Source: Alphaproteobacteria bacterium | Lineage (GTDB): Bacteria; Pseudomonadota; Alphaproteobacteria; RS24 | Assembly: GCA_949498175.1 (NCBI GenBank) | Contig: CATDDF010000071.1 | Location: forward strand, 1-48,855 | DNA: 48,855 nt | Direction of reading: 5' to 3' | Shown here: piece by piece, positions 1-48,855 of the stretch | How the letters are laid out: each line of letters starts with the position of its first letter | Position numbering within the stretch: position 1 is the stretch's first letter | Program-made: the position numbers and the translations under genes | Notes under the pieces: model-generated | The model's input: the letters and a program-made list of their open reading frames with translations, nothing else | What the model was told of the DNA's origin: nothing | The model's database searches: none

Positions 1-323
1 GCGCCATAAGCGGCGACAATCAGCACCCATAGCAGCATGGAGCCTTCATGGTTGCCCCACACACCGGCAATTTTATAGATGAGCGGCTTGGCGACATGAC
101 TATTGGCAAATACCACGGCAAGCGAAAAATCCGAGCGCACAAAGCCGTAAGTGAGCGCCAGAAATGCCAACATCACAAGGATAAATTGCGCCAGCGCGGC
201 GCGACGCGCCAGTGGCAAGGCCAAAGCCGTATCGCGCTGCATCAGATAAGGCGGCGCGATTGCTTGCACCAACGCTACGGCCAATGCCAGCACCAATACA
301 AAATGGCCGAACTCGGCAATCAT
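1..323 (-). CDS. ccmF: CcmF/CycK cytochrome c haem lyase subunit, N-terminal part (runs off the window)
   Basis: Only the first 107 codons lie in the window. CcmF is the large multi-pass inner-membrane subunit of the System I haem lyase, which takes haem from CcmE and attaches it to apocytochrome c on the periplasmic side. The visible part begins MIAEFGHF, gives two hydrophobic segments, then the family-typical [20 protein letters not shown] and GSMLLWVLI stretches, which end just at the first base. The ATG overlaps the ccmE stop in an ATGA, indicating translational coupling. Gene order ccmI-ccmE-ccmF is that of the alphaproteobacterial cycHJKL operon, so a ccmH/cycL gene is expected beyond the edge. 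Identification is secure; nothing can be said about the C-terminus. Confidence 0.95.
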
Positions 324-772
324 GGCGCACCCTTTGCCGGATGCGGGGCATTATATTTGCCGGATTTTTCTAAAGCTTCAGCCACCTCAGGCGGCATATA
401 GGTTTCGTCATGCTTTGCCAGCACTGTGTCGGCGCGGAATATACCCGAGCCGTCAAAGCGCCCCTCGGCAACAACACCTTGCCCTTCGCGAAACAAATCG
501 GGCAGCATGCCCTCATAGGAAACATCAATGTCATACGCCAAATCAGTGACCTGAAAATCGGCGCGCAGACCGTCGCGCGTGACCGAGCCTTCGCGCACCA
601 AACCGCCAATCCGAATGGCCTCGCCAATGGCAGCCGGTTTGGCCGCCAATTCGCTGGGCGAACGGAAAAACACAATATTGTCTTCCAACGCGGTCAGAGC
701 AATGAAAGCCGCCAGCGCCAGAAACGCCAAGCCACCGCCAATCGCCGCCAATCTGATTTGCTTGCGGGTCAT
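320..772 (-). CDS. ccmE: CcmE/CycJ periplasmic haem chaperone
   Basis: A 150-residue protein of normal family length. CcmE is anchored by one N-terminal helix (about residues 8-28) with its OB-fold domain in the periplasm; it binds haem covalently and hands it to CcmF. The haem-binding motif [13 protein letters not shown] is present with His121 and Tyr125, so it should be active. The sequence also carries the usual FFRSPSEL and [11 protein letters not shown] blocks. The start is preceded by AGAGGAAGCG, a usable ribosome site. The gene lies 79 bases after ccmI and overlaps ccmF by four bases. Identification rests on motif recognition and operon context. Confidence 0.97.
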
Positions 773-851
773 ATCGCTTCCTCTTTGGCCGCACTATACG
801 CAAAGCCCCGCCCTAATGACCAATTTTTTCGGCGCGGCATATCGTGCCTCT

Positions 852-1460
852 TTATTGCGAAAGACGGCGGTCGAGCATTTTTGCCAGAGGCATATTATCA
901 GGCAAATTTTCCCGCATTTGTCGCCACAGCACGCGTGCCGCCTCGGAATCGCCCGATTGGTCATGCGCTTCAGCGCGCCAAAACCGCGCGGCAAAATTTT
1001 CCGGCTCAAGCGCCAAAGCCGTATCGAGCAAATCAACCGCCGCCTCGCTGACCACCCCGCCATCTTGCTCAATCAAGGCTTGTGCCAGACCGACCATGGC
1101 CTCGCTATTGTCGCTATCAAGCGCAAGCACGCGCTGCCAGCTATCAGCCGCCTTCGTATAATCCTCAAGGGTCATGCGCAGCCGCGCCATTAATAGCCAA
1201 CCGGTCGCATCATCAGGTGCATCGCGCAGGCGTTGCTCCAATTTGGCCATCACCGCGCCGGGCGGCAGCTCGTCCAACGCACCCTCAAGGCGCGGGGCCA
1301 GCGGCGCATCCGCACTGTCAGGATTGCCAATGGTCAGATAAACCAAAAGCGCGAAAAGCGGCACAAAAGCCAGTGTCACCAAAGCGGCTTTTTTTTGGCC
1401 GCTGGCATGCAGCGGCCGGCTGACGCCATAGCCGACGGCGCAAGCCACCAAAGCGACCAA
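852..1460 (-). CDS. ccmI: CcmI/CycH cytochrome c maturation TPR protein (non-ATG start)
   Basis: Predicted membrane-anchored TPR protein that delivers apocytochrome c to the haem lyase. Two hydrophobic segments lie near the N-terminus, separated by a short loop, followed by TPR-like helices (for example ATGWLLMARLRMTLEDY) in the C-terminal two thirds. About 202 residues is short for CycH proteins, which often exceed 300. No ATG lies near the expected start: the first in-frame Met is about 70 codons in, after both membrane segments. Candidates are TTG at 1460 (used here) or CTG at 1487, which would restore a fuller first helix (LFATFIFWLLVALVACA). The frame is continuous with the upstream nitroreductase apart from that gene's TAA at 1491-1493. 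No strong Shine-Dalgarno is seen, so coupled re-initiation is possible. Confidence 0.8.
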   Translation of the reverse strand: MVALVACAVGYGVSRPLHASGQKKAALVTLAFVPLFALLVYLTIGNPDSADAPLAPRLEGALDELPPGAVMAKLEQRLRDAPDDATGWLLMARLRMTLEDYTKAADSWQRVLALDSDNSEAMVGLAQALIEQDGGVVSEAAVDLLDTALALEPENFAARFWRAEAHDQSGDSEAARVLWRQMRENLPDNMPLAKMLDRRLSQ

Positions 1461-1490
1461 AAGCCAAAATATAAAAGTCGCGAACAGGGC

Positions 1491-2186
1491 TTAAAAACCC
1501 ATATAGGTGACGACTTCATCCATTGGCGCACGCGGGCTTTCCAAGCCGTTAACCGAGGCGTCAGGGTCAGCATAGCCAAGCGCCAAGCCACAAAAGAAAA
1601 TATGGCTGTCAGGAATACCCAAATATTCCTTCACCGTCGGCGCCCAAATCGCCCATGCTTCTTGCGGGCATGTGTGCAAGCCACGCTCGCGCGCCAGCAA
1701 CATCATGGTCTGAATGAGCATGCCCATATCCGACCATTGGCCTTCTTGCATTTGCTTATCGAGAGAAAAGAACATGCCGACAGGCGCGTGGAAAAAAGTG
1801 AAATTGCTGGCCAGCCAAGCCAACCGCGCTGCTTTATCTTCGCGCGCCACTCCCATGATTTCATACATGCGTTCGCCAATATCAAAACGGCGGCCATTAT
1901 AAGGCTCGCTCAATTCGGGCGGGTAAATGTGATACTCCGAGCCTTCGCCCATCGGCTTTTCTTGGCCCTTTTCAGCAATCAGATTAACCAGCTTGTCGCG
2001 CGCATCGCCTTGCAGTACATGCACATTCCACGGCTGCAAATTGCCGCCGGACGGCGCGCGCACCGCCGTTTCGACAATATATTTCACATCGGCTTCAGCC
2101 ACCGGCTTGTCTAAAAAAGCACGGCAGGAAAATCGTGTATTAATGGCGTCGCTGACGCTGGGTGAGTTTTCGGTAAGTCTGCTCAT
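1491..2186 (-). CDS. Nitroreductase family FMN enzyme
   Basis: A 231-residue FMN-dependent nitroreductase-fold oxidoreductase; these reduce nitro compounds, quinones or flavins with NAD(P)H. The RFSCRAFLDKPV block near residue 20, APSGGNLQPWNVHVL near 45 and a C-terminal LALGYADPDA are classic for the family. The start is the ATG at 2186, preceded by GGGAGG; the open frame continues upstream but without family similarity. It is the first gene of the run leading into ccmI-ccmE-ccmF, so it may share their transcript, though no role in cytochrome maturation is known for this family. Substrate cannot be assigned. Confidence 0.9.
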   Translation of the reverse strand: MSRLTENSPSVSDAINTRFSCRAFLDKPVAEADVKYIVETAVRAPSGGNLQPWNVHVLQGDARDKLVNLIAEKGQEKPMGEGSEYHIYPPELSEPYNGRRFDIGERMYEIMGVAREDKAARLAWLASNFTFFHAPVGMFFSLDKQMQEGQWSDMGMLIQTMMLLARERGLHTCPQEAWAIWAPTVKEYLGIPDSHIFFCGLALGYADPDASVNGLESPRAPMDEVVTYMGF

Positions 2187-2247
2187 ATCGGCCTCCCTTG
2201 AGGCGGCAGAATAGCGGCGCTCAGAAAAGAAGACCAGAGCTATAATG

Positions 2248-2750
2248 TCACGACAATGAGGGTGGGGGCAGATCAATAAAATGAACGGCAACCGCAATAC
2301 GCCCATCGGTAAATGTGCCCCCAATCGGCGACACGACGATATCCTCTTCGCGCCAATAAGTGCTCGGTGGATCGGCCGGGCCGGTGACAATCGTGTCTTT
2401 TTCCAAATCGAGATTAGAGCCGAAACGATCGGTTCCTGAATTTGTGCCCAAGCGCCATGCCGTCGGCCCGCTTATAGTGCTCAGAACGCGCGCCGTGACA
2501 CCCAGCAAAATAATATGCGACGGAATTTTCAAACCACCAAGACCGGCTGCCGGTTCAAAAACCGATTCCAATGTCTGAAACAGATGTGACGATTTCTCCG
2601 CTTGCAAGGATTGCCAGCCATTTGAGGTCAAAACCAGCATCTTGTTTTGCTCTTCATCCCATAATTGCCAGCCAAGCTGCGGCGTGACAAAAGCCCAACC
2701 GCTATCTTCATAAAGCGCCATAGCGCCATCATGGTCTTGCCATGCGCCGC
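2248..2750 (-). pseudogene. DUF2793 phage/GTA tail-region protein, 3' fragment
   Basis: This frame encodes the C-terminal part of a DUF2793 protein, a family found in tail regions of prophages and at the 3' end of alphaproteobacterial GTA clusters. Recognisable blocks are GAWQDHDGAMALYEDSGWAF, then TPQLGWQLWDEE, and near the end LLGVTARVLSTISGPTAWRL, GTDRFG and AVHFIDLPPP. Similarity starts abruptly near 2750. Upstream of that the same frame only reads through terminase DNA out of register, so the open frame that seems to begin at 2835 is an artefact of the junction. The N-terminal part and any start signal are gone, so the piece is almost certainly not translated as a functional protein. Confidence 0.75.
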
Positions 2751-2968
2751 GCCGGATGCTGGTGCGACGGTGCTTCAACGCGACCACGCACCCATTCGGC
2801 ACCGGCACGGGTCTTTCCGGCACCTCGCCCACCAAGCATCATCCAACAAGACCAATCACCGCCGGGCGGCAATTGATCGGGGCGCGCCCAAAAATCCCAA
2901 TGCCAATAAAGCGCCGCTATTTCTGCATCACTGAGCTGTCTCAGTATCTGCCGTCTCACCCGCGCCAT
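2729..2968 (-). pseudogene. GTA/phage large terminase (gp2-like), truncated after the Walker A motif
   Basis: The first roughly 75 codons of a GTA-type large terminase, the DNA-packaging ATPase. Visible are LSDAEIAALYWHWDFWARP and then GGDWSCWMMLGGRGAGKTRA, which contains the Walker A loop, followed by GAEWVRGRVE. A full terminase is about 400 residues or more; here the frame stops at 2729, and from about 2750 the DNA is the tail of a DUF2793 gene in another frame. The ATG at 2968 lies inside the 3' end of the gp1-like gene, the overlap usual for GTA genes 1 and 2. With Walker B, the nuclease domain and everything downstream missing, it cannot package DNA. Confidence 0.8.
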
Positions 2969-3242
2969 TCGCCAGCCCCGCCAATTTTTGTTCAATTTCG
3001 GCAATGAGTGCCTGGCGGGTTTGTGTGTCACTTTTTTCCGTGCGTTGTTTTTGTTTTTGCTGATGCGCGCGGTTAAGAACGTCAAAGGCGCGGGTCAGCA
3101 TGGTAACAATTCGGGCGCGCCGCTCCAGCGCTTCCGATGTGTCTTCTCCATCATCCGGTAAAGCGGCCTGCATGGCCTCCATATCGGCCAGCAAGTTTTG
3201 TTGCACGCTGTGCAAGCGGCTCTCGGTTTTATCGGTTTCCAT
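2928..3242 (-). CDS. GTA gp1-like small protein (possible small terminase remnant)
   Basis: A 104-residue, charged, helix-rich protein directly upstream of and overlapping the terminase fragment. Position, size and features such as EALERRARIVTMLTRAFDVL match GTA gene 1, regarded in Rhodobacter as the small terminase. The call rests mostly on position, because this family is poorly conserved. The frame is intact and starts at ATG 3242, with only a weak GAGG-like site about 20 bases upstream. With its partner truncated the protein has no evident job; it is either a decaying leftover or was kept for another reason. Upstream, 3243-3422 is a 180-base AT-rich gap that could hold the old GTA promoter; I see no clear sigma-70 site there. 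Confidence 0.55.
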   Translation of the reverse strand: METDKTESRLHSVQQNLLADMEAMQAALPDDGEDTSEALERRARIVTMLTRAFDVLNRAHQQKQKQRTEKSDTQTRQALIAEIEQKLAGLANGAGETADTETAQ

Positions 3243-3422
3243 CTGGGTTTCGGCGTCAGTGCCTCAAGCACTTTTTCTCACCATGACTGAAACCTATCAG
3301 AACAGCGTCACGCTTGTCAATATTTTTTTGTTATTTTTCAATGATTTACTCAACTTTTGCGTGTATATCTCGTCAGATTGGCAGAAAAATCAAGGGTTTG
3401 CCAAAACCGCCGCTACGTCATT

Positions 3423-3869
3423 TTATTGTTCCAGCGGCCAATCGGCGACGCGGTCTTCAGCATCCCCATCAAACGCCATTTCAGCAATCACCCGCCCCTT
3501 GACCGACATGCCCGCCTCAACCACCGTCTCGGCACGTCCTGATACCAAAGGATGCCAATCGGGCAAATCCTTGCCCTCATGCAATAGCCGGTAAGCGCAG
3601 CTTGGTGGCATGAAGTCGATTTTATCGAGATTGTCTTTGGTCAGCTTCACGCAATCGGGCACAAGTTTGGTGCGTTGCGTATAATGGGTGCAACGGCAGC
3701 TCTCTTGATCAAGCAAATTGCAGACAATATCGGTAAAAACGATTTCTTCGCTGTCTTCATCCTGCAGTTTCACCAAACAGCATTTGGCGCAACCGTCGCA
3801 AACGGCTTCCCATTGCGCGGCGGTCATATCAGCCAGTTTCACGCTCTCCCAAAACGGCTTTTCAGCCAT
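3423..3869 (-). CDS. YcgN/UPF0260 family cysteine-cluster protein
   Basis: A 148-residue cytosolic protein of the YcgN (UPF0260) family, whose conserved cysteines are thought to bind zinc or an iron-sulfur cluster; the biochemical role is unknown. The diagnostic CDGCAKCC motif is near residue 24, with further cysteines in the SCRCTHY and VPDCVKL stretches and in MPPSCAYRLL. Length and motif order match the family. The start at 3869 has AAGGGAG upstream. It is divergent from the ABC importer across a short gap. Identification as a family member is firm; function is not. Confidence 0.9.
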   Translation of the reverse strand: MAEKPFWESVKLADMTAAQWEAVCDGCAKCCLVKLQDEDSEEIVFTDIVCNLLDQESCRCTHYTQRTKLVPDCVKLTKDNLDKIDFMPPSCAYRLLHEGKDLPDWHPLVSGRAETVVEAGMSVKGRVIAEMAFDGDAEDRVADWPLEQ

Positions 3870-3934
3870 ATGAGTCTCCCTTCTCGGCGCGGCTCAAGTT
3901 GACGCGCCTCACCCTGTCTGCCAGTTTGTCACAA

Positions 3935-4942
3935 ATGAGACGGGGAATACAGTCACAGCGGTTTGCGTCAGTAAAAATGCTGATGGGAGCAATTGCGCTG
4001 TTTGTGTGGCCGTTCCACGCATCGGCGTTGGAAGCGGTGACATTTGCCACTGATTGGAAAGCGCAAGCCGAGCAAGGCGGATTTTATCAAGCCAAGGCGC
4101 TTGGCCTGTATGAAAAAGCCGGTCTAGATGTGACCATTCTGGGCGGCGGACCGGGTGTTAATATCCCGCAATTATTGGGCGCCGGTGCGATTGATTTCGG
4201 CATGGGCTCAAACAGCTTCATTCCGTTGAATATGGTGCGCGCCGGCGTGCCCGCCAAAGCGGTAATGGCCGCGTTTCAAAAAGACCCGCAAGTGCTCATC
4301 ACCCATCCGCGCGCCGATATCACAACGCTGGCCGATATAAAAGACAAGCCGGTAATGATTGCCGATGCCTCAATCAATGCGTTTTGGGTATGGCTGCGCG
4401 CCAAATATGATTTTTCCGATCGCCAAATCCGCAAATATACCTTCAATCTGGCACCTTTTCTGGTCAATCCAAAAGCCGTTCAGCAAGGCTATGTAACCTC
4501 CGAGCCCTATACGATTGCGACACGTGGCGGTTTTGAGCCGCAAGTCTTTCTGCTCTCCGATTTCGGCTATCCCAGCTATGCCGCTATGGTGCTGGCACAA
4601 AATCGGCTGATCGAAGAACAGCCGGAACTGGTGCAAGCCTTCGTCAATGCCTCGGTGGAGGGATGGCAAAGCTATATTTATGGCGATCCAAGCCCGGGCA
4701 ATAAGCTCATTCTCGCCGCCAATCCCGATATGCGCCAAGACATTATCGATCAAGCGATTGACCAAATTCGCAAGCGCGGCATGCTGGCCTCACCGGATAC
4801 GGAAAAAAACGGTCTGGGCGCAATGAGCACGGCACGCTGGCAAAGCTTTTTCAAAACCATGTCGGAAAACGGTGTCTATCCGACGGCGCTGAACTGGCAA
4901 GACGCCTTCACAACCGTTTTTACAAATGCAGGCGCGCCATGA
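3935..4942 (+). CDS. ABC transporter periplasmic substrate-binding protein, NMT1/THI5-SsuA type
   Basis: A secreted solute-binding protein that would capture a small organic ligand for the ATPase and permease encoded next. The mature part begins after a signal peptide ending near FHASALEAVTF, followed by TDWKAQAEQGGFYQAKALGL and the GAGAIDFGMGS block typical of the NMT1/THI5 group. That group includes binders of thiamine-pyrimidine precursors, sulfonates, nitrate and related compounds, so the ligand is not fixed. I chose ATG 3935 because it places two arginines before the hydrophobic core; TTG 3899 and ATG 3977 are alternatives and none has a strong ribosome site. It overlaps the ATPase gene by four bases. 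No thiamine-type riboswitch is evident upstream. Confidence 0.88.
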   Translation: MRRGIQSQRFASVKMLMGAIALFVWPFHASALEAVTFATDWKAQAEQGGFYQAKALGLYEKAGLDVTILGGGPGVNIPQLLGAGAIDFGMGSNSFIPLNMVRAGVPAKAVMAAFQKDPQVLITHPRADITTLADIKDKPVMIADASINAFWVWLRAKYDFSDRQIRKYTFNLAPFLVNPKAVQQGYVTSEPYTIATRGGFEPQVFLLSDFGYPSYAAMVLAQNRLIEEQPELVQAFVNASVEGWQSYIYGDPSPGNKLILAANPDMRQDIIDQAIDQIRKRGMLASPDTEKNGLGAMSTARWQSFFKTMSENGVYPTALNWQDAFTTVFTNAGAP

Positions 4943-5679
4943 GCGGTTTGGCTCTCAATGCGGCGAGCTTGCGCTATGATAATGGCTTCACCGCGCTCAA
5001 TAATGTGACGGCCGCGTTTGACAGTGGCAGCTTCACCGCTTTGGTCGGCCCGTCCGGCTGCGGCAAATCTAGCCTTTTGCGCCTATTGGCCGGTCTGGAA
5101 CACCCGTTTATCGGCAGTGTCACCGGCCTCGCCCAGAGCGATATTGGCTTTGTTTTCCAAGAGCCGACTTTGCTGGCATGGCGCAATGTCGCCGATAATA
5201 TCACCTTGCCGTTGAAAATAGAGGGGCATAACCCAAGCGAAATTGGGGGACGCCTTGATGAGGCATTGGCCTTGGTCGGCCTTACCGATTTTGCCGATGC
5301 GCTGCCGCGCCAATTATCGGGCGGTATGAAAATGCGCGTCTCACTGGCTCGCGCTTTGGCCAAGCGTCCCCCCGTGCTGTTGATGGACGAACCATTTGCA
5401 GCTTTGGACGAGTTAACGCGCTTTCGCCTCGATGACGATTTGCGCGCCATTTGGCAGCAGCAAAAATGCACGATTATTTTTGTTACCCATAGCGTCACCG
5501 AAGCAGCTTATTTGGCCGAACGCGCTTTGGTTATGCAGGATGGCGAAATTCAGACCGAAATTACCATTGACCAAAATGATCGCGATAGCGGTTTTCGCAG
5601 CGCCCCCGCTTTCAGCGCAGCGTGCAATGCGCTGAGTGCAGCACTGGGACATGGCATGGAAACAAAAGGCGAGGCTTAG
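4939..5679 (+). CDS. ABC transporter ATP-binding subunit (SsuB/TauB-like)
   Basis: The 246-residue cytoplasmic ATPase of the importer. Walker A is GPSGCGKSS at about residues 37-45, the Q-loop lies in GFVFQEPTLLAWRNV, the ABC signature is LSGGMKMRVSLARAL, and Walker B plus D-loop is VLLMDEPFAALDE, followed by the switch histidine in IFVTHSVTEA. All catalytic elements are present, so it should be active. The ATG overlaps the end of the binding-protein gene, and the permease starts four bases after its stop: one operon. Substrate follows the binding protein and is unresolved. Confidence 0.94.
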   Translation: MSGLALNAASLRYDNGFTALNNVTAAFDSGSFTALVGPSGCGKSSLLRLLAGLEHPFIGSVTGLAQSDIGFVFQEPTLLAWRNVADNITLPLKIEGHNPSEIGGRLDEALALVGLTDFADALPRQLSGGMKMRVSLARALAKRPPVLLMDEPFAALDELTRFRLDDDLRAIWQQQKCTIIFVTHSVTEAAYLAERALVMQDGEIQTEITIDQNDRDSGFRSAPAFSAACNALSAALGHGMETKGEA

Positions 5680-5682
5680 ACA

Positions 5683-6450
5683 ATGCGCTATCTCATTCCC
5701 TTTTTGCTCGGTCTCGCGCTGCTTGGCCTATGGGAGTTTTGGGTCAGCGCTGCCGACGTACCGGTGTTTATCCTGCCTGCGCCATCTGCCATTGCAGCGG
5801 CTATGGCCGATAATTTCGGCGCGCTTATGGCGGCGCTTTGGGTTACGATGACAGTGACCCTATCGGCTTTTTTCTGGGCCGTGGTGAGTGCCGTCGCGCT
5901 GGCCATACTCTTCACCCGCGCACGATTGATTGAAATGGCGCTTTATCCTTATGTCATCACCCTGCAGGTTACCCCGGTCGTCGCCATTGCGCCGCTCATC
6001 CTCATCTGGGTCGGCTTTGATAATGTGTCGCGCGCTTTGGTAATGATTGCGTGGATTGTCGCTTTCTTCCCGATGCTGACCAATACTGTGCAGGGGCTGC
6101 GCAGCGTTGACCCACAATTGCATGATATGATGACGCTCGCGGGTGCTTCATGGTGGCAAAGATTATTGTATTTGGAACTGCCCGCCGCGCTACCGAGCAT
6201 GCTGACAGGGGCAAAAATTTCAGGCGGCTTGGCTTTAATCGGCGCAGTGGTGGCCGAATTTGTCGCCGGATCCGGTGCCAGCACCGGTTTGGCCTGGCGC
6301 ATTATTGAAGCGGGCAATCGGCTGGAAATCGCCACCATGTTCGCAAGTCTTGTGCTTCTCTCGGCGCTCGGCATTTTGCTGTTCTATCTGCTGAGCTTTT
6401 GCGAATGGCTGGTCTTGCATAAATGGCATGAAAGTTTCCGGCGCGGATAG
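5683..6450 (+). CDS. ABC transporter permease (SsuC/ThiX-like)
   Basis: A 255-residue inner-membrane permease with about six predicted helices. It has the binding-protein-dependent transport domain and an EAA-type coupling loop around LHDMMTLAGASWWQRLLYLE, followed by LPAALPSMLTGAKISGGLAL, as in the SsuC/TauC/ThiX family. It completes the three-gene importer with the two genes upstream. The last 72 codons are overlapped on the other strand by an open frame (6235-6573) that may encode a small membrane protein. The downstream gap to 6728 holds a palindrome and a promoter candidate for the sulfite reductase operon. Confidence 0.93.
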   Translation: MRYLIPFLLGLALLGLWEFWVSAADVPVFILPAPSAIAAAMADNFGALMAALWVTMTVTLSAFFWAVVSAVALAILFTRARLIEMALYPYVITLQVTPVVAIAPLILIWVGFDNVSRALVMIAWIVAFFPMLTNTVQGLRSVDPQLHDMMTLAGASWWQRLLYLELPAALPSMLTGAKISGGLALIGAVVAEFVAGSGASTGLAWRIIEAGNRLEIATMFASLVLLSALGILLFYLLSFCEWLVLHKWHESFRRG

Positions 6451-6573
6451 GTGACATAATCCGTCGACACATTGCTCACCCTTAGGCCCGTCCATCGCAT
6501 CACGCCACACCATCACCGGCACCGGTACAAAAAGTGCTACACTCAATAATATCAAAATCCAGAGCCGCATCAT
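6235..6573 (-). CDS. Possible small membrane protein, antisense to the permease 3' end
   Basis: I do not recognise a family. The frame begins at ATG 6573 (or the next codon, 6570) six bases or so after AAGGGGAAG, a good ribosome site. It encodes a clear N-terminal hydrophobic helix (MMRLWILILLSVALFVPVPV), then a short polar stretch with two cysteines (GEQCVDGLCHL). The first 40 codons lie in the gap after the permease; the rest runs antisense through the permease gene and looks low in information, which argues that only the front part is under selection, if any. It could be a real small protein, a decayed one, or chance. Confidence 0.3.
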   Translation of the reverse strand: MMRLWILILLSVALFVPVPVMVWRDAMDGPKGEQCVDGLCHLSAPETFMPFMQDQPFAKAQQIEQQNAERREKHKTCEHGGDFQPIARFNNAPGQTGAGTGSGDKFGHHCAD

Positions 6574-6635
6574 CTTCCCCTTGCGGCCAAATTGGCGCAA
6601 AAAGGTAAAGAAAAAGCGAATGAGACTGCATTATC

Positions 6636-6651
6636 TACATATTAATATGTA
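6636..6651. promoter_or_regulatory. Perfect 16-bp palindrome upstream of the sulfite reductase operon
   Basis: TACATATTAATATGTA is its own reverse complement over all 16 bases and sits in an AT-rich patch. It lies 22 bases before a candidate -35 box (6674) and about 65 bases before the likely transcription start, the usual position of an activator operator. A dimeric regulator of sulfur assimilation (LysR-type or Rrf2-type) is a reasonable guess, but no regulator gene is nearby and the identity is inference. Confidence 0.5.
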
Positions 6652-6673
6652 AATAAAATTATTTTACATTATG

Positions 6674-6702
6674 TTGACGTGTTTAAGGAAATTGGGCAAT
6701 AT
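6674..6702 (+). promoter_or_regulatory. Candidate sigma-70 promoter of the DUF2849-cysI-DUF934 operon
   Basis: A -35 box TTGACG, a 17-base spacer and a -10 box CAATAT. Transcription would begin near 6709, giving a leader of about 20 bases before the ATG at 6729. The -10 box is weak, which fits a promoter needing an activator bound at the palindrome upstream. Seen by eye only. Confidence 0.4.
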
Positions 6703-6728
6703 CCGCGCGTCTTATGCAAGGAGCAAAT

Positions 6729-7058
6729 ATGGCTCAACATGCCGCCAAAGGGGCCCGTTTTCAGGCCGTGACTGCCAATCGTTTGAGCGATGGCGAAGTG
6801 GTTTATTTCAGCGCCGATAATTGCTGGGTCGAAAGCTTTACCGACGCCGATATTGCCGATGGCGCAGAGGCCGCCGACGCGCTTTTGGCGCGTGCCATGC
6901 CGGATGATTTTGAAGCCCATGTGTTGGAGCCTTATTTGTTTGAAGTGCTGGAAGCCGACAACTTTTATAAACCGGCCAGTGTGCGCGAAACCATTCGCGC
7001 CGCCGGGCCGACCGTGCGTCTTGACCTTGGCAAACAAGCAGAAGTGAAGGCGGAGTAA
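6729..7058 (+). CDS. DUF2849 protein of the sulfite reductase operon
   Basis: A 109-residue small soluble protein of the DUF2849 family, regularly found directly in front of cysI-type sulfite reductase genes in Alphaproteobacteria. Recognisable features are NRLSDGEVVYFS near residue 18 and the central stretch rich in Asp and Ala. The start at 6729 is chosen over the ATG at 6714 because AAGGAG sits seven bases before it. Its stop is four bases before cysI. A helper role in sulfite reduction is inferred only from this linkage; no catalytic motif is visible. Confidence 0.85.
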   Translation: MAQHAAKGARFQAVTANRLSDGEVVYFSADNCWVESFTDADIADGAEAADALLARAMPDDFEAHVLEPYLFEVLEADNFYKPASVRETIRAAGPTVRLDLGKQAEVKAE

Positions 7059-7062
7059 GCCG

Positions 7063-8715
7063 ATGTATCGTTATGACGAATTTGATCACAAGCTGGTGGC
7101 CGACCGCGTCAATCAATTTCGCGGCCAAGTCGCACGCCGGGTCTCGGGCGCGCTGAGCGAAGACCAGTTCAAGCCGCTGCGCCTGATGAACGGTGTTTAT
7201 CTGCAATTACACGCCTATATGCTACGCGTCGCCATTCCCTATGGCACGCTGCGCAGCGAGCAAATGCGCATGCTGGCACATATTGCCCGCAAATATGATC
7301 GCGGCTATGGCCATTTCACGACGCGACAAAACATTCAATATAATTGGCCGGCGCTGGATAAAATTCCTGACCTGTTGGACGAATTGGCGAGCGTTGAAAT
7401 GCACGCCATTCAAACCTCGGGCAATTGCATCCGAAATGTTACCTCTGACCAATATGCCGGCGCCATTGAGGGCGAGACGGAAGACCCGCGTATTGTCTCG
7501 GAAATCATCCGCCAATGGTCAACTTTCCACCCCGAATTCACTTATCTGCCACGCAAGTTCAAAATCGCCGTCACGGCGCATAAACATGACCGCGCCGCCA
7601 TCAAGCTGCACGATATCGGCATTGTGGTGAAACAAAATGACGCCGGTGAAATTGGTTATGAAGTGCATGTCGGCGGTGGTCAGGGCCGCACGCCTTTCGT
7701 CGCCAAAAAAATGACCGACTTTGTACCGAAAGCAAAGCTGCTCGCCTATTTGGAAGCGGTGATGCGCGTCTATAATATGCTTGGGCGGCGCGATAATTCC
7801 TACAAAGCGCGCATTAAAATTCTCGTCCACGAGACCGGCGAAGAAGAAATGCGCCGCGTGGTAGAAGAAGAGTTCGCCAAGATTGATGCCTCTAACATGC
7901 TTACCGTGCCGCAAGAAGAGATTGACCGCATCAGCGCCTATTTTGCGCCGCCTGCATTTGACTCGGCGCCTGCTGAGAGCGCGACCTTCGCGCAAGCGCA
8001 AGCCGATAATGCGGATTTTGCCCGCTTTGTGCGCGCCAATGTGGTGGCGCATAAACAAGACGGCTATGCCATTGTCAATATTTCATTGAAACCGATTGGC
8101 GGTGTGCCGGGTGACGCGACCGACGCGCAGATGGATGTGATTGCCGATTTGGCAGAGCGCTACAGCCATGATGAGGTGCGCGTGACGCATGAACAAAATC
8201 TCGTGCTGCCGCATGTCAAATTGGACGATGTAAAAACCGTCTATGACACGCTGGCGACGCATGATTTGGCGACCGCCAATCTTGGCCTCATATCAGACCA
8301 GATAGCCTGCCCGGGGCTTGATTATTGCAATCTCGCCAATGCCCGCTCCATTCCGCTGGCGCAAGAAATCTCCGAGCGCTTTGCCGATCTCGACCGGCAA
8401 TATGATATTGGTGAATTGAAAATCAAAATTTCCGGCTGCATCAATGCATGCGGCCACCATCATGTCGGCCATATCGGCATTTTGGGGGTCGATAAAAAAG
8501 GCACGGAGTTTTATCAAATCTCGCTGGGCGGCGCGGCGGACGAAAACGCTGCCATCGGCCAAATCACCGGCCGGGCCTTTACCGAAGAAGACATTGTTGA
8601 CGCGATTGAAACCTTGGTCACCACCTATACGGATTTGCGCGCTGACGGCGAACGCTTCATCGACACCTATAACCGCGTCGGCATGGCGCCGTTTAAGGAG
8701 CGCCTTTATGACTGA
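7063..8715 (+). CDS. cysI: Sulfite/nitrite reductase haemoprotein (assimilatory, CysI-like)
   Basis: A 550-residue sirohaem and [4Fe-4S] enzyme that carries out six-electron reduction, here most likely of sulfite to sulfide for cysteine synthesis. The cluster and sirohaem ligands are visible as Cys416 and Cys422 (ACPGLDYCNLANA) and Cys459 and Cys463 (SGCINACGHHHVGHIG). The N-terminal half-repeat begins near RLMNGVYLQLHAYMLRVAIP. Nitrite reductase is the alternative within this superfamily, but the flanking DUF2849 and DUF934 genes are the hallmark of the alphaproteobacterial sulfite reductase operon. No flavoprotein CysJ is adjacent, so the electron donor is probably ferredoxin or another reductase. 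The end overlaps the next gene by eight bases. Confidence 0.92.
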   Translation: MYRYDEFDHKLVADRVNQFRGQVARRVSGALSEDQFKPLRLMNGVYLQLHAYMLRVAIPYGTLRSEQMRMLAHIARKYDRGYGHFTTRQNIQYNWPALDKIPDLLDELASVEMHAIQTSGNCIRNVTSDQYAGAIEGETEDPRIVSEIIRQWSTFHPEFTYLPRKFKIAVTAHKHDRAAIKLHDIGIVVKQNDAGEIGYEVHVGGGQGRTPFVAKKMTDFVPKAKLLAYLEAVMRVYNMLGRRDNSYKARIKILVHETGEEEMRRVVEEEFAKIDASNMLTVPQEEIDRISAYFAPPAFDSAPAESATFAQAQADNADFARFVRANVVAHKQDGYAIVNISLKPIGGVPGDATDAQMDVIADLAERYSHDEVRVTHEQNLVLPHVKLDDVKTVYDTLATHDLATANLGLISDQIACPGLDYCNLANARSIPLAQEISERFADLDRQYDIGELKIKISGCINACGHHHVGHIGILGVDKKGTEFYQISLGGAADENAAIGQITGRAFTEEDIVDAIETLVTTYTDLRADGERFIDTYNRVGMAPFKERLYD

Positions 8716-9226
8716 TTACCACCTTGTCATTGACGGCGCGACGGCGGAAGAAAGCTGGACCTATCTGGATGATGAAGCGCCGCTGAGCGATGCGCCATCC
8801 ATCATCTCGCTGAGCCGCCTGAAAGACGAAGCCGACACACTGGCCGAGCACAGCGCGCCGCTTGGCGTTATTTTACGCGCCGACGGGCTCGGCAAAACCG
8901 ATCTCGGTGAAGATGTGCGCGAACTGGCGCCCTTTATCGACAGGCTGGCTCTGATTGCCATTCATTTTCCCGCCTATCGCAATGGCCGCGGCTATTCCGC
9001 CGCCCGTGTGCTGCGCGAAGAGTTTAATTTCACCGGTCAATTGCGCGCTACCGGCGATGTGCTTTATGACCAATGGGCGATGATGAATCGCTGCGGCATC
9101 AACGCATTTGAATTGGCGGCGGATATCGACCTCGCCACTTTCCAAACCGCTTTGGGCGAATTATCGGGCGCTTACCAACCGGCTGCTGACCAAAATCGCG
9201 GTGCCCTTTGGGCGCGCGGGAAGTAA
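8708..9226 (+). CDS. DUF934 family protein (sulfite reductase accessory)
   Basis: A 172-residue DUF934 protein, the standard third gene of alphaproteobacterial sulfite reductase operons, sometimes described as a probable oxidoreductase in sulfite reduction. The conserved core is visible: PLGVILRADGLGKTDLGEDV, the IHFPAYRNGRGYSAARVLRE block and GDVLYDQWAMMNRCGINAFE. The start ATG 8708 lies inside the 3' end of cysI; the open frame extends upstream to 8444 but only as antiregister cysI sequence. It ends directly against the stop codon of the convergent MscS gene with no spacer, so any terminator must lie inside coding DNA. Confidence 0.88.
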   Translation: MTDYHLVIDGATAEESWTYLDDEAPLSDAPSIISLSRLKDEADTLAEHSAPLGVILRADGLGKTDLGEDVRELAPFIDRLALIAIHFPAYRNGRGYSAARVLREEFNFTGQLRATGDVLYDQWAMMNRCGINAFELAADIDLATFQTALGELSGAYQPAADQNRGALWARGK

Positions 9227-10321
9227 TTATTCAACCTCGCCCTGTTCGACATAAATCGAGCGGCTGGGGAAAGCGAAACCGGCATTAGCCTCTTCGACAA
9301 TCTGTTTAATGGCCAGCGCCAAATCTTCTTTGGCCGACAACCAGTCATACCATCGGGTGGTTTCGGTGAAGCAATAGACCAGCATATCGATGGAACTGTC
9401 ATTAAAGCCGTCAATATGGACGATATTGGGCACTTCGTGGATTTCCGTGACAAAGCGCGGGTCGCTGTCGAGCCAGCTCAAAATACCGGCGCGAATGGTT
9501 TTCAGCTGTTCCGATGTGGTGCGATATTCCAGCCCGATAATCCATTTAATGCGCCGCCGCGTCATATTGGAATAATTGACCAGCGCATGGTCGGAGAACA
9601 TGTTGTTCGGCACCACCACCGGCACTTGGTCGAAGCGCCGCACACGGGTTGAGCGGAAGCCGATTTGCTCAATATTGCCTTCGACCACACCCTCGACTTC
9701 AATCCAATCGCCCAGCGCAAAGCGGCGCTCAATCAATATGGAAACCCCGCCCAGCAGGTTTTTGAACAAATCTTGCGCGCCCAGCGCCACGGCCACGCCG
9801 AACAAACCAAAGCCGGCAATAATCGGGCCTATTTGAATGCCCCAAATTTGCAGAATTGTTGCCGCACCGGTCAGCACAATACCCCAGCGCAACAGCGTCA
9901 GCAGCCAACCGACAATTTCCGGCGACAACATATCTTCAACGCGCTTTAAGGCCATTCCGGCCGGCGTGCTGGCCGCATAAAATGACCAGAAAATACCGAT
10001 GGCAATCAATGAGCGCATCACCTTATCGGCCAATTCTTCGGCGAGACCGTTCAGCGGCAGGACTTCAAGGGCAAAGAACACACCCAAAATAAGGAAAAAG
10101 AATTTAATCGGCCGTTCCAGCGCCTCGCGCAGCAAATCATCTATTTCGGTTTGGGTGCGTTTGGTCAGCCGCTCCAAGCCGCCCAATACGAAACGGGTAA
10201 ACAGGCCGCGCAATATGGCGAACAGCAAAAACACGCCAAGCGCCGTCAGCAATTCAGCCGGACTGACACCAAATGTGCTGTCAGCCCAAACCTCGCGCAC
10301 CAAAGCAATAAACTCGTCCAT
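9227..10321 (-). CDS. MscS-family mechanosensitive ion channel
   Basis: A 364-residue inner-membrane channel that opens under membrane tension to release solutes on osmotic downshock. Predicted: an N-terminal helix (about 20-40), further helices, and the pore-lining Gly/Ala-rich helix IIAGFGLFGVAVALGAQDLFKN, followed by the cytoplasmic beta domain with LGDWIEVEGVVEGNIEQIGF and VVVPNNMFSDHALVNYS. All are standard MscS features. The start at 10321 is chosen because ATG overlaps the DUF1491 stop in ATGA; GTG 10330 would add three residues. The gene is convergent with DUF934 and directly abuts it. Confidence 0.93.
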   Translation of the reverse strand: MDEFIALVREVWADSTFGVSPAELLTALGVFLLFAILRGLFTRFVLGGLERLTKRTQTEIDDLLREALERPIKFFFLILGVFFALEVLPLNGLAEELADKVMRSLIAIGIFWSFYAASTPAGMALKRVEDMLSPEIVGWLLTLLRWGIVLTGAATILQIWGIQIGPIIAGFGLFGVAVALGAQDLFKNLLGGVSILIERRFALGDWIEVEGVVEGNIEQIGFRSTRVRRFDQVPVVVPNNMFSDHALVNYSNMTRRRIKWIIGLEYRTTSEQLKTIRAGILSWLDSDPRFVTEIHEVPNIVHIDGFNDSSIDMLVYCFTETTRWYDWLSAKEDLALAIKQIVEEANAGFAFPSRSIYVEQGEVE

Positions 10322-10665
10322 CAATCCCACTCGCCTTCTATGCGCCCTTCCAGAAAATGCCGACCTTTGGCATCTTCAATATCGACCACCCAAAGGTCCG
10401 GGTCGCGTTGCATTTCTCGTTTAATCAACGCATCGCTCTCGGCCTCATCGCTGCCCGGAGGCAGAATCACGCGGAAACTTTGCGCCCCCTCCATATCGGT
10501 AAACATATTCAGCACACCTACCGTGCCGTCAAGCCGATTGATGCGCACATAAATGCCGCCGGCATCCTTATCGCCGCGCGCCAAAACATAGGCCGCACTC
10601 ATAGCCGCCTGCACGCGGCGCACCAGTGCTTGCACATAAAGTTCGGATTTCAGACGCAGATTCAT
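10321..10665 (-). CDS. DUF1491 family protein
   Basis: A 114-residue small cytosolic protein of the alphaproteobacterial DUF1491 family, function unknown. The N-terminal LKSELYVQALVRRVQAAM block, then ARGDKDAGGIYVRINRLDG and the C-terminal DLWVVDIEDAKGRHFLEG are typical. It is translationally coupled to mscS by an ATGA overlap and divergent from sufE across about 70 bases. In related genomes DUF1491 genes are often near cell-wall or Fe-S genes, but nothing here gives a specific role. Confidence 0.85.
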   Translation of the reverse strand: MNLRLKSELYVQALVRRVQAAMSAAYVLARGDKDAGGIYVRINRLDGTVGVLNMFTDMEGAQSFRVILPPGSDEAESDALIKREMQRDPDLWVVDIEDAKGRHFLEGRIEGEWD

Positions 10666-10683
10666 GAAATCAAATTACCATGT

Positions 10684-10712
10684 TTGCCATTATCGGCAAT
10701 CGCACCTATTTT
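10684..10712 (+). promoter_or_regulatory. Candidate sigma-70 promoter of sufE
   Basis: TTGCCA, a 17-base spacer, then TATTTT, placed between the divergent DUF1491 and sufE genes. Transcription would start near 10719, leaving room for the AGGAGG ribosome site before ATG 10735. The TTGC-type -35 box recurs at several genes in this window. Confidence 0.45.
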
Positions 10713-10734
10713 CTCACACATATAGGAGGCGCAT

Positions 10735-11142
10735 ATGTCGCTGCAAACATTGATGGATGATTTCGCCCTGTTCGACGATTGGGAGGAGCGGTATCGCTAT
10801 ATTATTGAACTGGGCAATGGGCTGAAGCCGCTTTCCGAGGCAGAGCATAATGATGCCAATAAGGTGCAGGGCTGTGTCAGCCAGGTCTGGCTGGTCAATG
10901 ACCGCAACGGCGATGCCATTAGTTTTCGTGGCGACAGCGATGCCCATATTGTACGCGGCTTGGTGGCCATTCTGCTTAATCTCTATGATGGTAAATCAGC
11001 GCAAGAAATTGCCGCCTATGATGCCGAAAGCGCCTTTCAGCAATTGGGGCTGGGCGAGCATTTGACACCGCAGCGCTCAAACGGCTTCTACGCCATGGTC
11101 CAGCGCATTCGAAATGATGCCGCAGCGGCCATGGGGCAATAA
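10735..11142 (+). CDS. sufE: SufE cysteine desulfuration protein
   Basis: A 135-residue SufE. It accepts persulfide sulfur from the cysteine desulfurase SufS and passes it to the SufBCD scaffold in Fe-S cluster assembly. The active cysteine is Cys47 in the conserved VQGCVSQVWL motif; the family C-terminus reads QRSNGFYAMVQRIRNDAAAA. The start has an ideal AGGAGG site. The gene stands apart from any suf operon here, as is common for alphaproteobacterial sufE. A diverged copy of its last 21 codons lies 148 bases downstream. Confidence 0.95.
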   Translation: MSLQTLMDDFALFDDWEERYRYIIELGNGLKPLSEAEHNDANKVQGCVSQVWLVNDRNGDAISFRGDSDAHIVRGLVAILLNLYDGKSAQEIAAYDAESAFQQLGLGEHLTPQRSNGFYAMVQRIRNDAAAAMGQ

Positions 11143-11157
11143 AACAGAACACACGAT

Positions 11158-11178
11158 AACGGGGCTTCGCCCCCCGTT
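11158..11178 (+). terminator. Hairpin after sufE
   Basis: AACGGGG pairs with CCCCGTT around a seven-base loop, just after the sufE stop. The stem is GC-rich but only three T follow, so it is a weak intrinsic terminator or an RNA-stabilising hairpin. Confidence 0.45.
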
Positions 11179-11227
11179 TGCGGAAGGCGCACTACATCTC
11201 GCTAGCGCTCGATAAGTGCTTTTACCG

Positions 11228-11290
11228 AACGGCTTTTACGCCATGGTTCAGCGTATCCGAAACGATGCAGCGGCAGCGCTGGCGGATTGA
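11228..11290 (+). pseudogene. Leftover 3' end of a second sufE
   Basis: Read in the sufE direction this stretch translates NGFYAMVQRIRNDAAAALAD and then TGA. The first 17 residues equal the C-terminus of the intact sufE (11080-11142), yet about ten of the 17 codons differ only at synonymous third positions. So the copy diverged while under protein-level selection, as expected of the tail of a separate functional allele and not of a recent duplication. No start or other sufE sequence precedes it. It overlaps the 3' end of the DUF6456 gene on the other strand. Confidence 0.8.
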
Positions 11291-12000
11291 TAGCCGTAAT
11301 GCACCGATAAGCGCATCAAAGCCAATTTCAGCATGATTTTGGCCGAGCGGCGCGGCAGCGCATATTTCTTCTCCGTCGCCTCCAGCCCGCTTTCAAGGCA
11401 ACACACATCCACCGCCATATCGGCAAGACCGGGGCCGATATAAGCAAGCGCCTGCGCCATGCGTTTTTGCGCATCCAAAACCCCTTGCGGAATATCATCA
11501 GCCTTGTTTGACGCGCTGCCATCGACATAAACAGGCCGCGACCAATCCATTGTCTGATGCGCCTCGCGCCGAGCGCGGTGAAAATCATCATGCAGGCGTT
11601 CACCCGCTTGCAATTCCATATCATTCAGACCGAATGCCTTGCTGCGACCGCGCGCCTGCAACCATTGCAAAGGCGTGCTCGCCAAATGTCGCGGCACGCC
11701 TTCGTGATCCGCCGCATTATCCAAATGATGTTGGGCGATGAAGTCGCCGCCCAAATGGCGGCGCAAATGGGCGCGCCCGACAGCACTCACCTCATAATCA
11801 TCACCATCGCGTTTAAGAAAATCTGCCTTCAACCAATCGACAAATTCAGCGCGATCAATGCGCGCAAGCTTTTTATCGCTTTTCCCTCGACGAATAAGGA
11901 CAAAATCTTCGTCTGCGCCTTCCTCTTCAATCAGCCTGGCGTGAGGCTGAAGCAGTTTTTTACCCAATTGGCGAAAGCGCTTTTCACTTTTTGTCATCAT
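11248..12000 (-). CDS. DUF6456 domain protein, probable DNA-binding regulator
   Basis: A 250-residue protein. Residues about 10-100 could form a winged-helix-like region (VDWLKADFLKRDGDDYEVSA), and the C-terminal part matches DUF6456 (ERLHDDFHRARREAHQTMDW, then DVCCLESGLEATEKKYALP and LKLALMRLSVHYG). The family pairs in Alphaproteobacteria with small DnaA-C-domain proteins, as here: the gene upstream overlaps it by 17 bases. The start at 12000 follows GGGAG by seven bases. The last dozen residues (after HYGY) are encoded by DNA antisense to the sufE leftover, so the natural C-terminus has been replaced. Function is unknown; a regulatory role is inference. Confidence 0.72.
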   Translation of the reverse strand: MMTKSEKRFRQLGKKLLQPHARLIEEEGADEDFVLIRRGKSDKKLARIDRAEFVDWLKADFLKRDGDDYEVSAVGRAHLRRHLGGDFIAQHHLDNAADHEGVPRHLASTPLQWLQARGRSKAFGLNDMELQAGERLHDDFHRARREAHQTMDWSRPVYVDGSASNKADDIPQGVLDAQKRMAQALAYIGPGLADMAVDVCCLESGLEATEKKYALPRRSAKIMLKLALMRLSVHYGYQSASAAAASFRIR

Positions 12001-12391
12001 TGGCGCACTCCCAACTGGCATCAAAAAATTCCTGCAAAGCAAGCTCGGCAAAATGCAAAGGGCGGTCATAATGCGGCAGGTCGCGCAGATCTTCGACGCG
12101 ATGGCAGCCATGCGCGATACTGGTGCGGTCGCGCGCCGCCATTTTGCTGATATCAGTAAAATTAATGCCGAACACGACATGCGCCAGATAATTTGCAATA
12201 TGACGCGCATCGGATAAATGCTTGCTGCCACGATTATGGGTCAGCAGAAATTCAGGTTTAGTGCGATGCGCCGAGGCCATATAGGAGAGCACCAAATTAT
12301 ATTGCGCCCGCCGTCGCAAAATCTCTTTCGCTTCGGTTTTGTGACCTTGATGGAATTTGTGAACCTGCTTGGACGCTTTGGCGACGGGCAT
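11984..12391 (-). CDS. Small protein with DnaA-type C-terminal DNA-binding domain
   Basis: A 135-residue protein whose C-terminal half resembles domain IV of DnaA: the stretch SDARHIANYLAHVVFGINFT, then DISKMAARDRTSIAHGCHRV, is the helix-turn-helix plus the signature helix that reads DnaA boxes. It lacks the AAA+ ATPase, so it is not an initiator; such short proteins could act as regulators at DnaA-box-like sites. The start at 12391 is chosen because AAGAGG lies seven bases before it; ATG 12412 is the alternative. It forms an operon with the DUF6456 gene. The 189 bases to the divergent MarR-like gene are AT-rich and probably hold both promoters, but no clear box stands out. Confidence 0.75.
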   Translation of the reverse strand: MPVAKASKQVHKFHQGHKTEAKEILRRRAQYNLVLSYMASAHRTKPEFLLTHNRGSKHLSDARHIANYLAHVVFGINFTDISKMAARDRTSIAHGCHRVEDLRDLPHYDRPLHFAELALQEFFDASWECANDDKK

Positions 12392-12580
12392 TACAAACCT
12401 CTTTTTACCCATTATCAATCGCTTGTCGGTCGCGTTCACATCTCCCAAAAAGCTTAACAAGAACAATAAGATAATTAAGTAAGCGCAAAAAATGAAGCAT
12501 GAATTTAGAAAACTGCGCTTGATGAAAATAATTTTTCGGCTAATCTCTTTTTACAAAGAAGAACAAAAAGGATTTTTCAA

Positions 12581-13057
12581 ATGGCACGACGCCAAAACCA
12601 TAAATTGACTGAGAAAGCGGCTCGTGATTTGGACGATGCATTCACCCTGCCCGAACAAATTACCACGCCGATTCACGGTTTGGAAAAAGACGGCCATGAT
12701 TTCGTCAATGCGCTTTTGCTCAGCTATCGCTTCGGCAATGATATTTTCGACACGCCAACCCCGCATCATGAGGATTGGATTATGCTGTTTGCCATACTGA
12801 CCAATGAGGCGGCCGGACGCGCGACCGTGACCAAAAATATTGTCGAAATTACCGGTCGCGCTTATGGCACGGTGCGCTCCTCACTGCACCGTTTTGAAGA
12901 GCTTGGCTATATTGAGCCGAACCAGCGCATCGGACGGTCTGACCTATATGTACCGACCGAAAAAATGAAAAAAATGGTCAATGATTCGGCCCGCAATTTT
13001 TGGGACCGCATCGGTCATTCGCGCCGCGCACGCAGCCGCGCCAAAAACATCGCCTGA
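12581..13057 (+). CDS. MarR-like winged-helix transcription regulator
   Basis: A 158-residue protein with a central winged-helix domain: WIMLFAILTNEAAGRATVTK, then the recognition region VEITGRAYGTVRSSLHRFEE and wing LGYIEPNQRIGRSDLYVPTE. The C-terminal tail is basic (RRARSRAKN). It is of MarR type by layout, but no ligand-binding helices are obvious, so it may respond to its DNA partner or to a protein. A good ribosome site (AAAAGGA) precedes the start. It is divergent from the DnaA-C/DUF6456 pair, whose promoter it might control. Targets unknown. Confidence 0.75.
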   Translation: MARRQNHKLTEKAARDLDDAFTLPEQITTPIHGLEKDGHDFVNALLLSYRFGNDIFDTPTPHHEDWIMLFAILTNEAAGRATVTKNIVEITGRAYGTVRSSLHRFEELGYIEPNQRIGRSDLYVPTEKMKKMVNDSARNFWDRIGHSRRARSRAKNIA

Positions 13058-13123
13058 CAAAAAAGCTTTTGCTATCGGTCATAAACGGCTTATGTAGGCA
13101 GCACTTGCGGCTTGGGAGTTTCA

Positions 13124-14371
13124 ATGTCTGTCGGACAACATCAATCGCCACATCAAGCGACACCGCGCTGGGGCATTAACCCGATGCTGCCTTATCTCGG
13201 CGGCATAGCGACGTGGTTTCTTGCCAATGGATTGCAATTTGTCATGATACCGACTTTGGTCATCATCACTTTGGGCGGCACGGCGGGCGACTTGGCAGCG
13301 GCGCAAGTCGCGCTGGCCTTGCCGCAGGTTTTCCTGATGATGCTTGCCGGTTCACTGGCCGATAAGAGCGACAGCCGCGCGATTTTGCTCTGGGTCAATT
13401 TACTGGCCACCATACCGCCCATCGCTTTGGGCTGGCTGACTTTTTCCGGCCAATTACAATATTGGCATATCATTATTTTCGGTCTGGCCATGAGCGCCAG
13501 CTTCGCCTTTATGGTGCCGACCCGTGATGCGCTTTTATCGCGCGTCGCCACGGGCAATATCCAAAACGCCGTCATGCTGGCCTTGATTGCGCAATTTGCG
13601 GCGCAATTATTGGGTTATATTTTGGCCGGTGCGGCCGCGCCTTTGGCCGGTCCATGGGCGCTATTGGCCATGCAGAGTATTGCCCTGCTCATCGGATTTT
13701 TGCTGACCCTTGCCCTTCCCGATTTCCCGCCCGTACCGTCACAAGATGAAGGGGCAAGCGGATGGCAAGCCGGTTTTTCAATCGTCTGGAAATCTTCTGT
13801 CATGCGGCCGGTCATTTTATCTTCCATTGGTACCGGTATTTTCTTTATCGGCATTTTCATGGTCACCCTGCCGCTTATCGTCACAGATATTTTCGGCGGC
13901 GGGCAATTGGAAATCTCCATTCTCAATTTCACCTTTTGGGGCGGTACGATTGTATCAACCGTTACCATGATGGCGCGCCGACCTGTCGAACGGCGCGGGC
14001 GTGCCATGGTCGGGGCGCTCATTGTCGGCTGTTTCGCTTTAATGCTGGTGCCGCTTGCCCCGAGTTTCTCGGCCGTATGCGCCATTGCCGGGCTTTGGGG
14101 TTTGGCAGCCGGTGTCAATATGACTATGGCGCGAACCATTGTTCAGGTTGAAGCACCGGCAGATGCGCGCGGTCGCGTTTTGGCTTTTTACAGTCTCGGC
14201 TTTATGGGCTCAGCGCCGGTCGGTGCCACGTTAAGCGGTATCGTAACCGAACTTATCGGCCCCTTGGCCACAACTTTTATGTGTGCCGCAAGCATGCTGG
14301 TTTTGGTCAGCGTGCTGATTGCCACCACACCGGTTTGGCGCATTATGCGGCACGAGGACGAACCGCAATAA
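13124..14371 (+). CDS. MFS transporter, MFS_3/EntS-like
   Basis: A 415-residue major facilitator with about 12 predicted helices, in the MFS_3 group that includes the enterobactin exporter EntS. The loop 2-3 motif reads GSLADKSDSRAILLWVN, and a similar RRPVERRGRAMVGAL loop starts the second half. Such proteins export siderophores, drugs or other small molecules by proton antiport; the substrate is not visible. The start at 13124 has GGGAG in front; a TTG at 13112 would add four residues. It is a single gene, convergent with the enoyl-CoA hydratase gene two bases away. Confidence 0.9.
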   Translation: MSVGQHQSPHQATPRWGINPMLPYLGGIATWFLANGLQFVMIPTLVIITLGGTAGDLAAAQVALALPQVFLMMLAGSLADKSDSRAILLWVNLLATIPPIALGWLTFSGQLQYWHIIIFGLAMSASFAFMVPTRDALLSRVATGNIQNAVMLALIAQFAAQLLGYILAGAAAPLAGPWALLAMQSIALLIGFLLTLALPDFPPVPSQDEGASGWQAGFSIVWKSSVMRPVILSSIGTGIFFIGIFMVTLPLIVTDIFGGGQLEISILNFTFWGGTIVSTVTMMARRPVERRGRAMVGALIVGCFALMLVPLAPSFSAVCAIAGLWGLAAGVNMTMARTIVQVEAPADARGRVLAFYSLGFMGSAPVGATLSGIVTELIGPLATTFMCAASMLVLVSVLIATTPVWRIMRHEDEPQ

Positions 14372-14373
14372 CG

Positions 14374-15285
14374 TCACGAGAATTTTCGGTCATCCCACCA
14401 AGGATAAAATCCCGGCATATCGCTGCTCGGTTTATCGGCAAAATCCGGCGCACGTTTTTCAAGAAACGACACCACACCCTCTTTCGCATCAGACTGACGC
14501 CCGCGCCCGAAAATCGCCTTGCTGTCGACTTTATGCGCTTCCATTGGGTGGTCGGCTCCCATCATGCGCCACAGCATTTGCCGCGTCATTGCAACGGAAA
14601 CCGGTGAACTCATTTCGGTCATTTGCAACGCCAGTTCTTTGGCCCGCGCCATCAACTCGGCTTGCGGCACAATCTCACTGATAAGACCGCCGCGCAGAGC
14701 TTCTTCTGCACCGAACACTTCGCCCGAATAGCACCATTGCAAGGCTTGTGAAATGCCGACAATGCGCGGCAAAAACCAGCTCGAACAGGCTTCGGGCACA
14801 ATGCCGCGACGGGCAAAGACAAAGCCGAAACGGGCATTGTCAGAGGCGATGCGCACATCCATCGGTAATTGCATCGTCACCCCGACACCGACGGCTGCGC
14901 CGTTAATCGCACCAATGACCGGCTTAATGCTCTCATAAATGCGCAAAGTCACTATGCCGCCGCCATCACGAATATTTTCGCTCGACCAGTTTATCTCGCC
15001 TTCATCTGAAACGACCTCATTTTTCTTGCCGCCATCACTGCGCTCGGCATAGTCAAAAGTCTTGTCGCCTTGCGATAAATCAGCCCCGGCACAAAAGGCC
15101 CGCTCGCCATCACCGGTCATGATAATGGCGCGCACCGCATCATCATTATCGGCTTTATCAAACGCATCAATAATTTCATGCATCATGCGACCGGTAAATG
15201 CGTTCATTGCATCGGGACGGCACAGGGTCAGCACCATAATGCCGTTTTCATCTATTTCGGTTTTAATCTGCTCATAATCGCTCAT
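14374..15285 (-). CDS. Enoyl-CoA hydratase/isomerase family protein
   Basis: A 303-residue crotonase-fold enzyme, somewhat longer than the usual 260. The oxyanion-hole loops are visible as ERAFCAGADLSQ and INGAAVGVGVTMQLPMD, and a catalytic glutamate is likely in RRGIVPEACSSW. A C-terminal extension ends PGFYPWWDDRKFS. It should act on an acyl-CoA thioester, probably hydrating or isomerising a double bond. It is divergent from an acyl-CoA synthetase and a MaoC hydratase, so it likely serves the same fatty or carboxylic acid pathway. Exact substrate is open. Confidence 0.92.
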   Translation of the reverse strand: MSDYEQIKTEIDENGIMVLTLCRPDAMNAFTGRMMHEIIDAFDKADNDDAVRAIIMTGDGERAFCAGADLSQGDKTFDYAERSDGGKKNEVVSDEGEINWSSENIRDGGGIVTLRIYESIKPVIGAINGAAVGVGVTMQLPMDVRIASDNARFGFVFARRGIVPEACSSWFLPRIVGISQALQWCYSGEVFGAEEALRGGLISEIVPQAELMARAKELALQMTEMSSPVSVAMTRQMLWRMMGADHPMEAHKVDSKAIFGRGRQSDAKEGVVSFLEKRAPDFADKPSSDMPGFYPWWDDRKFS

Positions 15286-15309
15286 CGGCCTACCTCCCTA
15301 AGCTCGCTC

Positions 15310-15337
15310 TTGCCGAAAGCTTCCATATCTTTATAGT
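15310..15337 (+). promoter_or_regulatory. Candidate sigma-70 promoter of the acyl-CoA synthetase gene
   Basis: TTGCCG, a 16-base spacer and TATAGT, followed by a short leader and a GGGAGG ribosome site before ATG 15369. It lies in the divergent gap with the enoyl-CoA hydratase gene. Confidence 0.45.
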
Positions 15338-15368
15338 TTTTTGCAAGAGGACATTTTGGGAGGTTAAA

Positions 15369-16928
15369 ATGCACCCTTATATACACGCACAAAATATCCC
15401 CGATCAGGCGGCCTATATTATGGCCTCTACAGATGAAGTGGTGACCTATAAACAATTAAATGACCGCTCCAATCAAGTCGCGCAATTGGCCCGTTCACGC
15501 GGCCTGCAAATTGGCGACGGCATTGCCATTTTCATGGAAAATAATGTTCATTTTCTTGAAATTTGCTGGGCTGCGCAGCGCGCCGGACTTTATTTCACGG
15601 CCGTATCGTCGCGCCTGACGGCCAGTGAAGTTGAATATATCGTCAAGGATTGCGGGGCGAAAATCCTCTTCACTTCCGATTATATGAAAGATGAAGCCGA
15701 AAAACTGGTGGCTTTGCTGCCTGATATGGCAGGCATGTTCATGGTCGGCCAAGCGTCTGACGGTTATGAAGAATATCTCGCAGCGCGTGACGCCATGCCG
15801 GCTGAACCGGTGGCCGATGAAACGCAAGGCATGGATATGCTTTACTCGTCCGGCACGACGGGTCGTCCGAAGGGCATTCGCCGTCCGCTGACCGGCAATA
15901 AGATTGAAGAAGCTGATGCGCTTTTGGGTTTGGTGACATTGCTTTACGGCTTTGACGATAAAGCCACTTATCTCTCGCCCGCGCCGCTCTATCACGCCGC
16001 CCCATTGCGCTATAATATGGCCGCACAAGCAGTCGGCACGACCTGCATCATTATGGAAAACTTTGACCCGGAAGAAGCATTGGCGCTGATTGAAAAGCAT
16101 AAATGCACCAAGAGCCAATGGGTGCCGACCATGTTTGTCCGCATGCTCAAATTGCCGGAAGAAGTGCGCAGCAAATATGACGTGTCTTCCATGCAAACGG
16201 CCATTCATGCCGCCGCGCCCTGCCCGATACCGATTAAAGAGCAAATGATCGATTGGTGGGGGCCGGTGATTTATGAATATTATGCCGGCTCTGAGGGCAA
16301 TGGCTTTACCCAGCTTAATTCGGAAGAATGGCTGGCGCATAAAGGCTCGGTCGGCACGGCGTTGACCGGCGTGCTGCATATTTGCGATGAAGAAGGCAAT
16401 GAATTGCCGGTCGGGGAGTCGGGCACGATTTTCTTCGAGCAACCCGATGTCGATGCCCCGACATTTGAATATTACAATGATGAGAAGAAAACCGCCGAAA
16501 GCCGTCACCCGTCGCAGAAAAATTGGTCGACTTTGGGTGATGTCGGCAGGCTGGATGAGGAGGGCTATCTCTATCTGACCGACCGCAAGGCTTTCATGAT
16601 TATTTCCGGCGGCGTCAATATTTACCCGCAAGAAACAGAAAACCTGCTTATCACCCATCCGAAAGTTTCTGATGTCGCCGTTATTGGTGTGCCCAATGAA
16701 GATTTCGGCGAAGAGGTGAAGGCCGTCGTGCAACCGGCCAAATGGGAAGAAGCGGGGCCCGAATTGGAAGCCGAGTTGATTGCCTTTTGCAAAGACAATC
16801 TGTCGGCCATTAAATGCCCGCGTTCGGTTGATTTTGACAAGGAATTGCCACGTCACCCGACGGGCAAATTATATAAACGCCTTGTGCGCGACCGTTATTG
16901 GGGTAATAAAGACTCCAAGATTGTTTGA
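15369..16928 (+). CDS. Acyl-CoA synthetase (AMP-binding, ANL superfamily)
   Basis: A 519-residue ligase that would activate a carboxylic acid with ATP and CoA. The AMP-binding loop YSSGTTGRPKGIRR is at about residues 159-172; YEYYAGSEGNGFT and the TLGDVGRLDEEGYLYLTDR hinge follow, and the C-terminal PRSVDFDKELPRHPTGKLYK carries the catalytic lysine. All key elements are present. The RRPL continuation of the loop and overall length suggest the FadD-like branch acting on medium or longer acids, but chain length cannot be read. Next downstream, 29 bases away, is a MaoC hydratase: probably one operon. Confidence 0.93.
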   Translation: MHPYIHAQNIPDQAAYIMASTDEVVTYKQLNDRSNQVAQLARSRGLQIGDGIAIFMENNVHFLEICWAAQRAGLYFTAVSSRLTASEVEYIVKDCGAKILFTSDYMKDEAEKLVALLPDMAGMFMVGQASDGYEEYLAARDAMPAEPVADETQGMDMLYSSGTTGRPKGIRRPLTGNKIEEADALLGLVTLLYGFDDKATYLSPAPLYHAAPLRYNMAAQAVGTTCIIMENFDPEEALALIEKHKCTKSQWVPTMFVRMLKLPEEVRSKYDVSSMQTAIHAAAPCPIPIKEQMIDWWGPVIYEYYAGSEGNGFTQLNSEEWLAHKGSVGTALTGVLHICDEEGNELPVGESGTIFFEQPDVDAPTFEYYNDEKKTAESRHPSQKNWSTLGDVGRLDEEGYLYLTDRKAFMIISGGVNIYPQETENLLITHPKVSDVAVIGVPNEDFGEEVKAVVQPAKWEEAGPELEAELIAFCKDNLSAIKCPRSVDFDKELPRHPTGKLYKRLVRDRYWGNKDSKIV

Positions 16929-16957
16929 ACAATCAACGCATATTGAAGGAGATGAGA

Positions 16958-17410
16958 ATGCGCATTTTTGAAAATCTTGACGAATATTCTGCCGCCGTCG
17001 GCGAAGAGCTGGGGGTCAGCGATTGGTATGAAGTTGACCAAGAGCGGGTCAATATGTTTGCCGATGCGACCGGCGATCACCAATGGATTCACTTGGATGC
17101 CGAGCGCACGCAAAAAGAATTGGGGATGGGCACGATTGCACATGGCTTTTTGACCCTTTCTTTGCTGCCCGTTTTGATGGGTCAGATTTCCGGCGTCAAA
17201 AGCGTCACCCGTGGCATTAATTACGGCTCCAACAAAACCCGCTTCACCGGCATGGTGCCGGTGGGTGCCAAAGTGCGCGCCCGCTCAACCCTGAAAGCGG
17301 TTGAAGAAAAAGCCGGTGGCAAACTGTTCACCGCTGAAGTGGTAATGGAAATGGAAGGCTCTGAACAGCCGGTCATGGTTTCCGAGAACCTCACTCTGCT
17401 GTTTGAATAG
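16958..17410 (+). CDS. MaoC-family (R)-enoyl-CoA hydratase-like protein
   Basis: A 150-residue hot-dog-fold hydratase. The hydratase-2 motif is clear: ADATGDHQWIHLD with Asp40 and His45, followed by GTIAHGFLTLSLLP. Such enzymes add water to trans-2-enoyl-CoA to give the (R)-3-hydroxy product, or act on ethylmalonyl/mesaconyl-type intermediates. The start at 16958 is set by AAGGAGATGAG; the open frame continues back to 16925 without a ribosome site. It follows the acyl-CoA synthetase and precedes msrB by eight bases. Confidence 0.93.
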   Translation: MRIFENLDEYSAAVGEELGVSDWYEVDQERVNMFADATGDHQWIHLDAERTQKELGMGTIAHGFLTLSLLPVLMGQISGVKSVTRGINYGSNKTRFTGMVPVGAKVRARSTLKAVEEKAGGKLFTAEVVMEMEGSEQPVMVSENLTLLFE

Positions 17411-17417
17411 GTTTCTC

Positions 17418-17855
17418 ATGGGCCGGAAAAAAGACGATACGGTATGGCCGCTGCAACGCAGCGAAGCTGAATGGCGCGAACAGCTCAGCGATGAGCAGTT
17501 TTATGTCACGCGGCAAGCCGGCACGGAGCGCGCTTTTTCCGGCCCTTATTGGGACTCGAAATCGGAGGGCACATATCATTGTGTGTGCTGCGATGCGCCG
17601 CTGTTCAAAAGCGGCACCAAATATGACAGCGGCACGGGCTGGCCGAGCTTTTGGGAGCCGGTGTCGGAAGACGCCGTCGCTGACCGCCCCGACAATACGC
17701 TTTTCATGAAGCGCACAGAAAGCGTCTGCGCCAATTGCGGCGCGCATTTGGGGCATGTGTTTCCAGATGGTCCGCCACCGACAGGCCTGCGCTATTGCAT
17801 GAACGGCACGGCGCTGACCTTAAAAGACGCAAATGGCGAGACGGTTGACGCATAA
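17418..17855 (+). CDS. msrB: Peptide methionine-R-sulfoxide reductase MsrB
   Basis: A 145-residue cytosolic repair enzyme that reduces methionine-R-sulfoxide in oxidised proteins using thioredoxin. Both zinc-binding CxxC pairs are present (Cys55/Cys58 and Cys104/Cys107), along with GTGWPSFW near residue 72 and HLGHVF near 110. The catalytic cysteine is Cys127 in LRYCMNGTAL, where most MsrB proteins read RYCINSAAL. The ATG at 17418 is used; the frame runs back to a TTG that would overlap the MaoC gene. The stop overlaps the next start by one base. Confidence 0.96.
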   Translation: MGRKKDDTVWPLQRSEAEWREQLSDEQFYVTRQAGTERAFSGPYWDSKSEGTYHCVCCDAPLFKSGTKYDSGTGWPSFWEPVSEDAVADRPDNTLFMKRTESVCANCGAHLGHVFPDGPPPTGLRYCMNGTALTLKDANGETVDA

Positions 17856-19984
17856 TGCTGAAAGCTCCGTCCGGCGCGCCGAAAGCGGCCGAAAAACCCT
17901 ATAGCGACACATATCACAACATCACCCGCACCGACCCTTATGCTTGGTTGCGCGATGATAATTGGCAAAAGGTGATGAAAGACCCGCAAGTCTTGGACGC
18001 AGATATTCGCGCCCATTTGGAGGCCGAAAACGCCTATACCGACAAGGTCATGGCCCCGACGCAAGACTTGCAAAAACAACTATTCGCCGAAATGCGGGGC
18101 CGCATTCAAGAAGATGAAAGCAGCGTGCCGGTCAATGAAGGGGCGCTGTCTTTTGCCACACGCTATGTCAAAAGTGGCGAGCACCCGCTGATTTGCTGCG
18201 GCGCGCGCCATGCCGAGGCCGAAGCCATGCGCGTCATTATTGACGGCAATAAGGAAGCTGAAGGCAAAGACTTTTTCAAAATCATCAACCACGCCGCCTG
18301 TCCGCAGGGCAGGCATTTGGCCTGGGGCTTTGACGATAAGGGCTCGGAATATTTTACCGTGCGCTTTCGCAGTCTTGAAAGCGAGACAAATCCCGAAGAC
18401 GAATTACGCGATACAGGCGGCAGTTTTGGCTGGTCGGCCTGCGGGCAATATCTCTTCTATGTCGCGATTGATGAAAACCACCGCCCGCATAAAATCATGC
18501 GTCATGCATTGGGCAGCGCCCAAGCCGATGATGTGTGCGTTTACGAAGAAGCCGATAGCGGCTTTTTTATCGGCCTTTCCGAGACGCGCTCGGGACGCTA
18601 TCTCATCATTTCCGCGCATGACCATGAAACGGCGGAAGCTTGGCTGATTGATGCGCATGCGCCCGAAACCGCGCCAATATGTGTCGCACCGCGCGAGACC
18701 GGCATTGAATATGAAATTGACGATGACGCGGCGCGCGACCGCCTGATTATCGTCACCAATTGGGATAAAAACGGCAAAGCCGATGATTTTCAAATCGTCA
18801 GCGCGCCGGTGCCGCAGGCTGACGGCAATAAAAATAACTGGCAAGTGCTGCGCGCGCATAAGCCCGGTCAATTGGTCTTGGATGCCCTGCCCTTTGCCGG
18901 CCACATGGCGGTGTTGCTGCGCGAAAATGCTTTACCGCGCATTGAACTGATATCGCTGGCCGATGACAGTGTCACCAGTATCGCCTTTCACGAGGAAGCC
19001 TATGATGTGAGCTTCGGCGCAATGGCAGAATATGACAGCGGCCAATTGCGTTTCACCTATGCTTCCATGACCACGCCGACGCAGACTTTCGATTTCGATA
19101 TGAATAGCGGCAAGCGGGTTTTACGCAAAACCCAAACAGTTCCGAGCGGGCATGATATGGGCGATTATATTACCCGCCGCATTACCGCCACCGGCCATGA
19201 TGGGGCACAAATCCCCGTCTCATTGCTGTATCATAAAGACACGTCGATTGACGGCAGCGCACCGGTTTTGCTCTATGGCTATGGTTCTTACGGCTTCACC
19301 ATTCCGGCAGCGTTTTCCGTCACCAGATTGAGCCTTGTCGATAGGGGTTTTATCTATGCCATTGCCCATATTCGCGGCGGGCGTGCCTGCGGTCATAATT
19401 GGTTCATGGACGGACGCGGCGCCAAAAAAACCAATACGTTTCGCGATTTTATCTCCTCTGCCGAGGCCTTGATTGCAGACGGGTTTACCCGCGCCGGTCA
19501 AATTTCCATTCATGGCGGCAGCGCCGGCGGCCTGCTGGTCGGCGCGACCGTCAATCTCGCCCCTGAATTGTTTTGCAGCGCTATTGCCGAAGTGCCTTTT
19601 GTCGATGTGCTGACCACCATGCTGGATGACACATTGCCTTTAACCCCACCGGAATGGCCCGAATGGGGCAATCCGATTGCCAGTGCGGAGGCTTATGACA
19701 TCATTGCCGCATATGCCCCTTATGAAAATATCGAGGCGAAGGCCTATCCGCATATTTTGGCGACGGCCGGGCTGACCGACCCGCGCGTCACTTATTGGGA
19801 ACCGGCCAAATGGATTGCGCGGCTGCGCGCCACGCGGCAAGATGACGGCCTGTCTTTATTGCGCACGGAAATGACGGCGGGGCATGGCGGCAAGGCGGGG
19901 CGGTTCAATCAATTGCATGAAATCGCCTTTGTTTATGCTTTTGTTTTGCTGGCGCATGGGCAGACCTTGGGAGGAAAAGAATAA
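17855..19984 (+). CDS. S9 family prolyl oligopeptidase/oligopeptidase B
   Basis: A 709-residue serine peptidase with an N-terminal beta-propeller (about residues 60-420) and a C-terminal alpha/beta-hydrolase domain. The catalytic triad is visible: Ser556 in HGGSAGGLLVG, Asp642 in LTDPRVTYWEP and His677 in TAGHGGKAG. RGFIYAIAHIRGGRACGHNW is the family block. Oligopeptidase B cleaves short peptides after Arg or Lys in the cytoplasm; no signal peptide is present. The start overlaps the msrB stop and the stop overlaps the next gene by one base, so the genes are probably co-expressed. Confidence 0.94.
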   Translation: MLKAPSGAPKAAEKPYSDTYHNITRTDPYAWLRDDNWQKVMKDPQVLDADIRAHLEAENAYTDKVMAPTQDLQKQLFAEMRGRIQEDESSVPVNEGALSFATRYVKSGEHPLICCGARHAEAEAMRVIIDGNKEAEGKDFFKIINHAACPQGRHLAWGFDDKGSEYFTVRFRSLESETNPEDELRDTGGSFGWSACGQYLFYVAIDENHRPHKIMRHALGSAQADDVCVYEEADSGFFIGLSETRSGRYLIISAHDHETAEAWLIDAHAPETAPICVAPRETGIEYEIDDDAARDRLIIVTNWDKNGKADDFQIVSAPVPQADGNKNNWQVLRAHKPGQLVLDALPFAGHMAVLLRENALPRIELISLADDSVTSIAFHEEAYDVSFGAMAEYDSGQLRFTYASMTTPTQTFDFDMNSGKRVLRKTQTVPSGHDMGDYITRRITATGHDGAQIPVSLLYHKDTSIDGSAPVLLYGYGSYGFTIPAAFSVTRLSLVDRGFIYAIAHIRGGRACGHNWFMDGRGAKKTNTFRDFISSAEALIADGFTRAGQISIHGGSAGGLLVGATVNLAPELFCSAIAEVPFVDVLTTMLDDTLPLTPPEWPEWGNPIASAEAYDIIAAYAPYENIEAKAYPHILATAGLTDPRVTYWEPAKWIARLRATRQDDGLSLLRTEMTAGHGGKAGRFNQLHEIAFVYAFVLLAHGQTLGGKE

Positions 19985-21219
19985 TGACTGATTATGTGTT
20001 TGAAGATTGCGAGAAGCTGGGCTTTGACCGGACCCGCCTTGAGGCCGTGCCAGCCTATTTCAACTCTTATATCGAGCGCGAAAAATTTGCCGGCATTTCC
20101 ATTTCCGTGGCGCGCGAGGGCAAAATCGCGCTGTTGAGCCATCAAGGCAATAGCGCTTTTGAGGGCGGCTTTGCGCTCGATGACAGTGCCATATTTCGTA
20201 TTTATTCCATGACCAAACCGATCACCTCAGTGGCGATTATGCAGCTTTATGAAAAATCAATCATCAAGCTGACCGACCCGATTACCAAATTCATTCCGGC
20301 CTTTAAAGATGTCAAAGTTTTCGACAAAGGCACGCCGAAAGATTTCACCGTGCGCGATCCTGAGCGGATGATTACCATTCACGACCTGCTGACCCATCAG
20401 GCCGGTCTGACCTATGACTTCCTGCTCGAACATCCGGTCGATGCGCTCTACCGCAACAATAAGATCAATGGCGCGCGTTCGGAAAAATTAAACACCGCAG
20501 AATTATGCGCCAAGCTTGCCGAAATGCCGCTTTTGTTTTCCCCCGGCACGGCATGGAACTATTCCGTCGCCACGGATGTGTTGGGACATATTGTCGAGTT
20601 GGCTTCGGGCAAGACGCTGGATGCTTATTTCAAAGACCATATTCTAGACCCGCTCGGCATGGCCGATACGTTCTTCCATATTCCCGACGATAAGCGCGAC
20701 CGGCTGATGCATAATTACAGCTATGACCCGCTCAAGCGCGAGACCAAATTGGCGGACAGTCCTGAGCGGACGATTTATCGCCCGGGCCGCGCTTTTTTGT
20801 CGGGCGGTGGCGGTCTTTTATCGACCATGGAAGATTATTTCAAATTTGCTGACATGCTGCGCCGCAAAGGCACCGGCGCCAATGGCGCTTATATTCTTAA
20901 CCGCACAACCATTGATAAAATGACGCGCAATCAATTGCCGCATAACCGCACTTTGGAAGAGCATGGTTTCGGCGAATTCACCGAAGTGGCCTATCCGGGC
21001 ACCGGCTTCGGCCTCGGGCTTTCCGTCGTATTGGATAGCGGCGTCACCGTATCAACCACATCGGACGGCAACACTTCTTGGGGCGGTTTGGCCAGCACAA
21101 TCTTCTGGAATGATCCGGTCGAAGATATGACCGTCATTATGATGACCCAGCTTATGCCTGCCGCGACCTATCCGTTGCGCCCACAGCTTTCTCAGCTGGT
21201 TTATGCGGCGTTAAAATAA
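19984..21219 (+). CDS. Serine hydrolase, beta-lactamase/class C esterase family
   Basis: A 411-residue hydrolase of the beta-lactamase (Pfam Beta-lactamase, EstB-like) fold. The S-x-x-K nucleophile motif is SMTKP with Ser75 and Lys78; the Tyr of the second motif is Tyr193 in WNYSVATDVLG; the third motif is replaced by NTSWGGLAST. This pattern is typical of esterases and peptidases of the family and not of true AmpC, which carries KTG. No signal peptide is seen, so it is likely cytoplasmic. It is coupled to the oligopeptidase by a one-base overlap. Substrate unknown. Confidence 0.9.
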   Translation: MTDYVFEDCEKLGFDRTRLEAVPAYFNSYIEREKFAGISISVAREGKIALLSHQGNSAFEGGFALDDSAIFRIYSMTKPITSVAIMQLYEKSIIKLTDPITKFIPAFKDVKVFDKGTPKDFTVRDPERMITIHDLLTHQAGLTYDFLLEHPVDALYRNNKINGARSEKLNTAELCAKLAEMPLLFSPGTAWNYSVATDVLGHIVELASGKTLDAYFKDHILDPLGMADTFFHIPDDKRDRLMHNYSYDPLKRETKLADSPERTIYRPGRAFLSGGGGLLSTMEDYFKFADMLRRKGTGANGAYILNRTTIDKMTRNQLPHNRTLEEHGFGEFTEVAYPGTGFGLGLSVVLDSGVTVSTTSDGNTSWGGLASTIFWNDPVEDMTVIMMTQLMPAATYPLRPQLSQLVYAALK

Positions 21220-21296
21220 AACCGATTAAGTCCATTTTGTCGCCTTGCCTTCGCGCTCAAAAAGGCTAATTTTCCTTGCAGATTTGGAGGTTCATT

Positions 21297-22268
21297 ATGG
21301 CTTTACCTGAAGTATTACAGAATAATTTGCGTATCCCCGTTGTCGGCTCACCCTTATTTTTGGTCTCAGGGCCGGAATTGGTGATTGCCCAGTGCAAGGC
21401 CGGCATTGTCGGGTCGTTTCCCGCATTGAATGCGCGCCCGTCAGAGGTTCTCGACGAATGGTTGACCCGCATCAATACCGAGCTTGACGAATATAAGGCG
21501 GCCAATCCCGATAAATATGTCGCCCCCTATGCCGTCAATCAAATTTGTCACGCCTCAAATGACCGCTTGCAGACCGATATGGAAATTTGCGTGAAGCATA
21601 AAGTGCCGATCATCATCACCTCGCTGCGCCCGCCGGAATTCATCGTGGAAGCGGCGCACAGCTATGGCGGTGTGGTGTTCCATGATGTGATTAATGTCAA
21701 ACATGCCAAAAAAGCCGCCGAGCAAGGCGTTGATGGCTTGATTTTGGTGTGCGCCGGGGCCGGCGGTCATGCCGGTGCGCTGTCCCCTTTCGCGCTGGTG
21801 CGCGAGGTCAAGCAATGGTTTGACGGCACGATTTTGCTGTCCGGCGCGATGGGCGACGGCTTTTGCGTTGCCTCGGCGCTGGCTATGGGCGCAGACCTGG
21901 CCTATATCGGCTCACGCTTTATCGCCACGGAAGAAGCCAATGCCGACCAGGGTTATAAAGACATGCTGGTCGAGAGCGCGGCAGACGATATTGTCTATTC
22001 ATCGCTGTTTACCGGCGTTGAGGGCAATTATCTCAAACCCTCCATCGCCAAAGCCGGGCTCGACCCTGACAATCTGCCCGATGCCGATAAGTCGAAAATG
22101 AATTTCGGTTCCGGCGGCAATATGAAAACCAAAGCATGGAAAGATATTTGGGGTTCAGGTCAAGGCATTGGCGGCATTGAAAAAGTGCAGAGCATTGAGG
22201 AAGTCGTTGCTGAAATGGAACGCGATTATCGCGCCGCCATTGACAGCCTGGTGCAACGCGCAAGCTAA
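21297..22268 (+). CDS. Nitronate monooxygenase-like flavoprotein (NPD family)
   Basis: A 323-residue FMN enzyme of the 2-nitropropane dioxygenase family, which oxidises alkyl nitronates. The family features are seen: NNLRIPVVGSPLFLVSGPEL at the N-terminus, VCAGAGGHAGALSPFALV around residue 155 and the FMN-phosphate loop GAMGDGFCVASALAMGADLA, then YIGSRFIATEEA. Related members are enoyl reductases (FabK), but the extension QGYKDMLVESAADDIVYSS is more like NPD. The start at 21297 has GGAGG in front. It is followed by a one-base overlap with a phosphatidyltransferase gene. Confidence 0.9.
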   Translation: MALPEVLQNNLRIPVVGSPLFLVSGPELVIAQCKAGIVGSFPALNARPSEVLDEWLTRINTELDEYKAANPDKYVAPYAVNQICHASNDRLQTDMEICVKHKVPIIITSLRPPEFIVEAAHSYGGVVFHDVINVKHAKKAAEQGVDGLILVCAGAGGHAGALSPFALVREVKQWFDGTILLSGAMGDGFCVASALAMGADLAYIGSRFIATEEANADQGYKDMLVESAADDIVYSSLFTGVEGNYLKPSIAKAGLDPDNLPDADKSKMNFGSGGNMKTKAWKDIWGSGQGIGGIEKVQSIEEVVAEMERDYRAAIDSLVQRAS

Positions 22269-22873
22269 TGCTCGATGCCACCATGCGCCGCCTCATAGAC
22301 CCGCCGCTCAATGCGGCGGCGGCGGCCATCGGCACTAAAATTTCCGCCAATCAAATAACGATTGGCGGTTTTTTATTGGGGCTGGTCAGTTGCTATGCAT
22401 TGGCACAAGGCATGTTCGCCGCTGCGCTGATTTTCCTCTTACTCAACCGCTTGGCCGACGGGCTGGACGGGGCGGTGGCACGCCAAACCGCGCCCAGCGC
22501 ATTGGGCGCTTATCTCGATATTGTTTCCGATTTTCTGCTTTGGGCGCTGCTGCCGCTGGCATTTTTGTTCTACGACATGAAAAATGCCTTTGCCGCGGCC
22601 ATATTGTTATCGAGTTTCGCCATGTCGATGACAGTGTTTCTCGCCTTCGCCATTCAGGCCGAAAAGCTTGGGCTGACCAGCGAGGCGCAAGGCAAGAAAG
22701 GCATGTATTATCTCGCCGGTCTGGCCGAAGGCACGGAGACCATTGCCTTTTTCGCTTTCACCATGCTTTACCCCGCCGCCTTTGGCCTCGCCGCGTTACT
22801 GTTCGCAGCTTTTGTATATCTTTCGGTTATCGGGCGGATTATCGTTTCGATGCAAAGTTTACGGGAGCAATGA
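22268..22873 (+). CDS. CDP-alcohol phosphatidyltransferase
   Basis: A 201-residue integral membrane enzyme with about five to six helices. The complete signature is present: Asp64, Asp67-Gly68, Ala71-Arg72, Gly80, Asp84 and Asp88 (LADGLDGAVARQ then GAYLDIVSD). It transfers a phosphatidyl or similar group from a CDP-alcohol to an acceptor alcohol, so it acts in phospholipid or osmolyte synthesis; the acceptor cannot be told. It is not obviously pgsA or pssA. The start shares its A with the upstream stop (TAATG). Confidence 0.9.
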   Translation: MLDATMRRLIDPPLNAAAAAIGTKISANQITIGGFLLGLVSCYALAQGMFAAALIFLLLNRLADGLDGAVARQTAPSALGAYLDIVSDFLLWALLPLAFLFYDMKNAFAAAILLSSFAMSMTVFLAFAIQAEKLGLTSEAQGKKGMYYLAGLAEGTETIAFFAFTMLYPAAFGLAALLFAAFVYLSVIGRIIVSMQSLREQ

Positions 22874-22879
22874 ATATCA

Positions 22880-23422
22880 ATGCAGAAAGACCAAATCACC
22901 ATTGATGAAACCGCCTGGGTGCATGATAGCGCGCTTTTGTTCGGCCATATTTCATTGGGGCCGGAAAGCTCGGTCTGGCCGCATGTCGTCATGCGCTCGG
23001 AAATGTTCCATATCGAAATCGGCGCGCGCAGCAATATTCAAGATTTCGTGATGATACATGTCGGCGGCGCAACCCCGACCATTGTCGGCGATGATTGTTC
23101 CATCACCCATCATGCGACGCTGCATGGCTGCACCATTGGCGATAAGTGCCTGATTGGCATTAATGCGACGATTATGGACGGCGCGACCATTGGTGATAAT
23201 TGCATTGTCGCCGGTCATTCCATTGTCACAGAGGGCAGCAGCTTTCCCGACAATTCCATCATTGCCGGCAGCCCGGCCAAGCTGGTAAAGACACGCGATA
23301 GCGGTGCCGCCAATGCGATGAATGCCGCCTTTTATGTGCAGAATGCGAAAAACTACGCGCGAGGCATTCACCGCTTCAACGAAGATGATTTACGCGCCGC
23401 CGGATTTCTGCCGCAAGACTGA
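22880..23422 (+). CDS. Gamma-carbonic anhydrase/acetyltransferase-like protein
   Basis: A 180-residue left-handed beta-helix (hexapeptide repeat) protein of the gamma-carbonic anhydrase family (YrdA/PaaY/CaiE). Putative metal ligands are His60, His77 or His78, and His82 in MIHVGG and ITHHATLHGC. Hexapeptide turns IGDKCLIGI, NATIMDGATIGDNCIVAG and PDNSIIAGSPAKLV follow. The usual RGD before the first ligand reads RSE here (residues 39-41), which may alter activity. Family assignment is firm; whether it hydrates CO2 is not. Confidence 0.9.
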   Translation: MQKDQITIDETAWVHDSALLFGHISLGPESSVWPHVVMRSEMFHIEIGARSNIQDFVMIHVGGATPTIVGDDCSITHHATLHGCTIGDKCLIGINATIMDGATIGDNCIVAGHSIVTEGSSFPDNSIIAGSPAKLVKTRDSGAANAMNAAFYVQNAKNYARGIHRFNEDDLRAAGFLPQD

Positions 23423-23438
23423 CAATAAGAATGGGAAG

Positions 23439-23513
23439 TGGCTGGGGTGGCAGGATTCGAACCTGCGCATGCCGATACCAAAAACCGGTGCCTTACCACT
23501 TGGCCACACCCCA
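23439..23513 (-). tRNA. tRNA-Gln (anticodon TTG)
   Basis: On the minus strand the acceptor stem TGGGGTG pairs with CACCCCA at the other end, followed by discriminator G and an encoded CCA. The anticodon arm is CCGGT-TTTTGGT-ATCGG with anticodon TTG, and the T arm contains GGTTCGAATCC. It is close to the E. coli tRNA-Gln(UUG). All arms fold, so it should be functional. Confidence 0.95.
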
Positions 23514-23566
23514 ACTGAGCGCGAAAATATATAAAACAGGCGCGTCGGTCTAGCCCCTATTTGTCT

Positions 23567-24655
23567 TTACGGTGCGTCAATTACGCCAACAGCATCATTA
23601 ATCAAGCTGCCCAGATAAAGTTTGCCGTCATGCTCAATCACGCTGGTCATCATATAAATATGGCCGCTATCGTCTTCCAAAGAGGTGAGCGGCGCGCCTT
23701 GCGCTGATAATTTAATGGCATAGCTATGCATTTCAGCCGGATTGGCACCGGTCAGCTGCATCAGTCGCCACACCACTTTGCGGGCAAAAGGGCGCGAAAC
23801 CAGCGCATCAAGCGCGTCCGTGCGCGGCGCCACACCGGCCAGCCAAAAACCGCCATCGGGCGCGTCGGTAATATTGTCGAGATAGGCCGGCATATTATCG
23901 ACAAATACATCAGATGTGCCCGCCTCGGGGCCGCGCAGCCAATAGCGCACCACGCGATGGCCGTAGGTTTCATTGACCAGCACGAAGTCCTCTTGCGCGC
24001 TCAGCGCGACGCCATTGGCGAAATAAAGATTATCGAGCAAGACATCAACCGCATCGCTTTGCGGGTCAAACACCATCAGCCGACCCGAGGGACGAAACTC
24101 AAACACTTCCAAAATATCATGGCCATATTCATGACGCGCTGAGGCATCGGAAAAATAAATCTTACCGTCTTTGGCAATTGCCAAATCATCGACAAATTTC
24201 ATCCGTTCCCCATTATGATGCGTGGCCAACGTGCTGAGAGTGCCATTGCGGGCCATGGCAATCAGGCCTTTTTTGGCATCGGCAATCACCAAATTGCCCA
24301 CCGCATCAAATTTCAGCCCCAGCGGACGCCCGCCCGTATTGGCCAGCACTTGCTTTGTGCCATCATCGGCAAGGCGAATAATGTCGCCATTGGTCAAGCC
24401 GCTATAAAGGCGGCCTTGCGCGTCAAACGCCACCGCCTCTGGGCCTGTGCCGGTCGCCAACATGTCGGCCGCCGCCAGTTTATTGTTTTTGGCAAACACA
24501 CCCGTACCCGCCGGATTGGCAGCGCGCACCGGCCCGACCATTGGATCAAACGGCACCGGCCAGAATAGGAGATAGCCCAGCAATAAAGCCATGAGCGCAC
24601 TCACGGAAGCGGCAGCAGGTCTTTTCTTCACCGCTTTAATGGCTGTATCAGACAT
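23567..24655 (-). CDS. SMP-30/strictosidine synthase-like beta-propeller protein
   Basis: A 362-residue protein with an N-terminal signal anchor (about residues 17-35) and a six-bladed propeller domain exposed to the periplasm. Repeats such as GPEAVAFDAQGRLYSGLTNG, LGLKFDAVGNLVIADAKKGL and FANGVALSAQEDFVLVNE match the SMP-30/strictosidine synthase group; these are lactonases or hydrolases on sugar lactones and other esters. The region YLDNITDAPDGGFWLAG is typical of the animal APMAP/plant SSL branch. It lies alone between two tRNA genes; substrate unknown. Confidence 0.88.
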   Translation of the reverse strand: MSDTAIKAVKKRPAAASVSALMALLLGYLLFWPVPFDPMVGPVRAANPAGTGVFAKNNKLAAADMLATGTGPEAVAFDAQGRLYSGLTNGDIIRLADDGTKQVLANTGGRPLGLKFDAVGNLVIADAKKGLIAMARNGTLSTLATHHNGERMKFVDDLAIAKDGKIYFSDASARHEYGHDILEVFEFRPSGRLMVFDPQSDAVDVLLDNLYFANGVALSAQEDFVLVNETYGHRVVRYWLRGPEAGTSDVFVDNMPAYLDNITDAPDGGFWLAGVAPRTDALDALVSRPFARKVVWRLMQLTGANPAEMHSYAIKLSAQGAPLTSLEDDSGHIYMMTSVIEHDGKLYLGSLINDAVGVIDAP

Positions 24656-24691
24656 GCTTACACCCTTTCCTATTCCCGTTCAGTTTTTCCA

Positions 24692-24720
24692 TTGCCAGCC
24701 CAATGGGGCTTGGCTATATA
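24692..24720 (+). promoter_or_regulatory. Promoter of tRNA-Pro(CGG)
   Basis: TTGCCA, a 17-base spacer and TATATA, with the mature tRNA starting 13 bases after the -10 box. Spacing and both boxes are near ideal for a strong stable-RNA promoter. Visible by eye. Confidence 0.65.
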
Positions 24721-24733
24721 GACTGCACTTTAT

Positions 24734-24810
24734 CGGAGTGTGGCGCAGCCTGGTAGCGCACCTCGTTCGGGACGAGGGGGTCGCAGGTTCAAATCCTGCC
24801 ACTCCGACCA
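24734..24810 (+). tRNA. tRNA-Pro (anticodon CGG)
   Basis: Starts CGGAGTG, matched by CACTCCG before an encoded ACCA end. The D arm GGCGCAGCCTGGTAGCGC and anticodon arm around CTCGTTCGGGACGAG give anticodon CGG; the T arm has GGTTCAAATCC. It closely follows E. coli tRNA-Pro(CGG). It ends nine bases before the convergent membrane-protein gene. Confidence 0.96.
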
Positions 24811-24819
24811 GCCATTATG

Positions 24820-25191
24820 TCAGGCGGACAATTTGCGCGCATGGGCAGCCCAAATTGTGCCGACAACCAACTCAAAAATAATGACTTCCACAAGCAAAGG
24901 CGCGCCATGGACAAGGCTCGCAATAATCCGCAAAACCGCAGCCGCACCAATGACGAATGAAGCCGCAAAAAGAAATTCGGCGCGTTTTTTCCAAACACCA
25001 TAGGCGGAAAAACCGGCCATAGCGAAAAACATTGCGCCGATGTCACCGATTTGCGAACTGCGCGCCGCGCCGTCCAATAAGGTCATTTGAATGGCTTCGG
25101 CGGCACTGGACGGGTCAAACACCCAGCGCAGAGCCATAAGTGTAAAAAACGCCGCAAAAAGACCGGCAATGATTTGTAAAACTTTATCCAT
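24820..25191 (-). CDS. Small four-helix membrane protein, unknown function
   Basis: A 123-residue protein with about four predicted transmembrane helices: LQIIAGLFAAFFTLMALRWV at the start, then stretches around IGAMFFAMAGFSAYGVW, FLFAASFVIGAAAVLRII and VEVIIFELVVGTIWAA. I recognise no catalytic motif; the layout is like the DUF4345-type small membrane proteins, but I cannot confirm that. The start at 25191 has a GGGAG-like site upstream. Divergent from the MBL hydrolase gene. The 130-base gap between them should hold both promoters; nothing specific stands out. Confidence 0.75.
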   Translation of the reverse strand: MDKVLQIIAGLFAAFFTLMALRWVFDPSSAAEAIQMTLLDGAARSSQIGDIGAMFFAMAGFSAYGVWKKRAEFLFAASFVIGAAAVLRIIASLVHGAPLLVEVIIFELVVGTIWAAHARKLSA

Positions 25192-25321
25192 GATTTACTC
25201 CCTCTATTTCCCGACTGTGGCGCGGCAGAGGCCAACAATCAAGCCATTTTCTGCCCGTGGAAGTGAGATTTCTCTCACCCGGCATGCTATAAATAAATAT
25301 CGGGAAATACGGGAGGACGCT

Positions 25322-26221
25322 ATGGCAATTCCATTTGTGACCGAGTTTGATTTCGAATATGGCCGCTGCGATCGGTTGAGCCCGCTCATTCGCCGCGTCA
25401 TTTGCAACAATCCGGGCCCTTTCACCTTTACCGGCACCGGAACTTATATAATCGGCACGGGTAATGTCGCGGTGATTGATCCGGGGCCGTTGGATGACGC
25501 ACATCTTCATGCCATTATGACCGCGCTCGAGCCGGATGAGAAAATTAGCCATATTGTCATCACCCATACCCATCTCGACCATTCGCCGCTCGCCATGCCG
25601 CTGAAACAACGCAGCGGTGCGGCGATTTATGCCCATGCGCCGGGTGAGGTGGCAGCTTTTGACGGCCCAAGACTGGAAGAAGAGGCAGATGAAGATTTTG
25701 CCCCCGACCATATTGTGGCGCATGGCGATATGATTAAGGGCGATGATTGGACGCTCGAATGCGTGTTCACGCCGGGTCACATGTCGGGCCATATGTGCTA
25801 CGCGCTTATGGAAGAAAAAGCATTATTTTCCGGCGATCACGTGATGGGCTGGTCAACTACCGTCATCGCCCCGCCCGATGGCGATATGACCGATTATATG
25901 GCCTCATTGGATTTATTGCTTGAGCGCGATGACGAAATTTATTGGCCGACCCATGGCACGAGCATTAAAGACCCGCAAAATTTCGTTCGCGCCTATATCG
26001 CTCATCGCCGCGCGCGCGAAGCGCAAGTGATGCAGCGCTTGGAGGCCGGTGATAGCGATATTCGCGAAATGGTGAAAACCATTTATGCCGAGGTCGATAA
26101 GCGCTTGCATCCGGCCGCCGCGCTGTCCGTATTGGCGCATATGCAAGATTTGACCAAACGCGGATTGGTCAGTTGCGAAGGTCAGCCGTCTCTCGATAGC
26201 GCCTATCGCTTGGTCGATTAA
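25322..26221 (+). CDS. MBL-fold metallo-hydrolase (LACTB2-like)
   Basis: A 299-residue metallo-beta-lactamase-fold hydrolase. The zinc motif is THTHLDHSP (about residues 83-91), followed by further metal histidines in the FTPGHMSGHMCY block, in LFSGDHVMGWS and in YWPTHGTS. The C-terminal winged-helix-like segment (ALSVLAHMQDLTKRGLV) is typical of the LACTB2/glyoxalase-like branch. Substrates range from thioesters and RNA to lactones, so function is not fixed. The start at 25322 is set by GGGAGGACGCT; the open frame extending further upstream is chance. Its TAA overlaps the convergent DUF1499 stop in TTAA. Confidence 0.92.
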   Translation: MAIPFVTEFDFEYGRCDRLSPLIRRVICNNPGPFTFTGTGTYIIGTGNVAVIDPGPLDDAHLHAIMTALEPDEKISHIVITHTHLDHSPLAMPLKQRSGAAIYAHAPGEVAAFDGPRLEEEADEDFAPDHIVAHGDMIKGDDWTLECVFTPGHMSGHMCYALMEEKALFSGDHVMGWSTTVIAPPDGDMTDYMASLDLLLERDDEIYWPTHGTSIKDPQNFVRAYIAHRRAREAQVMQRLEAGDSDIREMVKTIYAEVDKRLHPAAALSVLAHMQDLTKRGLVSCEGQPSLDSAYRLVD

Positions 26222-26943
26222 TCAAGCTTTGCCAAATAGGCTTGAATGCGTGCTGCATTGGCACCCAAATCACTCAACCCCACGCGCGACGCAGAGCGCA
26301 CATCAACACGCGTGCCGTCATTGACCGCACTCAGGCGAATAACGACATCGTCCTTAAATCCGAAAAGCGCAGTAGTCGCGGTCGCTTCAATATGTCCTTG
26401 CGCGGCATTGGAGGCGACAATTTCCCATCCCATATTTTCAGCCGCGGCCAGCGCAGCAGCGAAATTATTGCCCGGCGTGCCCGGTAAAGTCAGCGGCACG
26501 ATAGCGGTATAATGCGCTTTTTGCGCCGCTTGCACTTTCTCATCAATCTCGAGGCTATTATCAGAAGCCGCTCTTAACCCCGGCACGGTCTCGAAAACCG
26601 GCGGATTATCGAGATCGGTGCTGATGTCGTGAATGCGCGGCACATCTCCACCCTTGCGTATGGTGGTCACGGGGGCATAGAGCACGGCCAAAGACAAAAC
26701 CAACGCAATGACGCTGTTTTGTATATGCGCCCCGTCACCGCCGAACCCGCCAATCAAAGCGGCAATGGACAGCAAGAGCGCCACAATGGCCAAAAATGTG
26801 GCCACGGCAACCCCCAATAAGGGCAAACGAAAATCAAACACACCCAACCGGAACAAAGCAATGAGTGTGATGGCGAGAAGCGGCGCGGCAATCGCCAAAC
26901 GCAAGCCCCAACTCGATAATGCGAGTACGGTAATGCCAAACAT
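26218..26943 (-). CDS. Membrane protein with DUF1499 domain
   Basis: A 241-residue protein with about three N-terminal helices (within residues 10-95) and a soluble C-terminal DUF1499 domain (about residues 110-240): the IHDISTDLDNPPVFETV block, then VPLTLPGTPGNNFAAALAAA and DVVIRLSAVNDGTRVDVRSA. DUF1499 is widespread in Alphaproteobacteria and of unknown function. The start overlaps the stop of the upstream acyl-CoA synthetase gene by one base (TAATG), so the two are co-transcribed. Confidence 0.85.
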   Translation of the reverse strand: MFGITVLALSSWGLRLAIAAPLLAITLIALFRLGVFDFRLPLLGVAVATFLAIVALLLSIAALIGGFGGDGAHIQNSVIALVLSLAVLYAPVTTIRKGGDVPRIHDISTDLDNPPVFETVPGLRAASDNSLEIDEKVQAAQKAHYTAIVPLTLPGTPGNNFAAALAAAENMGWEIVASNAAQGHIEATATTALFGFKDDVVIRLSAVNDGTRVDVRSASRVGLSDLGANAARIQAYLAKLD

Positions 26944-28586
26944 TATTCAGCGGCCCCCTTAGCTTCCGGCAATTTATAGTCGGAAAATTGTTCCCGCAGG
27001 GTCAGCTTCTGAATTTTGCCGGTCGCCGTATGGGGAATTTCATCGACAAAAGTCACATCATCAGGCATCCACCATTTGGCAATTTTGCCTTCGAGATAAC
27101 CCAAAACCTGCTCTTTACTGATTTCAGCACCCTCATCCTTAACGATGATAAGCAATGGCCGCTCATCCCACTTCGGATGCGGCAGACCGATAACGGCGGC
27201 TTCCGTGACGCCTTCGCAACCGACGGCGACATTTTCAATCTCAATCGATGAAATCCATTCGCCGCCGGATTTGATGACGTCTTTTGAGCGGTCGGTGATT
27301 TGCATAAAACCAAGCTCGTCAATCGTCGCGACATCGCCGGTGTCGAAAAACCCGTCTTCATCAAGAATTTGACCGCCATCGCCTTTAATATATTCGCCGA
27401 CAATAAACGGCCCGCGCACCATAAGGTGACCAAAGGCTTTGCCGTCGCGCGGCAATTCATTGCCTTCATCATCGGTGATTTTCATTTCCACCCCAAACGG
27501 CGCGCGGCCTTGCTTGACCTTAATATCCATTTGTTGATCGAAGCTCATATTTTCCATACCCGCCTTAAAGCTGGCAATGGTGCCGAGTGGCGAGAGCTCG
27601 GTCATGCCCCAAGCATGTTTCACCGAAACATCATAATCGCGCTCAAATTTTTCAAGCATGACGCGCGGCACGGCAGAGCCGCCAATCGTCACATCATTGA
27701 GCATGGGCAGTTTCAAATTATTGGCTTCCAAATGCTGCAACAGCATCAGCCAAACGGTCGGCACGGCGGCGGTAAAGGTCACTTCTTCATCGGTCAAAAG
27801 CTGATAAATGCTCTCGCCATCCATATTCGGGCCGGGATTGACGATTTTCGAACCGGCGGCCGGCGCGCTCAGGGCCAAACCCCAAGCATTGGCATGGAAC
27901 ATCGGCACGACGGGCATAATGCTGTCCGTGCTTTTCAACCCCATCACATCGCTCGCATTACCCACCAAAGTGTGCAGCACATTGGAGCGGTGCGTATAGC
28001 AAACGCCTTTCGGATTGCCGGTCGTGCCGGAGGTATAACAAATGCCGCATGGCGCGCGCTCATCAACTTCCACCCAATTGAAATCGCCGTTCTGCCCGTC
28101 AATCAAATCTTCATAGCAATGCACATTTTTAAGGCTGGTATCCGGCATATGCGCCGCATCGGTCATAATGATGATGCCTTTGACATTGGGAATTTGGTCC
28201 TCAATCGCTTCCAAAACCGGCACAAAAGTCAAATCGGTGAAGATAAGCTTATCTTCGGCATGATTGATGATATAGACCAATTGCTCGGCAAACAGGCGTG
28301 GATTGAGCGTGTGATACACGCCGCCAATGCCGGTAATGCCATACCAGGCCTCAATATGGCGGTGCGTATTCCAAGCCAAAGTGGCAATCACGTCTTGCTC
28401 GCCCATGCCGAGGCTTTTGAGCGCTTGGCTCAACTTGCGCGCACGCAAATGCAATTCCGCATAAGTCTCGCGATGAATATTGCCTTCGACCAGGCGCGAT
28501 ACGATTTCACGCTCACTGTGATTGACCCTTGCATGATCCAAAATGCGGTTCATCAATAGCGGCACGTCTTGCATTTGACCGAACAT
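26943..28586 (-). CDS. Long/medium-chain fatty acid-CoA ligase (AMP-binding)
   Basis: A 547-residue ANL-family ligase. AMP-binding loop [19 protein letters not shown] lies in the first half, [13 protein letters not shown] in the middle, [20 protein letters not shown] and [18 protein letters not shown] at the hinge, and [15 protein letters not shown] carries the C-terminal catalytic lysine. The overall pattern is like AlkK and medium-chain ligases (FadD of beta-oxidation). The start at 28586 follows GGGAGG; the open frame further upstream is chance. It is the second acyl-CoA synthetase of the window; the two are only distantly alike. Divergent from an amidase gene. Confidence 0.93.
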
Positions 28587-28674
28587 AGTTTCCTCCCTAT
28601 CGTCGTTAACCGATCGTTTTTGACTGGCGCTAATTTGCCCAATGCATGGCGTCTTGTCCATAGGGAGGGATGAA

Positions 28675-30126
28675 ATGACACTGCATAAATTATCAGCGCG
28701 CGAACTGGCCGAAAAAATAGCCGCAGGCAGTGTTTCTTCAAAAGAAGCAACACAGCATTTCATTGACCGTATTGAACAGCACAATCCGGCGATTAACGCG
28801 GTTATTGCCACGCGCTTTGACGCAGCTCTTGAAGAGGCCGAAGCGGCAGATGACGCTATCGCCAAAGGCAATGTCAAAGGCCCGCTGCACGGCGTACCGA
28901 TGACGATTAAGGATTTATTCGAGGTTGACGGCATGACCTGCGATGCCGGTTTTCCCGACTATAAAGGCCATATTTCCACATCAGACGCGGTGGTCACGAC
29001 GCGGCTGAAAGCCGCCGGTGCCATTATCATCGGCAAAACCAATTCCCCCATGGCCGGCGGCGATATTCAGACCTATAATGCGGTGCACGGCACGACCAAT
29101 AATCCGCACAATCTCGACCATACGCCGGGCGGCTCGTCAGGCGGCTCATCGGCGGCGCTGGCTGCCGGCATGACGCCGCTTGAATATGGCAGCGATATTG
29201 GCGGTTCGGTGCGCGCACCGGCGCATTTCAGCGGCCTGTTCAGCCATAAGCCGAGTTTCGCCATTGTGCCGATGCGCGGTCATGTGCCGCCGCCGCATGG
29301 CATGCCGTGGGAGCCCAGCGAATTGACCGTTGCCGGTCCATTGGGGCATACGGCAGGCGATATTGAGCTGGCGCTTGATGTCACGGTCGGGCTTGACGGC
29401 CCGATGCGCCAGGCCATGCAAATTCAGCTGCAAGGGCCGCGCCATGCCACGCCGCAGGGCTTGCGCGTCGGCCTATGGCCTGGCGATGCCGCGTGCGAGG
29501 TCGAAAACGCCTTCAGCAGCGCCATTGAAGAAGCCGGTAAAGCTCTGGAAAAACAAGGTGCCAGCCTGCACACCATCGCTCCCGATTTCGACAAGGCGCA
29601 GCATTTCGAGACCTATATGAAACGCTTGAGTTCCATCATCGGTTCTGATCTTCCGCAGACGGTTTTTGACGCTATGCAAGGCATTGTTGATGCAGCCGAT
29701 GCCGAAGACACCTCCATGCGCGTCACGCAAGCGCGCGGCATCACGCTGAGCCATGGTGAATGGCTGCGCCTCAATATTCGCAAAGCCAAATATGATTTGG
29801 CATGGCAAGCCGTGTTTGAAGAAGTCGATGTGTTGCTGTGCCCGGTTACGCCGAGCACCGCCATGAAGCACGACCATAATCCCGATTTCCATGCCCGCAC
29901 CATTGCGGTTAACGGCAAGAAACAATCTTATTTCGACAATTTCTTTTGGGCCGGTATCGCCACTTTATGCGGCCTACCTTCCACTGTCGTGCCATTGGGT
30001 CTGCATGAAGGTTTGCCTTTCGGCATGCAAATTATCGGCCCCGCATATGAAGACAAAACCCCGCTTGGCGTTGCCAAAATGCTGGAAAATATCGGCTATC
30101 AATGGCTTCAGCCGGAAGGCTATTGA
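28675..30126 (+). CDS. Amidase signature family protein
   Basis: A 483-residue amidase of the signature family (GatA-like fold). The catalytic Ser-cisSer-Lys set is complete: Lys79 in PMTIKDLFEV, Ser154 in PGGSSGGSSAAL and Ser178 in GSDIGGSVRAPA. Members hydrolyse many amides; the sequence is not GatA, since the flanking genes are not gatBC and the middle region differs. The start at 28675 is set by GGGAGGGATGAA; the track from 28642 is without a ribosome site. It is divergent from the fatty acid-CoA ligase and convergent with the CDF exporter. Confidence 0.92.
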   Translation: MTLHKLSARELAEKIAAGSVSSKEATQHFIDRIEQHNPAINAVIATRFDAALEEAEAADDAIAKGNVKGPLHGVPMTIKDLFEVDGMTCDAGFPDYKGHISTSDAVVTTRLKAAGAIIIGKTNSPMAGGDIQTYNAVHGTTNNPHNLDHTPGGSSGGSSAALAAGMTPLEYGSDIGGSVRAPAHFSGLFSHKPSFAIVPMRGHVPPPHGMPWEPSELTVAGPLGHTAGDIELALDVTVGLDGPMRQAMQIQLQGPRHATPQGLRVGLWPGDAACEVENAFSSAIEEAGKALEKQGASLHTIAPDFDKAQHFETYMKRLSSIIGSDLPQTVFDAMQGIVDAADAEDTSMRVTQARGITLSHGEWLRLNIRKAKYDLAWQAVFEEVDVLLCPVTPSTAMKHDHNPDFHARTIAVNGKKQSYFDNFFWAGIATLCGLPSTVVPLGLHEGLPFGMQIIGPAYEDKTPLGVAKMLENIGYQWLQPEGY

Positions 30127-30132
30127 GCGCGT

Positions 30133-31056
30133 CTAGCTCTGCTCAAGCGGCGTCAGTTCTTCATGCCCTTCCGGGTCTTGGTGTATCAGCACTTCAACGC
30201 CCGGAAATTTCGCCATGACGGAGGCCTCCACCGCATCTGATATTTGATGCGCATTGTTGAGCGTAATCGCGCCGTCCAATTCAATATGACATTGCACAAA
30301 ACTGGATAGACCGGCACGGCGCGTGCGTAAATCATGCAATCCCAAAACCTGCGGATGAGAGAGGATAATTTGTTTTATTTCTTCGCGAATATCATCATCC
30401 AATTCGCGGTCCATCAGCTGGTCGGCAGCGGTGGAAAAAATATCCCATGCGCTTTTGGCCAAAATACCGGCCACGACAAGACCCAAAACCGGATCGGCAT
30501 AAACAAAGCCCATCGGGCCCGAAAGCACCAAAGCGGCAATCACCCCCATATTCATATAAATGTCACCGGCATAATGCGCGCTATCGGCATGAATGGCGAC
30601 CGAATTGGTCGCTTTGGCGACGCGGCGCTGCACCATCACCAAACCGCCGGTCAATACAATCGACACGGCAATGACGATAATCCCTATCGTGCTTTCCTGC
30701 AGCACGCTGGGATTGAGTAGGGCGCGCACCGCCTCCACGACCAGAAACAATGCCGCCAAAGACAGCGCCGCACCCTGCACCAAAGCGGCCAAAGCTTCCG
30801 CCTTGCCGTGGCCGAAACGATGTTCTGCATCGGCCGGTGTTTGCGCATGGCGAATGGCAAAGAAATTCATCACCGAGAGTGACAAATCCATAATCGAGTC
30901 GAGAAATGAGCCGAGCAAGGCGACCGAGCCGGTCAACAGCCAAGCAAAACCTTTCATGACAATCATCACGGAAGCCACAAGAATGGCCAAAAGCGCCGTG
31001 CCTTGCACGCGCTTGCCGGGCTGCAAGCCGATATGATCGTGATGATGTTCGCTCAT
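30133..31056 (-). CDS. Cation diffusion facilitator (FieF/CzcD-type metal exporter)
   Basis: A 307-residue inner-membrane metal/proton antiporter with six helices and a cytoplasmic C-terminal domain. Metal site residues Asp53 and Asp57 are in GSFLDSIMDLS (helix 2), and the helix-5 site is in IHADSAHYAGDIYMN. The C-terminal part shows LHDLRTRRAGLSSFVQCHIE. The His-rich start (MSEHHHDH) could bind metal. The site set (D-x3-D and H-x3-D) is that of zinc, iron or cadmium exporters of the FieF branch. Not in an operon with a metalloregulator here. Confidence 0.93.
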   Translation of the reverse strand: MSEHHHDHIGLQPGKRVQGTALLAILVASVMIVMKGFAWLLTGSVALLGSFLDSIMDLSLSVMNFFAIRHAQTPADAEHRFGHGKAEALAALVQGAALSLAALFLVVEAVRALLNPSVLQESTIGIIVIAVSIVLTGGLVMVQRRVAKATNSVAIHADSAHYAGDIYMNMGVIAALVLSGPMGFVYADPVLGLVVAGILAKSAWDIFSTAADQLMDRELDDDIREEIKQIILSHPQVLGLHDLRTRRAGLSSFVQCHIELDGAITLNNAHQISDAVEASVMAKFPGVEVLIHQDPEGHEELTPLEQS

Positions 31057-31082
31057 AGCCTTAACCTACTGCATTTCAGACC

Positions 31083-31685
31083 TTACGGATATAGACGCTC
31101 GGTTTGCCAATCGGCCTCGGCATTTAGGCGCTTAAAAACCAGCCGGTCGTGCAGGCGATGATCGCCATCTTGCCAAAACTCAATGCGCAAAGGCGTGATA
31201 CGCCACCCCGACCAATGCGGCGGGCGCGGAATATCCTCACCCGGATATTTTTTGTCCATTTCAGCATAGGCCGCTTCCAATTCGGCGCGGTCAGCCAAAG
31301 GGCGCGATTGCTGCGAAGCCCAAGCCCCGATGCGGCTTTCGCGGCCGCGCGAATTATAATAGGCATCCGCCTCTTCATCCGCGACCGGCGAGATTGGCCC
31401 TTGAATGCGCACTTGGCGATGCAGGCTCTTCCAATGGAAAACCAAAGCCGCTTTGGCGTTTTGGTCCAACTCATTACCCTTTTGGCTTTCGAGATTGGTG
31501 TAAAAAACAAAGCCACGCGCATCATGACCTTTCAACAGCACCATGCGCGCATTGGGCATGCCATCCGCGCTGACCGTCGCCAGCGCCATCGCATTGGGGT
31601 CATTCGGCTCGCTTTTGGCGGCCTCTTGCAACCAATCGTCAAAAGCGGCAATCGGGTCGCTCGGTATATCGACAAATAAGCTCAT
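31083..31685 (-). CDS. pdxH: Pyridoxine/pyridoxamine 5'-phosphate oxidase PdxH
   Basis: A 200-residue FMN enzyme making pyridoxal 5'-phosphate from pyridoxine or pyridoxamine phosphate. The family blocks are present: [20 protein letters not shown], then [37 protein letters not shown] and a C-terminal [20 protein letters not shown]. The last residues WQTERLYP are the usual end. Start is the ATG at 31685; a TTG one codon earlier is not needed. It forms a divergent pair with the Sel1 lipoprotein gene. Confidence 0.96.
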
Positions 31686-31734
31686 CAATTTTCCTTAAGT
31701 TCCTTTATCGGCTCTTTCCGCTATATATAAGGGC

Positions 31735-32184
31735 ATGCGCCCCGCTTGCAAATTATTGACTGTTGCCATGCTGCTTTTGGCCGCTTGCGCCGCCCCGCCC
31801 GATACGGCGCGTTTCAAAATCGACTTTGAGCGCGGCGTCAAAGCCTATGAGGCGGGTAATTATGAAGCTGCGCGCAAGCTTTGGCAGCCTCTGGCCGACA
31901 ATTATGACCTCGCCGCTTTGCGCAATCTCGGCCATCTCTATCGACTGGGGCAAGGTGTCGCCCAGAACGGCAGAAAAGCAAGCCGCTATTATGAGAAAGC
32001 CGCCAAGCTTGGCCATGCCCCATCGCAGACCAATTTGGCGCAAATGTATTTTTCCGGCGCGCTGATTGAACGCGATAGCGAAAAAGCCATGCACTGGCTT
32101 GAAAAAGCTGCCGCACAGGGATATCCACCGGCGCGGCAATTGCTCGCCGTCAAAACGCAAAACTTTGAATTTCATAGCCGCTAG
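31735..32184 (+). CDS. Sel1-repeat lipoprotein
   Basis: A 149-residue predicted lipoprotein: signal peptide MRPACKLLTVAMLLLAAC ends in a lipobox with the modified cysteine at residue 18. Two or three Sel1/TPR repeats follow (ALRNLGHLYRLGQGV, then RKASRYYEKAAKLGHAPSQT, then EKAMHWLEKAAAQGYPPARQ). Sel1 proteins act as scaffolds in the envelope; partners unknown. A TATATA box ends only seven bases before the ATG, so the transcript may be leaderless; the AAGGG just upstream is too close to serve as a ribosome site. Confidence 0.88.
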   Translation: MRPACKLLTVAMLLLAACAAPPDTARFKIDFERGVKAYEAGNYEAARKLWQPLADNYDLAALRNLGHLYRLGQGVAQNGRKASRYYEKAAKLGHAPSQTNLAQMYFSGALIERDSEKAMHWLEKAAAQGYPPARQLLAVKTQNFEFHSR

Positions 32185-32245
32185 GTTTTTTGCGCGGCGC
32201 AGTTTATATAGGTGAAGCTGAAACAGCGATTGAATTGAGGGCATT

Positions 32246-33061
32246 ATGAGCCAGAAGATTATGCAAGGAAAACGCGGCCTGATAATGGGGGTCGCCAATA
32301 AAAACTCCATCGCTTGGGGTATTGCGCAAGCATGCGCCGATGCCGGTGCGGAGCTTGCCTTCACCTATCAAGGTGAAATGTTGCTGAAGCGCGTTGCGCC
32401 TCTGGCCGAAAGCGTCGGCTCGGATTTCGTCGAACCATGCGATGTCACCGATGAAGCCAGCATGGATGCTTTGTTTGAAAAACTTGAAGCCAAATGGGGC
32501 AAGCTGGACTTCGTCGTCCACGCCATTGCCTTTGCCGGTAAAGAAGAACTGATGGGGCGTTATGTCGACACCTCGGCGGAAGCGTTTGACAAAGCGCTGA
32601 ACATTAGCTGCTACAGCTTCACCGCAGTGGCGCAACGGGCGGAAAAGCTGATGGAAGAAGGCGGTTCGATGATAACGCTGTCCTATTATGGCGCGGCCAA
32701 AGTCATTCCGCATTACAATGTCATGGGCGTCGCCAAAGCGGCGCTGGAGGCTTCCGTGCGCTATTTGGCCAGTGATTTGGGGCCGAAAGGCATTCGCGTC
32801 AATTCCATTTCGGCCGGCCCCATTCGCACATTGGCGGCGGCCGGTATTGGCGATTTTCGCGAAATGCTGAAATGGAACGAAGCCAATGCACCGATGCGCC
32901 GCAATGTCACCAAAGAACAGGTCGGCCAATCGGCGGTTTATTTGCTGTCCGATATGTCAGCCGGTGTGTCCGGTGAAATCCATTATGTCGATGTCGGCTA
33001 TAACACGATCGGCATGGCCGCTTTTGACGATTTGAAAGCGGCCCAAAGCGAGGATGGCTGA
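32246..33061 (+). CDS. fabI: Enoyl-ACP reductase (NADH) FabI
   Basis: A 271-residue short-chain-dehydrogenase-fold enzyme for the last step of fatty acid elongation. The nucleotide site reads [20 protein letters not shown], and the catalytic Tyr157 and Lys164 are in [20 protein letters not shown] (Y-x6-K, as expected for FabI). [20 protein letters not shown] follows. It is the target of triclosan-type inhibitors. A TATATA -10 box lies at 32205-32210 with no good -35. Its stop overlaps aroC by one base (TGATG). Confidence 0.97.
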
Positions 33062-34152
33062 TGTCGCATAATAGTTTCGGTCATTTGTTTCGCGTGACGA
33101 GCTGGGGCGAGAGCCACGGGCCCGCTTTGGGTTGCGTGATTGACGGCACGCCTGCACGCCTACCTCTGACCGAGGCCGATATTCAGCATTGGCTCGATAA
33201 AAGAAAGCCCGGGCAAAATAAGTTCACCACGCAAAGGCGCGAAGCCGATGCGGTGAAAATTCTCTCCGGCGTGTTTGAAGACCCGGATACCGGCGCGCAA
33301 GTGACCACCGGCACACCGATTTCGCTGCTGATTGAAAACACCGACCAGCGCTCGAAAGATTATGGCGAAATCAAAGACAAATACCGCCCCGGCCATGCCG
33401 ATTTTACCTATATGGAAAAATACGGCATTCGCGATTATCGCGGCGGCGGGCGTTCATCGGCACGCGAGACGGCAGCGCGGGTCGCGGCCTCGGCTGTCGC
33501 GCGCAAAGTGCTGGACGGCGTCACCATTCGCGGCGCTTTGGTGCAAATGGGGCCGCATGAGATCAATCGCGATAATTGGAATTGGGACGAAGTTGAAAAC
33601 AACCCGTTCTGGTGTCCTGACGCGCAAGCCGCCAAGCAATGGGAAGAATATCTCGATGGCGTGCGCAAAGCCGGTTCAAGCTGCGGCGCGGTGATTGAAG
33701 TGGTTGCCTCCGGCGTGCCCGTCGGTTGGGGCGCGCCTGTGTATGGCAAGCTGGATACGGATTTGGCCGCCGCCATGATGAGCATTAACGCGGTTAAAGG
33801 CGTTGAGATCGGCAATGGCTTTGCGGCGGCCGCTTTGTCGGGCGAGGAAAATGCCGATGAAATGACCAAAAAAGGTTTCACCAGCAATCATGCCGGTGGC
33901 GTATTGGGCGGCATTTCCACCGGCCAAGATGTCGTTGTGCGCTTTGCCGTCAAACCGACTTCGTCGATTTTGACACCGCGCCAAACCGTTGATGTTGACG
34001 GCAATGAAACCGATATTGTCACCAAAGGCCGCCACGACCCATGTGTCGGCATTCGCGCCGTGCCGGTCGGTGAGGCGATGATGGCGTGCGTGCTGGCTGA
34101 CCATAAGCTGCGCCATTTGGGACAAGCATCGGGCAGGGGTAACGGCACATAA
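33061..34152 (+). CDS. aroC: Chorismate synthase AroC
   Basis: A 363-residue FMN-dependent enzyme converting EPSP to chorismate, the last step of the shikimate pathway. The N-terminal [20 protein letters not shown] signature, the [20 protein letters not shown] block and the C-terminal [20 protein letters not shown] are all standard. It overlaps fabI and thiE by one base each, so the three are transcribed together. Complete and normal in length. Confidence 0.97.
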
Positions 34153-34826
34153 TGGCCGCACAAAAGCCGCAAGGCCGCGCCCGCACGCGGCTTTATCTCA
34201 TCCCCCCGCCACAGATTGACTTGCAAGCATTCGCGCCACGTCTCGATGAAGCTTTATCGGCCGGAGATGTCGCTTGCCTGCAATTGCGTCTGAAAAATGC
34301 CGATAATATACCGCCCGATGAGAGCGTGATTGCCGAAGCCATTGAACAGCTTATGCCGATTGCGCATGCGCATGATGTGGCGTTTATTTTGAACGACAAC
34401 CCCGAGTTGGCCGCCAAATATGACTGCGATGGGGTGCATATTGGCCAAGATGACATGGCCTATGCGGCGGCACGCGCCATAATGGGCGACGATAAAATCA
34501 TTGGCGTAACCTGTCATGACAGCAAGCATTTGGCGATGGAAGCGGGCGAAGCGGGGGCTGACTATGTCGCCTTTGGTGCGTTTTACGACACGCAAACCAA
34601 ACAGGCCAAGAGCAAAGCCGATGCGGATATATTGAGCTTTTGGCAAGAATTTGTCGAATTGCCCTGCGTCGCCATTGGCGGCATCACACCCGATAATGCC
34701 GCACCACTGGTTACGGCCGGTGCTGATTTCATCGCCGCCTCGGCCGGTGTTTGGCAGCACGGTGAGGGAGCCGCGGCAGCGTTACGTGCCTTTAATGATA
34801 TCTTTGATACGGCCCATGACAAATAA
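34152..34826 (+). CDS. thiE: Thiamine phosphate synthase ThiE
   Basis: A 224-residue TIM-barrel enzyme joining HMP-PP and thiazole phosphate. Features: [11 protein letters not shown] (usually QLREK), [45 protein letters not shown] and the phosphate loop [12 protein letters not shown]. The first motif carries LRLK instead of the canonical REK, so activity should be checked, but the rest of the site is present. An extra N-terminal stretch rich in Arg precedes the barrel. No TPP riboswitch is visible, since it is inside an operon with aroC. Confidence 0.85.
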
Positions 34827-34830
34827 GCAT

Positions 34831-34858
34831 TTGCCGCGCTTCGCCGCTATGCTATCAG
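34831..34858 (+). promoter_or_regulatory. Candidate promoter of efp
   Basis: TTGCCG, a 16-base spacer and TATCAG, about 30 bases before the efp start codon. A weak -10 but the same TTGC -35 as at other genes here. Confidence 0.35.
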
Positions 34859-34890
34859 ACCTCAACTTAAAGTCGTGAAGGTGAAGCCCG

Positions 34891-35454
34891 ATGAAAATCA
34901 ACGGCAATGAAATTCGACCCGGCAATGTCATTCAACACAATGGCGAATTATGGGTCGCAGTAAAACTGCAACATGTAAAGCCAGGCAAAGGCGGGGCTTT
35001 TGCGCAAATTGAACTGAAGAATTTAATCAACGGCTCCAAGCTCAATGAACGCTTTCGCTCAGCCGATAAGGTGGAGCGGGTGCGCCTTGAGCAGACCGAT
35101 TATCAGTTTCTCTATGAAAGCGACGATATGCTGGTTTTCATGGATACGGAAAGCTATGAGCAGATTGAGCTGCAAGCCGAATTTGTCGGCGACCGCGCCG
35201 CTTTTTTGCAAGACGGCATGAATGTCGTGGTGGAAAGCCATGAAGGCAAGCCCATCGGTATTCGCCTGCCCGACCAAGTCACTTTGGAAGTCAGCGAAAC
35301 CGAAGCGGTGGTAAAAGGGCAAACCGCCGCCAGCTCCAACAAGCCTGCCATTTGCGATAATGGTGTGCGGGTCATGGTCCCGCCCTTTATTGAAATCGGC
35401 GATAAAATCATCGTCGACACGAATGAAGTCACCTATCTGAAGCGAGCCGACTAA
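34891..35454 (+). CDS. efp: Elongation factor P
   Basis: A 187-residue translation factor that relieves ribosome stalling at polyproline. Three OB-like domains: the N-terminal KOW region with the modified lysine Lys33 in [12 protein letters not shown], the middle domain, and the C-terminal domain ending [18 protein letters not shown]. The PGKGGA loop is the lysine type modified by EpmA; no epmA is in this window. AAGGTGA is the ribosome site. It is followed directly by suhB, no gap. Confidence 0.97.
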
Positions 35455-36234
35455 ATGGCACAATCGCCGGCCATGAATGTGATGCGCGCCGCCGTTGAGA
35501 AGGCGGGCCGCGCACTGCGCCGCGATTTCGGCGAAGTTGAAAACCTGCAAGTGTCGAAAAAGGGTCCCGGCGATTTCGTCTCGCAGGCCGATTTGAAGGC
35601 CGAGAAAATCCTTTTTGAAGAACTTTCAGAAGCGCGTCCTGGCTATGGCTTTTTGATGGAAGAGCGCGGTGTGGTGGAAGGCGCTGATACGACCCATCGC
35701 TGGATTATTGACCCGCTGGACGGCACGACAAATTTCTTGCACGGCATACCACATTTTGCCATTTCCGTGGCTTTGGAGCGCGAAGGCACTTTGGTGGCCG
35801 GTATTGTCTATAATCCGATTACCGATGAATTGTTTTTTGCCGAACGCGGACAGGGGGCTTATGGGCCAAGCGGTCGCCTGCGCGTGTCAGGCCGCAAACA
35901 TTTGTCAGAGGCAGTGGTCTCAACCCGCTTTGCCTATAAATCACCCGACGGTTTCAAAACACCGGCGCCTGAAATCGAAAAATTACTGCCACAAGTGGCC
36001 GGGCTTCGCAATTTCGGTTCAGCCGCGCTCGACCTCGCCTATGTCGCCGCCGGTCGCTTTGACGGCTATGTGGAATTTGGTTTGGAAGCTTGGGACTATG
36101 CCGCCGGCATTGTCTTGGTGCGTGAGGCCGGAGGCCTGGTTTCCGATGACACCAACCGCCAGAAAATGCTTGAAAACGGCAATATGGTGGCCGGCAATGA
36201 AACCGTTCACGCGGCGCTTTTGGAAAATCTCTAG
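35455..36234 (+). CDS. suhB: Inositol monophosphatase family protein SuhB
   Basis: A 259-residue Mg-dependent phosphatase. The metal site is Asp86 and Asp89 in IIDPLDGTTNFLHGIPHFAI, with Glu in LMEERG upstream and Asp in AWDYAAGIVLVREAGG downstream. In bacteria SuhB also associates with rRNA antitermination complexes; its placement right after efp suggests a translation-linked setting, but this adjacency alone does not prove it. ATG 35455 follows the efp stop with no base in between; no strong ribosome site, so it is probably coupled. Confidence 0.93.
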   Translation: MAQSPAMNVMRAAVEKAGRALRRDFGEVENLQVSKKGPGDFVSQADLKAEKILFEELSEARPGYGFLMEERGVVEGADTTHRWIIDPLDGTTNFLHGIPHFAISVALEREGTLVAGIVYNPITDELFFAERGQGAYGPSGRLRVSGRKHLSEAVVSTRFAYKSPDGFKTPAPEIEKLLPQVAGLRNFGSAALDLAYVAAGRFDGYVEFGLEAWDYAAGIVLVREAGGLVSDDTNRQKMLENGNMVAGNETVHAALLENL

Positions 36235-36235
36235 C

Positions 36236-38053
36236 CTATTCAGCCGCTTCTTTACCGAATTGTAAATCAGCCAAACGCGCATAAAGCCCGCCTTGTGCCA
36301 GCAATTCATGATGTTTGCCTTGCGCCGTAACTTTGCCGCCTTCCATCACGATAATCCGGTCGGCTTTTAATATTGTTGCCAGCCTGTGTGCAATCACCAA
36401 AGTGGTGCGCCCTTCCATCAGATTGCCAAGTGCTTTTTGCACCAATGTCTCGCTTTCCGCATCGAGCGCGCTGGTTGCTTCATCGAGCAATAAAACCGGC
36501 GCGTCGCGCAAAATGGCGCGCGCTATCGCAATACGCTGGCGTTGCCCACCTGACAAGGTGACGCCGCGCTCACCCAATTCGGTCGCATAGGCTTGCGGCA
36601 AGCGCGCGATAAACTCATCGGCCTGAGCCGCTTTGGCCGCGGCAATCACTTCCGCTTCCGATGCTTCGGGGCGTCCGAAACGGATATTTTCCAGCACTGT
36701 TTTGGCAAATACCACAGTCTCTTGCGGCACGATGGCCAGCGCCCCGCGCACGGTTTGCGGCGTCATGTCCGGCAGGGCCACATCATCAATGCTGATACGC
36801 CCGTTTTGCGGGTCATAGAAACGTGACAATAATTGGAAAACAGTCGATTTTCCCGCACCCGAAGCGCCCACCAATGCCACGGTCTCGCCCGGTGTCACGG
36901 CCAATGACAAGCCGCTCAAAGCCGAAATCTCCGGCCGCGTCGGATAGTGAAAAGTAACATTGTCAAAGGCGATATGCCCTTGCGGCGGCTGCGGCAGTGA
37001 TTTCGGATTGGCCGGGGGTTGAATGACCGGCTCGACCTGAAGAATTTCTACCAGACGCTCGGTTGCCCCGGCCGCCAATTGCACCTCGCCCCACACTTCC
37101 GACAATGCACCGATAGAGGTGGCGCATAAAACCGCATAGAGAATAAACTGCCCCAGCGTACCGCCGCTCATAGACCCGTCCAGCACATATTGCGCGCCAA
37201 GCCATAAAATGCCGGTCACGCCTGCAAAAATCAGAACAATGGCGATGGCCGTCATACCGGCGCGCGCCAAAATACGCAGCTTGGCAGTATCAAACGACCC
37301 TTCAACAGCGCTTGAGAAAATGCGGCGGTCTTCATTTTCATGCGTAAAACTTTGCACTGTCTGCATGGCACTTATGGTTTCTGTGGCATGGCTCGCCGTA
37401 TCGGCAATGCGGTCTTGGCTGGCCCGCGCCAAACGGCGCACCATGCGGCCAAACACAATCACCGGCACAATCACCGCCGGTAGGGTCAGCGCTGCCAGAC
37501 CGGCCAAAGAGGCGCTGGTATAGACCAACATAATGGCCGAACCGACAAACATGAAGAGATTGCGCAAGGCAATAGAGGCCGAGGAGCCGACCACGGTTTT
37601 AATCAGCGTCGTATCGGCAGTGAGGCGTGACAGCACTTCGCCGGTGCGTGTCACTTCAAAAAACGCCGGTGACAATGTGGTGATGTGATTATAGACGGCG
37701 GCGCGCAAATCGGCAGTTACCCGTTCCCCAATCCATGAAACAAAATAAAACCGCATGGCGCTGGCCAAGCCCAGCACAATGGCGACAATCAGCATGGCGA
37801 GAAAATAGCGATCGATTGAACTGGCATCTTCGGTCGAAAAGCCATTATCAATCATAAAGCGCACGGCAATCGGCATTGCCAAAGTAGCCGCGGTAGCGGC
37901 CAACAAGGCAAAAAACGCGGCCATCACACGGCCCGGATATTGGCCGATAAAAGGAATGAGCGCACGCAAAGGCTGCAAGCTGCGCGCACGCGGCCGACGT
38001 TTGGCATCTTCTTCCATTTGAGCAACCGCTTCGGCGGCATCATTGCGTGACAC
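36236..38053 (-). CDS. ABCB-type ABC exporter (MsbA-like), transmembrane and ATPase domains fused
   Basis: A 605-residue half-transporter that works as a homodimer in the inner membrane. Six helices span about residues 35-320; the ATPase has Walker [16 protein letters not shown], signature [16 protein letters not shown] and Walker [18 protein letters not shown], followed by [14 protein letters not shown]. MsbA and multidrug or lipid exporters share this layout; substrate unknown. GTG 38053 is used since AAAGGGG lies nearby upstream and the next ATG (38017) would shorten the N-terminus; the longer open frame is without signals. It is divergent from rpmE, a common neighbourhood in Alphaproteobacteria. 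Confidence 0.92.
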
Positions 38054-38142
38054 GGTGCACGCCCCTTTCTCAGTTGAATTGCGCTGCTTATAGCAAGCCG
38101 TGTCCCGCTTCACCAGTGGCCAAATTGACCTCCAATATCGAC

Positions 38143-38171
38143 TTGCACAGTGCTCTTCTTCTGTTTATATA
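38143..38171 (+). promoter_or_regulatory. Promoter of rpmE
   Basis: TTGCAC, a 17-base spacer and TATATA, 30-odd bases before the rpmE ATG at 38204, with AAGGAAAAGG as ribosome site. Strong match by eye. Confidence 0.6.
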
Positions 38172-38203
38172 AGCGCTCAACGCTATTTGAGAAGGAAAAG
38201 GCG

Positions 38204-38425
38204 ATGAAAAAGGATATTCATCCCGATTATCACATGATTACGGTGGCCATGACCGATGGCACCACCTATCAGACCCGCTCGACCTATGGCGAAGAGGGCA
38301 CTACGCTGACGCTGGATATTGATCCGACCACCCATCCGGCTTGGACCAAAGGGTCACAAACGCTGGTAGACCGTGGTGGTCGCGTCTCGCGCTTCAACAA
38401 AAAATTCGACAGCTTTATCGGCTAA
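38204..38425 (+). CDS. rpmE: 50S ribosomal protein L31
   Basis: A 73-residue L31. It begins [19 protein letters not shown], as alphaproteobacterial L31 proteins do, and ends in [10 protein letters not shown]. It has no cysteine, so it is the zinc-independent (C-) form and should not act as a zinc store. The start is the ATG at 38204 after AAGGAAAAGGCG; a frame further upstream is without signals. A hairpin with a T-run follows its stop, partly inside the convergent DUF1192 gene. Confidence 0.97.
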
Positions 38426-38438
38426 ACCCGCTGAAAAC

Positions 38439-38627
38439 CTATTTGAAAAGGGCTTCTGCATCACTGCGGGAGCCCTTTTTGCTTTCCAGCATGGCCTCGG
38501 CGCGGCTGATTTCTTGTTTCAGCAGGTTAATGCGCGCGGTCAATTCTTCCACCCCTTGCAGGCTTAAATCCTGTTCGGCCAATTGTGCCAAAATACTGCC
38601 CTTCGGGGCATCTATTTCCTCTTCCAT
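38439..38627 (-). CDS. DUF1192 family small protein
   Basis: A 62-residue acidic, coiled-coil-like protein of the alphaproteobacterial DUF1192 family, function unknown. The family pattern DLSLQGVEELTARINLLKQE then ISRAEAMLESKKGSRSDAEA is clear. The ATG 38627 follows GTGAGGCAGCG. Its last ten codons also hold the hairpin that would terminate rpmE on the other strand. Divergent from the quinone oxidoreductase, 56 bases apart. Confidence 0.85.
   Translation of the reverse strand: MEEEIDAPKGSILAQLAEQDLSLQGVEELTARINLLKQEISRAEAMLESKKGSRSDAEALFK
38446..38479 (+). terminator. rpmE terminator hairpin embedded in the DUF1192 gene
   Basis: AAAAGGGCT pairs exactly with AGCCCTTTT over nine bases around a 16-base loop, with a T-run after the stem. 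It lies about 20 bases after the L31 stop and inside the 3' end of the convergent DUF1192 gene, so the coding and terminator constraints share the same DNA. Confidence 0.65.
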
Positions 38628-38683
38628 CGCTGCCTCACCATGCTTAATCTCGGACTGTTCAAGTGTAATGGAAAGAAACACAA

Positions 38684-39688
38684 ATGTCCGAAAAACTACC
38701 CCAAACCATGAATGCCATTGCCATTGGCGACGATGGCACGCCCGAAAGCCTGCATATGGCTGAGCATGGCCTACCGAAACCGCAAGCGGACGAGATTTTG
38801 GTACGGCTTGGCGCGGCCGGGGTCAATCGCGGCGATTGCATGCAGCGCATCGGGCTTTATCCACCGCCGCCCGGCGCGCCCGATATTATGGGGCTGGAAT
38901 TTGCCGGCACTGTGGTGGCTCTTGGCGAGAACGCTGAAAAATGGCAGCTGGGCGACCGCATCGCAGCACTGGTCGCCGGTGGCGCTTACGCTGAATATGC
39001 CTGCGTCCATCAAGACCATGCGCTGGCCATTCCCGATGCCATGAGCTTCACCGATGCGGCCGCCTTGCCGGAGACGATTTTCACCGTCTTTGCCAATGTT
39101 TTTGAAGGCGGCGCGTTACAAAAAGGCGAGACGCTTTTGGTGCATGGCGGCTCAAGCGGCATTGGCACAACGGCCATTCAAATGGCCAAACATTTCGGCG
39201 CCAAGGTCATCATCACGGCGGGTTCTGACGATAAATGCGCGGCATGCCGTGATTTGGGCGCCGATTTGACGGTGAATTACCAAAGCCAAGATTTTGTTGA
39301 AGCGTGCCGTGATTTTACCGATGGCGCGGGGGTTAATGTCATTCTTGATATGGTCGGCGGCGATTATATTGCGCGCAATATGGAAGCCGCGGCCATGGGC
39401 GGGCGCATCGTCAATATTGCCTATATGCAGGGCTTTTCGGCAGAAGTGAATTTTCTGCCTGTCATGTTGAAACGGCTGACTTTGACCGGCTCAACCTTGC
39501 GGGCGCGTCCTTTGGCCGAGAAAACCCGCCTGACCGAGGCCGTCAATAAAGCCTTTTGGCCGCATATCGGCGCCGCGGTACAGCCGATTGTCGATAGCGT
39601 TTATCCATTGGCCGAAGCGGGCAAAGCCCATGCGCATATGGAAAGCAGCCATCATATCGGTAAAATCATTCTCGATTGCAACTGCTAG
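38684..39688 (+). CDS. NAD(P)H quinone oxidoreductase (MDR superfamily, PIG3-like)
   Basis: A 334-residue medium-chain dehydrogenase without the structural zinc cysteines. The GroES-like half reads LVRLGAAGVNRGDCMQRIGL and GLEFAGTVVALGENAEKW; the Rossmann half has ETLLVHGGSSGIGTTAIQMA and VNVILDMVGGDYIARNMEAA. These fit the TP53I3/quinone oxidoreductase group, which reduces quinones or enones with NADPH. Start at 38684 with GAAAGAAAC upstream; ATG 38708 is an alternative. Frequently seen next to trcR in Alphaproteobacteria, as here. Confidence 0.93.
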   Translation: MSEKLPQTMNAIAIGDDGTPESLHMAEHGLPKPQADEILVRLGAAGVNRGDCMQRIGLYPPPPGAPDIMGLEFAGTVVALGENAEKWQLGDRIAALVAGGAYAEYACVHQDHALAIPDAMSFTDAAALPETIFTVFANVFEGGALQKGETLLVHGGSSGIGTTAIQMAKHFGAKVIITAGSDDKCAACRDLGADLTVNYQSQDFVEACRDFTDGAGVNVILDMVGGDYIARNMEAAAMGGRIVNIAYMQGFSAEVNFLPVMLKRLTLTGSTLRARPLAEKTRLTEAVNKAFWPHIGAAVQPIVDSVYPLAEAGKAHAHMESSHHIGKIILDCNC

Positions 39689-39701
39689 GCGCACAATTTC
39701 T

Positions 39702-39730
39702 TTGCAGCTTTGGTGGGCTTGCGCTATATA
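39702..39730 (+). promoter_or_regulatory. Promoter of trcR
   Basis: TTGCAG, a 17-base spacer and TATATA, giving a leader of about 85 bases before ATG 39821. The leader holds a small hairpin at 39763-39781. Confidence 0.55.
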
Positions 39731-39762
39731 AGCCCCATATTCACTGAAATCGATGCTTTTTT

Positions 39763-39781
39763 GATGCATGGCTCATGCGTC
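39763..39781 (+). other. Hairpin in the trcR 5' leader
   Basis: GATGCATG pairs with CATGCGTC over eight bases (one G-U pair) around a GCT loop, 40 bases before the trcR start. It could affect mRNA stability or translation; no known riboswitch family is recognised. Confidence 0.4.
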
Positions 39782-39820
39782 ATTAAACCTATGCAGCGTT
39801 TTGATCGTTTGGAGACTGAC

Positions 39821-40594
39821 ATGACAGCACCGCTTATGCCGAAAGCCACCGCCGTTTGGCTGGTAGACAATACCGCCCTGACATTCGACCAGATTGCCCT
39901 GTTTTGCGGCCTGCACCCGCTGGAAGTCAAAGGCATTGCCAATGGCGATATTGCCGCCGGCATTAAGGGCATGGACCCGATCAGCAATGGCCAATTAACG
40001 CGCGATGAGATTGAACGCTGCCAAAATGATGCGACGGCTGAATTGCAACTGGCCGATGCCAAGCGCGATATTCCGCCCCCCAAGCCGCGCAAAGGCTCAC
40101 GTTATACGCCGCTCTCCAAACGCCAAGAACGCCCCGATGCCATTGCTTGGCTGGTGCGCAACCATCCGGAACTCAATGATGCCGAGATCGGCCGCCTTGT
40201 CGGCACCACCAAACCGACCATTCAGAGCATTCGCGAACGCACCCATTGGAATATGGCCAATATCACGCCGCTTGATCCGGTGACTTTGGGCATGTGCAGT
40301 CAGATTGAGCTTGATGAATATGTCGCCAAAGCGGCCAAACGCGAAGAACGGCGTCAAAAACGTCTGGCGCGCGAAGCGGCGAAAAACGGCGAAGTGCTCA
40401 AAGATGCGGCCGAAACCACTGCGGTGACGGGCGAAGCGGCGGAAATGACAGCGATGGAGACATCGGTGGAAGCCGCAATGGAACCGGCAAAACCGATTGA
40501 TGACAGCCAAGTATTTGCCGACAGCCCATCATCTGATTCGGCTGACGACGGCACAGACGAACCGCTTCGTCCGGAAGACGTTTTTAAATCATAG
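39821..40594 (+). CDS. trcR: Cell-cycle transcriptional regulator TrcR (DUF1013)
   Basis: A 257-residue regulator specific to Alphaproteobacteria. The start MTAPLMPKATAVWLVDNTAL is highly characteristic; two helix-turn-helix-like segments (LTFDQIALFCGLHPLEVKGI and LNDAEIGRLVGTTKPTIQSI) follow, separated by a basic linker. The last 70 residues are Ala/Glu-rich and poorly conserved. The start at 39821 follows GGAGACTGAC; the open frame from 39710 is the leader. In model species TrcR is linked to cell-cycle gene expression; its targets here are unknown. Confidence 0.92.
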   Translation: MTAPLMPKATAVWLVDNTALTFDQIALFCGLHPLEVKGIANGDIAAGIKGMDPISNGQLTRDEIERCQNDATAELQLADAKRDIPPPKPRKGSRYTPLSKRQERPDAIAWLVRNHPELNDAEIGRLVGTTKPTIQSIRERTHWNMANITPLDPVTLGMCSQIELDEYVAKAAKREERRQKRLAREAAKNGEVLKDAAETTAVTGEAAEMTAMETSVEAAMEPAKPIDDSQVFADSPSSDSADDGTDEPLRPEDVFKS

Positions 40595-40607
40595 CTGCAG
40601 CGCGGGC

Positions 40608-40778
40608 TTATGCCTGCTCGCGCAAGGCCTCAATCTGCTCCTTAAGAGCAAGTTTCTTGCGCTTGAGCGTCCATATATCGAGCGTGTCTTCAGACAAATC
40701 GGCCTGTCGGGCACGAATTTCCTCTTCCAGCTCACTATGCTGGCGCTGCAAACTTGTGAGGCGTGCATTGATGGTCAT
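40608..40778 (-). CDS. DUF465 (YdcH-like) small coiled-coil protein
   Basis: A 56-residue helical protein of the DUF465 family: MTINARLTSLQRQHSELEEE then a basic heptad-rich second half (LDIWTLKRKKLALKEQIEAL). Function unknown; it is common in Alphaproteobacteria next to purEK. The ATG at 40778 has GGGGAGG six bases upstream, which decides the start over the longer open frame. It lies 13 bases from the trcR stop, convergent. Confidence 0.85.
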   Translation of the reverse strand: MTINARLTSLQRQHSELEEEIRARQADLSEDTLDIWTLKRKKLALKEQIEALREQA

Positions 40779-40939
40779 AGCCACCTCCCCTTTTTGCTTG
40801 TTCAGCCTGACAGCTTGCTTTGCCCGTGTCCACGAATAAATGCGAAAAAGCGGCAAAACGGCTTGAAATCCATGTATAATTCGGGCTATACCCGCGCTTT
40901 CCTGTTTTCGGACGGGCAATTCACGCGGCGGAGGCGATA

Positions 40940-41431
40940 ATGAGCGACGCGAAAATCGGCATAATTATGGGCAGCCAGAGCGATTGGCCGACCATGAAAC
41001 ACGCGGCAGATATTCTTGACGAATTGGCCATTGCGCATGAGTGCAAAATCGTCTCGGCCCACCGCACCCCCGACCGCATGTATGACTATGCGCGCGCCGC
41101 CAAAGAAACCGGCTTGAAAGTAATTATTGCAGGCGCCGGTGGGGCCGCCCATTTGCCCGGTATGACCGCCGCCTTAACGCCGATACCCGTGCTCGGCGTG
41201 CCGATACAATCAAAAGTTTTATCGGGGCAGGATTCACTCTTGTCCATTGTGCAAATGCCGGCCGGTGTGCCGGTCGGCACTTTGGCGATTGGTGAGGCCG
41301 GGGCCAAAAATGCAGCGCTCTTGGCCGCCGCCATTGTCGCCAATGAAGATGCGACATTGGCCGAAAGACTGGAAGCCTGGCGCGCCGCGCGCACGGCCGA
41401 CGTTCAAGAGTTTCCCAGTGACAAAGGATAG
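40940..41431 (+). CDS. purE: N5-carboxyaminoimidazole ribonucleotide mutase PurE
   Basis: A 163-residue class I PurE, which moves the carboxylate from N5-CAIR to C4 in purine synthesis. [20 protein letters not shown] at the N-terminus, [14 protein letters not shown] and [20 protein letters not shown] are standard, with the catalytic His in SAHRTP. GGAGGCGATA precedes the ATG. TATAAT at 40875-40880 is a possible -10 box, without a good -35. Overlaps purK by 14 bases. Confidence 0.97.
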
Positions 41432-42497
41432 TTTGTCGCCAAATGCCACAATCGGCATTGTCGGCGGCGGGCAATTGGGCCGTATGCTGGCGCTGGCGGC
41501 GGCTGAATTGGGACTGAAAAGCCATATTTATTGCCCTGAAGCCGACTGCCCCGCCGCGCAAGTATCTCACGCCTTCACCACCGCCGCTTATGATGATGAA
41601 ACCGCCTTATCCGCTTTCGCCGCCGCGGTTGATGTCGTCACTTATGAGTTTGAAAATATTCCCGTCGCCACGGTCGAGCATATTGCAGCCTCGAAACATG
41701 TTTTTCCATCTGCCAAGGCGTTGAAAATCGCCCAAGATCGGCTTGATGAAAAGTCCTTCATGCGCGCACAAGGTTTCGGCGTTGCCGATTTCTTCGATAT
41801 TACCGATTTGGCGAGCCTTGAGGCAGCTTTGGCACAATGTGGCGGCGCGGGCATATTGAAACCCCGCCGTTTTGGCTATGACGGCAAGGGCCAATGGCGC
41901 TTGAATGGCGACAGCGACCTCGCTGCCGTGCTGGCCGAATTGGACGGGCAAGCTGCCATTTTGGAGGCTTTGGTGCCGTTTGATCGCGAAGTGTCCATTT
42001 TGGTAGCGCGCGGCCAAGACGGTGCCACCGCCTGTTATGACGTTATTGAAAACATCCATCGCAATCATATTTTGCACAGCTCCACCCTACCCGCGCAATT
42101 ATCCGCCGCACTGCAAGACACGGCGAAAAATATGGCTGAAAAAATCGCGGCGGCGCTTGATTATGTCGGCGTGCTGGCGATTGAATGTTTTGTCGTGGGC
42201 GACGCGCTGTTGATTAATGAAATCGCCCCGCGTGTGCATAATTCCGGCCATTTGACGCAAGATGCCTGCCATGTCGGTCAGTTTGAGCAGCATATGCGGG
42301 CCGTTGCCGCTTGGCCGCTCGGCGATGCGACAGCGCATAGCGATGCAGTGATGACCAATTTATTGGGCGATGAGATTGAACAATGGCGCGATTTGACGGC
42401 GCAAGAAGCGACTTATGTGCATCTTTACGGCAAGGCAGAAGCGCGACCGGGCCGCAAAATGGGCCATGTGACCCGTTTGAAAACAAAAAATTCTTAA
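41418..42497 (+). CDS. purK: N5-carboxyaminoimidazole ribonucleotide synthetase PurK
   Basis: A 359-residue ATP-grasp enzyme that makes N5-CAIR from AIR, bicarbonate and ATP; partner of Pur[21 protein letters not shown] begins the fold, then [33 protein letters not shown] and a C-terminal [19 protein letters not shown]. No ATG is near the start: GTG 41418 is used, TTG 41433 is an alternative with AAAGGA about seven bases upstream. Both lie in or just after the purE end, so translation is coupled. Its TAA overlaps the convergent COQ9 stop in TTAA. Confidence 0.95.
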
Positions 42498-43162
42498 CTT
42501 TGGCGATAGCGCATTTTCGCCAATGCGCCGATAAGCCCGTCAAACGGTGCTTTATCGCCGTGAATTTTTTCCGACCAGCCGCGCGCTTGCGCTTTCACTT
42601 TTTCAAATTGCATGACATTTTCAATGCGCCGCTCAAGAAACGCTCGGGTTTTGGCAAAGTCTTCGCTGTCATCATCGAACCAATAAAGCCGCGTCGCCGC
42701 GATAACACCGCTCAAAATCAGCCGTTTGGAGTAATAATTATAATCGGTCGCCGTATCACCCGCCCAACGCCACATTTGATGCGCCGTTTTGAATAATAAA
42801 TCAGCCGCCAATTTCTGCCGCCCCGGCACTGAAAGATAGCCCGCGGCGCGGCGCGCTGCCTCAATATGGGCGCTATCGACCAGCAAACGTTGCCACACCG
42901 CCTCGGTGATACGCTCACGGATTTTCATATCATCGGGGGTCGGCAGAGCGGTCAGCATCTCGTTATCACCCTGCGCCGAAAATGTCTCAATCAGCGTATC
43001 GACACCGCGCGCAAAGGCCAATTCCGCCATGGCCGCATCAATCTCAGCCGCCGCAATGGCTTGCTGCAGCAGGTTTTTTGACCAGCCGTCAAACGCCACT
43101 TCGGGCAGGGCTTTTGCAAGCACCGCTTGACGGGTTGCAGCATAAGGACTTTTTTCGCTCAT
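42494..43162 (-). CDS. COQ9 family ubiquinone biosynthesis protein
   Basis: A 222-residue protein of the COQ9 family, which in eukaryotes binds lipid and supports COQ7 hydroxylation in ubiquinone synthesis; the bacterial members resemble TetR folds without the DNA-binding role. Visible: ALPEVAFDGWSKNLLQQAIA at the N-terminus, the stretch RRAAGYLSVPGRQKLAADLL and the conserved TAHQMWRWAGDTATDYNYYS. YSKRLILSGVIAATRLYWF follows. The ATG at 43162 starts the conserved part; the longer frame to 43585 crosses the rpsU gene and is chance. Role in quinone synthesis is inferred from the family. Confidence 0.9.
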   Translation of the reverse strand: MSEKSPYAATRQAVLAKALPEVAFDGWSKNLLQQAIAAAEIDAAMAELAFARGVDTLIETFSAQGDNEMLTALPTPDDMKIRERITEAVWQRLLVDSAHIEAARRAAGYLSVPGRQKLAADLLFKTAHQMWRWAGDTATDYNYYSKRLILSGVIAATRLYWFDDDSEDFAKTRAFLERRIENVMQFEKVKAQARGWSEKIHGDKAPFDGLIGALAKMRYRQS

Positions 43163-43243
43163 GGCGCGACTATGTTGGCAAACGGACATAAAAACAAGCG
43201 CAAATCTGCCGCAGCGCGGGCCATGAATATACGCCACTTGCCC

Positions 43244-43272
43244 TAGACAAAGCCGCGCCAACTTGCTACACC
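43244..43272 (+). promoter_or_regulatory. Weak promoter candidate of rpsU
   Basis: TAGACA, a 17-base spacer and TACACC, with a leader of about 50 bases. Boxes are imperfect; another promoter could lie within 43163-43327, a 165-base gap without a gene. Confidence 0.25.
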
Positions 43273-43327
43273 AACTCCACTCGGCGGCGATGAGTCGCTG
43301 AAATTTGATTTGAAAGGGTGATGAAAC

Positions 43328-43552
43328 GTGCAAGTTTCCGTTCGTGATAATAATGTCGATCAGGCCTATAAGGTTCTGAAGAAAAAGCTTCAGCGTGAAG
43401 GTGTCTTCCGTGAAATGAAGCTGCGAAATCACTATGAAAAACCCTCGGAAAAGCGCGCCCGCGAAAAAGCAGAAAGCGTGCGCCGTGTTCGCAAGCTGGC
43501 TCGCAAGGCCGCGCAGCGCGAAGGTTTGGTTGTCGGCAAGCGTAAATACTAA
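43328..43552 (+). CDS. rpsU: 30S ribosomal protein S21
   Basis: A 74-residue S21 starting with GTG ([20 protein letters not shown]) and ending in the basic [20 protein letters not shown]; full length for the alphaproteobacterial type. AAAGGGTGATGAAAC precedes the GTG. The ATG in the leader at 43321 is out of frame. A strong bidirectional terminator follows. It often lies next to COQ9 in these genomes, here divergent. Confidence 0.97.
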
Positions 43553-43570
43553 CTGACGCCCTGAAGAAAC

Positions 43571-43599
43571 AAAAGCCCCGCTCATAAAGCGGGGCTTTT
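43571..43599. terminator. Strong bidirectional terminator between rpsU and pntB
   Basis: AAAAGCCCCGCT pairs perfectly with AGCGGGGCTTTT over 12 bases around a CATAA loop; each strand ends in a T-run. It can end transcripts of rpsU (plus) and pntB (minus), which converge here. Confidence 0.93.
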
Positions 43600-43620
43600 C
43601 TTTTGTCGGAACGCCTTTGT

Positions 43621-45027
43621 CTAAAAGGCTTTGACGATATTTTCGACCATTTTCTTGGCATCCGAGAACAACATCATCGTGTTGTCGCGGAAGAATAATT
43701 CATTCTCGACACCGGCATAGCCCGAGCCCATGCCGCGCTTGATGAACAGCACTGTGGCAGCGCGGTCAACATCCAAAATCGGCATACCGTAAATCGGACT
43801 TTGCGGGTCGGTTTTGGCCGACGGATTGGTCACATCATTGGCCCCGATAACAAAGGCCACATCAGCCTGCGGGAACTCGGAATTAATGTCTTCCAATTCA
43901 AACACTTCATCATAGGGCACGTTGGCCTCGGCCAATAGCACGTTCATATGACCCGGCATACGACCGGCGACCGGATGAATGGCGTAAGTTACTTTCACGC
44001 CTTCTTTTTTCAACTCATCAGCCATTTCGCGCAAAGCGTGCTGGGCTTGCGCCACCGCCATGCCATAGCCCGGCACGATAATCACCGAACCGGCATTTTT
44101 CATGATAAAGGCCGCATCTTCGGCGCTGCCTTGTTTGACCGGACGCTGTTCAACGCCACCGGCGGCAACCGCACCATCTTCGCCACCAAAGCCGCCAAGA
44201 ATGACCGAGATGAACGACCGGTTCATGCCCTTACACATAATGTAAGACAAAATGGCGCCCGATGAGCCGACCAAAGAGCCTGTGATAATCAAGGCCAGAT
44301 TGCCCAAAGTGAAGCCGATACCGGCAGCCGCCCAACCCGAATAAGAATTCAGCATGGACACGACAACCGGCATATCCGCACCACCAATGGGAATGATGAT
44401 CAAAAAGCCGATGGCAAAGGACAATACGGTGACAAACAAGAACACTTCGGCCAACTGATTGGTCGGATCGAGACAAAGATAGACAATGCCGGCCAAAATG
44501 CTGACGAAAATGATGATGTTGATGGCATGTCGTTGCGGCAGCAATATGGGCGCGCCGGACATGGTGCCTTGCAGCTTGGCAAAGGCAATCACCGAGCCGG
44601 AGAAAGTAATCGCGCCAATGGCGACGCCAAGCGACATCTCGACAAGACTGGCCGTCATGATTGCGCCATTCTTCACAATACCGAATGCCTCAGGTGACAA
44701 AAACGCGGCCCACGCAACCAATACGGCTGCCATGCCGACCAGCGAGTGAAAAGCGGCAACCAATTGCGGCATATCGGTCATGGCGATACGGCGCGCAATC
44801 ACCGCGCCGATAATGCCGCCAATGGCGACACCGGCGGCGATAATGCCGAAGCTTTCCAATGAGTTATTGTCGAGAAGCGTCAGCGTTGTGGCGACCGCAA
44901 TGGCCATGCCGGCCATGCCGAAATAATTACCCTGCCGCGATGTTTCGGGGCTCGATAGCCCGCGCAAAGACAGAATGAAAAAGACACCTGAAACAAGATA
45001 GAGAAGGGTTGATATATTAGCGCTCAT
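43621..45027 (-). CDS. pntB: NAD(P) transhydrogenase beta subunit PntB
   Basis: A 468-residue subunit of the proton-translocating transhydrogenase, which uses the proton gradient to make NADPH from NADH. About nine helices form the N-terminal part, and the NADP(H)-binding domain III is at the C-terminus: IIVPGYGMAVAQAQHALREM, then YAIHPVAGRMPGHMNVLLAE, VAFVIGANDVTNPSAK and YGMPILDVDRAATVLFIKRG. Complete. It is the last gene of the pntAA-pntAB-pntB run, with a TAG-GGG ribosome site 11 bases from pntAB. Confidence 0.96.
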   Translation of the reverse strand: MSANISTLLYLVSGVFFILSLRGLSSPETSRQGNYFGMAGMAIAVATTLTLLDNNSLESFGIIAAGVAIGGIIGAVIARRIAMTDMPQLVAAFHSLVGMAAVLVAWAAFLSPEAFGIVKNGAIMTASLVEMSLGVAIGAITFSGSVIAFAKLQGTMSGAPILLPQRHAINIIIFVSILAGIVYLCLDPTNQLAEVFLFVTVLSFAIGFLIIIPIGGADMPVVVSMLNSYSGWAAAGIGFTLGNLALIITGSLVGSSGAILSYIMCKGMNRSFISVILGGFGGEDGAVAAGGVEQRPVKQGSAEDAAFIMKNAGSVIIVPGYGMAVAQAQHALREMADELKKEGVKVTYAIHPVAGRMPGHMNVLLAEANVPYDEVFELEDINSEFPQADVAFVIGANDVTNPSAKTDPQSPIYGMPILDVDRAATVLFIKRGMGSGYAGVENELFFRDNTMMLFSDAKKMVENIVKAF

Positions 45028-45038
45028 CAGTCAGACCC

Positions 45039-45344
45039 CTAATCTTTTTTACGATACATGGCGAGCATGCGCTGGGTCACCAGAAAGCCGCCGAAAATAT
45101 TAATGGACGCCAAAATGACGGCACCGAAACCGAGCCAGCGTGTCATCGCACCGGCTTGGTCATCGACGCTGACATCAGCCCCAATCGCGACCAACGCGCC
45201 GACAATAATCACCGACGAAATGGCATTGGTGACCGACATAAGCGGTGTGTGCAAAGCCGGGGTCACCGACCAGACCACGTAATAACCGACGAAAACGGCC
45301 ATAACGAAAATGCTCAACAGATAGATAATGGCATCTACATTCAT
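45039..45344 (-). CDS. pntAB: NAD(P) transhydrogenase subunit alpha part 2 (membrane)
   Basis: A 101-residue membrane part of the split alpha subunit, with about three helices: [20 protein letters not shown], then [20 protein letters not shown] and [20 protein letters not shown]. The [17 protein letters not shown] block is highly conserved and forms part of the proton channel. Its ATG overlaps the pntAA stop in ATGA, so the split subunits are made together. Confidence 0.96.
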
Positions 45345-46582
45345 TTTTTTGCTCCCTTGGCCGCCTTTTTAACCGGTTTTTTAGCTGGCTTTTTGGCCGC
45401 CGCATTTCTCATGACAGGCTTTTTTGCGGCCGCCCTTTTCGTCGGCTTTTTCTTTTGCAGCGCCGGATGGACAACCGACCCGTCGCGGGTCAGACCGATA
45501 CCGGCAATAATTTCGTCTTCCCAATCCAGCGCCAGTTCCTTTGTCTCTTTATCGAAAAACGCATCGAGGAAATTAAACAAATTGCGGGAAAATAATTCCG
45601 ACGCATTTCCGGCCAAGCGACCCGGCACATTATGATGCGCGACCAGTTTCACGCCCTTATGCGTCGTCACCTTACCGGCTTTCGACAATTTGCAATTGCC
45701 GCCCTGTTCAACAGCCAAATCAACCAGCACCGCGCCGGGTTTCATGCCTTCCAGCATTTTCTTGGTCACCAATTCCGGTGCCGGACGGCCCGGAATAAGC
45801 GCCGTGCAAATAACAATGTCTTGCTTGGCGATATGTTCGGTCACCAGAGCTTGCTGGCGCTTTTGATAATCGGCGCTCATTTCCTTGGCATAACCGCCTT
45901 CAGTTTCGCCGCTATCATTATCATCGGCTTCCACCATGACAAATGTGCCGCCCAGACTTTCAACCTGCTCGGCGGCGGCGCGGCGCACATCGGTGGCACT
46001 GACAATGGCACCCAATCGCTTGGCCGTAGCAATAGCCTGCAAACCGGCAACGCCGGCTCCCATAACGAAAACGCGCGCCGCAGGGACAGTTCCCGCCGCC
46101 GTCATCATCATCGGCAAAGCGCGACCATATTCTGCCGTTGCATCCAACACCGCCTTATAGCCGGACAAATTTGATTGCGAGGACAGAATATCCATAGATT
46201 GCGCGCGCGTGATGCGCGGCATCAACTCCATCGCCATGGCTTGAATTTTCGCTGCCTCATAGGATTTCACAGCGGCCGCGTTTTGATACGGGTTGAGGGA
46301 GGCAACAAGAACCGCCCCATTCTTCATTGCTTTCACCTGCGCAGCGGAAGGCGCGCGCACGCCAAACACCACATCGGATTTTTTCAGCACCGCCGCCATT
46401 GCTTTGGTGACGGTTGCGCCGGCCTGTTTATAGTCGGCATCGGCAAAGCCGGATGCTTCACCCGCACCGGCTTCAACCGTAACCTTAATGCCAAGGCCGG
46501 TCATTTTCTTCACCGTCTCCGGTGTTGCAGAAACACGCGGTTCACCACCTGCTTCCTTCAATACAGTCAGGCTTACAGCCAT
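45341..46582 (-). CDS. pntAA: NAD(P) transhydrogenase subunit alpha part 1, with a Lys/Ala-rich tail
   Basis: A 413-residue NAD(H)-binding subunit. [20 protein letters not shown] at the start, [20 protein letters not shown] and the dinucleotide site [20 protein letters not shown] are typical, as is [20 protein letters not shown]. Split PntAA proteins are commonly about 380 residues; this one adds about 40 residues, nearly all Lys, Ala and Pro, in AKKP-like units, between the end of the domain ([17 protein letters not shown]) and the stop. Such a tail is not needed for catalysis. GGGAG precedes the ATG. Confidence 0.95.
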
Positions 46583-46629
46583 TGATTACTCCCGATTTTC
46601 AATTTACGGCGATGGGCGAAGCGCATGCT

Positions 46630-46782
46630 CTAGCCATATACAAAGAGCAGGAGCATGACCAAAATAATGGTAATGAAGACAATGCTCCATTTTGTGTAGT
46701 CCAGAAACGCCTCATAGGTGTGTTCATGTTCGGGGCGATCCATTTCTTCGCCCCAATCTTGGCTGTCATTGGTGTCGGTCAT
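46630..46782 (-). CDS. aa3-type cytochrome c oxidase subunit IV (bacterial)
   Basis: A 50-residue protein with a short polar N-terminus (MTDTNDSQDWGEEMDRP) and one transmembrane helix (WSIVFITIILVMLLLFVYG) preceded by YEAFLDYTK. This is the bacterial aa3 oxidase subunit IV (COX4_pro_2) pattern: an accessory helix of the terminal oxidase. The ATG at 46782 is used; the open frame runs further upstream without support. The other oxidase genes are not in this window. It sits just upstream of pntAA, 47 bases away, in the same direction. Confidence 0.88.
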   Translation of the reverse strand: MTDTNDSQDWGEEMDRPEHEHTYEAFLDYTKWSIVFITIILVMLLLFVYG

Positions 46783-46854
46783 ATTATTCTCCCCGCTCAA
46801 TAGGGCGCAAATATAGCAAAAGCTTTGCATCGCACAAGCTTAGATTTTACCCCG

Positions 46855-47652
46855 TTAACGCGCATCGGTCAGCGACCCGAAATGGCGGATTTCAGCCATC
46901 TCTTCGATTTGTTCGGCCAAACGCATAATCTCGATCATATGCCCGGCCCACAGCGCCTGCCCGGCTTCGTCTTCTATTTCATCTTGGCGCAATTCAATAA
47001 GGCCGTGCGGCAAACCGTTTGTCGTGCCGTGGCGGTAAAGGCAATCATTTTTCAGCCGCCCCGAATACGGCGCATTATCACCGAAACAAATATCACTGTG
47101 ATGCGTCATATAATCAAGCATGAGATTGCGCAAGCGGTCATCCCTATCCCATAAAATGGCTGCTTGCCATGGGCGTGCCTGCCCGCGCCAAGAGGGCGTA
47201 AAACTGTGCACGGAAAGAATTATCGGCACTTGTCCTGCGGCTGAAGCGGCATCCACTGCAGTCTCAATGGCCTGATTATAAGGTGCGTAAAAATCATTGA
47301 TGCGCGCCTGCCAAGCGGCTTTGTCTTGAAACGGATCAATATTGCGATTGGCCGGAATAATCGCCCCATCAGATAGTTTCATCACCAATGTTGGATCATC
47401 TAGGCCGCGATTGGGGTCAATGAGCAAGCGCGAAAACTGCGACGCCACCAAAGGGCAATTCAACCCGTCAGCAATTCGCTGAGCGACTTGAAGCGCGCCA
47501 ATATCATAAGCAATATGTCGCGCCAATTCTTCTTTCGGCAGCCCCAGCCCGTTCAATTCTGGCGGTATGTAATTGCTGGCATGGTCGCAAATAATCAAAA
47601 ACCGACGATTGCAGGCTTCATCTCCAAGACGGCTGGCTAACACCGGCGACAT
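46855..47652 (-). CDS. N-formylglutamate amidohydrolase family protein
   Basis: A 265-residue zinc-amidase-like protein (Pfam FGase). FLIICDHASNYIPPELNGLG is the N-terminal metal block, ARHIAYDIGALQVAQRIADG and FSRLLIDPNRGLDDPTLV follow, and ILSVHSFTPSWRGQARPW carries another histidine. N-formylglutamate amidohydrolase ends histidine breakdown, but many alphaproteobacterial relatives are not in hut operons, and none is here, so the substrate is open. It is seven bases after the alpha/beta hydrolase gene, in the same run. Confidence 0.92.
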   Translation of the reverse strand: MSPVLASRLGDEACNRRFLIICDHASNYIPPELNGLGLPKEELARHIAYDIGALQVAQRIADGLNCPLVASQFSRLLIDPNRGLDDPTLVMKLSDGAIIPANRNIDPFQDKAAWQARINDFYAPYNQAIETAVDAASAAGQVPIILSVHSFTPSWRGQARPWQAAILWDRDDRLRNLMLDYMTHHSDICFGDNAPYSGRLKNDCLYRHGTTNGLPHGLIELRQDEIEDEAGQALWAGHMIEIMRLAEQIEEMAEIRHFGSLTDAR

Positions 47653-47658
47653 GGTGCC

Positions 47659-48681
47659 TCAACTTTCTTTGCGGCGTAAATGGCGGCCCGGCGTGGTTTT
47701 GCCGTCAGCCAAAAAGCGCATGATTTCTGCCGTAATTTCCCGTTTCCATGTATGGTGCAGCAAATGACCGGCACCGACCAATTCAAGCAGTTCAACATCA
47801 GGCCGCAAGGCCAGAAGCGAGGCAGCATTATAATCAATATTCACTGTGCGATCCTTGTCGCCATGAATGATGAGCAGTTTGTTTTGCGTGCCCGGCATAT
47901 GTTCATAAGTTTTCTGCATATCTTCGAGATGATGCTTCAAATTCATCGCATAAATCGCATTGGTGCGGAAAGCGCGCGGTTGCAAAATCAGCGCAATGGC
48001 GGCATCGCGCACATAATTTTGCGGCGCTGTTTCCGGCCAAGCTGCCCCCTCAGAACCGGCTTGCATTTGCGCTGCACCATATTTGGTCAAGACAATATTG
48101 GACAAAATCGGCCCGATAATCGGCAAAGTAACCAGCCGATTGGCCCAATAATCAGGGCCATACCACGGAATAATGGGCGGCGCGAGCATAATGGAAGCGG
48201 TGATTTCCTCGCCCAGCACTTGCGCATAGGCCAAAGCGGTGGAGCCGCCCCAGCTTTGCCCGATAATGACCGGCATTTCATAACCCAAGGCGCGCACGGC
48301 TTGATGAATTTCGCGCGCCTGCGCGCGCGGGTCAGACATTTCTCGGTCAGCTGATTTGGTTTTCGACCGTCCAATGCCCGGGCGGTCAAAACTCAAGACC
48401 GTGCCATGCGCCGCCAAATCATCACCTAAAGCCAGCATCATATCATGCGCATTGGCGCTGGAGCCGTGTATCAGCACAAAAACCGGCTTGTCTTTGCCAG
48501 CCTCGGTATTTTTTGACAAATAATGTAAAGTTGCGCCGCGCGTTTCGATAAACGAACCGGCAGGCGGCAAATCGGCCATAAGCCGCGCGCGCAAACGCGC
48601 ATCATGCAGCCAGGCCATGAGGCCTAAAATAACAATGAGGGAAAAAACACCGACCAACATCAGCGTATATCGAAAGAACAA
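47659..48681 (-). CDS. Alpha/beta hydrolase, membrane-anchored
   Basis: A 340-residue hydrolase with one N-terminal helix (about residues 5-25). The oxyanion loop is VLIHGSSANAHD, the nucleophile elbow is IIGQSWGGSTALAYA, the acid is probably in LLIIHGDKDRTVN and the histidine in VGAGHLLHHTW. Family members are esterases, lipases or haloperoxidase-like enzymes; substrate unknown. TTG 48681 is used since GGCGGGGC lies ahead; ATG 48660 would cut into the helix. The gene is followed by the N-formylglutamate amidohydrolase-like gene. Confidence 0.9.
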   Translation of the reverse strand: MFFRYTLMLVGVFSLIVILGLMAWLHDARLRARLMADLPPAGSFIETRGATLHYLSKNTEAGKDKPVFVLIHGSSANAHDMMLALGDDLAAHGTVLSFDRPGIGRSKTKSADREMSDPRAQAREIHQAVRALGYEMPVIIGQSWGGSTALAYAQVLGEEITASIMLAPPIIPWYGPDYWANRLVTLPIIGPILSNIVLTKYGAAQMQAGSEGAAWPETAPQNYVRDAAIALILQPRAFRTNAIYAMNLKHHLEDMQKTYEHMPGTQNKLLIIHGDKDRTVNIDYNAASLLALRPDVELLELVGAGHLLHHTWKREITAEIMRFLADGKTTPGRHLRRKES

Positions 48682-48719
48682 ATTAGCCCCGCCTGAAGGT
48701 TTGGGCGGTGAAAAGCCAA

Positions 48720-48845
48720 TTAGCCTTGGCGTGCCTTAAACCGCTTATTGGTTTTGTTAATGACATAAAGGCGGCCACGACGACGCACCAGCTGGTTTTT
48801 CTGGTGACGGTCACGCAGCGACTTCAAAGAATTGCGGACTTTCAT
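48720..48845 (-). CDS. rpmJ: 50S ribosomal protein L36
   Basis: A 41-residue L36, starting [20 protein letters not shown] and ending FKARQG. It is the longer alphaproteobacterial form and, like L31 here, lacks the zinc-binding cysteines found in many L36 proteins. GGAG lies at the very edge of the window, six bases before the ATG, as a ribosome site. Identified by direct translation. It lies 38 bases upstream of the alpha/beta hydrolase gene. Confidence 0.95.
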
Positions 48846-48855
48846 CTTCGGCTCC

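Follow-up and report, generated by a model that had tools for sequence, protein, structure and literature searches.

The stretch of DNA analysed here (48,855 nucleotides; hereafter the window), which is the complete contig C71 of a 1.68-Mb, 118-contig, 92.6% complete genome of an uncultured, apparently marine alphaproteobacterium, carries on its minus strand the remnant of a gene transfer agent (GTA) cluster of the RcGTA type. Very probably, this remnant was left by a deletion of about 14 kb, as one of a family-wide set of mostly independent and recent losses driven by the cost of GTA production. GTA loss as such is known already, and its recurrence at the tips of a single family is the new part; these parallel losses are an aspect beyond the single-window reading of the initial annotation of this sequence.

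The remnant locus and the ancestral cluster

On the minus strand gp1, a stump of the large terminase gene (terL) and a 3' piece of a DUF2793 gene follow each other in this order between a ycgN-like and a nitroreductase-like flank:

3423..3869, minus strand: ycgN-like gene, the gp1-side flank (family name from sequence only, without a profile scan)
2928..3242, minus strand: gp1, the first GTA gene (small terminase in RcGTA), 104 codons, apparently intact
2739..3031, minus strand: terL stump (GTA large terminase), first ~97 codons, overlapping the end of gp1 as in the congener G008
2739..2748, minus strand: deletion junction, ~10 nt (GGCGCATGGC), the overlap of two alignments to G008 contigs
2248..2748, minus strand: DUF2793 tail-fibre gene, 3' two thirds, start of its own absent
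1491..2186, minus strand: nitroreductase-like gene, the DUF2793-side flank

Sequence profile searches with the DUF2793 piece recovered PF10983 (6e-11) and phrog_15388 (4e-22), while the Pfam, PHROGs and NCBIfam models gave no convincing match for gp1 and the terL stump (E 0.1-0.2 for terL). Since the profile libraries are too weak for both of these genes, they were identified via relatives. The gp1 of the window shows 69% identity to that of G008 (E 9e-40) and 87% to that of G009; the terL stump aligns at 73% with residues 1-98 of the full 445-aa terL of G008 (E 5e-42), and the DUF2793 piece at 48% with residues 66-242 of the G008 protein (E 5e-52). The frame of the terL stump opens at a GTG at 3031 and runs to ~2739, with a stop at 2729, and retains an intact Walker A motif (GGRGAGKT), whereas the DUF2793 remnant, comprising the last ~166 of 246 codons, lies in another frame. 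Neither a stop nor a frameshift is present over the ~1000 nt of the stump.

The initial annotation had described a gp1-like gene on this strand, followed by a terminase start with its Walker A motif that directly meets a DUF2793 tail in another frame. The 104-codon gp1, the Walker A motif and the change of frame are all borne out, and G008 matches all three pieces in the comparison with close relatives that it had proposed. Its extents require revision: the terminase piece has ~97 rather than 75 codons, the junction lies at 2739-2748 rather than within about 2740-2760, and the "tail" makes up some two thirds of its gene. Its proposed HMM search of the fragments succeeded for DUF2793 and remained unconvincing for gp1 and terL.

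The presence of the same flanks around full clusters indicates that the two stumps come from opposite ends of a single locus. In the class-level relative G036 the order is permease-ABC-substrate-binding genes, ycgN, gp1, terL, portal, protease, capsid, tail genes, gp15 and DUF2793, with the nitroreductase a few genes further on; in G030 it is ycgN-gp1-terL through to gp15-DUF2793, so that in class-level relatives the full cluster directly follows ycgN. Within the family, one contig of G008 carries ycgN, gp1, the full 445-aa terL and the start of the portal gene before it ends, and another begins in gp15 and continues with a full DUF2793 and the nitroreductase. G012 and G015, from other genera, possess a full or nearly full terL together with gp15 and DUF2793, to which G012 adds the capsid. 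Hence ycgN adjoins gp1/terL in G008, G018, G036 and G030, and the nitroreductase adjoins DUF2793 in G008 and G012 and lies downstream in G036. The window shares each of these characters: gp1 precedes a GTA-type terL with the order and overlap seen in G008; DUF2793 is the gene of the far cluster end, where it follows gp15 in G008, G012, G015, G030 and G036; and the site is that of the full clusters, with both flanks in G008 and G036 and with ycgN in G030. The locus is thus what remains of an RcGTA-type cluster, and the earlier proposal that its pieces represent opposite ends of such a cluster is upheld by the full clusters between the same flanks.

The junction and the missing interior

Homology to G008 on the left stops at nucleotide ~292 of terL, and on the right it starts at nucleotide ~195 of DUF2793, joining terL codon ~97 to DUF2793 codon ~66. 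The initial annotation had advised a search for a short repeat at this point, and the two alignments do overlap by 10 nt, GGCGCATGGC, which encodes RRMA in the frame of terL, against RRIA in G008, and GAWQ in that of DUF2793, identical to G008. The junction would fit illegitimate recombination at a short match, as judged against G008, a diverged reference that does not give the exact ancestral sequence.

Searches of the 92.6% complete genome for capsid, portal, gp12 and gp15 gave no match to PF05065, PF04860, PF09343 or PF13547, and no terL was found beyond the stump; the genome thus lacks the set (capsid, portal, gp12, gp15, full terL) that defines a functional RcGTA-type agent. Given one clean junction, the lack of any other GTA terminase, portal, capsid, gp12 or gp15 gene and the lack of a disabling mutation in either piece, it is well supported that one recent deletion produced the locus, in agreement with the single event suggested earlier. 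Its size is ~14 kb by the spacing in G036, a class-level relative from which the lineage's own size may differ. None of the family members has the cluster in one contig, and the G008 interior is absent from the G008 assembly. Scanning IMG/VR with terL recovered no cluster above 55% identity, and scanning it with the nitroreductase gave no match, so that no full family cluster came from this source.

Parallel collapse in the family

The family was sampled as 28 genomes, one MAG per species, and the congeneric records, labelled Rhodobiaceae or Alphaproteobacteria, are MAGs of apparently marine origin. Searches of the 28 genomes for terL, capsid, portal, gp12 and gp15 found GTA genes beyond stumps only in G008, G012 and G015 and in a contig-end fragment of G018. 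Matches of capsid and portal in G002 (C117, L103) and of portal in G027 (C17, L243) are located away from the GTA locus and were disregarded as likely prophage genes. The same locus is collapsed in nearly all sampled members with differing leftovers, and the junctions of G000, G001, G003, G009, G011, G014, G019 and G021 differ:

G009: terL to codon 79 joined to DUF2793 ~190
G003: gp1 codon 46 joined to DUF2793 ~180
G011: gp1 codon 58 joined to DUF2793 ~192
G001: terL 45 joined to DUF2793 ~73
G019: terL ~49 joined to DUF2793 ~150
G021: terL, a gp15 piece and DUF2793 left
G005: only gp1 and terL left
G010: only DUF2793 left, with a stop (3-contig assembly)
G007 and G026: nothing left

The breakpoints cluster at both cluster ends, leaving up to ~0.5 kb on the left and mostly 0.7 kb or less on the right. 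A special deletion mechanism was considered for this pattern; the evidence reaches no further than selection for near-complete removal.

Three further observations concern individual genomes. In G023 (C52, L040, 9772-10394) the end of gp15 and the start of DUF2793 lie beside a substrate-binding gene and ycgN was not detected at L040; this deletion seems to include a flank gene. In G018 (C20, L107, 1-137) the terL frame loses its similarity to terL near the contig end, and this might be a collapsed locus. The DUF2793 alleles conflict with the species tree, that of G002 resembling those of G000 and G003 and that of G009 being nearer to G008 (L023 794-1534, L022, L037), which suggests exchange of tail-fibre alleles or old polymorphism.

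A tree of nine flanking proteins groups G008 with G002 and G011 (support 100), and this group joins {G000, G003, G007, G009} (support 94). As G008 is nested among collapsed species, five to six losses in the family follow if the cluster was never regained. The stumps provide stronger evidence. Between paired collapsed species their pN/pS is ~0.1-0.3 overall: for G000-G009 it is 0.14 (0.07-0.24) in gp1 and 0.11 (0.03-0.20) in terL; in gp1 it is 0.09 for G000-G003, 0.11 for G000-G011 and 0.15 for G001-G005; and in DUF2793 it is 0.16 for G001-G010 and 0.15 for G016-G019. DUF2793 is too diverged to inform in some pairs (G000-G009, G002-G008). With regard to age and INDEPENDENCE, comparable low-pN/pS pairs are also found in three other genera. 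Shared old losses would put these values near 1; the low values instead imply that the cluster was constrained for most of the divergence and that the losses were mostly independent and recent. The neutral share of the divergence (dN divided by flank dS) is at most ~6-15% in the tested pairs, the ages being rough, since several pairs approach saturation at synonymous sites. If the stumps are functionless, the sequences would point to at least seven separate late losses in the genus of the window (G000, G001, G003, G005, G009, G010, G011). The deletion in the window is recent, as had been proposed earlier, since the frames of its stumps are still open; its neutral divergence is no more than ~0.02-0.04, a bound resting on assumed indel-to-substitution ratios of 0.03-0.1, as against a flank dS of 0.63 to G003.

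It is against these data that other histories have to be weighed. A single old deletion, inherited from the family or genus ancestor and followed by differing trimming of the stumps, would accommodate the fact that every deletion observed in the genus contains the interval missing from the window, a nesting that taken alone allows it; and within g3 the close pair G023 and G025 (flank dS 0.11) probably does share an older loss. Yet the nested congener G008 keeps a full terL, the portal start, the gp15 end and a full DUF2793, and the stumps common to collapsed species evolve at pN/pS 0.1-0.3 rather than ~1; on the position of G008 and these ratios the old shared loss was rejected as quite improbable. 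The same low ratios in GTA-less species, together with the open gp1 frames in several of them, would be expected if leftover gp1 and/or DUF2793 were kept by purifying selection for a function outside the GTA, making recent loss unnecessary. This is unlikely, as the kept pieces vary from gp1 plus terL (G005) through DUF2793 with a stop (G010) to nothing (G007, G026), the DUF2793 pieces lack a start, the terL piece is a truncated ATPase, and stops occur in the stumps of G004, G010, G016, G021 and G025.

The assemblies bear on two further alternatives. Those of G008, G012 and G015, which have more of the cluster left, break inside it, as might be expected if assemblers had joined the two ends of intact clusters elsewhere. 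Assembler word lengths are usually longer than ~10 nt, however, and the overlap at the window junction is only about that long; moreover, independent assemblies show species-specific junctions, the 3-contig G010 also lacks the cluster, and the interior genes are not found elsewhere in the collapsed genomes, so that an artefact can hardly account for the locus. The same breaks, along with the very young age of the deletion, could alternatively mean that each species contains both GTA-plus and GTA-minus cells, the MAG representing a GTA-minus variant, and in theory GTA-minus cells are able to invade GTA-plus populations (PMC6209664). The GTA interior is nevertheless absent from the bin of the window and from other collapsed bins, which leaves coexistence a rather doubtful option, though one compatible with recent, mostly independent losses driven by the cost of GTA production.

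Activators, cost and relation to known GTA losses

The window retains the two genes for GTA activation, side by side at 8 kb from the remnant:

11248..11997, minus strand: gafZ-like GTA activator (DUF6456), intact; PF20057 2.4e-37
11984..12412, minus strand: gafY-like GTA activator (DnaA C-terminal helix-turn-helix), intact; PF08299 1.8e-7; 73% to G008
12581-13057: HTH gene neighbouring gafZ-gafY, intact

The genome accordingly has an activator of the kind expected of these agents, GafA or GafY/GafZ. GTA expression in Caulobacter requires gafYZ, which also suffice for it, and cells that produce the agent lyse (PMC9632790). In G003 and G007 the whole gafZ-gafY-HTH block is deleted (loci compared: L246, L247, L022), and the gene equivalent to window 10735-11142 is directly followed by an MFS gene; G002 retains a gafZ stub of 37 residues. 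In GTA-less species that keep gafYZ, their pN/pS of 0.02-0.25 indicates constraint. The simplest order of loss is the structural cluster first and the activators later, and gafYZ may also have a second role.

These observations suggest the following course of events. A single illegitimate recombination event at a short match (10 nt at most) would have deleted roughly 14 kb, from the ATPase domain of the terminase up to the first part of the tail-fibre gene, after which particle production would no longer be possible. Self-lysis makes GTA production costly, and this cost is the likely driver, such that GTA-minus cells would win in the short term; near-complete removal of the cluster would be favoured or at least tolerated, and gafYZ, which remain in the window, would tend to go later. 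In the model of Redfield and Soucy, GTA-plus populations are unable to withstand GTA-minus cells (PMC6209664), and Kogay et al. (2024), describing GTA pseudogenisation and loss in several lineages, suggested cheaters (PMC10883770). The present data fit the cheater view and add the tip position of the losses, and selection is not proven by them: the same picture would arise from a shared recent shift in conditions or from MAGs sampling polymorphism within species. More tentatively, and with some doubt, the confinement of loss to the tips might mean that GTA-minus lineages keep arising and spreading but die before forming clades, the costly GTA being kept on deep branches by differential lineage survival.

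Why bacteria retain a device that kills its user is an open question, and the answer bears on whether GTAs pay for themselves. A family with many recent collapses and readable breakpoints offers replicate natural losses, from which, with more genomes per species, the rate of GTA-minus origin, the coexistence with GTA-plus cells and their persistence could be read.

In its architecture the locus is reminiscent of the RcGTA-type clusters of Alphaproteobacteria (R. capsulatus, and CcGTA of C. crescentus), with gp1-terL and DUF2793 at opposite ends as in the clusters of its relatives, and its genome likewise has the gafY/gafZ activator pair. It differs in that, besides gp1, it retains just the first fifth of terL and the last two thirds of DUF2793, and no particle genes. 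Like the losses described previously (PMC10883770), it represents a cluster gone in a lineage whose relatives retain it; unlike them, the family of the window displays repeated losses at the same locus with resolved junctions, sequence evidence of recency for each loss, and separate loss of the activators.
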